Assembly: GCA_001839685.1 (NCBI GenBank)
Contig: MLAK01000671.1
Location: forward strand, 49,569-107,564
Direction: 5' to 3'
Length of the DNA stretch: 57,996 nucleotides
Source of the DNA: Tritrichomonas foetus
Taxonomy: Eukaryota; Parabasalia; Tritrichomonadida; Tritrichomonadidae
A program made the translations under genes and the position numbers. Of this stretch, positions 1 to 57,996 are shown piece after piece (position 1 is the first letter of the stretch; each line of letters opens with the position of its first letter). Under the pieces are notes generated by a model. The model had not been told where the DNA came from. It saw only the letters and a program-made list of their open reading frames with translations, and did not search any database.

Positions 1-509
1 CTATGGAAAATTACTGAAAGATAAAAAACATTTGAATCAATCTGAAATCAGAAATTAGATAAGAGAAAATGAGATGAGTTGCGTCAAGCTTTATGTTTGC
101 TTCAAAAGATTTTATTAGATTGTTTGTTTAATTGCTTTGCAATACTTTTGTTTTCGATATTTGTATCTTATTCATTTTGACCTTTAGGTCAATCTGAAAA
201 GGGACCCTAATATTTTACATCATTCAAATGCTCAGAATATGAACAAACTTTTTGATCCCGAGGTCATCCATTGAAGAATGATTCCTCACATCACTTCACC
301 GGAGTTTATCCTTAAGTAATACTGATGATAAGGATCATTTTAGTGATTTCGTACGTTAAGACTATTTAGTTTGTATACATCTACTCAATATGTTATTTTC
401 ATTCAATTGTAAAGTTTATTTGTCTGTAAACAAAAGTTTTCTGAAGAAATTTTTCATCGTATGGACGATTAAGTTTTAAGGCATAAATAATCGTCGTGCT
501 ACAAAAAGA
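1..509. other. Gene-free left edge carrying a repeat-element end
   Basis: No convincing gene is visible before the ATG at 510. The stretch is AT-rich and holds the 73-bp sequence 312-384 that recurs exactly at 22547-22619. The rest resembles ordinary intergenic DNA, or the interior of an element that starts outside the window. Confidence 0.6.
312..384 (+). repeat. 73-bp exact direct repeat, copy 1 (element right end)
   Basis: Identical base for base to 22547-22619. In the other copy the sequence ends in the right terminal inverted repeat of a 1.1-kb element. Here it also ends in TAGTTTGTATACATCTA (367-383), but the sequence then diverges (CTCAATATG instead of CATATCTAT). No matching left terminus is seen between 1 and 311, so the partner end is either outside the window or lost. 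Confidence 0.85.
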
Positions 510-2468
510 ATGATTCTTGCACCTTCTCCAGCGACGCTTCTTCACAAAAGGAATCCATACTATGGCACAAGTATAATGCGAGATTGTTCAATTTCAGATT
601 GTTTCCGCAGTTTTACAAGCGATCGAAATCCGAAACATACTCAGCCATTTCTCGACTTATGTTATCTAACTTCAATCGGAGGAAATCCAAGCATACGTAA
701 ATCACGGTGTTATGCTGCCTATATCATCCAATCGGTTTTAGATATTAATAATCCTTTAATCCATATCCAATATGCAATGATGGCCCTTCAAGTTCATGAT
801 CCAGTTGAGGCTGCTTATTACCTCAAAAATGCCGCTAAAAGGGGAAGCAAAGAAGCAATAAATCTAATGGCATATCTATTTTTTCATTTTCGGGGATCCT
901 TCTTTTCTACAACCCAGGACAGTCAGAAAAAAGCTCTAATGTGGTTTTATCGAGCCTATCGTCAAGGATCAATAGATTCTCTCTTTTATATTGGTTATCT
1001 CTATTCACACACTAGTCAAAATTTGGCTGCTATATATTTTTTAACCAAGCATTTTAATGCTAATAAATACATAGTTTCTGCTATTCAAGTTATGTCTCTG
1101 CTTTTCCACAACAGGAACAGAAAAGAATTAAAAGATACAATATTTAAACTAGTTAAGTATATTGCCGCTCGTGGTGAACCCTCAGCAATCAAAAAAATCT
1201 TACTTTTATATCAAAACAATGTGAACTCGCTTTCCTGCTGGCGAAAAGCAATTGAAATAGCATTTAAGCTTTCAAAAGCAACAGGTGATGTTCCATTTCA
1301 GATGCGTGCATCATTTGATGAAAATAATTCTGTATCTTCAACTCGCATTTTAAGTCAGTTATTAAGCAGTGTTGATCCCTTCAAAAGTTTTCGAACTTCG
1401 GTTTTCGTCATTCAGCATTATAACCCAGACACAATTGGACCAAGTGAAGAACTTTCTTTCAGGAAATATAGAAGTAACGTCAAAGGAAAAAGTGAAGTAC
1501 TCAATACGAACATTACCATTAAAAGTCCAAATAAAATGTCACCAATTATTACATCATCATCAACATCAAATACAATTTCAAACGCGCCTAATGTAAATCA
1601 AAACTCAAATAATTCCAACACAAATTCTAATACTAACTCAAATTCCAATGCGAACACAAATCAATCAACTAAAACCAACTCTAATTCTAATAGTAACAAT
1701 AATACTAATAATAAGAGTAATAATGTGACTGTTAGTAATAATTCTGCAAATTCGAATAATATGAATTATGTTAACAATATAAGTGAAAATGTAAATTATG
1801 ATGCCTATATGAATATGTTTGGTTTAAGAAAGAAAGAAAAATTTGATGGATTCTTTCCAACCAAAAATAAAACTCGTTTATTAATTCAGCTATTTGAATT
1901 TGCATCACCTAATTTTAACAAACGGAATTTGGTTTTCGCAAGTCATATTTTGAACACAATTTATAGTGAAAATAGACGTGGCCTTCTTGACAGCCGTTTA
2001 TGGCAAGATAAAATTAAATCTAAGAAAGTGGGAGATGAAATTCGTTGTGCGTTAATTAGTCTTCTTTGTAACGATCATAAAACTGCATTCATTTTATTCC
2101 AAAGAGCATCAATTCAAGGTAATGAGTTTGCATGTTTAATGTGTGGAATTTTGCTTTTTTACAACACACATAAAAGAAAAGAAGCTTTAACTTATCTAGC
2201 GAAGTGTGTTTGTGAGCCAGTAGCACTCTTGCATCTTGGGCTTGTGTTTAATGATGATTCATATATAGATAGGGCTGTTACACTTCTCGGATTATCGGCA
2301 TCTACACCAAAATATAAAACCTTTGAACTTGTTGGACAGTTGTTTGATGAGGGAATTAAATTTCCACAGAATAAAAGCATAGCAAACGCGTTTTATGCAG
2401 CTGCAATAGAAAGAGCAGCTATTGAGAATATTGATTGTCCTGATTTATATGGAAAATTTAGTGAGTGA
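510..2468 (+). CDS. Sel1-like repeat protein with Asn/Ser-rich linker
   Basis: The 652-residue protein has alpha-helical hairpin repeats of Sel1/TPR type in two blocks. The first is about residues 85-215, with motifs such as 'AAYYLKNAAKRGSKEA' and 'ALMWFYRAYRQGSIDS'. The second is about residues 520-645, with 'AFILFQRASIQGNEFA' and 'ANAFYAAAIERAA'. An Asn/Ser/Thr-rich low-complexity linker at about 350-430 separates them. Sel1 repeats usually act as protein-protein scaffolds. No kinase domain, signal peptide or membrane segment is visible, although related trichomonad proteins are often fused to kinases. The start is the first in-frame ATG. The partner and pathway cannot be told from sequence. 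Confidence 0.85.
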   Translation: MILAPSPATLLHKRNPYYGTSIMRDCSISDCFRSFTSDRNPKHTQPFLDLCYLTSIGGNPSIRKSRCYAAYIIQSVLDINNPLIHIQYAMMALQVHDPVEAAYYLKNAAKRGSKEAINLMAYLFFHFRGSFFSTTQDSQKKALMWFYRAYRQGSIDSLFYIGYLYSHTSQNLAAIYFLTKHFNANKYIVSAIQVMSLLFHNRNRKELKDTIFKLVKYIAARGEPSAIKKILLLYQNNVNSLSCWRKAIEIAFKLSKATGDVPFQMRASFDENNSVSSTRILSQLLSSVDPFKSFRTSVFVIQHYNPDTIGPSEELSFRKYRSNVKGKSEVLNTNITIKSPNKMSPIITSSSTSNTISNAPNVNQNSNNSNTNSNTNSNSNANTNQSTKTNSNSNSNNNTNNKSNNVTVSNNSANSNNMNYVNNISENVNYDAYMNMFGLRKKEKFDGFFPTKNKTRLLIQLFEFASPNFNKRNLVFASHILNTIYSENRRGLLDSRLWQDKIKSKKVGDEIRCALISLLCNDHKTAFILFQRASIQGNEFACLMCGILLFYNTHKRKEALTYLAKCVCEPVALLHLGLVFNDDSYIDRAVTLLGLSASTPKYKTFELVGQLFDEGIKFPQNKSIANAFYAAAIERAAIENIDCPDLYGKFSE

Positions 2469-2697
2469 AAATAGAAATGTTTTTTATTATAGATTAAATT
2501 GTTCTTTAATAGGAATTTTTAAGGATTTTGATTATAATAGATTTTATTTCGATAATTTCTAGAGGAGAATGCCATCGAATGTCACCAAGAAATTTTGTTA
2601 ATCAAATGGAATATAATCTCTGGATTAAAATACCCAATATCAATTGATAATGGGTGATGTTTTTATTTTAGTTTTGATATGTAAAAGTTAAACAGAA

Positions 2698-2768
2698 TCG
2701 CTGGTAGTGTAATGGTATCATGTAGGATTGTCGTTCCTGTGACCCGGGTTCGATTCCCGGCCAGCGAG
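2698..2768 (+). tRNA. tRNA-Asp (GTC)
   Basis: A 71-nt cloverleaf can be drawn. The acceptor stem is TCGCTGG/CCAGCGA. The anticodon stem TAGGA/TCCTG closes the loop TTGTCGT, giving anticodon GTC. The T arm is CCGGG-TTCGATT-CCCGG. The discriminator base is G (2768), as expected for tRNA-Asp. The internal B box GGTTCGATTCC is canonical. There is no intron, and CCA is not encoded. Confidence 0.95.
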
Positions 2769-2769
2769 C

Positions 2770-2778
2770 TTTTTTTTT
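2770..2778 (+). terminator. RNA polymerase III T-run terminator
   Basis: Nine consecutive T start two bases after the tRNA-Asp discriminator, a standard Pol III termination signal. Confidence 0.85.
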
Positions 2779-3094
2779 GTTTTTTCGCGAACTTTATCGA
2801 AAAAAACATCAATTATTCAAGAAAAAAGTAGCAGCTCCATTTCTACTAGTTTTTCATCATTTTTCTGTTTGGGAATTCCATTAATTGTGTTATGGTTGTG
2901 ATTTTCATGCGAAATAGTACAATCATGGAATTGTATATTATACAAAGCAAAAGAGATCTTAATAGTTAATTAAATGAAACGTGTGAAATCATCAAACAAG
3001 ATGTTGTTTCTAATTGACCTATAGATCTGAACAAAATATAGAAACATATACATGTATATTGACATTTAAAAAATAAAAAGAATAACATCAAAAA
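2779..3094. other. Intergenic, nothing recognised
   Basis: AT-rich DNA between the tRNA and the 3' end of the minus-strand WD40 gene. No coding or RNA signal was seen. Confidence 0.6.
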
Positions 3095-4189
3095 TTACAA
3101 CTGGCGAAGTGACCATATCGACACCACTCCATCTTCACTGTAAGTCAGCACCTTCTGTGATATATTGGTCATAAAGAGCGCACCATAGACGAATCCGCCA
3201 ACATCATCAAAAGTTTGGGGTTCACCCGCGCCATCCCAAAAAGCCGCCATTCTGCCTCCACAAATTGTTGCAACGTCACCATCGAAGATTAGACTCTTAT
3301 CAGTGATGTCTGCCCGACAGCCAAATCTTCCAGGTGATTCAATCTGTAGCTCTTCAATTTCAACCGAATCACCAATAACAATCATTTCGGGGGAAAGATA
3401 GGAGGGCGTGACTGTGCAGTGTCCTGTGTCAAGAACGCGAGAGAGTGATGAAATTGGTCCGCCATGGATATCTAGATGTGCTATGCTCCCAGAGTGAAGT
3501 GCACGACGATCAACTATGCTTACAAATCCATCGTACCCTCCAAAAATTAGCAAATCTTTATAACAGCTTACAGCGGTCGCTTGCGTGCCAGCAGCGATCG
3601 TAATTGGGGTCTTCCTTCTTCGGTCAATCCAAAAGATTTGATCGCCGGCTGCAGCAAAAACGGAATTCGAATCATCCGATAATCCGCATACAGAATGGGC
3701 AAGGCCACCCGCATCAATATCTTGGCTGACGAGTTTGTTGATATCCCAGAATTTGATTTTCTTATCAAAACCGCAAGAAACGAGCCCAGAGGAGCTCCAA
3801 AATACATCCCTGCAGGCGAGCGACTGGTGGCCAGGAAGGGTGGCCCCAGATTTGAGTGAAGCTGTGAGAATTGTTATTGCGCCGGAAAGTGAAGCAACTG
3901 CAATATTTTCGCCTTTTGGATCAAGAGTTGCAGAATATATTGCACCTCCTGGAAGAATCGCGCTCTCGCTCTGTACAAATTTGTAGCTACTTGTTACTGA
4001 TGTGTTTTGGCGAAAATTTTGGTATCTTGCTTCTGAAATCGGAGTTTGCCTTATTCCAAGATCGTCGGAAATTGAAGTTAACGTGTTTATTTGAACGTAC
4101 AACTCGAGTAGCCTCTCACGAAGCCTTCTATTTTCTGATTGTAGATTTTGATTCTTTTCTGAGAGGTTTTGTGTTGGAAGGAAATCCAT
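3095..4189 (-). CDS. WD40-repeat protein with N-terminal coiled coil
   Basis: The 364-residue protein begins with a Leu/Glu/Arg-rich coiled coil (about residues 8-48). A beta-propeller of WD40 type follows from about residue 75 to the end, with blade signatures such as 'SGLVSCGFDKKIKFWDI', 'LLIFGGYDGFVSIVDRR' and the C-terminal 'VLTYSEDGVVSIWSL'. A short coiled coil followed by a propeller is the layout of ATG16-type and several splicing or chromatin WD40 proteins, but nothing here fixes one family. It is a probable scaffold. On the minus strand, TCACTTT (complement of 4200-4206) puts an initiator-like A 15 nt before the ATG, which supports this start. The gene is divergent from the zinc-ribbon/LRR gene at 4475. 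Confidence 0.88.
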   Translation of the reverse strand: MDFLPTQNLSEKNQNLQSENRRLRERLLELYVQINTLTSISDDLGIRQTPISEARYQNFRQNTSVTSSYKFVQSESAILPGGAIYSATLDPKGENIAVASLSGAITILTASLKSGATLPGHQSLACRDVFWSSSGLVSCGFDKKIKFWDINKLVSQDIDAGGLAHSVCGLSDDSNSVFAAAGDQIFWIDRRRKTPITIAAGTQATAVSCYKDLLIFGGYDGFVSIVDRRALHSGSIAHLDIHGGPISSLSRVLDTGHCTVTPSYLSPEMIVIGDSVEIEELQIESPGRFGCRADITDKSLIFDGDVATICGGRMAAFWDGAGEPQTFDDVGGFVYGALFMTNISQKVLTYSEDGVVSIWSLRQL

Positions 4190-4199
4190 TTAATCGACA

Positions 4200-4206
4200 A
4201 AAGTGA
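4200..4206 (-). promoter_or_regulatory. Initiator-like motif of WD40 gene
   Basis: The minus strand reads TCACTTT. This matches the trichomonad Inr consensus TCA+1-Py-(T/A) and gives a 15-nt leader to the ATG at 4189. Confidence 0.55.
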
Positions 4207-4460
4207 CATTTCGAAATTGAGAACTTTTTAAATCCATTCACAATTTCTATTCAGATGAAAAATCATAATATCTCTGTAAAAATGATAAATATTGATTATT
4301 AAAATAATCTATTTGTTTTAACCACTAAAATAATATTGATTGAAAATATATTTTAAATAAATAATATGTAAGCCAGTTTCTTTTTGCCAGATTTTGATTT
4401 CTGAGAGAAAGATTTATTATCTATTGAAAAAATGTCGGTCAAATGTATGTCAAAAAAAAA

Positions 4461-4467
4461 TCACTTT
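4461..4467 (+). promoter_or_regulatory. Initiator-like motif that decides the start at 4475
   Basis: TCACTTT with A+1 at 4463 lies 12 nt before the ATG at 4475. Because it lies inside the longer open frame (which opens with TTG at 4394), it supports 4475 as the true start. Confidence 0.6.
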
Positions 4468-4474
4468 TTTTGTC

Positions 4475-6484
4475 ATGAAATGCTGTGTTTGTGGCTGCCC
4501 TAATGAACTCCAATTTTGTCCAAATTGTCATGTTCCTATGTTTACATCCACTGATAATCATATTAGCTTTGCATTCATTCAAAATGCAAATGTCACGAAT
4601 ATTGATTCAAATCTTTTAAATTCTATTGTTCTTGATTATTTTAAGAGTTCAATTCAAAATGCTGAAATTGACTCTTTCAATCAGCTAAAACAACTTCGCC
4701 TTTCGCATTGTTCCAATCTTCGCACAATTATTTTAAGAAACTTACCAAGCCTTTTAGCACTTGATGCATCAGATTGTGAGAAGCTTACTGAATGTGAAAT
4801 AATTAATTGTCCAAATTTAAAAGCACTAGATTTATCATTTTGTCCATCACTTCTAAAATTCAGGGGTGATTTTCCAAAACTTGAGTACATTTCTTTAGCT
4901 CATACACAATTTGTTAAAAAACCACAAGATGATAATGAAGATGAAAATCGTTTAAATATTTATTGTGATAAATTACCAAATTTCCCTTCTGCTAAATTTA
5001 TAGATATAAGTAATACATCTTTTGTTGATATTTCTTCCCTTTATGAATGTCAAAACCTTCAGAAACTTATCATGGAGAGAGGAAAGAATGTTGGAAGTAT
5101 GAAAAGAGATTTAAATATGGGAAAACTTTTAAATTTACCAAATTTCACATCTATTCTGGCCGATAATGTAAATTCAGACTTCAAAGGATGTCCCCAAAAT
5201 CATAATCTAAAAAATATTTGTATGTTTCGAAATTGTAAAATAGAAAATTATCCAGACTTTTCAAAAACTAATGCAATATTATCAGATAGAAATGTAACGT
5301 CCTTAGAGTTTGATAATGTGATTTATTCAGGTGATTGGATAAATTCATATCGACTTCTTTATGGACCATGGCCTACACCACCAAACGATTCCCAACCCAA
5401 TCCAAAGTTGGATCTTTCCAAGGTAATATTTGGTAAATTCATGCCACCAAAGAAGGTAGATTTAAAGAAAGCTGCTAATCATATAATGGGTGCTATTTTT
5501 GGTACTGCAATTGGCGATAATCTTGGTATTTTTGGTGAAGGTCATTATTCCAGGGAAATAAACATGTATATGGATTATCCGTTTGATATTACTTATGATC
5601 ATCCATTAATGACAAATCGTGGTATTCATTTCCATCGTGGCTCATTTACAGATGATACAGCCTTAATGCTCATGTTTATTCGATCTATTGTTTCCACTGG
5701 TGGAAAATTTGATCCCAATGATGCAGGTACAAAAATTCTACATTGGATTGATTGTGGTCTTGATGAACATTTGGATGGTTTTGGAATAGGACAAGGTCCT
5801 ACAACTGCTAAAGTTGCTCATTCCCCAAGTTTTACAACAAAAAGTATTGCAGTTTCAAAGAAAGTTTGGGAAGATGGTGGAAAATATAGTGCTGCAAATG
5901 GAGGAGTAATGAGAACTGGTGCATGCGGGTGTTTTCAATTTTGGAATGAACGAAAAGTGATTAAAAATGCAACAGAATTCTGTCAAGTAACTCATTATGA
6001 TCCACGCTGTGTTTTTAGTTGTGTTTTAGTTTCTTTAATCATTTCGAGATTGATTCAACAAAATGTTGGACTGATTCGAACTTTCGATCTTGAAAAAACC
6101 ATTCAAGAAGCTAAAAAGAAATTCCCTAAATTAAATTATTCAGAAATTGATCCATTTTTATATGCTTCAAATATCGAAGACCTTCGTTTAACAGATCAAG
6201 TTCCACCAACATTGAATACAATGGCATGTGCAATTTATGTTTTACGTCAAAATTTCACTTATGAACAAGGAATAGAAGCAATTTGCAGAGGTGGTGGAGA
6301 TGTTGATACGAATAACGCTTGTGCAGGTGCTGTACTTGGTGCAAAATGGGGATTCGATCATATTCCTATTCGAGTTCTAAATTACATGTGGTATGGTGGA
6401 ATATTATATCGAGATACAATTCCATTTTTGAATATGATGGGAATGAATTTTGAGCCACCAAAATATGAATATTTTATGGTATAA
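4475..6484 (+). CDS. Zinc-ribbon / leucine-rich repeat / ADP-ribosylglycohydrolase fusion
   Basis: The 669-residue protein has three parts. First is a small zinc ribbon (C3-x2-C6...C15-x2-C18). Then come irregular leucine-rich repeats with Asn/Cys ladders (about 45-295). Last is an ADP-ribosylglycohydrolase (DraG/ARH-type) domain at about 330-660. Catalytic signatures are present: 'GTAIGDNLG' near residue 343, 'FTDDTAL' (T392, D393, D394) and 'GGDVDTN' (D609, D611, T612). These residues coordinate the two metal ions in the family, so hydrolysis of an ADP-ribosyl bond is expected. The LRR probably selects the target. The ATG at 4475 is chosen because the upstream frame opens only with TTG and an Inr-like motif sits at 4461. 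No signal peptide is seen, so it is likely cytosolic or nuclear. Confidence 0.9.
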   Translation: MKCCVCGCPNELQFCPNCHVPMFTSTDNHISFAFIQNANVTNIDSNLLNSIVLDYFKSSIQNAEIDSFNQLKQLRLSHCSNLRTIILRNLPSLLALDASDCEKLTECEIINCPNLKALDLSFCPSLLKFRGDFPKLEYISLAHTQFVKKPQDDNEDENRLNIYCDKLPNFPSAKFIDISNTSFVDISSLYECQNLQKLIMERGKNVGSMKRDLNMGKLLNLPNFTSILADNVNSDFKGCPQNHNLKNICMFRNCKIENYPDFSKTNAILSDRNVTSLEFDNVIYSGDWINSYRLLYGPWPTPPNDSQPNPKLDLSKVIFGKFMPPKKVDLKKAANHIMGAIFGTAIGDNLGIFGEGHYSREINMYMDYPFDITYDHPLMTNRGIHFHRGSFTDDTALMLMFIRSIVSTGGKFDPNDAGTKILHWIDCGLDEHLDGFGIGQGPTTAKVAHSPSFTTKSIAVSKKVWEDGGKYSAANGGVMRTGACGCFQFWNERKVIKNATEFCQVTHYDPRCVFSCVLVSLIISRLIQQNVGLIRTFDLEKTIQEAKKKFPKLNYSEIDPFLYASNIEDLRLTDQVPPTLNTMACAIYVLRQNFTYEQGIEAICRGGGDVDTNNACAGAVLGAKWGFDHIPIRVLNYMWYGGILYRDTIPFLNMMGMNFEPPKYEYFMV

Positions 6485-6693
6485 ACAGATTTTGTATAAA
6501 CTGAATTATCTAATGAATACTTTTATGATTTTAAATCAATTAATTCAATTTTTACGAGTTCGATTATTTGAGAATCTGTTTGCCAAAAAAATGTCACCAA
6601 AAAATGCCGTTTTGATTTTGAAAGGATCAGACCTTTAAATTTATGAGAGCAAAATTCAAATCATTTATCCTGTCATATCACCAATTTTTCGAA

Positions 6694-6700
6694 TCACTTT
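6694..6700 (+). promoter_or_regulatory. Initiator-like motif of ubiquitin-like gene
   Basis: TCACTTT with A+1 at 6696 lies 10 nt before the ATG at 6706. It falls inside the upstream frame extension (first ATG 6643), which argues against that longer start. Confidence 0.55.
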
Positions 6701-6705
6701 TAAGA

Positions 6706-6936
6706 ATGCAAATCTTTGTAAAAGACTTCAAAGGCCAAAATCATATAATAGAAATTGAGCAAAGCGACAAGGTTATCACTCTCAAGCAAAAAATCACAGA
6801 GATGCTCAATATTAAAGTTGAAGAGCAGGTCCTCCAATATGGAGGAAAGATACTGCTTGATGGATTTACTTTAGGTGATTATTCAATACAGAAAAATGTA
6901 ACCATTCATATTGCAGCAAGAGTTCATGGTGGATGA
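6706..6936 (+). CDS. Divergent ubiquitin-like protein, 76 residues ending in Gly-Gly
   Basis: Translation from 6706 gives exactly 76 residues. It begins MQIFVK like ubiquitin and ends in R-V-H-G-G directly before the stop, so no tail has to be cleaved. By manual alignment about 34 of 76 positions equal canonical ubiquitin. Lysines 6, 27, 29, 48 and 63 are kept; K11 is Q and K33 is M. Hydrophobic-patch residues are changed (L8 to F, I44 to Q, V70 to A). R72 is kept, which in the family favours recognition by the ubiquitin E1 rather than the NEDD8 E1. It could be a modifier in its own right or a decayed ubiquitin copy. An in-frame upstream ATG at 6643 is less likely because ubiquitin homology and an Inr motif both favour 6706. 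Confidence 0.85.
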   Translation: MQIFVKDFKGQNHIIEIEQSDKVITLKQKITEMLNIKVEEQVLQYGGKILLDGFTLGDYSIQKNVTIHIAARVHGG

Positions 6937-7520
6937 AAATAATAATAATTTAATAAATTCTATATTTTTTAAAATATTGATGTTTTTTACACAAGTATTT
7001 GTGTTTTGAACGAATTAAATGACATTTTTTCTTTATTTATTATTCCACAAAATAAATCATTATTTTATATTCAAATTTTATAATTATTTTATTATTGAGT
7101 AGTGTTTCAGATTTTCGACATCAATCTTCATTTTTTTCATTATATAATTATATATGGCTATCATTTAGGAAATCACCGATTTCTAGAAATAGTGACAAAA
7201 ATTAACTAGAACTTGTCCAAAGAAAAAGTTTTGTATAAAATTTTGGATTCAGAGAAAAAAATTGAGATTTCCATTTTTTCCAAAGATAATAACTTTTTCA
7301 AAATAACTTTTTCGTTTAGCAAGAAACTCTGAATTTTGAATGCAAAATCTCCCCATTAACTTTTTATATTCTAATATGGTCTAATATTCATATAATTCAA
7401 TAATTCAAAAATAGAAAAAGTTATGCTATTATCAAATATTCATAGGATTCAGGTAATTTTTTTCTCAAGCAAAATTTTCATGAAACTTTTTGAGTGGTTT
7501 GTTGATTTCCAATTTTGAAT
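6937..7520. other. Intergenic, nothing recognised
   Basis: About 580 bp of very AT-rich sequence with several short A/T runs and 'aaaagtt' words. No gene or RNA was recognised. Confidence 0.6.
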
Positions 7521-7526
7521 TCATTA
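7521..7526 (+). promoter_or_regulatory. Initiator-like motif
   Basis: TCATTA with A+1 at 7523 lies 8 nt before the ATG at 7531. Confidence 0.45.
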
Positions 7527-7530
7527 TTTG

Positions 7531-9546
7531 ATGTTATCTTTATTAAATCGGTTTCGCACATTTCCGGAATGGCACAACTTTACTGATGCCAACACCGCAT
7601 TTACTCAAACAGAAAACAGCCTTTCGCAAACAGTTCGTTCTCTTTTTGATCCAAATTCACCAAGATCATTTAATTGCGAAAAACTACCAGAATTAATTCA
7701 ACTTCTCAGAGGAATTTCTGATTCATTCGATAATATGAACCAAACCATATCATTTATCAATACTGATTTGAATCATCTTTATCAAATATATGAAAAGTTT
7801 CAGGTAAGTAAAAAATCAATGGAAAAACTTGATGCTGAATATCGAGAAGCCACAAATAAAGCTCAGAATTTACATCAAAAATTAATTCAGCTTCAATTGA
7901 ATTCATCAAATTCTGATTTAATCATGAAAACGAAATATGCCCATGATAATGCCACAAAAGAGGAAGCATCTTTACAGAGTCAATGGGAAGTTAGAAAAAG
8001 TGCTTATCAAAAAGAATTTGATGCATATCAAAAAGAAGTGATTCAGAATTTGACTGCTGTTGTTGGAGAAATATCAATAGCCAGAATGAGAACAGCTAAG
8101 AAAATTTCTGAACTTGGAACTGGTATAGCTTCAGCTGTTTCTGCCTTTGAAATGTTTGAAAATGAAAATGATGTCATTATTCGAAGTGAGATTAAGAAAC
8201 TCAAAAAAGTTGTTAAAAAGAATGACAAATTATTTAATCGAGAAGTTACTATTGAAAATGGAGAAGATGAATTAATTGTAATTAAAGAACAAAAAGGTTT
8301 TATTGAAATATCTTCAGATGAATCTGATTCAGATGAGATCGAAAATGCTTCTGAAAATAAAGAAATTAAACAAAAGAATCCTCTACCACCACAAAAGAAA
8401 ATTAACAAGATTAATCAACAAGAGAATAAACAAGAACAAAAATTAGAAAAGATACAACCAATTCTTATTCAAAAAAAGAAAACAGATGAACCAAAATCAA
8501 ACAATCAGAAAAAAGTTGAAATCAACCAAAATAAAGAATTAACAAACCAAAGAAAGAAACAAGAAAATGATAAAAATGCATTTCTTGTGAGTTCAAAATT
8601 AGAACTTCCTGAACAACAACAATTAAAAAAGAGTTCTGATGTTTTAATGCCACTGAATGCAATTCTTCTTGAGCAAAAATCAAAACTTCCTGAAGTCAAA
8701 CCACTTGATCAACCAGAAATGAAAAAATTCAAGCAAAAAGCAGAAGAACCTAAGAAAGTTAATCATAAATTTAAACCCACGAATGAAACTATTGAAGTTC
8801 CAATTGAAAACAAAGAAATTCGAAACAAAATTGTTGATGAAACAGATTTACTTGATCAATCATTCTCTGGTTTTGTTATTGAAGAAAAGAATTCCAAACT
8901 CCAGAAAAACAATAAACACACAACTCAAGAGATGAAAGTCGAACGAAAGAATGAAAAACCAGTTGAACAAAAGGAAGAGAAAATAGAAAAGGTTAATGAT
9001 CTTAAAGCATTAGCAGCCGCAGCGTTGGTTCAAAAAGAAGAGAAAACAAAAGAAAATGAACCATTAGTTTCTGAAAAACTTGAAACAGAAGCTCCAATAA
9101 CAGGGGATAAAAATGAAAATGAAACAGTTAAGACTATTGACATTAAATCTATTGTAATTGCTACTTTATCTGATGAGCATTTATCCGAAAATATAGAAAA
9201 AGAAAATAGTGTTATTGAACAGAAGAAAGAGGATCAAAAAGACAACAATAAAACAATCATTGATACAAAAGCACTTGCTGCAAACATTCTCAATAAGCAA
9301 TCTCCTGAACAAAAGCCAATGTTTGACATTAAATCTCTTGCTGCTGCAACATTAAACCAAGAAAATAAACCTGTTCATGATAATCTTCAACAACAACCAA
9401 TTCCAGCATTTGACATTAAATCGCTTGCCGCTTCAACACTCAATCACACAGAAAATGTTCCAAATCAGGAACAACAAATTGCTCAAAAGGCACAACCAGC
9501 ACAAAAGGCAAAAAGACAAAAGAGAGGAAGAAAGGGAAAGAGATAA
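7531..9546 (+). CDS. Coiled-coil protein with five C-terminal D-x-K-[SA]-[LI] helix motifs
   Basis: The 671-residue protein has a helical N-terminal part (about 1-240) with long heptad-like stretches that resembles BAR-type or tethering coiled coils without a clear family match. A Lys/Glu/Gln-rich disordered middle follows. The C-terminal quarter carries five copies of a short motif of the form D-x-K-S/A-L-A-A-x-x-L, beginning at residues 490, 537, 578, 599 and 628; the second copy is degenerate. The chain ends in a basic tail (KRQKRGRKGKR) that could act as a nuclear or nucleic-acid-binding signal. The codon before the chosen ATG is TTG, so 7531 is the first true ATG. Function is unknown; multivalent binding through the repeated motif is inferred. 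Confidence 0.85.
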   Translation: MLSLLNRFRTFPEWHNFTDANTAFTQTENSLSQTVRSLFDPNSPRSFNCEKLPELIQLLRGISDSFDNMNQTISFINTDLNHLYQIYEKFQVSKKSMEKLDAEYREATNKAQNLHQKLIQLQLNSSNSDLIMKTKYAHDNATKEEASLQSQWEVRKSAYQKEFDAYQKEVIQNLTAVVGEISIARMRTAKKISELGTGIASAVSAFEMFENENDVIIRSEIKKLKKVVKKNDKLFNREVTIENGEDELIVIKEQKGFIEISSDESDSDEIENASENKEIKQKNPLPPQKKINKINQQENKQEQKLEKIQPILIQKKKTDEPKSNNQKKVEINQNKELTNQRKKQENDKNAFLVSSKLELPEQQQLKKSSDVLMPLNAILLEQKSKLPEVKPLDQPEMKKFKQKAEEPKKVNHKFKPTNETIEVPIENKEIRNKIVDETDLLDQSFSGFVIEEKNSKLQKNNKHTTQEMKVERKNEKPVEQKEEKIEKVNDLKALAAAALVQKEEKTKENEPLVSEKLETEAPITGDKNENETVKTIDIKSIVIATLSDEHLSENIEKENSVIEQKKEDQKDNNKTIIDTKALAANILNKQSPEQKPMFDIKSLAAATLNQENKPVHDNLQQQPIPAFDIKSLAASTLNHTENVPNQEQQIAQKAQPAQKAKRQKRGRKGKR

Positions 9547-9877
9547 AACTTTCTATATCATGATTCTGCGGATAAATTTTCATATGTTGTAAATAATATA
9601 AATAAAAAATATTACGAAAATTTTAATTATATTTTTCCTTTATAGTTATTCCAAATAACTTAGTTGAATCAATTTAGTAGATTCAACTCAGAGAAGAGAA
9701 TATCACTCAGTTGTTAATAATAAAAAAAAAAAGAAAAATCTGATGACAGGGACCGTTTATTTCTATTTTATATGAAAAAGTTCCCATTATTTTTACTATT
9801 TTCTGAGTTTTCATTCGTTTTATTCGCTTGGCATAAATTATACGTTTTTTTGTTTTATCCCAAAAAAGAATCTCAAA
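9547..9877. other. Intergenic, nothing recognised
   Basis: Short AT-rich gap between two plus-strand genes. It holds an A-rich run near 9721-9740 and no recognised element. Confidence 0.6.
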
Positions 9878-10096
9878 ATGGAGAACTTAGGACCAGATGT
9901 GGAAAAAATCAAGACAAGAGTATATCCAACTTTACTTAAAGGATTGACAGTTCTTTGCAAAGAGAAGCCAGACGATCCAATCAGATTCCTTGCAAATTGG
10001 CTCATCGAAAATAACCCATATAAACCACGCGCAGTTATGCCAGGTGAGGTAGAACCACTCACACCATTCGAATCTCGCCAGCAAACTCCAATCTGA
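9878..10096 (+). CDS. DPY30: DPY30-domain protein
   Basis: The 72-residue protein is almost entirely a DPY30 dimerisation motif. The core (about residues 13-48) reads 'TRVYPTLLKGLTVLCKEKPD' followed by 'DPIRFLANWLIENNP', the classic V-x-P-x-L-x-x-G-L ... P-D-P-I-x-F-L-A-x-x-L-x-x-N-P signature. In other eukaryotes DPY30 forms a helical dimer that docks on ASH2 in COMPASS/MLL H3K4 methyltransferases; related domains occur in flagellar radial-spoke proteins and adenylate kinases. The small size and lack of a fused domain fit the COMPASS subunit best, but a flagellar role cannot be excluded in a flagellate. The ATG at 9878 is the only reasonable start. Confidence 0.9.
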   Translation: MENLGPDVEKIKTRVYPTLLKGLTVLCKEKPDDPIRFLANWLIENNPYKPRAVMPGEVEPLTPFESRQQTPI

Positions 10097-10435
10097 AGAA
10101 GCAATGGCAATATTATTTTTTTCACAATTTTTATTTATTGATATTTCTCTAAAAATAGGATAAAATGATTACTTTTGTACTCTTACTTTTTCTTTACTCT
10201 TTTTTTTCTGTGAATCTTTCGATCATATACATTTATCTGAATAATGAAATTTTAGCAAAAAGACTGAATCAAACAGATATAAACCAACACTCACAATTTT
10301 AATCACCAATAAAAACATATGTTTTGCTTATAATATGGATAAATTAAAGGAAAAATTAGAAATATGATTCAAGAAAAATATATCAAACATTTAATATGAT
10401 CAACAAAACAATTATACAAACAAAAAAATATAAAC
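10097..10435. other. Convergent intergenic region
   Basis: About 340 bp between the 3' ends of the DPY30 gene and the minus-strand RRM/RGG gene. AT-rich, with no recognised feature. Confidence 0.6.
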
Positions 10436-12910
10436 TTAGAACCTTTCATCCCTAATATCATGATTATTTGGATTTGCGTAAAAACCAAATCTCGGCCCAC
10501 CTATGAATCCACGGCCACGACCACTACCGCGACCACGTCCACGGACAAACGAACCTCTTCCACGTTCACAGAAAAATTCATGACCGCCTTGACTTCGTCC
10601 CTCGTTATTATTTTGAATAATGAAGGCCTCATCACCATTGGAAGGATCGATTGGAGGCTGTTCCTGAGAGTGATTGCTTCTTCCACCTCTTCCACCTCTT
10701 CCAAAGCTTCTACCATCTCTACCTAGTCCTCTTCGTTCTCCACGACAGCGCCCCCTTTCTCCTCTTCCTCCTCTTCCTCTTCTTCCTCTTTGTGATGGAG
10801 CTTCTTCTTCAGTTTGAGAAGAAGAATCAACATGAGGTTCATTTTCATTCGACGGAGAAATATCATCTGTTTGTAGAACTTCGTTTTTTTCTTCTTCTTC
10901 AAAAGTTGCCATAAACGAATCGTAAAATCCTCGCTCATAATCAACTGGTGGTTTCATTGGATGTTGCATCGGATGATGATGATGAGGTGGATTGGCGTAA
11001 TGATTTTCAAAAGCAAAGTGGCGGGAATCATGATGATGACCATGTCTATGAGTATGTGAGTGATGATGGTCATCGAGTGGATTGCAGGGATGTGGAAAAG
11101 GATGCGAATTCCACGGTGGAGGAGGCGGACCATAGGGGCCAAAAACACCAGTAAATACAAGTGGATTGGGTGGACCACCCATTGGGCGACCCATTTCTGG
11201 CATTGGATGGCCCATTGGTCCCATTTGGAAAGGGTATGGATTTGGCGGTGGATAATTTTGGAAATGAGGTTTTTGCTGCTTTTTTTTCTTTGGATGCGGA
11301 ATATTGGAATTAGGAAGATTTTCACTCATAAAATATTCTATATTAGTTATTTTGGCATTAAATTCTTTCACAAGAAAATTAATTCCATGGAATTGGAAAT
11401 TATTCATTCCATAAAATGCTTTTTCATATTCATCTTTAGATGAATAAGTCACTAATGCAAAATGTTTGTCTTTCAACTTTCTCACTATGAAATATATCAC
11501 TATTCCAAATGATGTGCAAAGTGTATTAAATTCTTCAATTTTATCTTGTGGTATTGGAGAAATGAATAAAGTATTGGATTCATAAAATTTTTCAAAAACC
11601 TTTTCTTTTGCTTTTTCATTTTCTGATAAAATGACATGTTTTCTAACTCCAAACGGTTTTGTATTCTGAAGGGTTTTTTGATCTAGTTTTTCTATTGCAT
11701 AATCTACTTCATCTGGATGTGAATAAGTTACTAAAAATGTCGGAAGTGTGAAGAACTCACATAAACCAAATTCTTGAATAACTTGATTTTCAGGCACTTC
11801 AAGATACGCTGCAACGTCTTTAACAGAAGCATTTAATGGAAAGTTTGTAACTCGTAAACCAATTTCAGCATATGAAGCATTAAAATTCTTATCAGCGAAA
11901 AGTCTCTCACGCGCATCATTAAATATAAAAGCAACATATCCATTATTATCAATAACTTGAACAGTCAAAATTTCCCCATATTTCACCATTTTGTGATAAA
12001 ATTGAATAGTATTATTTCTTTGGATTTCTTCATTCGACATTTCTGGTTGATCTAAACTGACAAACACCAAATCCTTTACTTCAATTAAGTATTTTCTAAC
12101 TTTTAGTGCCATTTCTGGTTCGAGAAAACGATAAACATATAAAGTATCATTTCCAAATTTTGCAAAGTTAAATTTTGGAATAATTTGCTTCAACTTTTCA
12201 TCATCAACATCAAATAAAACATTTGCGAATTTGAATTGATCTGTTTTTTTACCTTTTGACATTGATATTAATACCTCTATATTTTCATTTGGATTATTTT
12301 TATCGATTAATTGAGAATTAATAATTTCCTTTAAATTTTCTTCAGAAATTGTCACAGGAATTTTTGAAAATCGAAGAATTGGAAAATCAATACAAGATAA
12401 TGATACTAAAATTGATGTTGGAATTGGTGGAGAGTCATGATTCCTAGATTCTTTGAAAAAAGGGATAGCTGGAACACAAGATAAAATTCTTTTGGCATCT
12501 GTTTCATCTTTCAAAATAATTTGATTATATGCTCTTTTCTTTTTATGATTTGGTTGGGTTTTACAGAAACTATTAATAATATTATTAAGTTTCTGATAAT
12601 CTAATCCATTTGGAAATCTTGTTAGGTAAATACAATTATAACTTTGGATATTAAATTTTGAAATATATTTTTTTACTGGAATTTTTATACAATTTTGATT
12701 CAAATTTGCTTCTTCAAACAGAATCAATTCAATCTCACTCATCGTTTTGGGAGACATAAATTCGACTGAAACAAAATATCGATCATCAATTGCGAAAGCT
12801 GTGGAAAATGTAATTTCATTGGAATTCGAAAAAAGTTGCCTAATGTCATCTTTAGTGTAGCATTGATTGTTATACTCAGCAAGAAAATAAAGAAATTGAG
12901 AGTTTTCCAT
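10436..12910 (-). CDS. Multi-RRM-like RNA-binding protein with Pro/His-rich and RGG tail
   Basis: In the 824-residue protein, about the first 540 residues show repeated beta-alpha-beta segments that look like up to six divergent RRM folds. Examples are 'IGLRVTNFPLNASVKDVAAY' near 350 and 'TLFISPIPQDKIEEFNTL' near 448, each followed by an 'F-A-x-V-x-Y/F' type strand. A Pro/Gly/Met-rich stretch follows, then a His-rich cluster (about 620-665), an acidic segment, and an Arg/Gly-rich RGG tail (about 710-810). Tandem RRMs plus RGG suggest an mRNA-binding protein of PABP or hnRNP style. RNP1/RNP2 aromatic residues are poorly kept, so specificity is uncertain. Many short open frames on both strands over the tail are compositional shadows. 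Confidence 0.8.
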   Translation of the reverse strand: MENSQFLYFLAEYNNQCYTKDDIRQLFSNSNEITFSTAFAIDDRYFVSVEFMSPKTMSEIELILFEEANLNQNCIKIPVKKYISKFNIQSYNCIYLTRFPNGLDYQKLNNIINSFCKTQPNHKKKRAYNQIILKDETDAKRILSCVPAIPFFKESRNHDSPPIPTSILVSLSCIDFPILRFSKIPVTISEENLKEIINSQLIDKNNPNENIEVLISMSKGKKTDQFKFANVLFDVDDEKLKQIIPKFNFAKFGNDTLYVYRFLEPEMALKVRKYLIEVKDLVFVSLDQPEMSNEEIQRNNTIQFYHKMVKYGEILTVQVIDNNGYVAFIFNDARERLFADKNFNASYAEIGLRVTNFPLNASVKDVAAYLEVPENQVIQEFGLCEFFTLPTFLVTYSHPDEVDYAIEKLDQKTLQNTKPFGVRKHVILSENEKAKEKVFEKFYESNTLFISPIPQDKIEEFNTLCTSFGIVIYFIVRKLKDKHFALVTYSSKDEYEKAFYGMNNFQFHGINFLVKEFNAKITNIEYFMSENLPNSNIPHPKKKKQQKPHFQNYPPPNPYPFQMGPMGHPMPEMGRPMGGPPNPLVFTGVFGPYGPPPPPWNSHPFPHPCNPLDDHHHSHTHRHGHHHDSRHFAFENHYANPPHHHHPMQHPMKPPVDYERGFYDSFMATFEEEEKNEVLQTDDISPSNENEPHVDSSSQTEEEAPSQRGRRGRGGRGERGRCRGERRGLGRDGRSFGRGGRGGRSNHSQEQPPIDPSNGDEAFIIQNNNEGRSQGGHEFFCERGRGSFVRGRGRGSGRGRGFIGGPRFGFYANPNNHDIRDERF

Positions 12911-13623
12911 TTAATTTTTAGCGAGGATATGGTTACATTTTGACTTCCGAAAGTTTTCAAAAAAATTGAAAACATTTTTTTTCGCCAAAAACTAAACTCA
13001 ATTTGACTTATTCAAAAATTGGAAAGTACGATAAACACAAAAAGTTCCTTAAAACTTTCCATTTTTAGGAACCGTTTTTCTTTCCTCTTCTTTCTAAACA
13101 TATTTGATTAGCTTTTTAATACATAATTAAGATAAAATTCATACAATAAAATTCTTGACATTTGAGAAATATGATATGCCAGTCATTTTCTATTCACAGG
13201 AGGTAAAGTTTACAAATTATATGTTACATTTCTAATCTTAAAGTTAATGCTCATATCTCTCTTAATATTCAAACAATGAACAATGAAATATTCTACTTTT
13301 CGATTTTATTATCTTCAATTAGCAAGAAAAGAAACAAACTACATCAAGAAATTCTCTCATATTACTTGATGTAAATGAAATGAAAGATATATCATTTAAA
13401 CTTCTTCCCGCCCAAATTACAATCATCTATTGAAAGAGTGTTCACAATAGATATCATGATCAAATTATTGTCACCAACACACTCATCATTTCACACTTTT
13501 AATTAAAAATACAATGTTATTTTCTGATATGCAACATATGTAATGCCTTCAATTGCATATTGGGATGTTCGGAATGTAAAATAAATCACACAGAAAAAAG
13601 ATAAATATGCTTTCAATAACAGT
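12911..13623. other. Intergenic, nothing recognised
   Basis: About 710 bp between two minus-strand genes. AT-rich, with no long frame, RNA signature or obvious repeat. Confidence 0.6.
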
Positions 13624-14004
13624 TTACTGGGATGGTGGCATGTCAATAACAAAATGGGATTCATAAAAACCAAGAAGCTCTTTTGAATATAAAAGACGCA
13701 TATCTATCAAGTCAATTACTTCATAATCAGTGGAATCCGTAAATTTGACAACCGCTTCTTTGTTTCGTGTAATTCCTTTGATTTCCGTAAGTTGGCGTTT
13801 TCCTTTTTTTGATTTCGGTGACTTCTGTTGGGTCACTTTATTATCTTTTGGAACATTTCCTGTTATGATTGGCTGAGGAAGAAGTGGAAATGGATGCGTC
13901 TGACGAGTTTGATTGGTCTCATTATTCGCGTGTTCATCTTCTGAAATATGTATAATTTTAGTTGGTGTCAATAATTCTTGCGGTGGCAAATGATTGTCCG
14001 TCAT
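13624..14004 (-). CDS. Small chromo-shadow-like domain protein
   Basis: The 126-residue protein has a disordered Ser/Thr/Pro/Gln-rich first half with a basic patch (KSPKSKKGKRQ, about 61-71). The C-terminal domain (about 73-121) resembles the chromo shadow domain of HP1 proteins: a beta-rich 'EAVVKFTDSTDYEVIDLIDM' segment, then the typical end 'SKELLGFYESHF', equivalent to 'P-x-x-V-I-x-F-Y-E-x-x-L'. Chromo shadow domains dimerise and bind PxVxL peptides. No chromodomain precedes it, so it may act as a partner of a full HP1-like protein; the double chromodomain gene at 27085 is a candidate. The assignment comes from motif reading only. Confidence 0.7.
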   Translation of the reverse strand: MTDNHLPPQELLTPTKIIHISEDEHANNETNQTRQTHPFPLLPQPIITGNVPKDNKVTQQKSPKSKKGKRQLTEIKGITRNKEAVVKFTDSTDYEVIDLIDMRLLYSKELLGFYESHFVIDMPPSQ

Positions 14005-14414
14005 GTTGGTCGAGATGATAGATTGGAGCGTACGTTTAAAAATATTTTTGACAAGTTATATGGTCACAAATATAATTTTCGAAAATATGTATTTCTAAGT
14101 TATTCTTGGATTCTCTAAAAATTTATTCATTTTAAGAATATTCCTATTTGGCTCTTTTCAATAACTAATTTATTCTTATTGCACCAATCAAAGTATTTTT
14201 TGGATTATTTCATTTCTGAAATTATTCTATCAAAATTATTTCAGAAAGTTGAATAGGGTCATTGAAAATTCCTTTTTATATATTCAAAAAATGATCATCA
14301 TTAGAAAAAGGTGACGGTTTATTTGATAGCCCAATTGAATTTCGTAAAAAAATAAATCTCTGAATTATTAACATTTTGATAGCAATAAACGGTTTTTTTA
14401 TGTAACAGAAAAAA
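14005..14414. other. Divergent promoter region, no element recognised
   Basis: About 410 bp between divergent genes. AT-rich. No clear TCA-Py-(T/A) motif is seen close to either ATG. Confidence 0.5.
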
Positions 14415-16010
14415 ATGGATCGCGGTGCCTGGAGAGCACAAGGTTATTTCAATGCAGGCCCGGGAATACGTGGTTCATGCCCAAGTGCATTTATGTCAAC
14501 ATCTCCCAAAGCCCAAATCCAGCTCAGAGCGGGAGTATTCAATTTTCAGAAGAAAAACTCAAACAACAACAACTTTGGAGGGATGAATCATAGCCCACCT
14601 CGTTTAAATCATGTTCGTGGAACATACAATTATAATAATAACAACATGAACAATAACTACAACAGAAGAGATGAGCGACAAAAAGGAAAATATTTTGATT
14701 TTAAAAATCAACAATACAAAAAGTTTGATACATACGACGATAGTGAAACAAAAAGTTATGCATCTAGTGAAGTGACACAATCAACAACTCAAACGGAAAA
14801 CCAATATGATAGCTATGGTAACTATGATGACCAATATAGTGACGATTATTACAGTAACCAAAATCAAAGCTATGATGATTATTCATATTCAGATGCCGTC
14901 ACTGACGATACAGAAAGTAAAGGAAGTGAAATAAGAAGCACTAAAAGCCCTAAGACTGGGACTGAAACAAAAGTTATTGCCAGTTTCTCTGATGATGATG
15001 AAATTAAACCAAAACATAATGACCAAATAAGCGCAGAAAAATCTGAAAGAGCATCAAAAAGAGAAAAATCAACATTAAGTATAAGTGACCATCTTTCATC
15101 TACTCATCGAAATAAAGAACATCATGAGTCATCAGATTTAAGAATCTCTGATATGGATTCCACAGCAAGCAAAAATATTCAACACGAAAGGAACAAAATG
15201 AATCGAAATTCCAAGTCCACCAAAAGTAACAGCAATAAAGGAAGTATCGAAAAAAGTGACAGAAGCAACAAAGAAAGCAAAAATAGTAAAAACAGCAGAA
15301 ACAGTCAGCAAACCAATCCTCATTCATCAAAATCTCAAATCTCAATAAATGAAAAAGAAAAAGAAAATCAAGAGCAAAACGATGAAGATTCTATTTCTAT
15401 TCAAGACAGAGATATTAGTATTCATTCCAGTGACATTTTACAGCTTGCCTCTTATTCCAATCAAGATAAACAAAACGTAAATGAACAAAGCAGTGAAATT
15501 GACATGAACAGTGATGTTTTCATCCAATTAAGCGAATATTCAAACAGCGAAAGCAAAAACATCGAAACCAATTCTGAAAACAAGAATTTAAATGCAAATG
15601 AAAACCAATCATCAAATACAAACTCCAATAAAAATCTAAACATACACAAAAACGATGATTACATGTATGAAAATGAAGAAGAAGAAAATATAGAATCTTC
15701 ATCAGATGTTCAAATTTCAATTGAAGAATATGAACCATCCAATTTATTCGGAAGTGGTTCCGAGAAAAAGGATGCTCAATTCTCTAGAATGGCAGTTCCC
15801 AACCATGAAGCTCAAAATGATGTTGATGATTTCGACAACATGGAAGGTGGGTCAAGACTCAAAGCCCTCCTCGAGGCAAACCAGAAGCTTGTTACAGCAA
15901 TTTTGAAGAACCAAGAAGCTCTGATGAACATAATGAACACGGATCATGCCAGGAAGGCTATGGCCCACATTCAAGAGGCAGTTGATTTGCTTGAGTCGAT
16001 TAAGTATTAA
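14415..16010 (+). CDS. Low-complexity Ser/Asn/Glu-rich protein, C-terminal helix
   Basis: The 531-residue protein was not recognised. The first 40 residues are not low complexity ('MDRGAWRAQGYFNAGPGIRG...'). Next come Asn-rich, Tyr/Asp/Ser-rich (about 105-160) and long Ser/Lys/Glu/Asn-rich stretches that are almost certainly disordered. The last 55 residues form a conserved-looking amphipathic helix pair ('LKALLEANQKLVTAILKNQ' then 'AMAHIQEAVDLLESI') that could be a dimerisation coil. No signal peptide or membrane segment is visible. The stop codon lies in TTAAATT; TAA followed by A matches the trichomonad UAAA polyadenylation-type signal. Confidence 0.8.
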   Translation: MDRGAWRAQGYFNAGPGIRGSCPSAFMSTSPKAQIQLRAGVFNFQKKNSNNNNFGGMNHSPPRLNHVRGTYNYNNNNMNNNYNRRDERQKGKYFDFKNQQYKKFDTYDDSETKSYASSEVTQSTTQTENQYDSYGNYDDQYSDDYYSNQNQSYDDYSYSDAVTDDTESKGSEIRSTKSPKTGTETKVIASFSDDDEIKPKHNDQISAEKSERASKREKSTLSISDHLSSTHRNKEHHESSDLRISDMDSTASKNIQHERNKMNRNSKSTKSNSNKGSIEKSDRSNKESKNSKNSRNSQQTNPHSSKSQISINEKEKENQEQNDEDSISIQDRDISIHSSDILQLASYSNQDKQNVNEQSSEIDMNSDVFIQLSEYSNSESKNIETNSENKNLNANENQSSNTNSNKNLNIHKNDDYMYENEEEENIESSSDVQISIEEYEPSNLFGSGSEKKDAQFSRMAVPNHEAQNDVDDFDNMEGGSRLKALLEANQKLVTAILKNQEALMNIMNTDHARKAMAHIQEAVDLLESIKY

Positions 16011-16474
16011 ATTATTTTTTCGAATATATACAGTTTTTAGTTTATTTATTTCACATTCACAAATAATCAATTTTTCTGTTAGACCTGAATACTTATTCTA
16101 TTCCAGAATCCATGTCATAATTTCTGATGTGTAAAAATATATTTATTTTTGAATACATATTGATATAGGTTTTATTGTCGATGCAGCTTTATTAAAATAT
16201 TTTGATTACATCATATAATTCCTATCATTGCTGTAAAGGTATTCAGTTGGTTTTCTATCATTAACACGAATCTCTGTCGGATTTTTACATTTCATCATCA
16301 TAAATCAAGCAAAAAGATTACATTTCTTAATATTTCATTCATTAACATAGTATTTCATTCTTGGATATATTTTTTAAACTAATATCAAATATACTTCTCT
16401 ATACTGACTAATTTCATGAAATCTAACATTATAAGTATTGTTTCATTGTGTATCTTTATTGAAAAATAATGGTT
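16011..16474. other. Convergent intergenic region
   Basis: About 460 bp between convergent 3' ends. AT-rich with short direct words such as 'atatttcattcatt'. Nothing recognised. Confidence 0.6.
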
Positions 16475-17347
16475 TCATTGAGTGTCAATCACTTTATTCC
16501 ATGATTCTGGAAGAATGTATGGAAGTTCGTCAATTAAGTCCGATGTTATCACCGCTCTCTTCTTCTTTTCGAATGCCGCCACAGCAGCCCTTCTCACCAC
16601 CTCTGAAGCCGCCGCGCACGCTGCAAAGTAATCATTTGGTGCCCACGATGCAAAGAGTCCAACAGCTCCAGCAGTAAGGTCACCCTGTCCACCAACTCTT
16701 CGTGGCGATGCTTTAAAGGTGAATTCTTTTGTTATTTGTCCATTACTTACAGTATCGATTCTACCTTTTGCAAAAACAGTAACACCGCCGAGACGAGAAG
16801 CTACATCAGATGCTGTTGATGTTTTTGGTAATCCAAGTGCTTCTTGTAAGCGGATAAATTCTATTCCATTTGGTGTGAGAATAATGTTAGAGCGACCGTT
16901 TACAATCGACGGTTTTTTTGACACTAAAAACAAAGCATCACCATCCAAAACGAGTGGCTTCTTCAGTTCGGCGAGTCTACCAATCATCATTTCAGTAAAC
17001 GACAACGTGGCTGCATTTCGGCCAAGTCCAGGTCCAATAACAAATGAGTGAATTGATGGTTCCCAATTCATCACTTTTTCGACAGCTGTTGGAACCCACG
17101 ACTCTTCGTCATCGTCTGGAAGGTAGGGGTGGACGATCTGCTCTGGCGCGTAAGACTTGATTGCTGTTGCTGCTGATTTGGCGCAGAATATATGTGATAA
17201 TTCTCCGCCGAGGCGAAGAACCGTCGCTCCTGCGAAAAATGGAGCACCTGTGTATTCAAAGCATCCGCCGATGATGCCGACTTTACCTGATTGCCCTTTG
17301 TAGTGAGAATAACTGAGTGTGGGAAGAAATTTGGTAAAATCTTCCAT
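16475..17347 (-). CDS. NAXD: ATP/ADP-dependent NAD(P)HX dehydratase
   Basis: This 290-residue protein of the ribokinase-like NAXD/CARKD family (EC 4.2.1.93) spans the usual family length. Signatures include N-terminal 'HKGQSGKVGIIGG'-like text (here HYKGQSGKVGIIGG), 'YTGAPFFAG', 'VIGPGLGRN' near 110, 'PLVLDGDAL' near 137, 'LTPNGIEF' near 157, and the anion-hole/catalytic 'GGQGDLTAG' near 220 with its Asp. It repairs hydrated NADH and NADPH, using ATP or ADP. No mitochondrial or hydrogenosomal presequence is evident, so it is likely cytosolic. The epimerase partner (NAXE) is not in the window. The open frame on the opposite strand here is a shadow. Confidence 0.95.
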   Translation of the reverse strand: MEDFTKFLPTLSYSHYKGQSGKVGIIGGCFEYTGAPFFAGATVLRLGGELSHIFCAKSAATAIKSYAPEQIVHPYLPDDDEESWVPTAVEKVMNWEPSIHSFVIGPGLGRNAATLSFTEMMIGRLAELKKPLVLDGDALFLVSKKPSIVNGRSNIILTPNGIEFIRLQEALGLPKTSTASDVASRLGGVTVFAKGRIDTVSNGQITKEFTFKASPRRVGGQGDLTAGAVGLFASWAPNDYFAACAAASEVVRRAAVAAFEKKKRAVITSDLIDELPYILPESWNKVIDTQ

Positions 17348-17979
17348 TCAAAATTGTAATTTTCATATCACAATTCACACCGATAAATATTCACTTCACT
17401 TCTCATGTGTCTCAATGTTTGAAATAAAAATATGAAGAGCTCTTCTTAAGACCAATATTTGAGTTTTTCTTTGAGCTCTTTGTTCAAACAAAAATGTCTG
17501 CAATGTTGTTTTTGATGCGCAAATCGAACACAGAAAACGATTTTCTATTTCTCTGTCAAGAGTAAGTTTATATGATAAATGATGGTTTTATTGAGCATTT
17601 CGCTAGACATATAAAAATGGGCCAAACCATGACAGCTGGCTTCTAACTGGACGATTAATTTTGACTGCCAAATTAAGCGGATGAATGAAGATAAAAAGAG
17701 ATGATTAACATCTAACAAGGGACAAATGACTTTGAAAAACTGGTATCATAGAAAGATAAAGCGAAGCTGATGTTCGTGGAGCTGATGAATGTTGAGTGAT
17801 GAAGAATGAAATTAAAGAAGCGAATCGTAAGAAGTCACATTGCACCAAAAACAAAACCGATAATGAAGTAAAGAGTTCACAACAATCTTTTTTTATATAT
17901 ATTGACATAATTGTAAACAGTTGTATTGCTTTATAACCTGAAGTAAAGAGAGAAACAACAAAAACAAAACTTGACGAGC
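17348..17979. other. Intergenic, nothing convincing
   Basis: About 630 bp between two minus-strand genes. It contains a 67-residue minus frame (17705-17908) with no recognisable similarity; it is probably chance. Confidence 0.55.
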
Positions 17980-18702
17980 TTAGTCATAAGGCAGCCATGT
18001 AATTGGATTGAGGCCCGCCCGTCTTCCTGGCGTTTGGGCCTGCCGTGGTGCATCAGAATTTGCGGCGCCCGTTGCCCTCATCGTTGGGCGAGTTGGAGTG
18101 AGCTGCTGCTGTTGCATTGAAACTGTTCTATGCGTATTCAAATTTGAATCGCGTGACGGTTTGTAATTTTGGAAATCTGATTTCCAGAATTGATCAAAAA
18201 CAACAAATTTGTTATTCTGTGGGACATATTCAGAAAGGCCAAAGTGCTTTTTCATGAAGCTCAAACAAAGTGAAGAAGGTCTATCGATTGGAATTTGTTG
18301 CATTTGAAGATCTAAATCGTTAAGTACTCTGTCTATCATCTTCCTTCCGTACCCTTTTCGTTGTTCAGTTTGATAAGTGAAGAAATCGAGCAAGCAAATC
18401 GGATTCATTTCGTGCTGTGAACCATATCGATCCCATAAGAAAAGATGGCGCGGGCCAATCTTCACAAAACCGAGAACACGAGTTTGAGTATCATCAACAA
18501 GAATGTAAAGAATATTGTCGCTTGATGAAAATGAACTAAACGTCGTAATGATATGTGGAAGTCCTTGCGCTCGAGAAGAAGACGATCCAATCTCGTTGAT
18601 GAGTGAAATGAGATCTGAGTTTGGTGCTTGAACCATTTGTGGAGTGACAACCGCAATATTATCAGTATCTGGGCTTAAAAAGCGTACTCCAGGATGCTGC
18701 AT
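17980..18702 (-). CDS. ATAT1: Alpha-tubulin N-acetyltransferase (MEC-17/ATAT1 type)
   Basis: The 240-residue protein has a GNAT-type ATAT domain at about 60-178. Family hallmarks are 'VLGFVKIGPRHLFLWD', 'NPICLLDFFTY', the acetyl-CoA loop 'QRKGYGRKM' (about 122-130) and 'DRPSSLCLSFMKKHFGL'. The enzyme acetylates alpha-tubulin Lys40 in the microtubule lumen, which fits a flagellate with axonemes, costa and pelta-axostyle microtubules. The Asp of 'LLDF' is kept. The C-terminal 60 residues are disordered and Arg/Gln/Thr-rich. The start is the ATG at 18702. Confidence 0.95.
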   Translation of the reverse strand: MQHPGVRFLSPDTDNIAVVTPQMVQAPNSDLISLINEIGSSSSRAQGLPHIITTFSSFSSSDNILYILVDDTQTRVLGFVKIGPRHLFLWDRYGSQHEMNPICLLDFFTYQTEQRKGYGRKMIDRVLNDLDLQMQQIPIDRPSSLCLSFMKKHFGLSEYVPQNNKFVVFDQFWKSDFQNYKPSRDSNLNTHRTVSMQQQQLTPTRPTMRATGAANSDAPRQAQTPGRRAGLNPITWLPYD

Positions 18703-19193
18703 TTTATATAGATATCTAATTGAATATTTGACCTAAATTTGACGATAACCGAATATTTTTTTTTACGTTTAAATAAAATAGTTATTCTGAAAAAAACTTT
18801 TTAAATTTATAAATGTCCCATTAGATGAATTTCTACTTTCCGGAATGAACATTAGTATTCTATCATCTTCTATCATATAGCTATCACTATGGTACTACTG
18901 AATCAGTAGGGATAATCAGCATATATACAAATAAGAAAATGAATTTTTTACAATTTTTTATAATTCTGTTTGGTGTTATTTGAGGAAATATTTAATCATA
19001 AAAACACGAAAAATCGAAACTTTTTAATGCATTTTTAAGAATTTCGAATAAAGTGAAGTTCTCTGTCTATTCTTTATTTGTGAATTATGAGAATGACATT
19101 GTAATAAATAATGAATTTTATAAAACTTAAATGTAAAGATAATAAAAATCAATAAAATATTAGAGTAGATGATTCTCGTATATAATATTTTAG
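18703..19193. other. Intergenic, nothing recognised
   Basis: About 490 bp of AT-rich DNA between two minus-strand genes. No feature recognised. Confidence 0.6.
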
Positions 19194-21038
19194 TTAAACA
19201 TTTCTTTTGTGAACTTCAGTAACAACTAATTTTTCTTCTTTGGCATTTTCTTCATCAGTTTCCGTTGCATACACTCTAAAGCAAAGCTCCAAAAGAAGCT
19301 GCATCTGTGCAACAGCAATAAGTTTCGATTCTTCTGATTCTTCTGTATCTTTTTGAATTTTTTCATATTCGCTTGTGAGATGAACCAAAGTATTCCAATG
19401 TGCAATAAATGCTGGAATTCCACCGCAAATTTCTTTTTGAATGATGACAGGTGCATCAAATCCATTAATTGACACAGCAATAGAAGCCTCAGTTGCAGTG
19501 TCTGCATCAATTTCAGAAACAGAAATCATTTCCATTGGCATATAATCATTAATTTCATCATTCAATGTAATTAAAATCTGATATAATTTTTGTTCATCTT
19601 CACAGGAAATGATATATTTATGATTTGATATAACAAACTTAAAATATTCAGATACAAAAACATTTATATTGGCATCTTTAAATCTTCCTCGTGCATTAAC
19701 ACTAACATCACTATAATCAAAATGATCAATAATGAATAGAACATCATCAAACCCAGCAGCTTCTGCAATTAAAGCTGGCAAATGTGTAACATTAGTGTAC
19801 CATTGTGACAAACTTTGTGAATCATTCCAGAAAAGATTCAAAAGTTCACCGATTTCTTGAACAGAATTAAAGAATTCTTTAAATAAATCATGATTTAGAA
19901 GATGTCTTTTGAATGAAGGGGGATCTGCTTCAAGAACACCTAAAAGGAATGGCTTTACTTCCTTATTAACTAATGTTGCTAGAATTGGTCGTTGTGCACA
20001 AAGTGCCTTACAAACAATATTAACCATTTCTATATAAAAATCTTTAAATGAAGAAAGAGAAGAAACAATTTGTTTCATATCAAAAGAACAAACAAATGTA
20101 TGTAAAAGTTTTCCATTATTTGAAAATTCATTAACAATTTGTCGTGAAAGAATTTTAAGAAAGACTGATTTACCAGATTTTCGTGGTCCAACAATTCCAA
20201 CTTTAAAATTGTAAAAAACATCATCACCGGAGAAAAATCGATGATTTTCAATTAATTGGCAACAAAATTGACGAATATCACCTAGGGCTTCAATTTGGCT
20301 TGGTAACTCAGTTGGTAATAAACCATAAATTGCAGCATTAATAAGTTGGGCAAGATATTGACTTTGTTCTTTCATGATTCTTTCAACATCTAGCAAAGTT
20401 AAACGATCGCTTTCAGAAAGTAACCTGAAAAGCGGCAAAATTTTCTCAAGCCATTCTTTATCACCAAATATACTTTGGAGAGCTTTCAAAAGATCACCAT
20501 TATCTTCTGGTCCATAGTCATAAGCATCGCGAATTTTATGGATAGTAATTTCTTCATCGGCAGAGTCGGAAGTTGTTCTGTCAAAATTATGAGAACGTTT
20601 TAAAAGTGATTTATCTCTAACAGTGAAGTGAAGTTTTGCTTGATCGATCAAAAGTGGGGAGGCTGGTCCAATCGTCACAATATTCGGTGACAAACCAAAA
20701 GAAGCGATTCTCGTCGAGGGAGGTTTCATTGCGGGTGATTTTGACCGAATTTTTTGGGTGTTTACTGCTAATGGCTTGAAAGAATTCTCGGTAAGTGAAA
20801 CAACGAGTGTCTCGCCTTTAACAATTGAATTAACATTGGTGATTGGACCGTTTTGCTCTGAATAAATCGACTGAATAGGATCGTTGAGTTTGAAAAGAAC
20901 GGATATATTTTTTTTGAGGGCACCAATACTGTTCGGAATTAAGACTTTTTTCGATGGATACTTTCCCATTCGTCCGTCGTTAACTTTAACGTAAGCAAAG
21001 TTCATCCCAAGATTTTTAGGAGAGAGAACCCCAGACAT
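19194..21038 (-). CDS. Doublecortin/ubiquitin-like N-terminus plus P-loop NTPase
   Basis: In the 614-residue protein, residues about 12-85 form a beta-grasp-like segment ('AYVKVNDGRMGKYPSKKVLI ... IYSEQNGPITNVNSIVKGETLVVS') that resembles a doublecortin (DCX) domain. Residues 275-460 carry a P-loop NTPase core with Walker A 'GPRKSGKS' (284-291) and a Walker-B-like 'VLFIIDHFD' (Asp438). The rest is helical and may be the ATPase lid. The pairing suggests a microtubule-associated or cytoskeletal ATPase; ORC/Cdc6-like or STAND-like AAA folds are the closest visual match for the core. The DCX assignment is motif-level only. No membrane segment is seen. Confidence 0.8.
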   Translation of the reverse strand: MSGVLSPKNLGMNFAYVKVNDGRMGKYPSKKVLIPNSIGALKKNISVLFKLNDPIQSIYSEQNGPITNVNSIVKGETLVVSLTENSFKPLAVNTQKIRSKSPAMKPPSTRIASFGLSPNIVTIGPASPLLIDQAKLHFTVRDKSLLKRSHNFDRTTSDSADEEITIHKIRDAYDYGPEDNGDLLKALQSIFGDKEWLEKILPLFRLLSESDRLTLLDVERIMKEQSQYLAQLINAAIYGLLPTELPSQIEALGDIRQFCCQLIENHRFFSGDDVFYNFKVGIVGPRKSGKSVFLKILSRQIVNEFSNNGKLLHTFVCSFDMKQIVSSLSSFKDFYIEMVNIVCKALCAQRPILATLVNKEVKPFLLGVLEADPPSFKRHLLNHDLFKEFFNSVQEIGELLNLFWNDSQSLSQWYTNVTHLPALIAEAAGFDDVLFIIDHFDYSDVSVNARGRFKDANINVFVSEYFKFVISNHKYIISCEDEQKLYQILITLNDEINDYMPMEMISVSEIDADTATEASIAVSINGFDAPVIIQKEICGGIPAFIAHWNTLVHLTSEYEKIQKDTEESEESKLIAVAQMQLLLELCFRVYATETDEENAKEEKLVVTEVHKRNV

Positions 21039-21517
21039 GAAGGTTTACTTACTCAAGTTCGTAAAAGTTTTATTTGCCCGCTCAAATTTCAGACATTATT
21101 TGGTCTTATATATTTTTACTTGAAAAAGTTTACATAATGATTTGAAAAAGTTTTATTAATTGGTGATGCTTAGGTATCAGCTGATATCTTATTGAAGTTT
21201 CCGTTAGATATTAACACATTTTCATAATACCAAAATAATTATTTGCATTTAAAAACATCTATATTTCATTCTGTCTAATCAAAAAAATCAATTTGATATA
21301 TCCTCAAAAATCCAATTTTTGCTATTTCTTCCATCACCACTTCAGAGAGATAGAGTAAATTCCGTGTAAATATTCCAAGTTATTTTTATCATCAAGAAGA
21401 TTTCGGGAGTTTATCATAACAATTCAAATTTTGACAAGCTTTGTTTATTTGATTATCCGTTATTATCGTATCATGTTGTAAATTTCTCAAAATTTTTCAT
21501 AGGAAAATCAAATATTT
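21039..21517. other. Intergenic flank left of TIR element
   Basis: AT-rich, with no gene seen. It separates the 5' end of the P-loop NTPase gene from the TIR element. Confidence 0.55.
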
Positions 21518-21525
21518 ACATATCT
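21518..21525. repeat. Possible target-site duplication, left copy
   Basis: ACATATCT here is repeated at 22618-22625 directly outside the opposite terminus of the element. The boundary is ambiguous: if the TIR is taken as TAGATG..., the flanking repeat shortens to CATATC (21519-21524). Confidence 0.6.
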
Positions 21526-22618
21526 AGATGTATACAAACTAACTAGNTCTAGATGTAGAAGACTATTGAGAGATCTAAATGAATAATTGTTGATATTATT
21601 GTCATCTAAATATTATTTAATTGTAATCCTATTAATAATATATAAATATTATAATTTAAAAATCAAGATACAGAGAAAACCAAATCCAAAAAAAAATTGT
21701 GAGAAAAAAATAAACCCCACAGAAATTTCTGAGAATTATTGAGATAAAAAGTGATTTNCATTAATATCTTGATTATTTCTTATCATAAATCGTGCTTTTT
21801 ATTATCATATGACCCTCCATCGAAAATTATAATGTTTTCCAAAATACAAAAATGAAGTATAAAAAAAATATTAATAATTTTGATATAAATAAAAAAAATT
21901 TAGGCATCAATGAGAAGATTACGAATGTTTTGCCATCTAAATGGCGAGTCATCAGAAAATTCACTTGGCATCGAGTCTGGAAAAAAACATATTGGATTCC
22001 ATTTTTCTTGATTTGGTCTTTCAATCGTTGTATCTGTATCCCTGCTTGAGAATGTGCTGTTGAGGACTGCCAGTCTATTTTCTTCATATACTAAAATTTT
22101 ATGACAGAAAAGATTTCAATACATTCATATTTGTCAAATGGAAATTGAATTAATTCAACATCACTGAGTTAAAACTATCAAAATTTTCGCGATTTTTAAT
22201 TAAAAATCGATAGAAGAAGTGTAAATAGAATTATGGGAAGCAGTATTATAATCTTTGTGATTCTTGGAAAAAAAGCTTCTCACAATTTTTTTTTAGGCTT
22301 TCTCCAAAATCGCTCTTTTTTCGGTTTAATTGTTGCAAAATTTCAAAACTATGAATAAATATGGCTCATAACTATAAAAAATAGATTTAACAATTGACTG
22401 AAAGCTGTTCACCCGAAAACTGAAACAATAGCTTCTTCAGAATCATTTTCGAAATATTTTTGAATTCGGCCATTTGCGAAGTTTGCGATAAGGGAAATTT
22501 TCGTCATTCTTTTAGCTATTTGGGTTTTGATTTTTGACTGATGGTATTAAGTAATACTGATGATAAGGATCATTTTAGTGATTTCGTACGTTAAGACTAT
22601 TTAGTTTGTATACATCTA
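21525..22618. mobile_element. 1.1-kb noncoding TIR element (MITE-like)
   Basis: The ends are perfect 17-bp inverted repeats, TAGATGTATACAAACTA at 21525-21541 and its complement at 22602-22618, with weaker similarity continuing inward. Direct repeats of 6-8 bp flank it. The interior has no frame above 86 codons and no transposase signature, so it would need help in trans. The 73 bp at its right end (through 22619) recurs exactly at 312-384. Its two ambiguous bases (21547, 21758) could reflect collapsed copies. The superfamily is uncertain: an 8-bp duplication would suggest hAT, while a 6-bp one with AG...CT ends would resemble Maverick/Polinton ends. Confidence 0.6.
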
Positions 22619-22619
22619 C
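22547..22619 (+). repeat. 73-bp exact direct repeat, copy 2
   Basis: Same sequence as 312-384 and forms the right end of the TIR element. Confidence 0.85.
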
Positions 22620-22625
22620 ATATCT
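22618..22625. repeat. Possible target-site duplication, right copy
   Basis: ACATATCT, matching 21518-21525 just outside the other element end. Confidence 0.6.
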
Positions 22626-23093
22626 ATACAATTTTTTACAAATTTGATAAACAATTCTGAAATGACCGATTATTTTTTCAAATTGTGTATTTAAAATTTT
22701 ACGTTTCCTTCTTTTTCAATACATATACAAATAATGTTCATTCAGAAATATAGCAAAAAGTCGATTGAAGTATTTATGTATAGAAAAAGTTAGTAAATAT
22801 TAGGTTTTCAATAGAAGGAAATTTTGTAAAATCATAATCATGAAGAATGATGAAAACCAGGACTTTTGTTTCATTTATTTCCCACATTAGTAATTAGATT
22901 GCTTGAGTAATTAAACGAGTATAATCAATACTCTATTATCGAATGACATTCCTAAAAATTCAAATCATGACATAAAATGGAATATAGGAATGCTTTTCAT
23001 ATGATTTTTGAAAAAGTGAATCACTTGGAATTAAATCTTTTAAAAAGTTTGTCTGACGTGAGAATTTCAAAGAATATAATTTAAATTTTTAGA
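22626..23093. other. Promoter side of Myb gene
   Basis: About 470 bp of AT-rich sequence between the TIR element and the Myb gene ATG. No recognised motif. Confidence 0.5.
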
Positions 23094-24530
23094 ATGGCGG
23101 TCCATGCCGGTGAATCTACGATTTTAGAACTCGGTATCGCGTATCTCGACGAACTCTCACCAACGCTTGGGCCGGATATAAAAATGCGCCTCATTCACGC
23201 AATGTCGACGTACCTTGGTCAGCAATCTACTTTCGATCAAAGCCAACAGATTTTCTTTTCTTACATAGGCCGCGCTGAGCCACTTGAAAAACTTCGAGAG
23301 ATCGTCGAACAACCTGATGATCCAATCAATCTTCAAGATCAGCAGGGCAGCGGGCAGATTGCTGCTATAGAAGCATCAGGCGACGACTCAGGTGACGATT
23401 CGGCAGCAAACAGAAAAAGAACGCGATCGTGGACCCAGCAAGAGGACATACGATTACTTGCTGGTATCTATCGTTACGGTGCAGACAATTGGACGACGAT
23501 TTCCTTATTTGTCGGAAATGGAAGAACAAGGGCTCAATGCTGCCAAAGGTGGACGCGAGGACTCAACCCAAGAATATCTAAGAACCTCTGGTCGTACGAA
23601 GAGGACTTGCGATTGGTTCAACTCGTCAATACATATGGCGATAAATCTTGGACAAGGATAGCGGCAATGATGGGCAATAGGAGTGACGTACAGTGTAGAT
23701 ATCATTACCACCAAGTAATGCGTGACATGCCACCGATTTTAAAGAAAATGATAAAAACTTCAAACATGACATCAAATGTGGGCTCAGATAATCCAAATTT
23801 CACATCACATGTCGATTCCAATGCTCTTGCTGCTGCCATCGAAGGAAGGCATGCCACGATAAGTCCAGAACTCCAACAAATTCGAACCTCAATTGAAGCA
23901 CAGCTTCCAACTCGATATTCTCTCCCACAACTTACAATGCCGCCAGAATTAATTCAATCAGCATCTGAACTCGGGCCTGGTCTGCCAGTCATGAATGGAA
24001 ATGGGCTCACAAATATGCGTCCAGTTCTCTCACAGCCAATGTTTGCCGAGCCAAATCAACAACCATCAGATGGAAATATGTCGCAGATGGCCTCATTCCA
24101 GCAGTTTGGGCAAATTCCACAGATACAGCAGATCATCCCACAAATTGCTCAAATTAGTACCATGAGCCAGAGGCAAGTTTCTCAATTGAGTGGTAATTTG
24201 GCTTCTCCATTGAATATTTCAATACATCCTCAACAATTGACTAGTAATTTGGCCATGAAGCAAATGATAAATAATGGTATGGCAATGATGCAACCTTCAC
24301 CGCAATTCGGAAATGCCAGTCCACAAGTGCCTCCACCAAAGCAGTCTCAACCAGTACTCGATTCATCAATGAGCGCTGACACAAGTCACGCGATGCATCA
24401 ACGCCGATCATCGCAGATTCCACTCCAGAGCAATGGCGCGAAGACAAAGTTCCCACCACCACCAAATCTCGAGAAGAGTCTCTCGGGCACTGACGGGATC
24501 GACAGTTTCCTCAAAAACTTCAAGAGCTAG
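23094..24530 (+). CDS. Two-repeat Myb DNA-binding protein
   Basis: The 478-residue protein has two consecutive Myb repeats. Repeat A (about 107-158) has 'RSWTQQEDIRLLAGIYRYG', 'NWTTISLFVG' and 'CQRWTRGL'. Repeat B (about 160-208) has 'LWSYEEDLRLVQLVNTYG', 'SWTRIAAMMG' and 'CRYHYHQVM'. The Trp spacing is that of R2R3-type repeats. A helical N-terminal 85 residues precede them, and a long Gln/Pro/Ser/Met-rich tail follows, as in transcription factors. It is a likely sequence-specific transcription regulator. Base composition is less AT-rich than in neighbouring genes, probably because of the Gln/Pro-rich content. The start is the only upstream in-frame ATG. Confidence 0.92.
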   Translation: MAVHAGESTILELGIAYLDELSPTLGPDIKMRLIHAMSTYLGQQSTFDQSQQIFFSYIGRAEPLEKLREIVEQPDDPINLQDQQGSGQIAAIEASGDDSGDDSAANRKRTRSWTQQEDIRLLAGIYRYGADNWTTISLFVGNGRTRAQCCQRWTRGLNPRISKNLWSYEEDLRLVQLVNTYGDKSWTRIAAMMGNRSDVQCRYHYHQVMRDMPPILKKMIKTSNMTSNVGSDNPNFTSHVDSNALAAAIEGRHATISPELQQIRTSIEAQLPTRYSLPQLTMPPELIQSASELGPGLPVMNGNGLTNMRPVLSQPMFAEPNQQPSDGNMSQMASFQQFGQIPQIQQIIPQIAQISTMSQRQVSQLSGNLASPLNISIHPQQLTSNLAMKQMINNGMAMMQPSPQFGNASPQVPPPKQSQPVLDSSMSADTSHAMHQRRSSQIPLQSNGAKTKFPPPPNLEKSLSGTDGIDSFLKNFKS

Positions 24531-24602
24531 CGCTTATAATATATATATTTGTTTTTCATATGTAAAGTATTTGTTTTGTAAGCTTTTTAGTTATTTTTTT
24601 TT

Positions 24603-24681
<79 letters not shown>

Positions 24682-24878
24682 CATCAAATTCAGAGGAAGT
24701 TGTTAAAAAGTTTTTTAGAAAGCAGAAGTATTTTCAGATTTATACTTTGAATTCTAAGGAAGAGAGCTCTAGAATTCAAACCAATTGTTTTTTTGAAATT
24801 AACTCATGTAAACTTTTTGTATTTATAATTGTTCATTCAAATTCAATCTGAGAAATTTTATGTACGTTTAAGAAAAAA
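24531..24878. other. Intergenic with T tract
   Basis: Apart from the T tract, only ordinary AT-rich sequence is seen between the Myb gene and the TBC gene. Confidence 0.6.
24594..24678 (+). repeat. 85-bp T tract interrupted once
   Basis: Homopolymer T from 24594 to 24678 with a single C at 24615, 64 bp after the Myb stop codon. Its exact length is likely unreliable in any assembly. Confidence 0.9.
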
Positions 24879-26318
24879 ATGTATGGAGAAAACAGTGCAT
24901 TAGACCAAGCACCAAACTCTTTAATAAAACTATCACCTACATCTGAAGCTACAATCGATATAAATCCAAAGAAAATCAAAGAACTTCTCTCACGATTCCA
25001 TTGTTTCCCAACAGAGAATAGGAAACAATTGTGGTCCTACATTTTACAGCTTCCTCACAATACAGCTGCATTTAACGCTTTCGCAAATCGATCTCAGTTA
25101 CCACAAGCTCGAAAACTCTGCTCGCAAAAAAATTGTGGAAAACGAACGTTGAACATAGTCAATGCACTTATTCATTGGCATGCTCCTTTAATAAATTGTG
25201 ATTGGCTTCCTCCACTTGTTCAGAAGCTTGTTGTTGGATTTCGAGATGATCCCCTATTTTGCTTTGAAACAACGATAACTTTTCTTACTAACTTTTTCGC
25301 AGAGTGGGTTTCAGAGGTTCCGGGTCCACCCCCAGAAGTTTTATCAAGAATAGATGCCATCTTTTCAAATTATGATCCAGATTTAAGAGATGCTCTTGGA
25401 ACGGCTCTTGTTGTATGGCCAGCTTATAGAAGTATCTTTGCTGAAGTTTTGTATGATAGAAACTGGTATGACTTAATGGATGTTGTTGTTTGTTCAGCAC
25501 CACAATTTTTAGAATTCTTGGTTGTTGCTTGGATTGTTGTAAATGGACCACAATTACGTATTGATCATACCACTTTCCACATGACCAAAAGAGCTGTAAA
25601 TATCCAACTTCTCATCAAAACTGCATTGAAAATTGAATCAACATGCTCTCCCACATTATTTGCTACGCTCAAATATAAATGTTTATCTTCACCACAATAT
25701 CCAATTATTGAAGCTAATTCTGATGCAGTTGTTTTGAGAACACTTCAATCAGATCATGATCGTCTCTCAGATCTCCAGAAACAACTCCTTGAGGAAAGAA
25801 GACAGGTTGATGAAGCAGAAAAAATTAAGAATCGTAGGAAGCAAACATATGATTCAATTCAACAACTTCATGTTGCCAAAGAAAATGAAGAACGTGTTGA
25901 AACTGCAAAAGCAGCAGCAGCACTTGATGTTCAAATGAAAAGACTCAGACTTGAAGGAAAGCGTCTCAGACAATCAGATGAGAGGCAATTCCTTGAAGCT
26001 TGGCAAGCTGATTGGGAAGCTGGAATTGATACATTTGCCAAAACTAAAACAAGCACATTCACAAGCGAATCTGAAGAAAATATGATTGATAATGATGCGA
26101 TTCGATTCCAAGCAATGACTAACCTGAGACAGGCTGATCTTCTTGCTAGAGAGGCACGAAAGAACTCTGTTACATTAACTAGACATGCTCGTGGTGAATT
26201 GGATGCACAAATTCACAAGAGACAGCTTCATGATGAAGTTAACAGATTAGCAAACAATCCAGTTTTACTAGCTAATGTCTCATCAATCAAGCCTGTATCT
26301 AAGCCGAAAGAAGAGTAA
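24879..26318 (+). CDS. TBC1D31-like Rab-GAP-fold protein with coiled coil
   Basis: In the 479-residue protein, about residues 30-260 match the degenerate TBC domain of TBC1D31 (WDR67): 'ENRKQLWSYILQLPHNTAAF' near 46, 'LIHWHAPL', 'CFETTITFLTNFFAEW', 'PPPEVLSRID' and 'AYRSIFAEVLYDRNW'. A long Arg/Gln/Glu-rich coiled coil follows (about 285-450). The catalytic Arg and Gln fingers of active TBC GAPs are not evident, as in TBC1D31 itself. Animal TBC1D31 sits at centriolar satellites, so a basal-body or centrosome role is inferred. Unlike the animal protein there is no N-terminal WD40 propeller, and none is encoded directly upstream. Confidence 0.82.
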   Translation: MYGENSALDQAPNSLIKLSPTSEATIDINPKKIKELLSRFHCFPTENRKQLWSYILQLPHNTAAFNAFANRSQLPQARKLCSQKNCGKRTLNIVNALIHWHAPLINCDWLPPLVQKLVVGFRDDPLFCFETTITFLTNFFAEWVSEVPGPPPEVLSRIDAIFSNYDPDLRDALGTALVVWPAYRSIFAEVLYDRNWYDLMDVVVCSAPQFLEFLVVAWIVVNGPQLRIDHTTFHMTKRAVNIQLLIKTALKIESTCSPTLFATLKYKCLSSPQYPIIEANSDAVVLRTLQSDHDRLSDLQKQLLEERRQVDEAEKIKNRRKQTYDSIQQLHVAKENEERVETAKAAAALDVQMKRLRLEGKRLRQSDERQFLEAWQADWEAGIDTFAKTKTSTFTSESEENMIDNDAIRFQAMTNLRQADLLAREARKNSVTLTRHARGELDAQIHKRQLHDEVNRLANNPVLLANVSSIKPVSKPKEE

Positions 26319-26524
26319 TTTTAATGTTTTCTAAATGTTTTATAATAAACTATGATTATGCTCATTTCTTAATTACACAAGTGAATGATGTTTTCTAAAA
26401 TGTTAGCATTTTCTGATAGGGAAACATCTTCTTTTTATAAATATTTTATGAATAAACAATCCAACAACAACAAAATAATAGTAATAATAAAAGATGAAAA
26501 ATTGACTTGATCTAATTCACACAT

Positions 26525-26947
26525 TTATTTAGCCTTAGGAATAGGGATTTTAGATTTCGGTTTGGAGGAATTCTTTGATTTAATGAAGGCATTAAATTTA
26601 GCGGCAATATCATCGGTGGATAGCAGAATTGAACTTGATTGACCAGAAAGTGATTGAATTGATGTATTCTGAATGGGAGATCCTAATTCTTCCATATCTT
26701 TTGTTGGCGAATCGATGTGAATTGATGATATTGACTCTTTTATTGGCGAAGAAAACTTTTCTTCTGGCAACGGCGGGAAAATTGGAACATCTTCTGGAAG
26801 ATCAAGAATTCTTTTTCCAATTTCATTTTTAACGAGTTTCAAATCCCTTTCAAGTGAACTTTTTGCTTTTTCGTCTGTTTCGTTTTTGAGTTTATGCTGA
26901 ATAAGTTCAGCAAATCTTAAAAGAAGTGGCAAATCACCATTATCCAT
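26525..26947 (-). CDS. Small unknown protein with N-terminal helix
   Basis: The 140-residue protein was not recognised. Residues 5-45 form a charged amphipathic helix ('LLLRFAELIQHKLKNETDEK...LERDLKLVKNEI'). A Pro-rich turn follows, then a Ser-rich disordered region with several S-P sites, and a short C-terminal helix ('DDIAAKFNAFIKSK') with a basic Lys/Pro tail. It has no membrane segment. It is transcribed away from the double chromodomain gene, with 137 bp between their starts, so a shared bidirectional promoter is possible. Confidence 0.7.
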   Translation of the reverse strand: MDNGDLPLLLRFAELIQHKLKNETDEKAKSSLERDLKLVKNEIGKRILDLPEDVPIFPPLPEEKFSSPIKESISSIHIDSPTKDMEELGSPIQNTSIQSLSGQSSSILLSTDDIAAKFNAFIKSKNSSKPKSKIPIPKAK

Positions 26948-27084
26948 GTTTTTTCCAAAAATAAGAAACGTACATTAAAATCAAACAAATTTGACATTTA
27001 ATTTGACAATATATTTGCCAGTGAATTAACCTTCACTTTTGACCATAAATTTTGATATCACATTTCCTACTTTCAGCTTGATAA

Positions 27085-28062
27085 ATGAGCACTAACACTT
27101 CGAAAGCTGGAAGTCAACGGTCCACCAAGAAATCTCCAGAGCGTGTCCAGAATCAACCAAAGCAATTTCAGAATAAAACATCACCTACTCGTTCATCTGG
27201 CCATGTATCACATCACACTACTCATACAAGTAAATTAATTTCCCCAAACACATCTGAAAAAACTGTAGAATCATATAATATTGAAACGATTCTTGGATTC
27301 ATGAATTTCAACGACAAACCATTCTATTTGGTTCATTGGAAGGGGTATGACAATCCTGATGACATGACATGGGAGCCAGAAGAAGAAATCAGAAATTGTA
27401 AAGATGCTGTGAATGCTTTTTGGGAGAAAAATTCAGACATTTATTCAAAAGCTGGCTTGAATGAATCTACATCAGACGCTTCAATTTCTGTTGAAAGTGA
27501 AGGTGATTCAGAATCTGATGAAGAATCTGAATCTAATCAAAATTCTGATGAATTACCAGAAAATAATATCATTGCAAACCAAAACACGAAAAAGCAAAGC
27601 AGTTCATCGAATAGTGGATATACCAAAAAGTCTAAAAACTCTGATCAGAAATCACCAAAGCATAAATCGAATGCTTCACATGATAAATCAAGGAAAAATT
27701 CCAAATCAAAGAAAGAAGATGACTTCGAAGAAATCATCAAAAAGAATCATGATTATATTGCTGAAGGAATAACAAACTCGAGATATAAAAATTCACATCA
27801 ACAGTATTTTATTAAATGGTGTGGATATCCAGAATCAGATGGAACTTGGGTTAATGAATCATGTGTAGATCCACAACTTGTGAAAGTTTATCGATTGCTT
27901 TATTGTAGTCCGTCTGTTACTCAAATGAGGGTGACAGTTTGTAACAAAAATGCAAAAACTCATAAATTTAATGTTTTATTTAGTAATGGTCAGCTTGCAT
28001 GGCTTTCTGAGGCACAAGTTGAACCAAATTTACTGAAAGAGTTTAAGGCAAAAGGGTTTTAA
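27085..28062 (+). CDS. Double chromodomain protein
   Basis: In the 325-residue protein, chromodomain 1 (about 64-120) is HP1/Polycomb-like: 'YNIETILGF', 'FYLVHWKGYDNPDDMTWEPE'. The aromatic positions expected to cage methyl-lysine (Y near 64, W in 'HWKGY', W in 'TWEP') are present. A Ser/Glu/Lys-rich linker follows. A second, weaker chromodomain-like segment (about 215-265) has 'YFIKWCGYPESDGTWVNES'. The last 50 residues ('MRVTVCNKNAKTHKFNVLFS...LLKEFKAKGF') could be a shadow-type domain. A histone-methyl-lysine reader of HP1 style is likely. The chromo-shadow-like protein at 13624 is a possible partner. The start is the first in-frame ATG. Confidence 0.9.
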   Translation: MSTNTSKAGSQRSTKKSPERVQNQPKQFQNKTSPTRSSGHVSHHTTHTSKLISPNTSEKTVESYNIETILGFMNFNDKPFYLVHWKGYDNPDDMTWEPEEEIRNCKDAVNAFWEKNSDIYSKAGLNESTSDASISVESEGDSESDEESESNQNSDELPENNIIANQNTKKQSSSSNSGYTKKSKNSDQKSPKHKSNASHDKSRKNSKSKKEDDFEEIIKKNHDYIAEGITNSRYKNSHQQYFIKWCGYPESDGTWVNESCVDPQLVKVYRLLYCSPSVTQMRVTVCNKNAKTHKFNVLFSNGQLAWLSEAQVEPNLLKEFKAKGF

Positions 28063-28149
28063 TATTAATATATTTCATAGAGTTTGAATAAAGTGTTTGT
28101 GTTTTTTGATGTTTTATGATAATTTCTCTTTTTTTGAACGATACAAATA

Positions 28150-28191
28150 CACTCATTAAAGACACAATTACACTCATTAAAGACACAATTA
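28150..28191. repeat. 21-bp tandem duplication
   Basis: The unit CACTCATTAAAGACACAATTA occurs twice with no gap (28150-28170 and 28171-28191) in the convergent intergenic region. Confidence 0.9.
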
Positions 28192-28317
28192 CTATCAAAA
28201 TAAATGTAATTCACAAATCAAAAATAAAAATAATAAAAAATATAGATTTTTTATTATAATATAATCATATTATAGCTCACTCACAAATAAAATAATAAGA
28301 AAAATCATCTCTATAAT

Positions 28318-29313
28318 TCACTTTCTATACCTCTTAACATGATTGTAAAGGATGAATCCAAAGACAGCAACAACACCAGCAGCGACAACCATGATCCCAT
28401 TTACACCTTGTTCTTTATTTTCTGCTTTGGCGATGACTTCTTCAAGTGGTGGAAGTTGCGGCAACTCTGCTTTTGCTTCACTGTAAAGTTTTTTAGCACG
28501 TTCACTATCTTCTGGTACACCTTCACAGCCTTTAATTAATATTTTTGCCATTTCATATTTCGAATCAGGAAGCGGACACTTTTCGAACATTTCAAGTGCT
28601 TTTTGTCCATTCTTTTTTTCCAGACTTGGAAGTGGCGAGAATGGTGAAAGTGTGCGACCAATAATAAGTGCAGCATTCGTGTAGCCCATTCTGAGTGATT
28701 CATTTAACATGATTAATCCTTGCTCAATTTCGTTTTGGCGAAGCATGAAAGAACCTAGGTGACAAAATGCTTCTGGGCTTTGATACATTTCGGCAGCTGT
28801 TTGAAGCATTGAAAAGCCGACATGTTGAACTGTTTCCAGTTTGATGCAGATATTTCCAAAAGTTAGAAGGGCAGGAACATATCCGGCTTGAGCTGAACTC
28901 TTCAAAAGGGCGGCAATACTGTCTTTAATTTCATCAGAAACATCCTGATTCGATAAAACGGAGAAGATGAGAAACGCTGATTTCGGATCGATTTCGCCGG
29001 TTTGGGGTGTAAAGCTTTGGATTACGATTTTCCAGACCTCTTCTTTCGATTTGATGATGTGCAAATTGACGGTATTGGAATCTTCGAGAAATTCTACATT
29101 GATTGAATCAGCTGGAGAATTAAGATGTCCACAAAGGAATGGAATATGGTTTGGTGCATCACAACGAATGCATTGATTGTCATTGGTGAGATTTGCTTGA
29201 AAACTATGAATGTTGAAAGTCGGCGGAAATTGAAATGTGACAATGACTTCTTTTTCATTTTGTTCGAATTTCCAATCGTAAGCTGGATGAAGAGCAGGAG
29301 GAATTTGATTCAT
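28318..29313 (-). CDS. CS (p23-like) domain / Sel1 repeat tail-anchored protein
   Basis: In the 331-residue protein, residues 10-97 look like a CS/p23 beta-sandwich: 'YDWKFEQNEKEVIVTFQFP' at the start and 'NTVNLHIIKSKEEVWKIVI' at the end. A helical Sel1-like repeat region follows (about 110-275), including 'GFSMLQTAAEMYQSPEAFCH' and 'AKKLYSEAKAEL'. The C-terminus is one hydrophobic helix (about 304-323, 'GIMVVAAGVVAVFGFILY') with a short basic tail (HVKRYRK). This is a tail-anchor layout, so the protein should face the cytosol from the ER or hydrogenosomal outer membrane. CS domains often bind Hsp90; a membrane co-chaperone is inferred. Confidence 0.82.
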   Translation of the reverse strand: MNQIPPALHPAYDWKFEQNEKEVIVTFQFPPTFNIHSFQANLTNDNQCIRCDAPNHIPFLCGHLNSPADSINVEFLEDSNTVNLHIIKSKEEVWKIVIQSFTPQTGEIDPKSAFLIFSVLSNQDVSDEIKDSIAALLKSSAQAGYVPALLTFGNICIKLETVQHVGFSMLQTAAEMYQSPEAFCHLGSFMLRQNEIEQGLIMLNESLRMGYTNAALIIGRTLSPFSPLPSLEKKNGQKALEMFEKCPLPDSKYEMAKILIKGCEGVPEDSERAKKLYSEAKAELPQLPPLEEVIAKAENKEQGVNGIMVVAAGVVAVFGFILYNHVKRYRK

Positions 29314-29719
29314 GCAGATTTAAGATAAATCGTGTTTTTAGACTAAACGGTCACCTGACCATTCATCAACTTTTTAATATCGATCATCGTTTTCAATTTT
29401 CGAACATTTTTTGTATTGCTAATATCTCATTGTTTATATTTTATTATTTAATATAATTGTAATTTCAAAATACCAACATAATTGTTGTAATATAACATAT
29501 TAATAGAGATCGATCTATGTATTTTTGTCAAAAGATATAGTGTGAACATGCAAAATCATGACAATTATTTGAAAAAGTTATGGTTATTTTATGAAAAAGT
29601 GAGCACAAAAAGATGCAAGGGAATATCACTTTGAGTATTTTTATCTATTTCTAACAACAGAGTTCATTCATCAGATCTTAAACAAAAAAGTCGAACAGCC
29701 CTTATACTATACAACCGTT
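29314..29719. other. Divergent intergenic region
   Basis: About 405 bp, AT-rich, between divergent genes. No initiator motif close to either ATG was recognised. Confidence 0.5.
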
Positions 29720-31828
29720 ATGAAAACAAATCGCCACGGAAAAGATGACAAACGCCTTTTAATCGCAACCAAATCCGCCATTTTTTTATGCTCGCAAATC
29801 AAAATTATCCGAAGTTATAAAGTAACGCGTCAGATGGCCTGGGTAGATCTCAAAAAGTTTGAGTACGAAGAGCCAAACAAAATAATCTTAAATTTTCGAA
29901 CAGAAAAACTTAATCTAACTTTCGACGATGCCAAAAAATTTGCTGAAGAAATTATTCCGTCACTTTTTATGCTGTTCGGGAACAATCTTCCTTTCAAATT
30001 ATTGGTTGATTCACTTTCGATTAATCGTCCAGAAAAAACGGACAAATTTTTACTTTCTCATATTTTCCTTTCTTTTTGTCATTCTTTAAACCTTCCTGAA
30101 AATGAAGGAATCATTAATTCTTTGAATAATATTCAAAATCAAGAATTTATTGATATTAATTTAACTCAATTGAAATTTGATCAGAAATATATGCCAGCAC
30201 TTTTATCAACCCTTGAGTATGGATTTAATATTCGCTCATTCAGTGCAAATTGTGAATTAATTCCAAACTTTTTCAATTTTCTTTCAACTATATTCAATAA
30301 TAATTCACACTCTATATCATCGATATCAATTTTTAACTGCACAAATTTTGACAATTTTGAACAATTTTGTGAAGCTGTTGTTCATTCAAACTTACGTAGC
30401 CTTTCTTTTATGAAATCAAAAATTCCACCAAAAGCTTTCGAAAAATTAGTATGTGAAATTATTCCAGAATCTGGAATTACTTCGATTAAATTCGCTAGTT
30501 GTCCATTTCAGAAAAATTACGTCGATTTAATTTGCTCGAACGCTGACAACTTTTCAAAAATTTCTGCAATAGCTATCAATAATTCAGATTTCATTAAAGA
30601 AGCTGAGCCGTTTAATAATTTTTTCAATTTTATTCGAAAAATTAATAATTTATCATCACTTGAGTTAATTAATGATATGTTTGATATTTCTGATGTTTTT
30701 AATGCACTTGACCAAGCTGATATAAATTTGACATCTATAAACCTCTCAAAAAATTCATGTTCAGCAAAATTTACAGGCCAGTATCTTTTGCCTGTTCCTT
30801 TAAAAGAAGTCAAAGTAAGGAATGTTAGATGGTCAGTGACAGCTTTAGCCTACATTTTAACACGCCAAAAATATATCAATTTGATTGACTTAGATATTTC
30901 GTCACAAAAACCATTTAATGTTGATGAAATGATGCAATGTGATGACGAAGCTCTTGTTCGAATGCAAAGTCATTTAAAACCAGGAAGTAACAAAAACATC
31001 AGTGCTTTGATATGGAATAATAATTTTCTTTCAACTGGATTTTTCACTTTTTTACTGGGAATGGAAAATTTACAGAAATTGTCGATTGATTGCTATGAAA
31101 TTGAAGATAATAAAACCAGTGTTGAAATATTAAATTCATTTGTTCTTTACCTGCAAAATTCTAAATTGAAAGAACTATCAATTCGAGGAAATTCTAACTC
31201 TCCTTCTAATTCGCCTTCAACTTCAAATTCCCCATTTCACTCACCATCAAAAGAATTAATCAAAGGATTATTTGCTGTTATTGGGGCTCACCAAACATTA
31301 AATATCCTTGATGTAAGTGATAACGATATTGGTGACAATGGTTTGGAGCTTTTGGTTGATTGCATATCGAGAAATAAAAACTTGGTTCGAATTTCGTTTG
31401 ATGGTAGCAAACTTCAAAGTCCTCAAAAATTCATTGAATGTTGTCGAAAGCTTAGTGAAAATGACCATATTCAATTTATCGCTAAACCGAAAAATGATAT
31501 CGAAGAACTAACTAAAAAAGAAGACTTATTAAAATTAAAACCAGGTGCTGTTGAACAAGCCTGGACTTCATTACAAGAAAAAATCGAAAGAAATCATAAG
31601 AATGAAATATCATTAAATAGTCAACCACAAAATGAAAATGAAATCAATGATTCCATGCTTTTATCACAAATGACTACGCACGAGGCATCTTGGGACATTG
31701 AAATTAAGGTTCCGTTTAATAAAGAATCAAATCTTTGGGATTCGCTTCGAGATAAATATTCACTTTATTCATTAACTGGAATTCCACCAGATTCAGATGA
31801 TGAGCATGATGCGTTAATTTATTTGTAA
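29720..31828 (+). CDS. CARMIL-like leucine-rich repeat protein
   Basis: In the 702-residue protein, the N-terminal about 100 residues resemble the CARMIL PH-like domain ('RLLIATKSAIFLC...IKIIRSYKV...WVDLKKFEY'). Irregular leucine-rich repeats of the ribonuclease-inhibitor type follow (about 150-590), for example 'LTSINLSKNSC' and 'LNILDVSDNDIGDNGLELL'. CARMILs regulate actin capping protein at membranes. A capping-protein-interaction motif was not found in the C-terminal 110 residues, which are acidic and helical. It is therefore a CARMIL-like scaffold rather than a proven CARMIL. A Ser/Pro/Asn insertion ('NSNSPSNSPSTSNSPFHSPS') near 495 looks like a disordered loop. Confidence 0.8.
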   Translation: MKTNRHGKDDKRLLIATKSAIFLCSQIKIIRSYKVTRQMAWVDLKKFEYEEPNKIILNFRTEKLNLTFDDAKKFAEEIIPSLFMLFGNNLPFKLLVDSLSINRPEKTDKFLLSHIFLSFCHSLNLPENEGIINSLNNIQNQEFIDINLTQLKFDQKYMPALLSTLEYGFNIRSFSANCELIPNFFNFLSTIFNNNSHSISSISIFNCTNFDNFEQFCEAVVHSNLRSLSFMKSKIPPKAFEKLVCEIIPESGITSIKFASCPFQKNYVDLICSNADNFSKISAIAINNSDFIKEAEPFNNFFNFIRKINNLSSLELINDMFDISDVFNALDQADINLTSINLSKNSCSAKFTGQYLLPVPLKEVKVRNVRWSVTALAYILTRQKYINLIDLDISSQKPFNVDEMMQCDDEALVRMQSHLKPGSNKNISALIWNNNFLSTGFFTFLLGMENLQKLSIDCYEIEDNKTSVEILNSFVLYLQNSKLKELSIRGNSNSPSNSPSTSNSPFHSPSKELIKGLFAVIGAHQTLNILDVSDNDIGDNGLELLVDCISRNKNLVRISFDGSKLQSPQKFIECCRKLSENDHIQFIAKPKNDIEELTKKEDLLKLKPGAVEQAWTSLQEKIERNHKNEISLNSQPQNENEINDSMLLSQMTTHEASWDIEIKVPFNKESNLWDSLRDKYSLYSLTGIPPDSDDEHDALIYL

Positions 31829-32431
31829 GTAAATATTATTTAGGATCTATTTGATATTAACCGCTTAAATCAAATGTTTTTCATTTCTTGAAAGTTATCA
31901 GAGATTTTATCCAATATCTATCTCATAATTCCTATATCTTGAATTTAATCATTTTGAACGGTCGCCTGAAATAAGACTTCAGTATTCCTTAAAAAAACTT
32001 TCAGAAAATGAACAACTTCCGAGATTTTTTGCTGCTCATTGTGAGGTCTTTCATCTTCTCAATTGCATTGTTATCTTTAAATATTCATAATGTTTAATCT
32101 TTATCAAATAAATGTTTTTTAATTGGGATTTTTCGAGATAAAGCTATATTTCATTTGTCTTTTTAATTTTTATGTAAAATATTAAATTAATTGAGAAATG
32201 ATATTTTCAATTATTAATCAAATTATTTAATTATATCTTGATAGAAATCTTATGATATTAAATAATTTATTTTAGCTCGTAATGAATTATTATGAAAGTA
32301 TAATAATATTATTATTATAATTATTTTTGATCATGATGAAAAATGTTTGATTGTTTTATATCATACTGGTATAATGAAAGATGTATAATGATAATATACA
32401 GATGGTTATTGAGAAAAAATTCAAACAGTTT
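31829..32431. other. Convergent intergenic region
   Basis: About 600 bp between convergent 3' ends. Very AT-rich around 32160-32330. Nothing recognised. Confidence 0.6.
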
Positions 32432-33820
32432 TTATTCAATATGAGGAAAGATTCCTTTAAACCATTCATTTTCATGAAGTTTTTTGAGATATTTATCAGT
32501 TTTTTTCACCGATTTTTGGAGATTTTCTGTAGCTTTATGGTGCAATCCAACCATTTCTATTGCACGGTCATTTTCTCTCATAACAGGCGTCTTCATTCGA
32601 TTTGGTGTTGGTCTTATCCGGGGTGGAACAACTTGGTATTCATAATCAGATTGCTGAGTTCTTTTTCGTTTCACTGGTGAACTTTTTGAAGTCATAAATC
32701 GTGAAACGACTTTTGGAGATGTTAAAAGGTCAGATTCTTTTTGAATTCTATTCATAAGGCGCTCAATTTGTCGGTTTGCTTCAGAATCTGGATCTTCCAA
32801 AATTTTGTCCAAGAAAAATTGATTGTAGATAATTTTTGCCATTTCTTTTGGATCCATTGTGTCGAAATTTGCTTTTTTTCTCCGATATACTTTTCTAGCT
32901 TGCATTCTTGGCAAAGTTGCCTTATATTGTGCAAGTTCATCTTCATATTTCTGTCTTAATTCAATTATTTCTTTTTCTAAACGGTATTGCTCGTCGCTGA
33001 TGGCTTGTTCAAACAGAGGAGATAAATTTTCTGTAAAACAGCCTCTTTTTAAATATTTTAGAGTAGACGTCCAAATTACATTTCTATATTCCATGTCATA
33101 AGAATTAGAAGCTGTTTGCTCGCGGGACATATTTTTTTCTTTCAAAATCGCAAGCTTTTCGTCCTGCTTTCTTTTTAAATTTTCAAACTCAAGATCAAAG
33201 TTTCTTCCATTTTCCTCAATGAGTGAGCGGAGTTGATCAATTTTTGAAGAATAATCAATTTGACTAACATTTTCAAAATCATCTTCATTGTTATTATTAT
33301 TTTTTCTTTTCTTACTCTGAGATGAATTTTTATTTCCCATTTTCCGCTGGGAAGTAGAATCTACTGGAAATGTATTACTTGACATGCTTCTAGAATCATC
33401 GTCTAATTTTTCATTTTTATTATCACGTTTATTATAGTTAGCATCATTGTTATTATTATTGTTGTCATTATTATTATAATTATTCTTGTTGTTGTTGTTA
33501 TAATTATTGTTATTATTGTTGTTGTTCGAATTTTCATAATTGAAAAAGTCTTTCGATGATTTGGATTTTTGGGGTTTACTACTTTTGTTATTGGTTTGAT
33601 AGTTAATTTCTACTTTCTTTGAAGGTGTATTAATCATTTGTGTGCTTTTAGATGGAGAAAGATTTGTTGACGGCGAGATATAAGGAGATGGTGGATTTGA
33701 TGTTTTTAGAGGCGTGTTTTTTGTAGGTGATGATTTTAAAGGAGTTGGAGGTTCTTGCTCAGATATTTCTTCATCTTCACTGCTATCGGGAACAAAAAAA
33801 ATATCTTCAACAGAACTCAT
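32432..33820 (-). CDS. Unknown coiled-coil protein with S/T-P cluster and poly-Asn
   Basis: The 462-residue protein was not recognised. Residues 24-75 hold a dense run of S/T-P sites followed by Lys (TPLK, SPTK, SPSK, TPSK), the typical target of cyclin-dependent kinases. A poly-Asn stretch (about 97-125) follows, then charged coiled coils (about 185-320) and a basic C-terminal region with 'SPVKRKRT'. The last 60 residues ('LHHKATENLQKSVKKTDKYL') are again helical. The protein lacks membrane segments. It could be a cell-cycle-regulated nuclear or cytoskeletal factor, but this is inference from composition only. Confidence 0.75.
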   Translation of the reverse strand: MSSVEDIFFVPDSSEDEEISEQEPPTPLKSSPTKNTPLKTSNPPSPYISPSTNLSPSKSTQMINTPSKKVEINYQTNNKSSKPQKSKSSKDFFNYENSNNNNNNNNYNNNNKNNYNNNDNNNNNNDANYNKRDNKNEKLDDDSRSMSSNTFPVDSTSQRKMGNKNSSQSKKRKNNNNNEDDFENVSQIDYSSKIDQLRSLIEENGRNFDLEFENLKRKQDEKLAILKEKNMSREQTASNSYDMEYRNVIWTSTLKYLKRGCFTENLSPLFEQAISDEQYRLEKEIIELRQKYEDELAQYKATLPRMQARKVYRRKKANFDTMDPKEMAKIIYNQFFLDKILEDPDSEANRQIERLMNRIQKESDLLTSPKVVSRFMTSKSSPVKRKRTQQSDYEYQVVPPRIRPTPNRMKTPVMRENDRAIEMVGLHHKATENLQKSVKKTDKYLKKLHENEWFKGIFPHIE

Positions 33821-33895
33821 TGTGATTTAATAAACGTTCTTCATTCAAACTATGATTTATAATGTATTCAATATTTGCATTAAAATTTGGTCATA

Positions 33896-35152
33896 TCATG
33901 ATAAATGTATTACTCGATACCAAAGAATAATCACGATGGCCATAATTGAAGGTGAATAATAATATAAGAAAACCTTAACTTGTTCTTCATTATTTCTAAA
34001 ATTTTCTGTTGTCGTACCAATTCTCGTGTATTCATTTGATATCATGATTACATCAGTATTTTGAGGAATATCATATAGATTTGTATCCGAATATATATTT
34101 ACATATGTACATGAGCAGCCCATTTCAAATTTGCAATTAATAAAATTGGCCGAAATTGATTCAATGCCTTCTGGATTTCCAAAATTAGTATTTTGTACGT
34201 GAATTTTATATAAAAACAGTTGATAAATCGATGTAAATAGATTATTAACACCAAAAGATGAATCACAAACCATGGCACTTGAATCATGATTATAAATTAT
34301 ATGAATAGAGTTTCCTTCTCTTTTTTTTCGACTTAAAATTTCACAAAAAATTGAATTTGTCACTTTTAATCCCAAGCATTCATATATTGAGATACAACCA
34401 CAATCTTTTTGATGTGTCATATTTTCAAAGATTGAAAAATCCATTCTTAAAATTGATTTTTCAATGATTATTCCATTCTTTTTTCCCTTTGCTGAGTTTG
34501 AAGAAAAATTAAAATTTTGGATTTTCATTGAATTCGATTCTGTGAGACTTTTTATCATTCCACCTGAAGAAGTCGTTTCACAATTAAAAATAATGCTATT
34601 TTCTAATGAAACATTCTCTTTTCGTGTAGAATCCAAGAAAATGACAGCTGTTAAATCCGATGAATCATTGAAAAAAGAAGTTGACATAATTTTCAGTTGT
34701 GCAAAAGAAGAAATCGAGCTTCCATATTTAGTTGTTTTACAAGAAATAAAGATTGAATCACTAATTAATAGATTAGAAAAACTCAGAATAATTGATGATG
34801 AAAGTAATGATGAACTACTAAAAAGACAATTTCGAATTGTAGCAGGTTCGAGAATAACCTTTGTTCTTGAATATGTTTGTTGTGAAATAATTACTTCATT
34901 GAAATAATTTATTTCTGAATTGATATTTATGACACTTGATAGAAAAGTTTTAAATTTTGAATCTGAAATCATTAAATTAGGAAAAAATCGAGATGTGAAA
35001 AATATTGGAGAAAAGAAATGATGAAAATTAGATTGTTTCAATTGAAAAGAAACATAGTTTTGTTGATGAGAAATAGAAAAATATGGAGATGATTGCATGA
35101 AATACTTTGATAATGATGTTAAAGTCAAATTGAAACATACAAAAGATGGCAT
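33896..35152 (-). CDS. Beta-helix surface protein with C-terminal membrane anchor
   Basis: The open frame begins with GTG codons, so the ATG at 35152 is used, giving 418 residues. The N-terminus ('MPSFVCFNLTLTSLSKYFM') may be a signal sequence. The body is a series of short beta-rich repeats with 'F-x-x-C/N' and Gly turns (for example 'IFNCETTSSGGMI', 'FNFSSNSAKGKKNGIII', 'FINCKFEMGCSC'), typical of right-handed beta-helices like the Pmp-like families of trichomonads. A hydrophobic segment near the end ('PSIMAIVIILWYRVI') would anchor it with almost no cytoplasmic tail. Ligand and role are unknown; a surface or secretory-pathway protein is inferred. It lies 75 bp upstream of the next minus-strand gene. 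Confidence 0.72.
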   Translation of the reverse strand: MPSFVCFNLTLTSLSKYFMQSSPYFSISHQQNYVSFQLKQSNFHHFFSPIFFTSRFFPNLMISDSKFKTFLSSVININSEINYFNEVIISQQTYSRTKVILEPATIRNCLFSSSSLLSSSIILSFSNLLISDSIFISCKTTKYGSSISSFAQLKIMSTSFFNDSSDLTAVIFLDSTRKENVSLENSIIFNCETTSSGGMIKSLTESNSMKIQNFNFSSNSAKGKKNGIIIEKSILRMDFSIFENMTHQKDCGCISIYECLGLKVTNSIFCEILSRKKREGNSIHIIYNHDSSAMVCDSSFGVNNLFTSIYQLFLYKIHVQNTNFGNPEGIESISANFINCKFEMGCSCTYVNIYSDTNLYDIPQNTDVIMISNEYTRIGTTTENFRNNEEQVKVFLYYYSPSIMAIVIILWYRVIHLS

Positions 35153-35819
35153 ATGATGTAACCGTTGAAAATTCACCACTTAAGGTGATTAATGCCACTT
35201 TTTCTTAAAATAGTTAAATGAATGATAAACACGCGTATCTCAAGATATATATCTAATCTTCCCAAATAATGAACAATAAATATATCTGAAGATAATCCAC
35301 TCCAATTTATCAATCTTAGAAATCATTTTAAGATCAAGCATGAATAATCACCGTTCTGTAGTTTATTAAAGTTTTTAGATTTTAATTTTTCTCATTTTAT
35401 ATTCAAATATTGCATAGTTATTATTTGAAGCAATTCGAAATATTTCTACTATCATCAAGGTCATCTTCTCGAATAAAATTCGTAATTGGTGAATTGTCAT
35501 AAATTTTTTTTTTATTTTATTGTTTCTTTCTTTTAGTGAGAAATAAAAACCAATATTAGTATTAAAAAGACCAAAATATTTATGACCTATATAGCTGTGC
35601 ATAGTGTAATTTGATTCATCATGTTCATGTTTTCTAAATATTCATATTATCTCCAATATAAATTTAACTTTAGAACACTCTAAACAGATTTTTTTTTTAA
35701 TTCGCTTCAATTCAAGTTAAAAACAACGATTTAAAGGCAGAAATACAATCAATAATTTCCGTATTGATTTAGAGTTAAATATAATTGATAACATATTTTT
35801 ATTTATATATTTTATTTCA
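35153..35819. other. Intergenic, nothing convincing
   Basis: About 665 bp, AT-rich. A 75-codon minus frame (35375-35602) of low complexity is judged chance. Confidence 0.55.
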
Positions 35820-36545
35820 TCACTCCTTCTTTTCTTTATCAGCATTTTGTTGTTGTCGTTGTTGGTTTTGGAGGGGATCAATGGCGATTCCAATGAAGAT
35901 CAAAATTTGTGCCATAAAGTATGTTCCCATGACTTCACAATCCAAGTTTCTTGATGCACCAACAATTTCCTTCTTTAAAAGGACACTATCAGAAATTAGA
36001 TAAAACCAGTAGCCGAAAACGCAGCATAAAAATGATGGATTTGAAAATTTCAAAATTGACCATCTTGCAATTGCATTACAAGATCCAATTACCAATATTA
36101 ATGCATAGGATATGAAACAAAATGATTGGAGGCTTGGATTTACCATTTGTGGAATTAGATAAATTGTGATTAAAATTATTCCCGGAATCATGAGAAAATA
36201 AGCTTTTAGTGGAACTTTTGACCATTTGATATTCAAATATATAATCATCATAACGTGCGAAAGGAAAAAAGAAACGCCTCCGTATTTATAAACATCGAAG
36301 CTTTTGCTAAGAAGAAATGTGTCTCCTCCCCAGGCGAAAAATGCATACAAATAAATCCATTTGGAATGCGAAGGTGAAATTAAGTGCCAAATCCAAGCCA
36401 TTAATGGAACAAAAGATATTTTGAGATATGGCGCATAATCTTGAAGCGGGCTGGAAATATGTCTTCTGTTGAAGTTGTAGTGATACATAGCGAGTGAAAT
36501 GTCGGTAATTAATAAAGAAACAGCAAGAAATAGAAGAAACTTCAT
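35820..36545 (-). CDS. YhhN/TMEM86-type membrane protein (lysoplasmalogenase family)
   Basis: The 241-residue protein has about eight hydrophobic helices. Family marks are the Asp motifs 'AWGGDTFLL' (about 70-78) and 'YLISDSVLL' (about 188-196), and a conserved 'FFLSHVMMI' between them. In animals TMEM86 hydrolyses the vinyl-ether bond of lysoplasmalogens; YhhN proteins share the fold and the acidic residues. The substrate in a trichomonad is unknown. The C-terminus is charged and Gln-rich. The start is the ATG at 36545. Minus-strand TCATAT (36548-36553) gives a 6-nt leader. The gene is divergent from the small Myb gene, with 128 bp between them. Confidence 0.88.
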   Translation of the reverse strand: MKFLLFLAVSLLITDISLAMYHYNFNRRHISSPLQDYAPYLKISFVPLMAWIWHLISPSHSKWIYLYAFFAWGGDTFLLSKSFDVYKYGGVSFFLSHVMMIIYLNIKWSKVPLKAYFLMIPGIILITIYLIPQMVNPSLQSFCFISYALILVIGSCNAIARWSILKFSNPSFLCCVFGYWFYLISDSVLLKKEIVGASRNLDCEVMGTYFMAQILIFIGIAIDPLQNQQRQQQNADKEKKE

Positions 36546-36547
36546 TG

Positions 36548-36553
36548 ATATGA
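36548..36553 (-). promoter_or_regulatory. Initiator-like motif of YhhN gene
   Basis: The minus strand reads TCATAT, with A+1 6 nt before the ATG at 36545. Confidence 0.45.
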
Positions 36554-36659
36554 ATTGTTTGTGCAGTCAAAATGTTTGTGAGAAGCTTTCAAATAATATT
36601 CAATTTTTGACAAAATAATTGTTGTGCTCGATTCACTTTTTAATATCTTATATGGTCAA

Positions 36660-36664
36660 TCACT
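36660..36664 (+). promoter_or_regulatory. Initiator-like motif of small Myb gene
   Basis: TCACT with A+1 at 36662 lies 12 nt before the ATG at 36674. Confidence 0.5.
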
Positions 36665-36673
36665 AACAAAAAA

Positions 36674-37204
36674 ATGAAAAGTGGAATGCCACCAGTGAAA
36701 GCTAAAAGGAAGAATCAAAAGTTCACCCCAGAAGAAGATCAGCTCCTCTTGAGCCTAGCAAAAGAATATAATAACGATTTTGAGAAAATCAGGCAACAAA
36801 TGCCGAAATTCCAAATTCGACAGCTGAAGGATCGCCTCAAGAGGAAAGAATGGACAGAAGATGAAGATAGATCACTTTTGGATTTTTATAAATTATATCC
36901 AAACAAGTGGAATGAAATCAAGATTCGAATCTTATCACATAAAAGTGAAAAAGACATAAAACAGAGATATAAAATGCTCATGCAAGAACCTGTAAAGTAT
37001 TCTCTTGATGAAATGTTGTCTGATTTTAAGGTTTTCTTGCAGGCGATGAAATTGCCACCTGAAGAGTCACCTGTTGATTTTTATGGTCCCTACACGGCTG
37101 ACCATTTGCTAGAATTACTTAATGAGCCTCGACTAGAAGTAGGCTTTCCTTCAATGCCTGGAAAGATGCCAACTGGCCACCCTGCATTTGGTGGAGGCTC
37201 ATGA
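36674..37204 (+). CDS. Short two-repeat Myb/SANT protein
   Basis: The 176-residue protein has repeat 1 (about 16-57), 'KFTPEEDQLLLSLAKEYNND' ending 'IRQLKDRLKR', and repeat 2 (about 58-103), 'EWTEDEDRSLLDFYKLYPNKW' ending 'DIKQRYKMLM'. The C-terminal 70 residues are Pro/Gly-rich. The length and layout match the small Myb regulators of trichomonads. Repeat 1 keeps only part of the usual Trp set (the first position is F), as is common in protist Myb proteins. It is a likely DNA-binding regulator, with an Inr-like TCACT 12 nt upstream of the ATG. Confidence 0.88.
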   Translation: MKSGMPPVKAKRKNQKFTPEEDQLLLSLAKEYNNDFEKIRQQMPKFQIRQLKDRLKRKEWTEDEDRSLLDFYKLYPNKWNEIKIRILSHKSEKDIKQRYKMLMQEPVKYSLDEMLSDFKVFLQAMKLPPEESPVDFYGPYTADHLLELLNEPRLEVGFPSMPGKMPTGHPAFGGGS

Positions 37205-37757
37205 AAATCATCAAAAAAACAACAAAAAATACAAATTTGAAAATATCGTTAATCAATATTTTCATTTTTTCGAAGAGAATTTTTCAAATTGGAAAAGATG
37301 AATTTGAAAATATAGTTAATTAGAGACTTGATTAAGATATTTTATTCAAATATTTCTTTCCTTCATGTTTATTAGACACTTGATTAAAATTGTAATTTAT
37401 CTGGTTAATATTCCACAAAATAGAAATTACATTTATACTTTTCCATTATGCGAGTGCTTAGGTTTTTTCTGAATATTTACCGCAAATTCGATCATACATC
37501 TATCAAATAATATTGTTCACTTCTCAATGATACTTATCTCATTAAAATCTTCTCTTTATGTTATGAATGTTTTGAGATAAAAAACATATGTAATTTATTT
37601 TTCAAATTTCGACATTAAATGTCTAATTTTAATCAGGTTTTGTTTTAAGTTGACTTTATAAAAAGATTAGAATTAAATAAATAACTATTTAGCAAAACTC
37701 AGATCAAGATAATTAATCGAATAATTCATTTATTCACTCATAGAAATTGTAGTTATT
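37205..37757. other. Convergent intergenic region with short degenerate repeats
   Basis: About 550 bp. The words 'tttgaaaatat-[c/a]-gttaat' and 'agac-(a)-cttgattaa' each occur twice within about 130 bp, hinting at an old local duplication. No gene seen. Confidence 0.5.
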
Positions 37758-39350
37758 TTACTTGCTTGATGAAGAGTCATTTCCCTTCTTCTTCTTCACG
37801 ACAACAACAATAACTACGATGATGATAATAACAACAATAACAGCGGCTGCTGTACATCCAGCAATAAGTGCTACATCTTTTGGCTTTTCTGTTGTTCCTT
37901 CTTGTCCTGATCCTGTTGATTCATCAAGCTTATAAATGTAAGCTCGTCCGAAAGGTGCCTCTTCACGGTTCAATCCTGCACCTGTAGCAGATTCTGCACC
38001 AAGAATGAATTGATTACATTTTTCAGGTTCCCATGCGAAATTGCCTGGGAAAGTAACTTCCATATCAGAGTATTTAATGCCCTGTTCTTTGTGGAAATCA
38101 CTGATAACTTCTGGATCTTTAATTGTTTGGAATAATTCATATTGTTTTGTGGCAGAATTCATTTTATAAATATTTACTGTTTTTAACATGTTAACAGCAA
38201 GGTAATCACCACAGAACTTGAAATAATCAGCATAATCATTCTCTAAATCAATGACTTGAATTGGTTCTTTTTCAGCTGCATTTGCGTTTCCATTGACAAG
38301 GATGATAACATTATGTTTGTCACTTTTTCTGGTTCCATTCATTGCAATAAGGTAGTTATCACTAGAATCCGAACGAACGCCAACTGATGTGCCGACATTC
38401 GAATAAAGAGAGTTCTCATCCTTGAACGCAACTTTATGTTTTTGCTCCCATGTATTTTGAGCATTCAATTGATATAAGTATGTACCTTGGTAGTCGCCAG
38501 TGTCTTTATCTAAAATGACCATGAATAATTTATCTTGGTCGACAAAAGAAAGCTGGTATCCAAAACGCTGGTGTGAATAATTTGTGAGTTCAGCAAATGG
38601 TCGAATAGGTGGATACATTTGCACGTTTCCATTATCATCAAAATATGACACAAATACTTCACCTAGTGTCTTTGGAACCATTACGGCTTGTGGCTTAAGC
38701 TTATTCATGAATGATCCAGCAAACTTATTAAGTGAGTTTGATGCCGCCATTGTTCGGCCATATCCGCCGAGCCACATCAACTCCGATGGGACTGAAACAT
38801 GTTCCTCTTCCCAAAGTGAAGTATCCACATTGAATTTATAAAGGTAAATTGCACCAAGTTCTTTATAATATTCTTTTCCATTTTGGGTGATAATATGTTG
38901 AGATTCATTGAAGGCGAATTGGCGATTTTCATCAAAAATTGGCCAGTCATTCTTGTAATCCTTAGCAACGTTCGTGTATGGAGCACTTACGAGTAATCTC
39001 GGTGGATCGTTTGTAATATGAACACTAGACGAAAAAGTTCCTGGAAGAAAAGTTGTCGATTTTGTATCTGGCTCGATTCTGTTGTATTTTGGAGTGTTTC
39101 CTTTCGTCAATTCGTATTGGTCGGTTGTTGGATTGTATTTGTAGGCGTAAACAACTCCCGTTCGATCTGAATTGTGATGTGTGACACCACTGATGTTGAA
39201 ATACTGAGATCCGACGACAGCGAAATCGGTTGACATATCGACAGAATTTCCGTAATAGCCGGCCTTGTCAACTGTTGTATCTGGCCAGAGTGTCTGTTTT
39301 AATTTGAATTCAGCTGAATTGGATAAAGTAAAAAGGAATGATAAAAACAT
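37758..39350 (-). CDS. Type I surface protein with FG-GAP-like beta-propeller
   Basis: The 530-residue protein has a signal peptide (about 1-13, 'MFLSFLFTLSNSA'). A long extracellular region follows with repeats like integrin-alpha FG-GAP blades: 'GNSVDMSTDFAVVGSQYF', 'TGVVYAYKYNPTT', 'GAIYLYKFN' and 'GRAYIYKLDE'. A short Thr/Gly/Glu linker leads to one transmembrane helix (about 492-517, rich in Ile/Val) and a basic then Ser-rich cytoplasmic tail (KKKKGNDSSSSK). It is expected at the plasma membrane, facing out. A role in adhesion is inferred from the fold only. The gene's overall composition is less AT-rich than that of the other surface genes. Confidence 0.88.
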   Translation of the reverse strand: MFLSFLFTLSNSAEFKLKQTLWPDTTVDKAGYYGNSVDMSTDFAVVGSQYFNISGVTHHNSDRTGVVYAYKYNPTTDQYELTKGNTPKYNRIEPDTKSTTFLPGTFSSSVHITNDPPRLLVSAPYTNVAKDYKNDWPIFDENRQFAFNESQHIITQNGKEYYKELGAIYLYKFNVDTSLWEEEHVSVPSELMWLGGYGRTMAASNSLNKFAGSFMNKLKPQAVMVPKTLGEVFVSYFDDNGNVQMYPPIRPFAELTNYSHQRFGYQLSFVDQDKLFMVILDKDTGDYQGTYLYQLNAQNTWEQKHKVAFKDENSLYSNVGTSVGVRSDSSDNYLIAMNGTRKSDKHNVIILVNGNANAAEKEPIQVIDLENDYADYFKFCGDYLAVNMLKTVNIYKMNSATKQYELFQTIKDPEVISDFHKEQGIKYSDMEVTFPGNFAWEPEKCNQFILGAESATGAGLNREEAPFGRAYIYKLDESTGSGQEGTTEKPKDVALIAGCTAAAVIVVIIIIVVIVVVVKKKKGNDSSSSK

Positions 39351-40391
39351 TTTCCTTTCTTGAAGATAATGAATTTGGATAATTAAAAAACAAATTCTGC
39401 TTTTATTTGGTCGATAAAATTTTTGTGAAGATCAAATTTGAATTAGTATTGAAATTATTTTATATTGATTGAAAATTTGTGTTGTTTTACTCATGTGATG
39501 GAACCATTTATTTACAGGGTTCGAAGAAAATTTGGGTAAACAGATTGAAAAAGTTAGAATTATAACATTGAGATACAACTCACTCAGTGAAAAAGTACCA
39601 AATTGAATGGTGATTTCCAAAGTTAGAAACGGAGAATTTTGATCCTCTCTGACACAAAGTGAAAAAAAAAATAGTGTAAATGATCACAAGTAAAAAGGAA
39701 ATAATTTCCTCTGAGATAATTGGTATTAAAATTTTTAGAACATTGAGATTTCGTTTGAAAATCATGGAGTTGTTGAGATTCCGTTTTGAGAATTAAATGT
39801 TCCAGACAACATCAATTGAAAAAAATTATGGAAATTCAATTGTATCTCTCATCAACAATGATATTAATGATTGAATATGAATATCAATTATGTGAATGAC
39901 GTAAACGTTTTGATCAGCCTTCGAGTTAATGTAAATGTATGTGAAATATTATCCTTATAAGATTAATCAACAAAGTGAAAGATAAATCTATCCTTTTCAA
40001 GTGGCAAAACAAACGCTTGTTGGAAATTTACACCCTCGAATTATGAATGAAAAAACAACAATTTATGAAAGATAATCTAACAAACTCCTTAATGAAGCTA
40101 CTTCATTGAAATAGTAACCTACCTTAATAAATTATGAAAGTCATATTAATCAATCAACAAGAAGGAGAATACCATAATCAAATAAAATTATCTATTTGGT
40201 TTAAACATGGTATTGAAGGGGAAAGAGATATTTTCCTGTGAAAAAAAATATCCCAAATAAATAATTTTTGTGTATTCTAAAATATTTTCTTCAAAATTGT
40301 TAATGCTCATATCATTTTGGAACTGTCTCGATACTTTAAAGTATATCAAAAAGATCAATTTACATAATTTTTTCATGTTTCCAAAACCGCA
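39351..40391. other. 1-kb intergenic stretch, nothing recognised
   Basis: AT-rich DNA between two minus-strand genes. Two similar segments near 39743 and 39773 ('tgagatt-[t/c]-cgtttt-g') suggest a small local duplication. Minus frames of 61-62 codons here have no supporting features. Confidence 0.55.
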
Positions 40392-41288
40392 TTATGGTTC
40401 AGAATCCAAATCCTTTGAAGAACTTTGATCATGGTCACTTGGATCTTTTTGATTGCTAATTTTTGAGGATCTTGTAGAATTTTTTGTGGATTCTTTCTTT
40501 CGATCTTTTGATTTCATCATTTTCTGAAGTTCGTAAACACCATTTTCAATTTGTTCACCTGACCAGTGAAATCCACTAATTTTTGGTGGTGTTGGAAGAA
40601 ACAGCCCGAAGAATCCATCAAAAACTTCGGTGAAATTTTGACATTTGGATTGTTGGAAAGGAGGTTCACACTTTAGTGTTTCTTTTTCAAGTGTTGTTAA
40701 ATTATCACAAATTTGTGAGCAATAAGATAGACTAAATAACAGAAATAGAAATGCAAAAGGGCATGGAATTATGATTAGAACCCATCCATGATGCATTCCC
40801 AGCTCAACTCCCAAAATAATAAGTAATATGGTTCCGTAAATTGGCATAAAGAAAAATCCTTTAAAATTATTAAATGCAACACAATTTCCAATCACTGGGC
40901 AATGATGATCAAATTTGAAATAGCATAAACCGCATCTTGAACAATGGTGTGTTCTTTCTGGTTTAGGCAAGTGACATTTTTGACATACAGGAAGTAAAGT
41001 TAAGATTTCTGGTGTGTTTCCATTGAGAATATCATCATAAACACCCAGTTTTTTATAAAAGGCTTCAATTGATCCTGGATCAGACCAGCATGCTGAATAA
41101 TATGCCCACAACCATATAATACTTACAAAAAGGTAAATTGCTGTAAATATAATACCTCGATTTTGATATTTTTCATCCATGATATCTTTTGAACAGTCCC
41201 AAAGCATCACACATGTAATTGCAATCCATATACAGCCGATAAAAACTCTCGGGAAGATATCTTTAAAGGTGAGAGTGTTTCGTGGCAT
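40392..41288 (-). CDS. DHHC-type S-acyltransferase
   Basis: The 298-residue protein has the standard layout: two N-terminal membrane helices (about 12-30 and 45-65), the Cys-rich DHHC domain (about 101-150) on the cytosolic side, and two further helices (about 150-170 and 173-195). The Cys-rich core contains 'CQKCHLPKPERTHHCSRCGL', then 'FDHHCPVIGNCVAFNNF', with the catalytic Cys of DHHC present. Downstream of helix 4, the 'TTLEKETL' segment corresponds to the family TTxE motif. It palmitoylates cytosolic Cys residues of membrane proteins. The C-terminal 45 residues are Ser/Lys-rich and disordered. Confidence 0.96.
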   Translation of the reverse strand: MPRNTLTFKDIFPRVFIGCIWIAITCVMLWDCSKDIMDEKYQNRGIIFTAIYLFVSIIWLWAYYSACWSDPGSIEAFYKKLGVYDDILNGNTPEILTLLPVCQKCHLPKPERTHHCSRCGLCYFKFDHHCPVIGNCVAFNNFKGFFFMPIYGTILLIILGVELGMHHGWVLIIIPCPFAFLFLLFSLSYCSQICDNLTTLEKETLKCEPPFQQSKCQNFTEVFDGFFGLFLPTPPKISGFHWSGEQIENGVYELQKMMKSKDRKKESTKNSTRSSKISNQKDPSDHDQSSSKDLDSEP

Positions 41289-41908
41289 TTAAATTGGAAA
41301 CGTACATTTGAACTTTTTCTGAGTTTATTCAAACAATGCACATTGAAATTATCAAAAAGTTTGAATTTCAATACATCATGAATCGTACTATTTACGATGA
41401 GACTATTTTTTTGAACAAACTCTGACTAATTTAATAAAAATTATATAAATATATATTTAGTTGAATAAATTCTCACTTTCCATCATAAAATTGGAAACAT
41501 ATCAATTCAATGAATGTTATGAATTTGTTCTAACTAGAAAAAATATATCATTCAGATACAACTACTAGTATTTTGAAATTTTAGTCATTACTGTTTGATA
41601 GAAATATGATATTTGTCAAATTAATAATGTTATTCGAAGTTGCGAAAATTAAGCATTTTATTAAAAAATGAGTTAATAAGTTTTGATTGTTAGTTTTGAC
41701 ACGGATGAATTCATCTAGATTAAAGAACAAAAAGGTAATCGCAAGAAATTCACATAGTTTCTATAAAATGAATTCAATAGAAAAATTTTGATGATCTCAA
41801 TTTTGTGAAGGATGATTCATTTTGATAAGCACACCATACAAAAAGATTGTTATAATCCTGAATTACATTCAATGCATTGAAAAAATAGTAATTATTCAAT
41901 TTTAATCC
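41289..41908. other. Divergent intergenic region
   Basis: About 620 bp, AT-rich, between the DHHC gene and the large surface-protein gene. No element recognised. Confidence 0.55.
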
Positions 41909-44900
41909 ATGCTTCTCTTCTTGATTCCATTTATATTTTCGTTAACACCGAATAATTTAACAGAACTTTGTATTAATAGAATTGGTGGATCATGTGGCGA
42001 TATTTTTGAAATTGAGATTGAATTCGAAATGGAATATCTTTTCAAAGAATCAACAGAACTTAAATTATTAATCATTAACGATAATTCTAAATCAGTTCAT
42101 GTATCATTAAATGGGTTGAAAATAAAATCCCTGCAAATTATTGGAGGTTCAAATACCTCAACATTATATCTTGATTTATACAATTTTACAACATATGATT
42201 GTGATTTTTCATGCACAGATATGAGAATTATTTTTTCATATGGATATTCTAATATACCATCAATCCTCACTTTTCACAACATTATTTTCAACAATTGTGT
42301 TTTTTATAATGGACCAACTCGATTAAATTGTACCAATTCCATGATTGATTCAATCTCATTAGACTCATTCCAGCAATTAACTTTTAGCCAGTTGCAATTC
42401 AATACAATTTTCTTATCGAACAAATCGTATAATTACATACTTGGCTCACAAAGTGCTGATTCTAATACAGGTCACATTTTAGTTACTGTTTCAAATGTTC
42501 ATGGAGATTATAATCTAACACTTCAGCTTTCAGGTATATCTTTTTATCTTTCTGATATTAATATGACAATGAATTTTAGTTTTAAATGTAGAACATGTGA
42601 CTTTTTAGTGAAAGATATTTCTATTACAAATACTATAAAACTGTTTTCTTCTGTTCATCAAGATGAAATTGATTATTGGTTTTATAATTTCTATTGGCTA
42701 TCGATATTTCACAATGGAATCCTAAATATTGACATGTATACTGATGAAGTATTAATTCAATCAATTGTTGCTATCTCCTTAAATATATACAATAAGAATT
42801 TTGATCTTGCTAATGTTGGATCCAATTGTTTTATAAGTCAGTTTTCTTCTGCAGATGATGGTGTTTTAAATGTGTATATATCAGAAAACGTTACACTTTG
42901 TTTCTCAAAATCTGGATATTCTGATGTTAATTTTTTTGGTGAAGGAGAATTTAGGATTAATAATGGATTTGAAATAAATACTTTTTATAACTTATCAGTG
43001 AGTTCTTTAACATTTGTAGAATCTCCAGCTATTAATGTACGTGTCACAGCAAACTCATATGGATCATACATCAATATTCAGAATGAATTATACTTTGATT
43101 CAAATATTACATTCGTACCGATTTATGATGAATTGTACTTCTCACCAGAGTATGATTCGGAATCTTTATTAAATCGCTCATTAGTTTCAATATGTGCACC
43201 AAATATTGACAAAGATCGTTTTGATATAAAAGCCTTAATTACTTCTGTTTCTTCTAAAACTCCTCCAGGGTTTTCTGAATATGATATGTCATTCTCTCTT
43301 GAAGCAAGTGATACTTGTGTTTCCTTTGTTTTTTCAAGAGACCCAAAAACTTTTTATTCATACATTTGCATTTATACGATGAATGATAGTTTATGTAATA
43401 AACCACAATATTATTCTGATGATTCAATTGAGCAGTATACTATGAAAACTTACAATGCTTCGAATGGTGAATCCCCCTTTGATAGTGATATCGATGAACA
43501 TTATATTATAATTGACATTCCTGAAGTTCTTCCGGGAGATTATATTTTCAATTTAGCTTCACTCAATGGAAAGCATGAAGTTACATTTAACGGGCATGAT
43601 GATGTTTTAATCAAAATTCAAGATTCTAGAAATGAATGCAATGACACAGAATTGGTTTTTAATAACACACAAGTTATTTTTTTGACTGATAAATCTTCAA
43701 TTCTTCCCACCTATAAGCAACTTACTTTTTCTAGTGGTGCATCAATAGATCCATCATGTCAAACTACTCTAAATTTATCTCTAGTGACTGACATAATTAT
43801 TGATTTTCAAATAGGAGTTAATTTCACACATTTTTACTCATGTCCTACCATCATTTTAAAGCATATTAATGCTGATTCAATCGTATATACTCCATATTCA
43901 TGGATTTTTATCAAAGATGAAGAACAGACTGAAGTTTTTTGTGTTGGATATATTAAATGTTCATTTTATAAGCAAGAATCAATTAAAATATCTTCAAGAA
44001 CTTCTGAGTTTCACCCTTTAACATTTAATTTTGAAGATTTTGATGATATGGATGAATTAACAATCGAATTTTCGGATAATTTTATAAATCCTGAATCTGC
44101 AATAATTCTGGAATTTGATAATGATTGGTCATTGATAAATATTGTGACACACTCTGGTCTAGCTCCTTTGGAAATGACAGGGTTTGCTGGTGCAATTTCC
44201 TTTGATGAAATGGATGCAATATCACCACAATCTGCTTTATCAAATATTTCATATATACAATTTACAAAACCATTAGTGTTCAATGAAAAAGAAATTTCAT
44301 ATTTTGGAATTGTTCATAAATATAGTTCCAATTGTTTTAATAGTATAATGAGAGACAATCATCAGATAAGCACTGACATTGATGAAGATTTTTATCAAGA
44401 TGAAAATGGAATCCAATTGTATAATGTTAATTACCAATCTACATCAAAAACGTTTTTGCCTGCCTATTTTCCTGAGCTAATAATTAATTCAGATGTTTTT
44501 CTTTTATCAATGATGATACAAGATAAAAAAAATTATATCTTCTCTGATATTTTCTTAATAACTGATAACCTAACTATTAACTTTGGTTCCTCAACAATAA
44601 TTTTTACCCATATTGAAAAAAATATAACATTGAATTCTAAAACAACATTGTCTCTATTTCATTCAACAATTGGGGAAAATGCAAGTATAAAATTTATTGC
44701 TCCTTTAAGTAAAGAATATCCTCAACTTCGGCTTATTGGATCATTAAAAGACATCGTCATGACTTCTGATGAAGCCTTTTATATAAATGATGATACATCA
44801 TATTTTAGTCCAAAAAATATTATAATAAGTCATGAACTTGATCAAGATTTCAGCCAGTTAGAAATCAATGAAACATATCAATATTATATTGTTAAATTAA

Positions 44901-45214
44901 GACAATCAGATAATTGCCAGGCCATCAAAGACGTGGTTATCTTTGATCCACCTGAAATTGAAATACAAGATGGGTCTATTGTGTTTAATACAATTTGTAC
45001 CGATAAAGGCCTTGCAGTAACAAGAAAAATTGCCGATAAAGAATATAATGTTCAACACGCTTTTACAGTATGGATGATAATATTATGTTCTTTATGTGGT
45101 ATTCTCTTTATTGCTATGACGATATTATTTATTTTATGGATGAAAAAGCGAAAACTTGGAAACACTCAAAACTTTATTCGAGATACTTTACTTTTACCAC
45201 CATCGGATTTATAA
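41909..45214 (+). CDS. Large type I membrane protein, beta-rich ectodomain
   Basis: The 1101-residue protein has a signal peptide ('MLLFLIPFIFSL'), an ectodomain of about 1040 residues, one transmembrane helix (about 1053-1078, 'MIILCSLCGILFIAMTILFI') and a cytoplasmic tail of about 23 residues beginning KKRK and ending LLLPPSDL. The ectodomain is rich in Asn-x-Ser/Thr sequons, Tyr, Phe and Ser, with scattered Cys. Repeated short beta segments ('FNNCVF', 'LSLDSFQQLTFSQL') suggest an elongated beta-helix. No named family was recognised. The acidic dileucine-like tail might direct endocytic sorting (inference). The stop codon is followed by A (TAAA). Confidence 0.82.
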   Translation: MLLFLIPFIFSLTPNNLTELCINRIGGSCGDIFEIEIEFEMEYLFKESTELKLLIINDNSKSVHVSLNGLKIKSLQIIGGSNTSTLYLDLYNFTTYDCDFSCTDMRIIFSYGYSNIPSILTFHNIIFNNCVFYNGPTRLNCTNSMIDSISLDSFQQLTFSQLQFNTIFLSNKSYNYILGSQSADSNTGHILVTVSNVHGDYNLTLQLSGISFYLSDINMTMNFSFKCRTCDFLVKDISITNTIKLFSSVHQDEIDYWFYNFYWLSIFHNGILNIDMYTDEVLIQSIVAISLNIYNKNFDLANVGSNCFISQFSSADDGVLNVYISENVTLCFSKSGYSDVNFFGEGEFRINNGFEINTFYNLSVSSLTFVESPAINVRVTANSYGSYINIQNELYFDSNITFVPIYDELYFSPEYDSESLLNRSLVSICAPNIDKDRFDIKALITSVSSKTPPGFSEYDMSFSLEASDTCVSFVFSRDPKTFYSYICIYTMNDSLCNKPQYYSDDSIEQYTMKTYNASNGESPFDSDIDEHYIIIDIPEVLPGDYIFNLASLNGKHEVTFNGHDDVLIKIQDSRNECNDTELVFNNTQVIFLTDKSSILPTYKQLTFSSGASIDPSCQTTLNLSLVTDIIIDFQIGVNFTHFYSCPTIILKHINADSIVYTPYSWIFIKDEEQTEVFCVGYIKCSFYKQESIKISSRTSEFHPLTFNFEDFDDMDELTIEFSDNFINPESAIILEFDNDWSLINIVTHSGLAPLEMTGFAGAISFDEMDAISPQSALSNISYIQFTKPLVFNEKEISYFGIVHKYSSNCFNSIMRDNHQISTDIDEDFYQDENGIQLYNVNYQSTSKTFLPAYFPELIINSDVFLLSMMIQDKKNYIFSDIFLITDNLTINFGSSTIIFTHIEKNITLNSKTTLSLFHSTIGENASIKFIAPLSKEYPQLRLIGSLKDIVMTSDEAFYINDDTSYFSPKNIIISHELDQDFSQLEINETYQYYIVKLRQSDNCQAIKDVVIFDPPEIEIQDGSIVFNTICTDKGLAVTRKIADKEYNVQHAFTVWMIILCSLCGILFIAMTILFILWMKKRKLGNTQNFIRDTLLLPPSDL

Positions 45215-45600
45215 ATCGCAGAATACACGCAAACAATATAAACACTCACATATCATGCAAAATATTTGTTAATAAAAGATATGCTTATCATATTTTGATA
45301 CTTTTTTAAACTTTATTTGTAAATAGATCATTACCAAGAGAGTATTAGAAATTAAATTAAATGTAACTTTTCCGTGAAATAATTGAAAAATCGTTATTTG
45401 AAACCTCTCAAAAAAAGTTGGAACTGAATAGAAATTTGCGTGTGCTTATTTCAAATTTCTTTCGATCCAATCTGTTTTCTATATTAACAATATAACTAAA
45501 TATTCAAATTCGATGATTCTATGGAAAAATACGAAATCTTTTCAAATCATATCATTTTTGTTTTCAACTTTTTGTTTCAAGTTCAATTAACGAAATATTA
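45215..45600. other. Intergenic, nothing recognised
   Basis: About 385 bp, AT-rich, between two plus-strand genes. Confidence 0.6.
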
Positions 45601-48600
45601 ATGAATCCCTTATTTTTACCATCTCCTCAAAAGTCCAAGCCTGGTCTAAATAGAGTGAAAAAAATGGTAAGGTATCAATCCAAAATCCCTGATATCAATC
45701 CATGCGAAAAAACAGATGAAATGAAAAATAACATTCCAGATAATTGGTTTTATAATAAAGAAAGCGCTTCCAAAGTATGGGATGAACTGGAAAATGTACA
45801 ATCAAATAAAATTGAAGAAGATACTGATCCTGAAAAAAATCCTTTTCTGAAAATAGATCAATCCACAACTAAAATTAGGCAAATGTGTGAATCTTTTGAA
45901 ATTTCAGATCAAGAATTTTTGATGTCTTTAATGAATATACTTGATGATGATTCAGCACTTGATAATCTTGACCATCAGAATATTTTAATGGAAGCAAGGC
46001 TTCAACTTAGTTCATTGATTGAAAATCATGTTGGTTATTCAAATACTCAAAGTAGTCTTTTATCATCTCTTAAAACATGGTTTGCTGGTGTTGAACAATC
46101 ATCAAAAAATGATTTTGAAAATGAAATCCCTCGACTTCAAGATGCTGAATTCTATGACTCAACTCAGTTAGCAGAAATTATCAATCAATGTTTTGAAAAT
46201 AATGAAAATAGAACAGACAAAGCAGCATTATACCATCAGAGAATTTTAGACTCATTCACAGGGCAAATTAAGAACCTCAAAAAAGAGATTGATACTAAAA
46301 ACATTGAAATAGAAGATTTAAAACAGCAACTAGATAATTACCAAAAAAGCAGAAGAAGGCCAAATGGATTTAACAAATCAAAGCAGGGTGTAAAAGATCA
46401 AGCACAAGTTCTTGTTGGGGCCCAAAGGAAAATATGCGAACAAGAAGTTGAAATTACAAATCTAAAAAATGCGCTTTCAGGAAGAAAAGATGATGATATT
46501 GGGACTGAAGGATATGATAAAGAAGCAAATTTAAAACAGATAGCCACAAACCAAGAATTTGAATATGAAAATAGGCTTCAATTACTATATGATCAAATTG
46601 CTTTACTAAAAAATGATTGTGCATCGCTTCAAAATGAAAATAAGAAACTCAAAATTATAAAAATTGATGATGATTCAATCATTAACAATCTTAACAAGAA
46701 AAACAAAAGCTTAATTACTTCGATGAATGAATTCAAAGAAAAGTATTCGAATTTAGAGCAAGAGCATAATAACTCAATGAATTCAATTACAGAAAATACT
46801 ATTTCTCAAGAGTATGAAAAGAAATTAAAAGAAAAATGCGCGAAATATGAGCAAATAATTATTAGCACAAAAGAAAATGCTTTACATAATCAACAAAAAG
46901 CCTTAGATACACTGGAAAAAAGGCATAGAATGCAAATAAATGATCTTTTTAAAAATATTGAAAACTCTGATCACTCAACTGCTATTCAGGAAGTGCTGAA
47001 GCAACAAGAAAGTAAAATCAATGAAATAACTGATAGATTTAATACTCAAATTTCTGAAATGAAAGCAATTCATACAGATAAAGTTAAAACATTAACTAGA
47101 CAGTATGAAAAAAAGTTACAAAATGAAATAAATATTCAGGAAAACCTGAAGCATTCGATTGAGGCCGATATTGAAGCAAGTTTACTTAAACAAAAAATGG
47201 AATTAGAGCATGAAACCAGAAAAATAATTAATGAAATTCAATCCCAAGCCGATAATGACACTATTTTACTGAAAAAAAGATATATTGAAAAAATTGATGC
47301 CCTAGAAAATGCCAATAGAAAACTGAATAATGATAAAAATTCTTTACTTAAAATAATTAACAACCCTGACTCAGCAAAACTTCCAAATGCTGAAAAACAG
47401 ATCTTGATTGACGAATTGATGAATGAAGAAGAGGAAGAAAACTCAGAAGAATGTATTAACTCTGAAACGTTGGAACTAAAAATCAAAGAGGCAGAAAGTA
47501 GAATATCTGACAAATATATGATCATGTTGGATAAACAAAAAGATTACTTTATGGAGGCTAATAATTGGGAATTAAAAAAATTAAAAGAAGAAATGCAAAG
47601 AAATTTTGATCAAATTATGACCGAAAATCGAATTTCTTTGATAGATGACTTAACCCAGATTCGGAAAAAAGATAATATAAATGAATTTACTAATGAAATT
47701 GATAAATTACTTGAAGAAATGTCAAATGGTATTGTTAATTCTAGCAATATCATAGAAGATGTAGTAAATCGAGAATCAATGATTCCAGAAAATGAAGTAA
47801 AAGAAAAAATAACGGAGTTGACTGAGGAATCCGTGAAATTACAAACTGAAAACGAGGTTCTTAGAAAATCTATTCTAAAATTGACTGGTATGAAAAATTT
47901 AGAGGTGAAAGATGGGAATGACCTTATTAGTATTTTATGTCAAAATAAAATGAATAATAAAATGAAAACTAATGAATTACTGATCGAAAATGAGAAATTG
48001 AGAGAAGACAACCAAAAGATTATAAATCAATTCCAGCAGTACAAAGATGAATTTCCTCCACAGAAACTTGATGAATGTATCAAATATTGTCATATTGGAA
48101 TAAATGTGGATGAATTAGAAAACAAAACTGGTGATATCGATGACAATGAAAATGAAATCAAACACAATAACTGTGAAATAAAGAATTCCCATTTTTCTGG
48201 GGAAGTATCAATGCCAGCTTTACCAATGATGAATGAACAACTCAGTTCAGTTGTTTCTCCAAAGCTTCTAGAAGAAAAGAATACCACAATATCCAATGAA
48301 AAAATGAATGACAGTAGTTTTCTAAAAGTTATTTGTCAGGAATGTTCGCATGAATTTTCAGTTGATTCAAATATATTACAAGTTTCAACTATAGTAAACC
48401 CAAATGTTGAATGCCCTAAATGCCATAATGCAACTACAATTAATAATATCAATGATAATCCATTTCCAAGAGAAATATTTTCAGAAGAAGATATAAAAAC
48501 TATTGAAGAAATGGAATCATGTATTAATAAAGAAGTTAAGGAACTCATATCATATAAAAAGGACATATCAAACGAAACAGATGAAACGATCAATTGCAAT

Positions 48601-51600
48601 CAAGAAGGTGATCCACAAAATAATTTTCTGGGGACTTATGTACTCGAAAGTTTTATTACTTTTGATATGACCCCAAGCAAAGCTATATTGAAAATTAATT
48701 CATGTCATTCGTCAGCCTGTGTGAGTGCTCGAGACTTTACATCACCTATTGGGAATAAGACATTTACAAATAGTCAAATCATGACTATTGCATCATATGA
48801 AATTGAGATTAACAGTCAAATTAATGAGTTGCTTGAGTATAAAATGAAAAATTCTAAAATGAGATTAACAATATCTGATACAATTAATTATGATATTGAT
48901 GAAGTCAATTCATATGATAAAGATCAAACTTGTAGTGAACCGATCAACAATAGTGAGTTAAAACTCAAAGTTCATTTTGATGAATGTAATTCATTAGTAG
49001 TCAATATTGAGCCTATGCAAAAATTACATAGTTTAGGCTTCAATACCAGTGACAATAACGTAATATTCAATAATCAGAATGAGAATAATAAAGTTGATAG
49101 TACAAATATCAATAATAATGAAAGTAATAGTGTTAGAAAAAATAGAGTTTCATTTCAAGCCGGTTTTGTTAAACCACCCAATAAAATTATCCAACATCCT
49201 AGGAAAGTTGAATTACACGAGGATGAAAATCAAGGGCAAATAATATTATCTGATTCACATAACAAAGCATATTCGAACATAGGATTTGGAACTTCTTTAG
49301 ATGGAACAAATTCCCCATTTAAATCATCGCTTGAATATTTACTGAATCCTTCTGATGAAGAAATAGTTGTAAAACAAGTCGAAGAGATTAAAGATATCAA
49401 TTATCTTAATAATCAAAAAAATATAGTGTTTGATAATAATCAGAATTTAACTCAAGGTGATTTGAAAATATCACCTGTTCATATTAATATGAATAGTTCT
49501 AATGGTAAAAACAAAATATATAACCAAAATTATAATTATGAACAGGAAACAGTTTTTTCAAATTGCAATTATCTCCCCAAACTCACTAATTCATTAATAA
49601 ATCATATTTACATTCCTAGAATATCACATAATTCAGATAATCATTATAATCCTGAAATGAATGAGAGTATTATTGATAGATCTCGGTCTCATGTGACACA
49701 AAATCTACAAAATCAAGAAATTATGGCAAAAAATAATTTCTTTCTTACCCCTGAAGCAGATCTTATTGCACTTGAACTGTCAGAAGTAGGATATTTTAGT
49801 CAGATCAATAGTAATCCAAATAGATCCAAAGAACTTGATAAAATAAAGTCTTTTCATCGAGAAACTATTGTTAATTTAGATTCGACAATTGAATTTATTG
49901 ATAACAAGTTAAATAAATCACTCAATAGAATAAATAATATGCAAATAAATAACGAGTTTATGGATGATATTGAAAAATGGAAGGAAAAGCAACAAAATCT
50001 ACAAGACGATGCAAATTCTCTGAGAAAAATTATCGAGGAGATATCATCCACAACACGTGAATTGCATGAGAGACATATTGAGATTGTTGATCTGCTTACT
50101 AAAGCACTTGATACAGCTATGAAGCTAGTAAGAGGTGATGGTGAGCATTCAGAAGTCTTAATAGAAAAAATGCAGGAACAATCTGCATATATGACTGCCG
50201 CTATTAGGGAGAAAGAAAATATGTTTAAACAATCATCAGAACAACAGATCGTTTTAGCAGAAAAGAGCGATCACATATTGAATATCAACAATAGCTTGAG
50301 ACAAAAAGATGAAGAAATCGAAAAATTATCTATTGCTATGGGAGATCTAATGAATACAGTTATCGATAAGGAATCTACAATTCAAAGCTTAAAAGAGCAA
50401 AAAATAAACTACGAAGAAATCCAAAACAAAATGTATGCACAAGAAAATGATTTATATGATAAAATTAATGTTATAAATGGATTAAATTTAACTTTACAAA
50501 ATGATTTGGATTGTGAAAAAATGAAAGTAACAAAACTTCTAAATGAGAAGGAAATAGCAAAAAGCATGGAAAGTTTTCTTCATGTCCCAACTTTTGTCAT
50601 TTTTTCATACAATAATCAAACAATACCACCATCAAACTCAACAAGAAGGGTATCAACTCCTTTTGAAATTAGTTCTCAACCAACTTCATCTCGAGGTACC
50701 CGCCAAAAACCGAAATATCATCATCATACACCTTTAGCTGATTTGCCATCTAATAATACCACTAAAGCAACTCCAAATAATAATACGGATAATCAAACTA
50801 CAAATCTTCAGAAAGAGAACATATCAATTCCTCAATCCAATACACAAACTTTAAACCCAATGAATATTAGAAAAACTTTAAATCCAAATAGAGATATTAT
50901 GAAGATAAATATGATCAACAGAAATTCCATACCATTGAATTCTAGTCCAAATAATAGCAATAAAAACAGTGTTGTTTTATCTCCTAATAAAAGTGGAGAT
51001 AACCCAGTAGCAAATGAACTAGCAGTGAATTCCGTACCATACGAAACTAATCCTGTAAACTCTAGTGGAAAATATAAAAAGAGAATCATGGATTTAGAAA
51101 CTCAAATTCTTAATAAAACTAATGAAAGTATTGAGCAAAGAAATAAGATACTAGATTTCCAACAACAATTATATAAAGCAACTACTAATTTTAATAAACT
51201 CGAAAATGAATATAAGAAACTCACTGCTATTAAAAATTCATCTAATATGAAATTAGAATCAGCAGTCCAGCTTGCTGCTTCTCTTTCTTCAGAAAATGGG
51301 AGATTGCGTAAAATTCTGAATAACATTTCTAAAACATCCGCTACAGTTAGAAATGAATTAGAAAGTAGTAACAAAGAAGCTGAACTTGCGTTAAATAATG
51401 AACTCAGATCTCGACAATTATTACATGACATTCAAGCATACGGGAATCATAAAAGGCTAAAAAGTTTTGCTGCTAGACAAGCAGTTACAGTTTTGAAATG
51501 GGAAGAAAGAAGAAGGAAAATTCTGGAAATGGAGCGAAACAAATCTTTTGCTGTTCTTAAAGCAATGAACCTCATAAAACCACATGAAGAAGAAAAACGT

Positions 51601-51831
51601 ATAGCTCAAGATGATATAAGTCATAAAAAACAATCACATGAAATTGGAATAAAAATCACACAAATAAAATTCAACAATCCAGAATATCTTCCCCACAACA
51701 AAGAATCAGAGTTACCTCTAGAACATTCAAAATCTATTCCAACATATGAAGAAGCTATTAGAGCATCTTCTAAGCATAGGGTACCAAAAAAGCTGAAAAT
51801 CGGAGTGGTAGCAAACCCACTAAAGTTCTAA
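45601..51831 (+). CDS. Giant coiled-coil protein with internal zinc ribbon
   Basis: This 2076-residue protein is the largest gene in the window. Long coiled coils cover about 210-850 and, after a gap, about 1410-1660 and 1830-1990. Between them is a CxxC-22-CxxC zinc-ribbon-like segment (C912, C915, C938, C941). A Ser/Asn-rich disordered region lies at about 1000-1380, and a second disordered stretch at about 1675-1830 contains 'SSRGTRQKPKYHHHTP'. Such organisation is typical of centrosomal, basal-body or Golgi tether proteins; no family could be named. Codon use and AT content match the neighbours. The frame is uninterrupted from the ATG at 45601. Confidence 0.88.
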   Translation: MNPLFLPSPQKSKPGLNRVKKMVRYQSKIPDINPCEKTDEMKNNIPDNWFYNKESASKVWDELENVQSNKIEEDTDPEKNPFLKIDQSTTKIRQMCESFEISDQEFLMSLMNILDDDSALDNLDHQNILMEARLQLSSLIENHVGYSNTQSSLLSSLKTWFAGVEQSSKNDFENEIPRLQDAEFYDSTQLAEIINQCFENNENRTDKAALYHQRILDSFTGQIKNLKKEIDTKNIEIEDLKQQLDNYQKSRRRPNGFNKSKQGVKDQAQVLVGAQRKICEQEVEITNLKNALSGRKDDDIGTEGYDKEANLKQIATNQEFEYENRLQLLYDQIALLKNDCASLQNENKKLKIIKIDDDSIINNLNKKNKSLITSMNEFKEKYSNLEQEHNNSMNSITENTISQEYEKKLKEKCAKYEQIIISTKENALHNQQKALDTLEKRHRMQINDLFKNIENSDHSTAIQEVLKQQESKINEITDRFNTQISEMKAIHTDKVKTLTRQYEKKLQNEINIQENLKHSIEADIEASLLKQKMELEHETRKIINEIQSQADNDTILLKKRYIEKIDALENANRKLNNDKNSLLKIINNPDSAKLPNAEKQILIDELMNEEEEENSEECINSETLELKIKEAESRISDKYMIMLDKQKDYFMEANNWELKKLKEEMQRNFDQIMTENRISLIDDLTQIRKKDNINEFTNEIDKLLEEMSNGIVNSSNIIEDVVNRESMIPENEVKEKITELTEESVKLQTENEVLRKSILKLTGMKNLEVKDGNDLISILCQNKMNNKMKTNELLIENEKLREDNQKIINQFQQYKDEFPPQKLDECIKYCHIGINVDELENKTGDIDDNENEIKHNNCEIKNSHFSGEVSMPALPMMNEQLSSVVSPKLLEEKNTTISNEKMNDSSFLKVICQECSHEFSVDSNILQVSTIVNPNVECPKCHNATTINNINDNPFPREIFSEEDIKTIEEMESCINKEVKELISYKKDISNETDETINCNQEGDPQNNFLGTYVLESFITFDMTPSKAILKINSCHSSACVSARDFTSPIGNKTFTNSQIMTIASYEIEINSQINELLEYKMKNSKMRLTISDTINYDIDEVNSYDKDQTCSEPINNSELKLKVHFDECNSLVVNIEPMQKLHSLGFNTSDNNVIFNNQNENNKVDSTNINNNESNSVRKNRVSFQAGFVKPPNKIIQHPRKVELHEDENQGQIILSDSHNKAYSNIGFGTSLDGTNSPFKSSLEYLLNPSDEEIVVKQVEEIKDINYLNNQKNIVFDNNQNLTQGDLKISPVHINMNSSNGKNKIYNQNYNYEQETVFSNCNYLPKLTNSLINHIYIPRISHNSDNHYNPEMNESIIDRSRSHVTQNLQNQEIMAKNNFFLTPEADLIALELSEVGYFSQINSNPNRSKELDKIKSFHRETIVNLDSTIEFIDNKLNKSLNRINNMQINNEFMDDIEKWKEKQQNLQDDANSLRKIIEEISSTTRELHERHIEIVDLLTKALDTAMKLVRGDGEHSEVLIEKMQEQSAYMTAAIREKENMFKQSSEQQIVLAEKSDHILNINNSLRQKDEEIEKLSIAMGDLMNTVIDKESTIQSLKEQKINYEEIQNKMYAQENDLYDKINVINGLNLTLQNDLDCEKMKVTKLLNEKEIAKSMESFLHVPTFVIFSYNNQTIPPSNSTRRVSTPFEISSQPTSSRGTRQKPKYHHHTPLADLPSNNTTKATPNNNTDNQTTNLQKENISIPQSNTQTLNPMNIRKTLNPNRDIMKINMINRNSIPLNSSPNNSNKNSVVLSPNKSGDNPVANELAVNSVPYETNPVNSSGKYKKRIMDLETQILNKTNESIEQRNKILDFQQQLYKATTNFNKLENEYKKLTAIKNSSNMKLESAVQLAASLSSENGRLRKILNNISKTSATVRNELESSNKEAELALNNELRSRQLLHDIQAYGNHKRLKSFAARQAVTVLKWEERRRKILEMERNKSFAVLKAMNLIKPHEEEKRIAQDDISHKKQSHEIGIKITQIKFNNPEYLPHNKESELPLEHSKSIPTYEEAIRASSKHRVPKKLKIGVVANPLKF

Positions 51832-52373
51832 TTCAGTATATGTAAAAAAAGTAATTATTCTAGTATTCTATTAACTTTATTTGATATTATTTTTCTCAAG
51901 TTCATTTGGAATTTATCAATGATATTTATTTCACTAGAATCTATCTGCGATATCAATCACTCAATCAAATTTATACTTCACTTGAAACATATAATTAGAT
52001 ATCAATAGAATGATGGAAAAATGTAATAATGATTTCTCTATTTGATAACACTCAAAATGACTCAACTTAAAATGAATCATTAAAGATGATCAATTGGGAT
52101 TGGTTCCAAGGAAATGTATCATTCAAATGCTAAAAGTTTTTAAATCATCAATGACAAACCACCTTTGTCTAACTCTGAACTGATGAATCATTTTCATAAT
52201 CAATAACAAAAACTTTTTTGACTATGCGGTTTTAGCATTCATAACGCTCGCTTTAAAGAAGTGATAAACACAACTATAACACTAAATAGGAACATAAATT
52301 GACAATCGTTGATAACATTACATTGAAAAGAGAAAATATTCATCAGAAAGAACAAAAAGGTAGATAAACTATT
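51832..52373. other. Convergent intergenic region
   Basis: About 540 bp between the giant coiled-coil gene and the CYTH gene. AT-rich, nothing recognised. Confidence 0.6.
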
Positions 52374-53000
52374 TTATAATTCAGAAAAAACACGAGAAGT
52401 TCTTTGAGAACTTCGTAAATTAAGTAAAAATCCAAGCTTGCTAACTGATGAATTAACATAGCGAACATTAATCTCTTTCATTTTTTGCTTGGCAATTTGT
52501 GGCTCATCACATTCAATTTCTAGTTCGTAAAGCTTTTCTTTATTTGGAAGAATTGTTTCATCAGCTTCAATAGTAAGATCTTCAAAGCTTATAACTCGTC
52601 TAATTGTGATATAATCACCGACGATTCTAAATTTCCAATCAACACAATCTTTTAAGTATTTGCGTGCCTTTTTGGGAATATTTTTCATTATGTCACATGG
52701 GTGAGCCAGTATTTCTTGTGCAATTTCATTTGGTATCTCGTAATTTCGTTCTGGTCGGATGGCAATTCCGTTTCGAAAGACACCTGGCCGTTTGACTGTA
52801 ACAATCCATTTGGTAGGTTCCTTACCTGCTCGAACCGATCTGAGTCGTAAATTTCTTCGTGATTTTCGCAAATCGAAATCGACTGTGTCAAAGTAAACGT
52901 TCCACTGATTTTGTGTTGCTTTTAGTGATGAATCGAAGTATTCAAGCACCTTAAGGTATCCTATTTCTTCTATTGTGATTTTAACTTCTGATTCTGTCAT
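52374..53000 (-). CDS. CYTH-domain (triphosphate tunnel) protein
   Basis: The 208-residue protein begins with the diagnostic E-x-E-x-K motif (E3, E5, K7) of the CYTH fold. Alternating charged beta-strands follow: 'NVYFDTVDFDLRKSRRNLRLR', 'TKWIVTVKRPG', 'RPERNYEI', 'DYITIRRVISF', 'LTIEADETILP' and 'LYELEIECD'. Such tunnels bind a triphosphate and a divalent metal; known members are thiamine triphosphatase, class IV adenylate cyclase, inorganic triphosphatase and RNA triphosphatase. The overall length is that of ThTPase-like or inorganic triphosphatases, and no fused CHAD domain is present. The exact substrate cannot be read from the sequence. Confidence 0.92.
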   Translation of the reverse strand: MTESEVKITIEEIGYLKVLEYFDSSLKATQNQWNVYFDTVDFDLRKSRRNLRLRSVRAGKEPTKWIVTVKRPGVFRNGIAIRPERNYEIPNEIAQEILAHPCDIMKNIPKKARKYLKDCVDWKFRIVGDYITIRRVISFEDLTIEADETILPNKEKLYELEIECDEPQIAKQKMKEINVRYVNSSVSKLGFLLNLRSSQRTSRVFSEL

Positions 53001-53542
53001 TAATTAAAATCTGTTCTTTTTGATCGTAAAATCTCAGAAAATTTGATTTCTGTTGATTCACAAAAAATTTATGATCATCTATTTAAATGTTTAAATGGTC
53101 AAATAAATTCAATCATTTGCAATACATTTTCTTTCTCTTTGATATCTGCTTTTCATGTCTAAAATTCCTTTATACACCATTTATAAACTTTATTATCAGT
53201 ATTAAAATGAATTAATGAGCTTCGTCCTTTGAATATTTGAGTATCTCTAGGTCATTTTGATCTAATTCGCATATCATTAAGATATGAATATCAAACGACC
53301 ACTTGAAACTTTCATGTTGAAAATAATAATAACTATTTCATTTAGAAAAACAAAATCCTCAAAGATGTAATAATTGTGATTTCATTGATCATTTGATAAT
53401 TCACAAAAAATGCAAAAGAACAAAAAAAGATACACAAGAACAAAAAGATTAAATCAACAAAACTTAGCTATATACAAATTCATGAAAAATTTATATAAAA
53501 ATAAAAAGAAGTATAATATCAAAAATATAAAAATCATACATA
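53001..53542. other. Intergenic, nothing recognised
   Basis: About 540 bp upstream of the CYTH gene and downstream of the kinase. A-rich at 53400-53540. A small plus-strand frame (53410-53688) runs into the kinase antisense and is rejected. Confidence 0.6.
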
Positions 53543-55209
53543 TTAAATACGTGGTCTCGTTAGATCTGTTTCCCTCATTGAATTCGATCTCCTTCTCATC
53601 TGCGGCGACCCAACCAACTGTTGAAACGGCCTTGCCAGCTTGGGAACCTGCTCTGCCCCTCTGTTTGGTGATGATGGAAAATGTTTAGCCGCTTTGTAAT
53701 TCATTGATGATGCCACTTCAGGATTTGAGAGTTTGCTTACAAGTAACTTGGTTGGGAGGGGAACGCCAGGTGCTTGTCGTGGCCTCTTGTATTCAGATGT
53801 TGGAAGAGGAATCGATGGTCTCTTAATCATTGATTTTGTGATTGATGAAGTTTGTGGAGTATTCTTACACAATTTTCGATTCTCAATTGCTGCAAGTGAA
53901 ATGTCACTCATCTGGTCAGTAATTTTCACTTTTCTCAGCATTCGATATACAGCAGTAATTTTATTGACTTTACCTTCAATCAAATCTGTTACAATTTTAG
54001 TACAATCATAACCAAGTGATGTCATTTTAACAATAATTTCACGATCAATATCGCCAGAGCCAAGCGTAGAGATTTTCCAATCACAATTTGAGCCTAGATT
54101 CATATTCATCATTTGGTGAAGCTTGTATTTGGAGAACCAAGGATGTTCTTTAATTTTCTGAAGTGTTATTCTTTCGGCTGGATTTTTTGTGAGCATTCGA
54201 GAAATCAAATCTTTCAAAGGAGGTGAAATATTTGATGGATATGTTGGTTCGGTATAAGCAATTTTTTGAAGCAATCTTTGCATGTTCTCATCTTCAAATG
54301 GCAGCTCGCCCATACACATTGCATACAATAATACTCCAGCACTCCATAAATCTGATGCTGTTGTATATGACTGTCCCCGAATCATCTCTGGTGAAGCATA
54401 AGCTGTGGGTTAGCTAAAAAAATAAGAGGTTTTCTTTCAAGATTTCAAAATTGATATGCATCCAAAAAACATCATTCATAAGCAGTTATATTAAGACCAT
54501 ATTATATATAATTTGATTTATTATACAATACACTCAAGATAATTTGATAAAACTTGTTTAAAAATTGCTTAATATTTTGACGAATGAAAACATCGTTTTG
54601 ATGAAGAAGCGCTGGGTTTTTGAAATTGCTTATGGATTGAATGATGTATTTGAATCAACACAATTTGAAAATCGAAAAAGAAAATTAATGATACATACCT
54701 GGAGATCCGCATGCGGTCTTCAAAAATGGATCATCATCCGTAAAAATATTCGATAATCCAAAATCAATAAGTCTGATGTTAAAATGACGATCAAGTAACA
54801 CGTTTTCTGCTTTTAAGTCGCGATGTGCAATTTTCTTTTCTTCATGAAGATACTCAAGAACTGAAATAAGCTGACAGAAGTAATGACGAGCTTGATTTTC
54901 TTGAAGTTCTCCATTGTTATTCACATAATCAAGCATGTTTCCGTTTTCGACCAATTCCATAATAATATAATAATTGCTGTCATCTTGAATCACGTCGTAA
55001 AATTCGGCTATGAAAGGATGATCTAATTTTCGAATAAGATCAACTTCACGACGAAATCTTTCTTCGAAGTCTGAATCGTGGAAATTTTGTCGAGAGATTC
55101 GTTTCACGGCAACTTTGGTTTTTGTGACTTGATGAATACCTAATAAGACAGAAGCAAAGGTCCCTGAGCCAATGGCCCTTTCGAGGATATAGTCTCCTAC
55201 TATTGCCAT
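53543..55209 (-). CDS. SNF1/MARK-type Ser/Thr protein kinase, two exons
   Basis: The coding sequence is exon 1 (55209-54699) joined to exon 2 (54402-53543), 1371 nt including the stop, 456 residues. The kinase domain has the Gly-rich loop 'GSGTFASV' (14-21), K36, 'HRDLKAEN' (D131), 'DFGLS' (D149), and the activation segment 'TACGSPAYASPEM', which is completed only by splicing (A171 spans the junction). T165 is the expected LKB1-type phosphosite. A UBA-like helical segment follows (about 310-350, 'DREIIVKMTSLGYDCTKIV'), as in AMPK/SNF1- and MARK-related kinases, then a basic Ser/Pro tail. The 5-nt leader carries an Inr-like motif (minus-strand TCATTC). It is likely an active cytosolic kinase of the CAMK group. 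Confidence 0.92.
54403..54698 (-). other. Spliceosomal intron, 296 bp, trichomonad type
   Basis: On the minus strand the intron begins GTATGT and ends GCTAACCCACAG, in which branch site (CTAAC) and 3' splice site are fused as in Trichomonas introns (GTAYGT...ACTAACACACAG). Removal restores the kinase frame exactly, turning 'CGSP-G' plus a stop into 'CGSPAYASPEM'. Unspliced RNA would stop three codons after the junction. Confidence 0.93.
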
Positions 55210-55210
55210 C

Positions 55211-55216
55211 GAATGA
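55211..55216 (-). promoter_or_regulatory. Initiator-like motif of kinase gene
   Basis: The minus strand reads TCATTC, with A+1 at 55214, giving a 5-nt leader before the ATG at 55209. Confidence 0.5.
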
Positions 55217-55250
55217 TCTTTAAACGAAGTTGTAGAATTTTATTTATTTA

Positions 55251-55380
55251 CAGTCGTTTTCGAATTGGTTTTCTTAGTGTTTCGAAATAGAATTTCAATA
55301 TTTCAAATGTTTATACAGTCGTTTTCGAATTGGTTTTCTTTGTGTTTCGAAATAGAATTTCAGTATTTCAATGGTTTATA
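55251..55380. repeat. 65-bp tandem duplication
   Basis: Two adjacent 65-bp units (55251-55315, 55316-55380) differ at about four positions. Each carries two TTCGAA palindromes and one copy of TTTCGAAATAGAATTT. Confidence 0.9.
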
Positions 55381-55557
55381 TAAGAAACTAGAATATTTTT
55401 CGAAAAGCTTTCAAAATGTTTCGATTTGCTTTCCAATGTTTTCGAAATAGAATCTTAACCGATTTTTTTTTCGAAATAGAATTTTAAAATTTGAATAGTT
55501 TACAAAACAACCATAATTTGTTTCATAATAAAATTTTTTTGTTTCGAAATAGAATTT
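55259..55557. repeat. TTTCGAAATAGAATTT repeat array between kinase and USP-transposase
   Basis: The 16-bp motif, with a TTTCGAAA palindromic core, occurs at 55280, 55345, 55440 (last bases CT), 55469 and 55542. Including partial copies, the palindrome TTCGAA occurs eight times in 290 bp (55259, 55281, 55324, 55346, 55399, 55441, 55470, 55543). All full motifs have the same orientation. Candidate roles are protein-binding sites (transposase or transcription factor) or a decaying satellite. The surrounding 55210-55755 stretch holds no other gene. Confidence 0.8.
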
Positions 55558-55743
55558 TTTTATTAGTGGAATAGTAGATTATTTATCATTTTTGTTAGAT
55601 GAAATTTTATACCCGACATAAAATATAAACACGAAACACACAAAAATAAACTAAACCGACGAGTAGAATTCTTCTTAATTTAATAATAACGTACGAAGAT
55701 CAACACACTCAATCACCTTGAAGATTATCTAATTTTTAACACT

Positions 55744-55748
55744 TCATT
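55744..55748 (+). promoter_or_regulatory. Initiator-like motif of USP-transposase gene
   Basis: TCATT with A+1 at 55746 gives a 10-nt leader to the ATG at 55756, the same geometry as neighbouring host genes. Confidence 0.55.
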
Positions 55749-55755
55749 TTTTAAA

Positions 55756-57933
55756 ATGCTTGGACATAAAATCGGCATAAGAAATTTGGGCAACACTTGT
55801 TTTGCAGCCTCTGTTTTGCAGCTAATGCTTAATATCACCAAGTTTAACAAAACATTGCAACAACTCGAATATAAAGATGAAGAAGGAAAACAGATTCTCA
55901 AGTTTTTTTCACATACTGAAAATTTCCAAAAGGAAGATCTTGAAGCACTCCTTGTTACCGGAATGAAATTTGTTGAAAATATTAATCAAATTGAACAAAA
56001 AGACGCGCACGAATTTCTTTTAAAATTTTTGGAAAGTATCAATGAACACTGTCGTGATCCTAACTGTAGCGATTTATATAACTTGTTTTTAATAGAAAAA
56101 CAGATTATAACATATTATTCGAATGGTACTGACGAAGAAGAAAATATTTCCAATGAAAAATTTATTTTCGAAAATGTAAGCCCTGAAATTGGTGATTTAC
56201 AAAAGCATATCAATTCAATCGCAGAAGCACCACATGTATTAATCTCAGATGCTCCTGAACGAATTTCACAGTCGATACGCATTATCAAATCCCCATCAGT
56301 TTTGTTGTTCATGATTCGAAGAGTGGAGATCGATGGTGACAATGCACAACGAAACACTACACCTGTGAAATACTCTCCTGAAATCATGTATCATGGAAAA
56401 CAATATCGATTATATGGAGTAATCAATCACAACACAAATCAAATTACTGATCCCCAATGGGGCCATTATATTACACACTGTTATGAATTTGCTACAAGCA
56501 AAGTATATACTTTCAATGATTCATTAGTGATCGAAGATCAACCAAATGTTCTATACATCGGACAAGGAAATATGACACCGCAAACTCTTGCTTATATTGT
56601 TGCATATATTTCACAAGATGAAATAGATTCATTATTTAGTGCATCAGAAGGAAGCAACAATCAAAATGGAATACAATACGTAGCACCAGAAGTTAATTCA
56701 TGTATTCAACAAGTGAACTTTTTAGATAGTCGACAAGAAGATGCACTTGAAACATTTATTAGAAATGCCCCAAACCCAGAAAGTACACAAGCAACGAGAA
56801 TTGCATCACAAGATCTTAATGATCTATCAACGCCCATCATTCTTTCGTTTCCAGAATCAACATCACCCACAGAAGAAAGTGCATCACAAGAAAAGAGAGC
56901 ATACCAAAAAACAACAAATGACGCAAGAAGATTATTAACAAAACTTTATCAAGTAAATGGTGACAAAAAAACACCACTGGAATATTCGGCAGAATCAGGA
57001 ATTAAGCTTGGAAATTGTAAAAAGTTATTATACCAGCTGAAAAAAGGAGAATCTATAGAAATTAAACAATATAAAAGGGGAAGAAAATCCAAAATCACAC
57101 CTCATTTCGCACAATTAATTCATGATGAACTTGAAGAACATTCTACAGAGTCACTCAGAGAAGTAGCTCGCCAAATTGCTCTTCAAAACGACAGTACCAG
57201 TAATGATCAAATTCCATCGTATTCATCCATTTATCGTTATGCAACATCTCACAGGATTGCTGATGATTTTGGTTGTAATGTTTATTCTTTCAAAGTAGCT
57301 TCAATTCGCGGCCCATCATCAAATGCTGAATCAAATAAAGATCTAAGAATTGAACGAATTAAACTGCTTAATCATTATATTACTGAGGGATTTGTTTGGT
57401 CAGCAGTTGATGAAGTGTCGATCGAAATTGGAACAATTCGCAGAAGAGCTTGGTCACAAAAAGGAGAAAAAGCCTTTATTAATGTTAAACCACAAGCATA
57501 TAGATGTTCTGCGATTGCTTCCATATCAAACAATGGAATGTCTTATTGTCTTCTTGTCCCAGGGACAGTGAATGGAGAACTTTTTCAAGCTTTCATGAAA
57601 TACTTGATTAACTCACTGCAGAAACAAGGAAATATTGTTTTTTGGATGGATAATGCCAAGATTCACAGTCGAATTGAAAATATTGTCCAGAAAGGAAATC
57701 ATGTTGCTATTTATAATGCTGCATATTCACCAGAGCTCAATCCGATTGAGCTCATTTTTGGTCATTGGAAGAGTATCATCAAAAGAGAAGTGAAAGACTG
57801 GTCAAATGAAATGGATTTATATCAAAAGATAGCTAATTGTTTTAATCATATCGACCCCACTGAAATTCGTAAAGTTATGACTCATGTATCAACCAAGGTA
57901 TTTGCCAAAGTATTAAACCGTGAAAACATATGA
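55756..57933 (+). CDS. Ubiquitin-specific protease fused to IS630/Tc1-type DDE transposase
   Basis: One uninterrupted 725-residue frame. Residues 1 to about 275 form a USP (peptidase C19) domain: Cys box 'NLGNTCFAASVLQ' (C15, oxyanion N10), 'QKDAHEFLLKF' (D83-F87), His box 'GHYITHC' (H237) and 'YTFNDS' (N254/D255), so the catalytic set looks complete. A Ser/Glu/Gln linker follows (about 275-385), then a paired-type helix-turn-helix region (about 390-510, 'SLREVARQIAL', 'SYSSIYRYA'). An RNase-H-like DDE domain (about 545-700) has 'VDEVSIE' (D552), 'FWMDNAKIHSR' (D632) and 'SPELNPIELIFGHWK' (E665), spacing DD32E. No terminal repeats could be defined in the 63 bp left downstream. It could be an active transposase with a protease arm or a domesticated gene. 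Confidence 0.9.
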   Translation: MLGHKIGIRNLGNTCFAASVLQLMLNITKFNKTLQQLEYKDEEGKQILKFFSHTENFQKEDLEALLVTGMKFVENINQIEQKDAHEFLLKFLESINEHCRDPNCSDLYNLFLIEKQIITYYSNGTDEEENISNEKFIFENVSPEIGDLQKHINSIAEAPHVLISDAPERISQSIRIIKSPSVLLFMIRRVEIDGDNAQRNTTPVKYSPEIMYHGKQYRLYGVINHNTNQITDPQWGHYITHCYEFATSKVYTFNDSLVIEDQPNVLYIGQGNMTPQTLAYIVAYISQDEIDSLFSASEGSNNQNGIQYVAPEVNSCIQQVNFLDSRQEDALETFIRNAPNPESTQATRIASQDLNDLSTPIILSFPESTSPTEESASQEKRAYQKTTNDARRLLTKLYQVNGDKKTPLEYSAESGIKLGNCKKLLYQLKKGESIEIKQYKRGRKSKITPHFAQLIHDELEEHSTESLREVARQIALQNDSTSNDQIPSYSSIYRYATSHRIADDFGCNVYSFKVASIRGPSSNAESNKDLRIERIKLLNHYITEGFVWSAVDEVSIEIGTIRRRAWSQKGEKAFINVKPQAYRCSAIASISNNGMSYCLLVPGTVNGELFQAFMKYLINSLQKQGNIVFWMDNAKIHSRIENIVQKGNHVAIYNAAYSPELNPIELIFGHWKSIIKREVKDWSNEMDLYQKIANCFNHIDPTEIRKVMTHVSTKVFAKVLNRENI

Positions 57934-57996
57934 GAATAATTAATATATTCAACAGAAACATACACTAATAATAAACAATTACATATCAACAGTTTT
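57934..57996. other. Window edge downstream of USP-transposase
   Basis: Only 63 bp remain. The reverse complement contains TATTAGTG, also present upstream at 55561-55568 in 'ttttattagtgga', which is too short to call a terminal repeat. Confidence 0.3.

What the first reader, a model, noticed from the sequence alone, without database searches (positions are those of the whole stretch)
55756..57933. A deubiquitinase domain fused in one frame to a DDE transposase
Sequence shows a USP domain with Cys, Gln/Asp-box, His and Asn/Asp signatures, followed without a stop by a helix-turn-helix region and an IS630/Tc1-like DDE core (D552, D632, E665; DD32E). I know of no described transposon family with an N-terminal USP. 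Inference: the protease may strip ubiquitin from the transposase, from chromatin (H2A/H2B) at target sites, or from a host silencing factor, so the element would disarm a host defence. Alternatively the gene is domesticated.
Basis: partly seen in the sequence, partly recalled or inferred. Interest (0 to 1): 0.9.

Follow-up and report, generated by a model that had tools for sequence, protein, structure and literature searches.

The report
Jumping gene with built-in deubiquitinase
A family of mobile DNA elements in the cattle parasite Tritrichomonas foetus makes one protein that joins an enzyme for cutting and pasting DNA to a domain of the kind that strips ubiquitin tags off proteins, which suggests that some jumping genes handle the host cell's ubiquitin system in order to move.

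Summary
Window 55756-57933 is one 725-aa ORF: a USP domain (Pfam UCH, E 6e-24; C15, H237, N254 present), a linker, a helix-turn-helix region and an IS630/Tc1-type DDE core (D552, D632, E665). It is neither a chimera nor a domesticated gene: eight copies with identical coding sequence lie on eight contigs of the Tritrichomonas foetus genome, in an element of about 3.3 kb with 14-bp terminal inverted repeats and flanking TA. Thirteen end pairs 754-758 bp apart mark short non-autonomous relatives, and one such insertion has an uninterrupted paralogue with a single TA. A second subfamily (64% aa identity) keeps the fusion, and both domains show purifying selection between subfamilies. No in-frame Met lies between residues 273 and 595, so the transposase half has no evident start of its own. 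'No described transposon with USP' is too strong: Bao et al. 2010 mention a T. vaginalis protein with Transposase_11 plus Peptidase C19, and other transposons carry OTU, Ulp1 or VTD domains. A USP on an IS630/Tc1-type transposase, with its element defined, appeared in none of the paper listings I saw. Deubiquitinase activity and target are untested.

The parts
55251..55315 (+). Left-end fragment of an older non-autonomous element (MITE-like); the autonomous element is inserted at its internal TA (55314-55315)
   Evidence: Same letters as the intact 757-bp short copy L067 from its left terminus up to the inserted element; the intact copy reads on uninterrupted
55316..57996 (+). Autonomous IS630/Tc1-type transposon, 5' terminus CAGTCGTTTTCGAA; its 3' end lies beyond the window in an assembly gap (the C627 copy is 3285 bp without the TAs)
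55348..55555 (+). Subterminal repeats CGAAATAGAAT at 55348, 55443, 55472, 55545 (transposase-binding sites by inference); three inverted copies near the right end of the C627 element
55744..55748 (+). Initiator-like TCATT 12 nt before the USP start codon, inside AACACTTCATTTT, which is shared by subfamily A, C373 and C226
   Evidence: consensus HCAHW for T. vaginalis seen in PMC7370421
55756..57933 (+). Single ORF, 725-aa USP-transposase fusion
55771..56607 (+). USP (peptidase C19 / UCH) domain, residues 6-284; C15 at 55798-55800, H237 at 56464-56466, N254 at 56515-56517
56608..56880 (+). Linker, residues 285-375; residues 301-375 are 48% identical between subfamilies
56881..57375 (+). Putative DNA-binding (helix-turn-helix) region, residues 376-540, with RGRKSK motif
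   Evidence: HTH_32 below cut-off; helical model, block pLDDT 60-91 over residues 391-540; IS630 profile from residue 432
57406..57786 (+). DDE_3 catalytic core, residues 551-677; D552 57409-57411, D632 57649-57651, E665 57748-57750

Best explanation
Shown: an autonomous-looking DNA transposon of the IS630/Tc1/mariner type whose one long gene encodes a transposase with an N-terminal USP domain in the same reading frame; it has multiplied recently in T. foetus, and short copies with the same ends exist. Inferred: the protein binds the subterminal repeats and TIRs through its HTH region, cuts with the DDE core and inserts at TA. The USP is thereby held at the transposon-end complex and removes ubiquitin locally, most likely from the transposase itself and its partners, so that the complex is not pulled off or degraded by the ubiquitin-proteasome system before integration is finished. 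The first part I hold at about 0.95, the choice of substrate at about 0.4.
For: 8 identical full copies on 8 contigs in different flanks. TIRs and TA on both sides in 5 of 5 copies read at both ends and at every end read in the 7 short-element regions fetched. 48 TIR hits against 1 for the reversed control pattern; 13 pairs 754-758 bp apart. One empty site with a single TA. Mos1/Sleeping Beauty/SETMAR-like fold of the transposase part. USP catalytic residues kept in both subfamilies and constraint on the USP (omega about 0.21; neutral simulations keep 0 of 1000 frames open). No in-frame Met between 273 and 595. Precedent: Helitron-borne VTD domains are active DUBs, and their authors suggest protection of transposition proteins from the proteasome (PMC9741609, passages seen).
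Against: No DUB activity or transposition was measured. The USP changes faster than the DDE part (omega 0.21 against 0.044, dS near saturation), so its constraint is looser, and between the two subfamily B copies it is weak (omega 0.52 at dS 0.05). The USP-only structure model is poor (mean pLDDT 40.5); its best Foldseek matches are USPs but at E 0.016 or worse. 10 of 11 insertions tested gave no clear empty site. No ubiquitinated target is known.
Confidence: 0.5

Rival explanations
1. The USP acts on chromatin or repair proteins at the excision or insertion site (ubiquitinated H2A/H2B or DNA-damage factors), opening the target or tuning repair of the gap.
For: Tethering to a DNA-binding transposase would put the USP on chromatin; Bao et al. 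propose that transposon Ulp1/OTU domains act on repair (PMC2836005, passages).
Against: No target data; nothing in the sequence points to histones.
Confidence: 0.25
2. Counter-defence: the USP disarms a ubiquitin-dependent host silencing or degradation pathway acting on the element.
For: The USP diverges faster than the DDE part between subfamilies, as an arms race could give; speculation along this line exists for germline VTDs (PMC9741609, passages).
Against: omega is well below 1; no silencing factor is known; faster change also fits weaker constraint.
Confidence: 0.12
3. The USP is a non-catalytic ubiquitin-binding or structural module.
For: It is strongly diverged: 136 of the 143 UCH rows listed score higher than this element's copies, one scores lower (a capped list).
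Against: Cys, oxyanion-type Asn, His and Asn boxes are kept in both subfamilies.
Confidence: 0.1
4. A domesticated host gene that no longer moves.
For: Subfamily B copy C373 keeps an open frame despite two in-frame gaps in the transposase part.
Against: 8 identical subfamily A copies in different sites, with TIRs; the window copy is itself inserted in another element.
Confidence: 0.02
5. Assembly chimera of a USP gene and a transposon.
For: Assembly gaps lie behind the gene in several copies.
Against: The same junction occurs in the 9 subfamily A copies that reach it and in C373; the C627 copy is contiguous from end to end with two ambiguous bases outside the coding sequence.
Confidence: 0.01

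Closest known systems
IS630/Tc1/mariner superfamily (Mos1, Sleeping Beauty; bacterial IS630)
   Same: DDE core of DDE_3 type, HTH-like region in front, TIRs, TA target site, Mos1-like fold
   Different: 725 aa against 335-342 in the solved Mos1 chains, with an extra N-terminal USP; 32 residues between D632 and E665; searches returned no USP-bearing relative of the fusion outside T. foetus
T. vaginalis XP_001314237.1 (Transposase_11 + Peptidase C19), mentioned in Bao et al. 2010
   Same: USP-family protease joined to a DDE transposase in a related parasite
   Different: Transposase_11 (the cited reference is on an IS5-like transposon) rather than DDE_3; T. foetus gave no PF01609 match. The sequence of that protein was not available here, so its USP was not compared.
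Ginger1 elements (OTU or Ulp1), Mutator elements with Ulp1
   Same: Ubiquitin/SUMO protease carried on a transposase protein
   Different: C-terminal in Ginger1, other protease families, other transposase superfamilies (PMC2836005, passages)
Helitrons with VTD and/or OTU domains
   Same: Transposon-encoded deubiquitinase; three zebrafish Helitron VTDs were shown active in vitro
   Different: Rolling-circle element with a RepHel protein, other DUB families (PMC9741609, passages)

Membership tests
IS630/Tc1/mariner superfamily | DDE/D core related to DDE_3 | tested here: met
   Pfam DDE_3 81.8 bits; Foldseek Mos1 E 2.3e-10
IS630/Tc1/mariner superfamily | TA target-site duplication | tested here: met
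   TA both sides in 5 of 5 two-ended copies and in the 7 short-element regions; one empty-site paralogue with one TA, beside a small indel
IS630/Tc1/mariner superfamily | Terminal inverted repeats | tested here: met
   14 bp perfect plus inverted subterminal repeats
IS630/Tc1/mariner superfamily | N-terminal HTH DNA-binding region | tested here: inconclusive
   HTH_32 below its cut-off; helical model
IS630/Tc1/mariner superfamily | Cut-and-paste transposition | not testable with these tools
   Only footprints of insertion seen
IS630 family proper (NCBIfam equivalog) | Score over the curated cut-off | tested here: not met
   71.7 bits against 100; not filed as a member of that family
USP deubiquitinases (peptidase C19) | Cys and His/Asn boxes | tested here: met
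   UCH 85.4 bits; boxes aligned with USP2
USP deubiquitinases (peptidase C19) | USP fold | tested here: inconclusive
   Low-confidence model; best Foldseek matches are USPs at E 0.016 or worse
USP deubiquitinases (peptidase C19) | Cleavage of ubiquitin | not testable with these tools
   Needs a bench assay
T. vaginalis Transposase_11 + C19 type | Transposase_11 (PF01609) core | tested here: not met
   The core is DDE_3; no PF01609 match in the genome

The most novel reading that the evidence does not exclude
An independent, selected capture of a USP by an IS630/Tc1-type transposon, in which the transposase-tethered deubiquitinase is needed for, or raises, transposition. It would be one more case of DNA transposons taking up ubiquitin- or SUMO-removing enzymes (OTU, Ulp1, VTD, USP), implying that ubiquitin-dependent clearance of transposases or their strand-transfer complexes is a general barrier to transposition in eukaryotes.
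Probability: 0.35. Interest if true: 0.85.

Novelty: new variant of a known kind. Interest (0 to 1): 0.66.

Why it matters
DUB and SUMO-protease domains recur on unrelated transposons, and why is an open question. Here the domain is fused to a simple, single-gene, recently multiplied transposon with defined ends and short non-autonomous relatives, so a one-residue mutant of the USP (C15) would directly test whether deubiquitination helps transposition.

Tried and rejected
Domestication and assembly chimera: rejected. Two separate genes: no in-frame Met between residues 273 and 595. The initiator argument alone is weak: with the strict TCAYW none of the 10 other in-frame Mets has a hit within 25 nt, but with the loose HCAHW used for T. 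vaginalis 5 of the 10 have one within 30 nt (residues 186, 273, 595, 686, 708). Recent capture of a T. foetus host USP: the 13 weak USP matches elsewhere in the genome are 19-35% identical, so no donor was found; no tree was made. USP on other T. foetus DDE_3 elements: tblastn of the USP against 30 loci (of 73 DDE_3 matches) hit convincingly only the 9 subfamily A loci and C373; open frames of 11 of the other 20 loci were printed and are 171-434 aa, but the loci carry only about 1.5 kb on each side. The other 43 matches were not cut out, save the one with a listed frame of 890 aa (C1016), which proved to be a 238-aa ORF beside a gap. Viral contigs: no relative. AlphaFold of the full protein: usable for the transposase part; the USP part had few rows, one of them (P0023) misaligned; a USP-only job with 4 rows stayed at pLDDT 40.5. 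Whether P0003 (31% identical from our residue 321 onward) lacks a USP or is cut short is open. The A-type terminal pattern was not found around C373 or C226, so subfamily B ends are unknown. One search was a faulty request of mine and returned nothing.

Full report
Observation. The ORF 55756-57933 (+) is 725 codons long and uninterrupted. Pfam finds UCH at residues 6-284 (E 6.1e-24) and DDE_3 at 551-677 (E 5.9e-23), both far over their cut-offs. C15, N10, H237, N254 and D552, D632, E665 stand in the expected motifs (which residue does what is from general knowledge of these families), and the Cys and His/Asn boxes align with human USP2. The model of the full protein (mean pLDDT 60.6) is usable only in the transposase part, which matches Mos1 (E 2.3e-10), Sleeping Beauty and SETMAR.

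Host.

Copies. A search of the genome gave 33 match rows: 8 full-length copies at 100% aa identity on 8 contigs; C826 (residues 1-677); C393 (1-141); C373 in two pieces; C226 (1-305); four pieces of a broken copy on C580; three transposase fragments with stops (two overlapping on C438, one on C615); and 13 weak USP matches at 19-35% identity. The list is a lower bound by the tool's own statement. The coding sequence is identical base for base in the 8. The window copy is one of them.

Element. Compared with the window copy, 5 of 9 others lose identity on the left exactly before TACAGTCG; two stop earlier at an ambiguous base, one at a variant base, and one runs three bases further. In 5 of 5 copies readable at both ends the element runs from CAGTCGTTTTCGAA to TTCGAAAACGACTG with TA outside (lengths 2971-4041 there, including assembly gaps in three and a deletion in C826). 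The copy without a long gap and without that deletion, C627, is 3285 bp without the TAs, with a perfect 14-bp TIR. CGAAATAGAAT occurs four times near the left end of the window element and three times inverted near the right end of C627, an arrangement that suggests several transposase-binding sites (function inferred). The pattern CAGTCGTTTTCGAA has 48 hits in the genome against 1 for the reversed pattern; I count 13 pairs 754-758 bp apart, one pair 1600 bp apart, 15 ends of autonomous copies and 5 single ends. Six of the 13 short pairs and the 1600-bp one were fetched. The six share 94-95% over the left 248-252 and right 223-225 bp of the autonomous element; the 1600-bp one is less alike (91% and 79% over its two ends); every end read carries TA. 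The one short copy examined for frames has none of 70 codons or more. They look like non-autonomous relatives moved by this transposase (inference).

Target site. Of 11 joined empty sites searched, one (the C315 short copy) has an uninterrupted paralogue on C941 at 93% identity, with a single TA and a small indel beside it. One further match, at 80%, crosses the C627 junction by about 18 bases (C321), too weak to count; the other 9 gave none. In the window, 55251-55315 is the left end of a short element interrupted by the autonomous one at TA. Its right junction cannot be read: a gap of 1318 Ns follows the gene.

Second subfamily. C373 encodes a 651-aa fusion, and C226 the USP part before a gap. 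A against C373: 64% aa identity overall; USP 55%, omega 0.21 (dS 1.64); DDE 82%, omega 0.044 (dS 2.36); dS is close to saturation, so the ratios are rough. Neutral simulation at d 1.6 or 0.8 left 0 of 1000 frames open each time, with at most 28% identity to the start. C373 against C226 over the USP gives omega 0.52 at dS 0.05, that is, weak constraint among these copies. C373 lacks two stretches of the transposase in frame, so this copy is probably immobile.

One protein. AACACTTCATTTT stands before the first ATG in A, C373 and C226 and holds a TCATT 12 nt before the ATG in A, of the initiator type used for T. vaginalis (HCAHW, PMC7370421, passages). TCATT is before none of the 10 other in-frame Mets, but the loose HCAHW is before 5 of them, so this is supporting evidence only. 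Stronger is that no Met occurs between 273 and 595, so an ATG start could not give an intact transposase without the USP's end. No transcript data were available.

Where the USP is found. The genome search lists 143 UCH rows (142 of 205 candidates scored, so a capped list): 136 score higher than this element's copies, 6 are its copies, 1 scores lower. In the protein collection the whole protein found at E <= 0.001 only itself and P0002; the USP part, at E <= 10, P0022 (TRFO_13935, T. foetus) and P0023 (E 0.065); the transposase part 19 proteins at E <= 10, 8 of them below 0.01, the best P0003 at 31%. These searches see only proteins of 0.55-1.75 times the query length that share short exact words. 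P0003 has no recognised USP, but its contig is only 1514 bp.

Known kinds. Bao et al. 2010 (PMC2836005, passages): Ginger1 with OTU or Ulp1, Mutator with Ulp1, Helitron with OTU, and T. vaginalis XP_001314237.1 with Transposase_11 plus Peptidase C19, citing Gladyshev and Arkhipova 2009, which is not held (nothing of it seen but its title in the reference list). PMC9741609 (passages): Helitron VTDs are active deubiquitinases. PMC10045372 (passages): an IS481EU element in T. foetus; 'protease', 'ubiquitin' and 'OTU' do not occur in its text. In paper searches I saw only the listed rows (at most 20 each, in most cases fewer than the papers that matched); no listed title or abstract start describes a USP on an IS630/Tc1-type transposase. 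Most subscription papers are not in that library, and I recall that transposon families are often reported only in Repbase, so a prior note cannot be excluded.

Mechanism. Shown: fusion, footprints of mobility, TA target, catalytic residues kept, constraint. Inferred: DUB activity and its place at the transposon ends. I favour protection of the transposase complex from ubiquitin-dependent removal (about 0.4 for that step), over chromatin or repair targets (0.25), counter-defence (0.12) and a non-catalytic role (0.1).

Noticed in passing
C373 (L029:2507-4462, minus): Subfamily B fusion with two in-frame gaps in the transposase part but an intact USP and open frame: chance, or a copy kept for the USP or as a repressor of transposition.
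   Followed up: partly
C393 (L030) and C281 (L033 after its gap): The truncated C393 copy and the window copy have the same sequence to the right of the break or gap although their left flanks differ; the scaffolding across the 1318-base gap may be wrong.
   Followed up: partly
window 53543-55209 (minus): Protein kinase domain split over two ORFs (profile positions 2-161 and 169-263) with about 300 bp between and GTATGT near the end of the first (read by eye): possible spliceosomal intron. The transposon lies just upstream of this gene's start.
   Followed up: no
window 4394-6484 (+): ORF with an ADP-ribosylglycohydrolase domain and, in front of it, a leucine-rich repeat match.
   Followed up: no
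window 27085-28062 (+): ORF with two chromodomain stretches.
   Followed up: no
P0003 (unnamed source, 441 aa): Distant relative (31%) of the transposase that matches from our residue 321 onward, linker included; unclear whether a USP precedes it beyond its short contig.
   Followed up: partly
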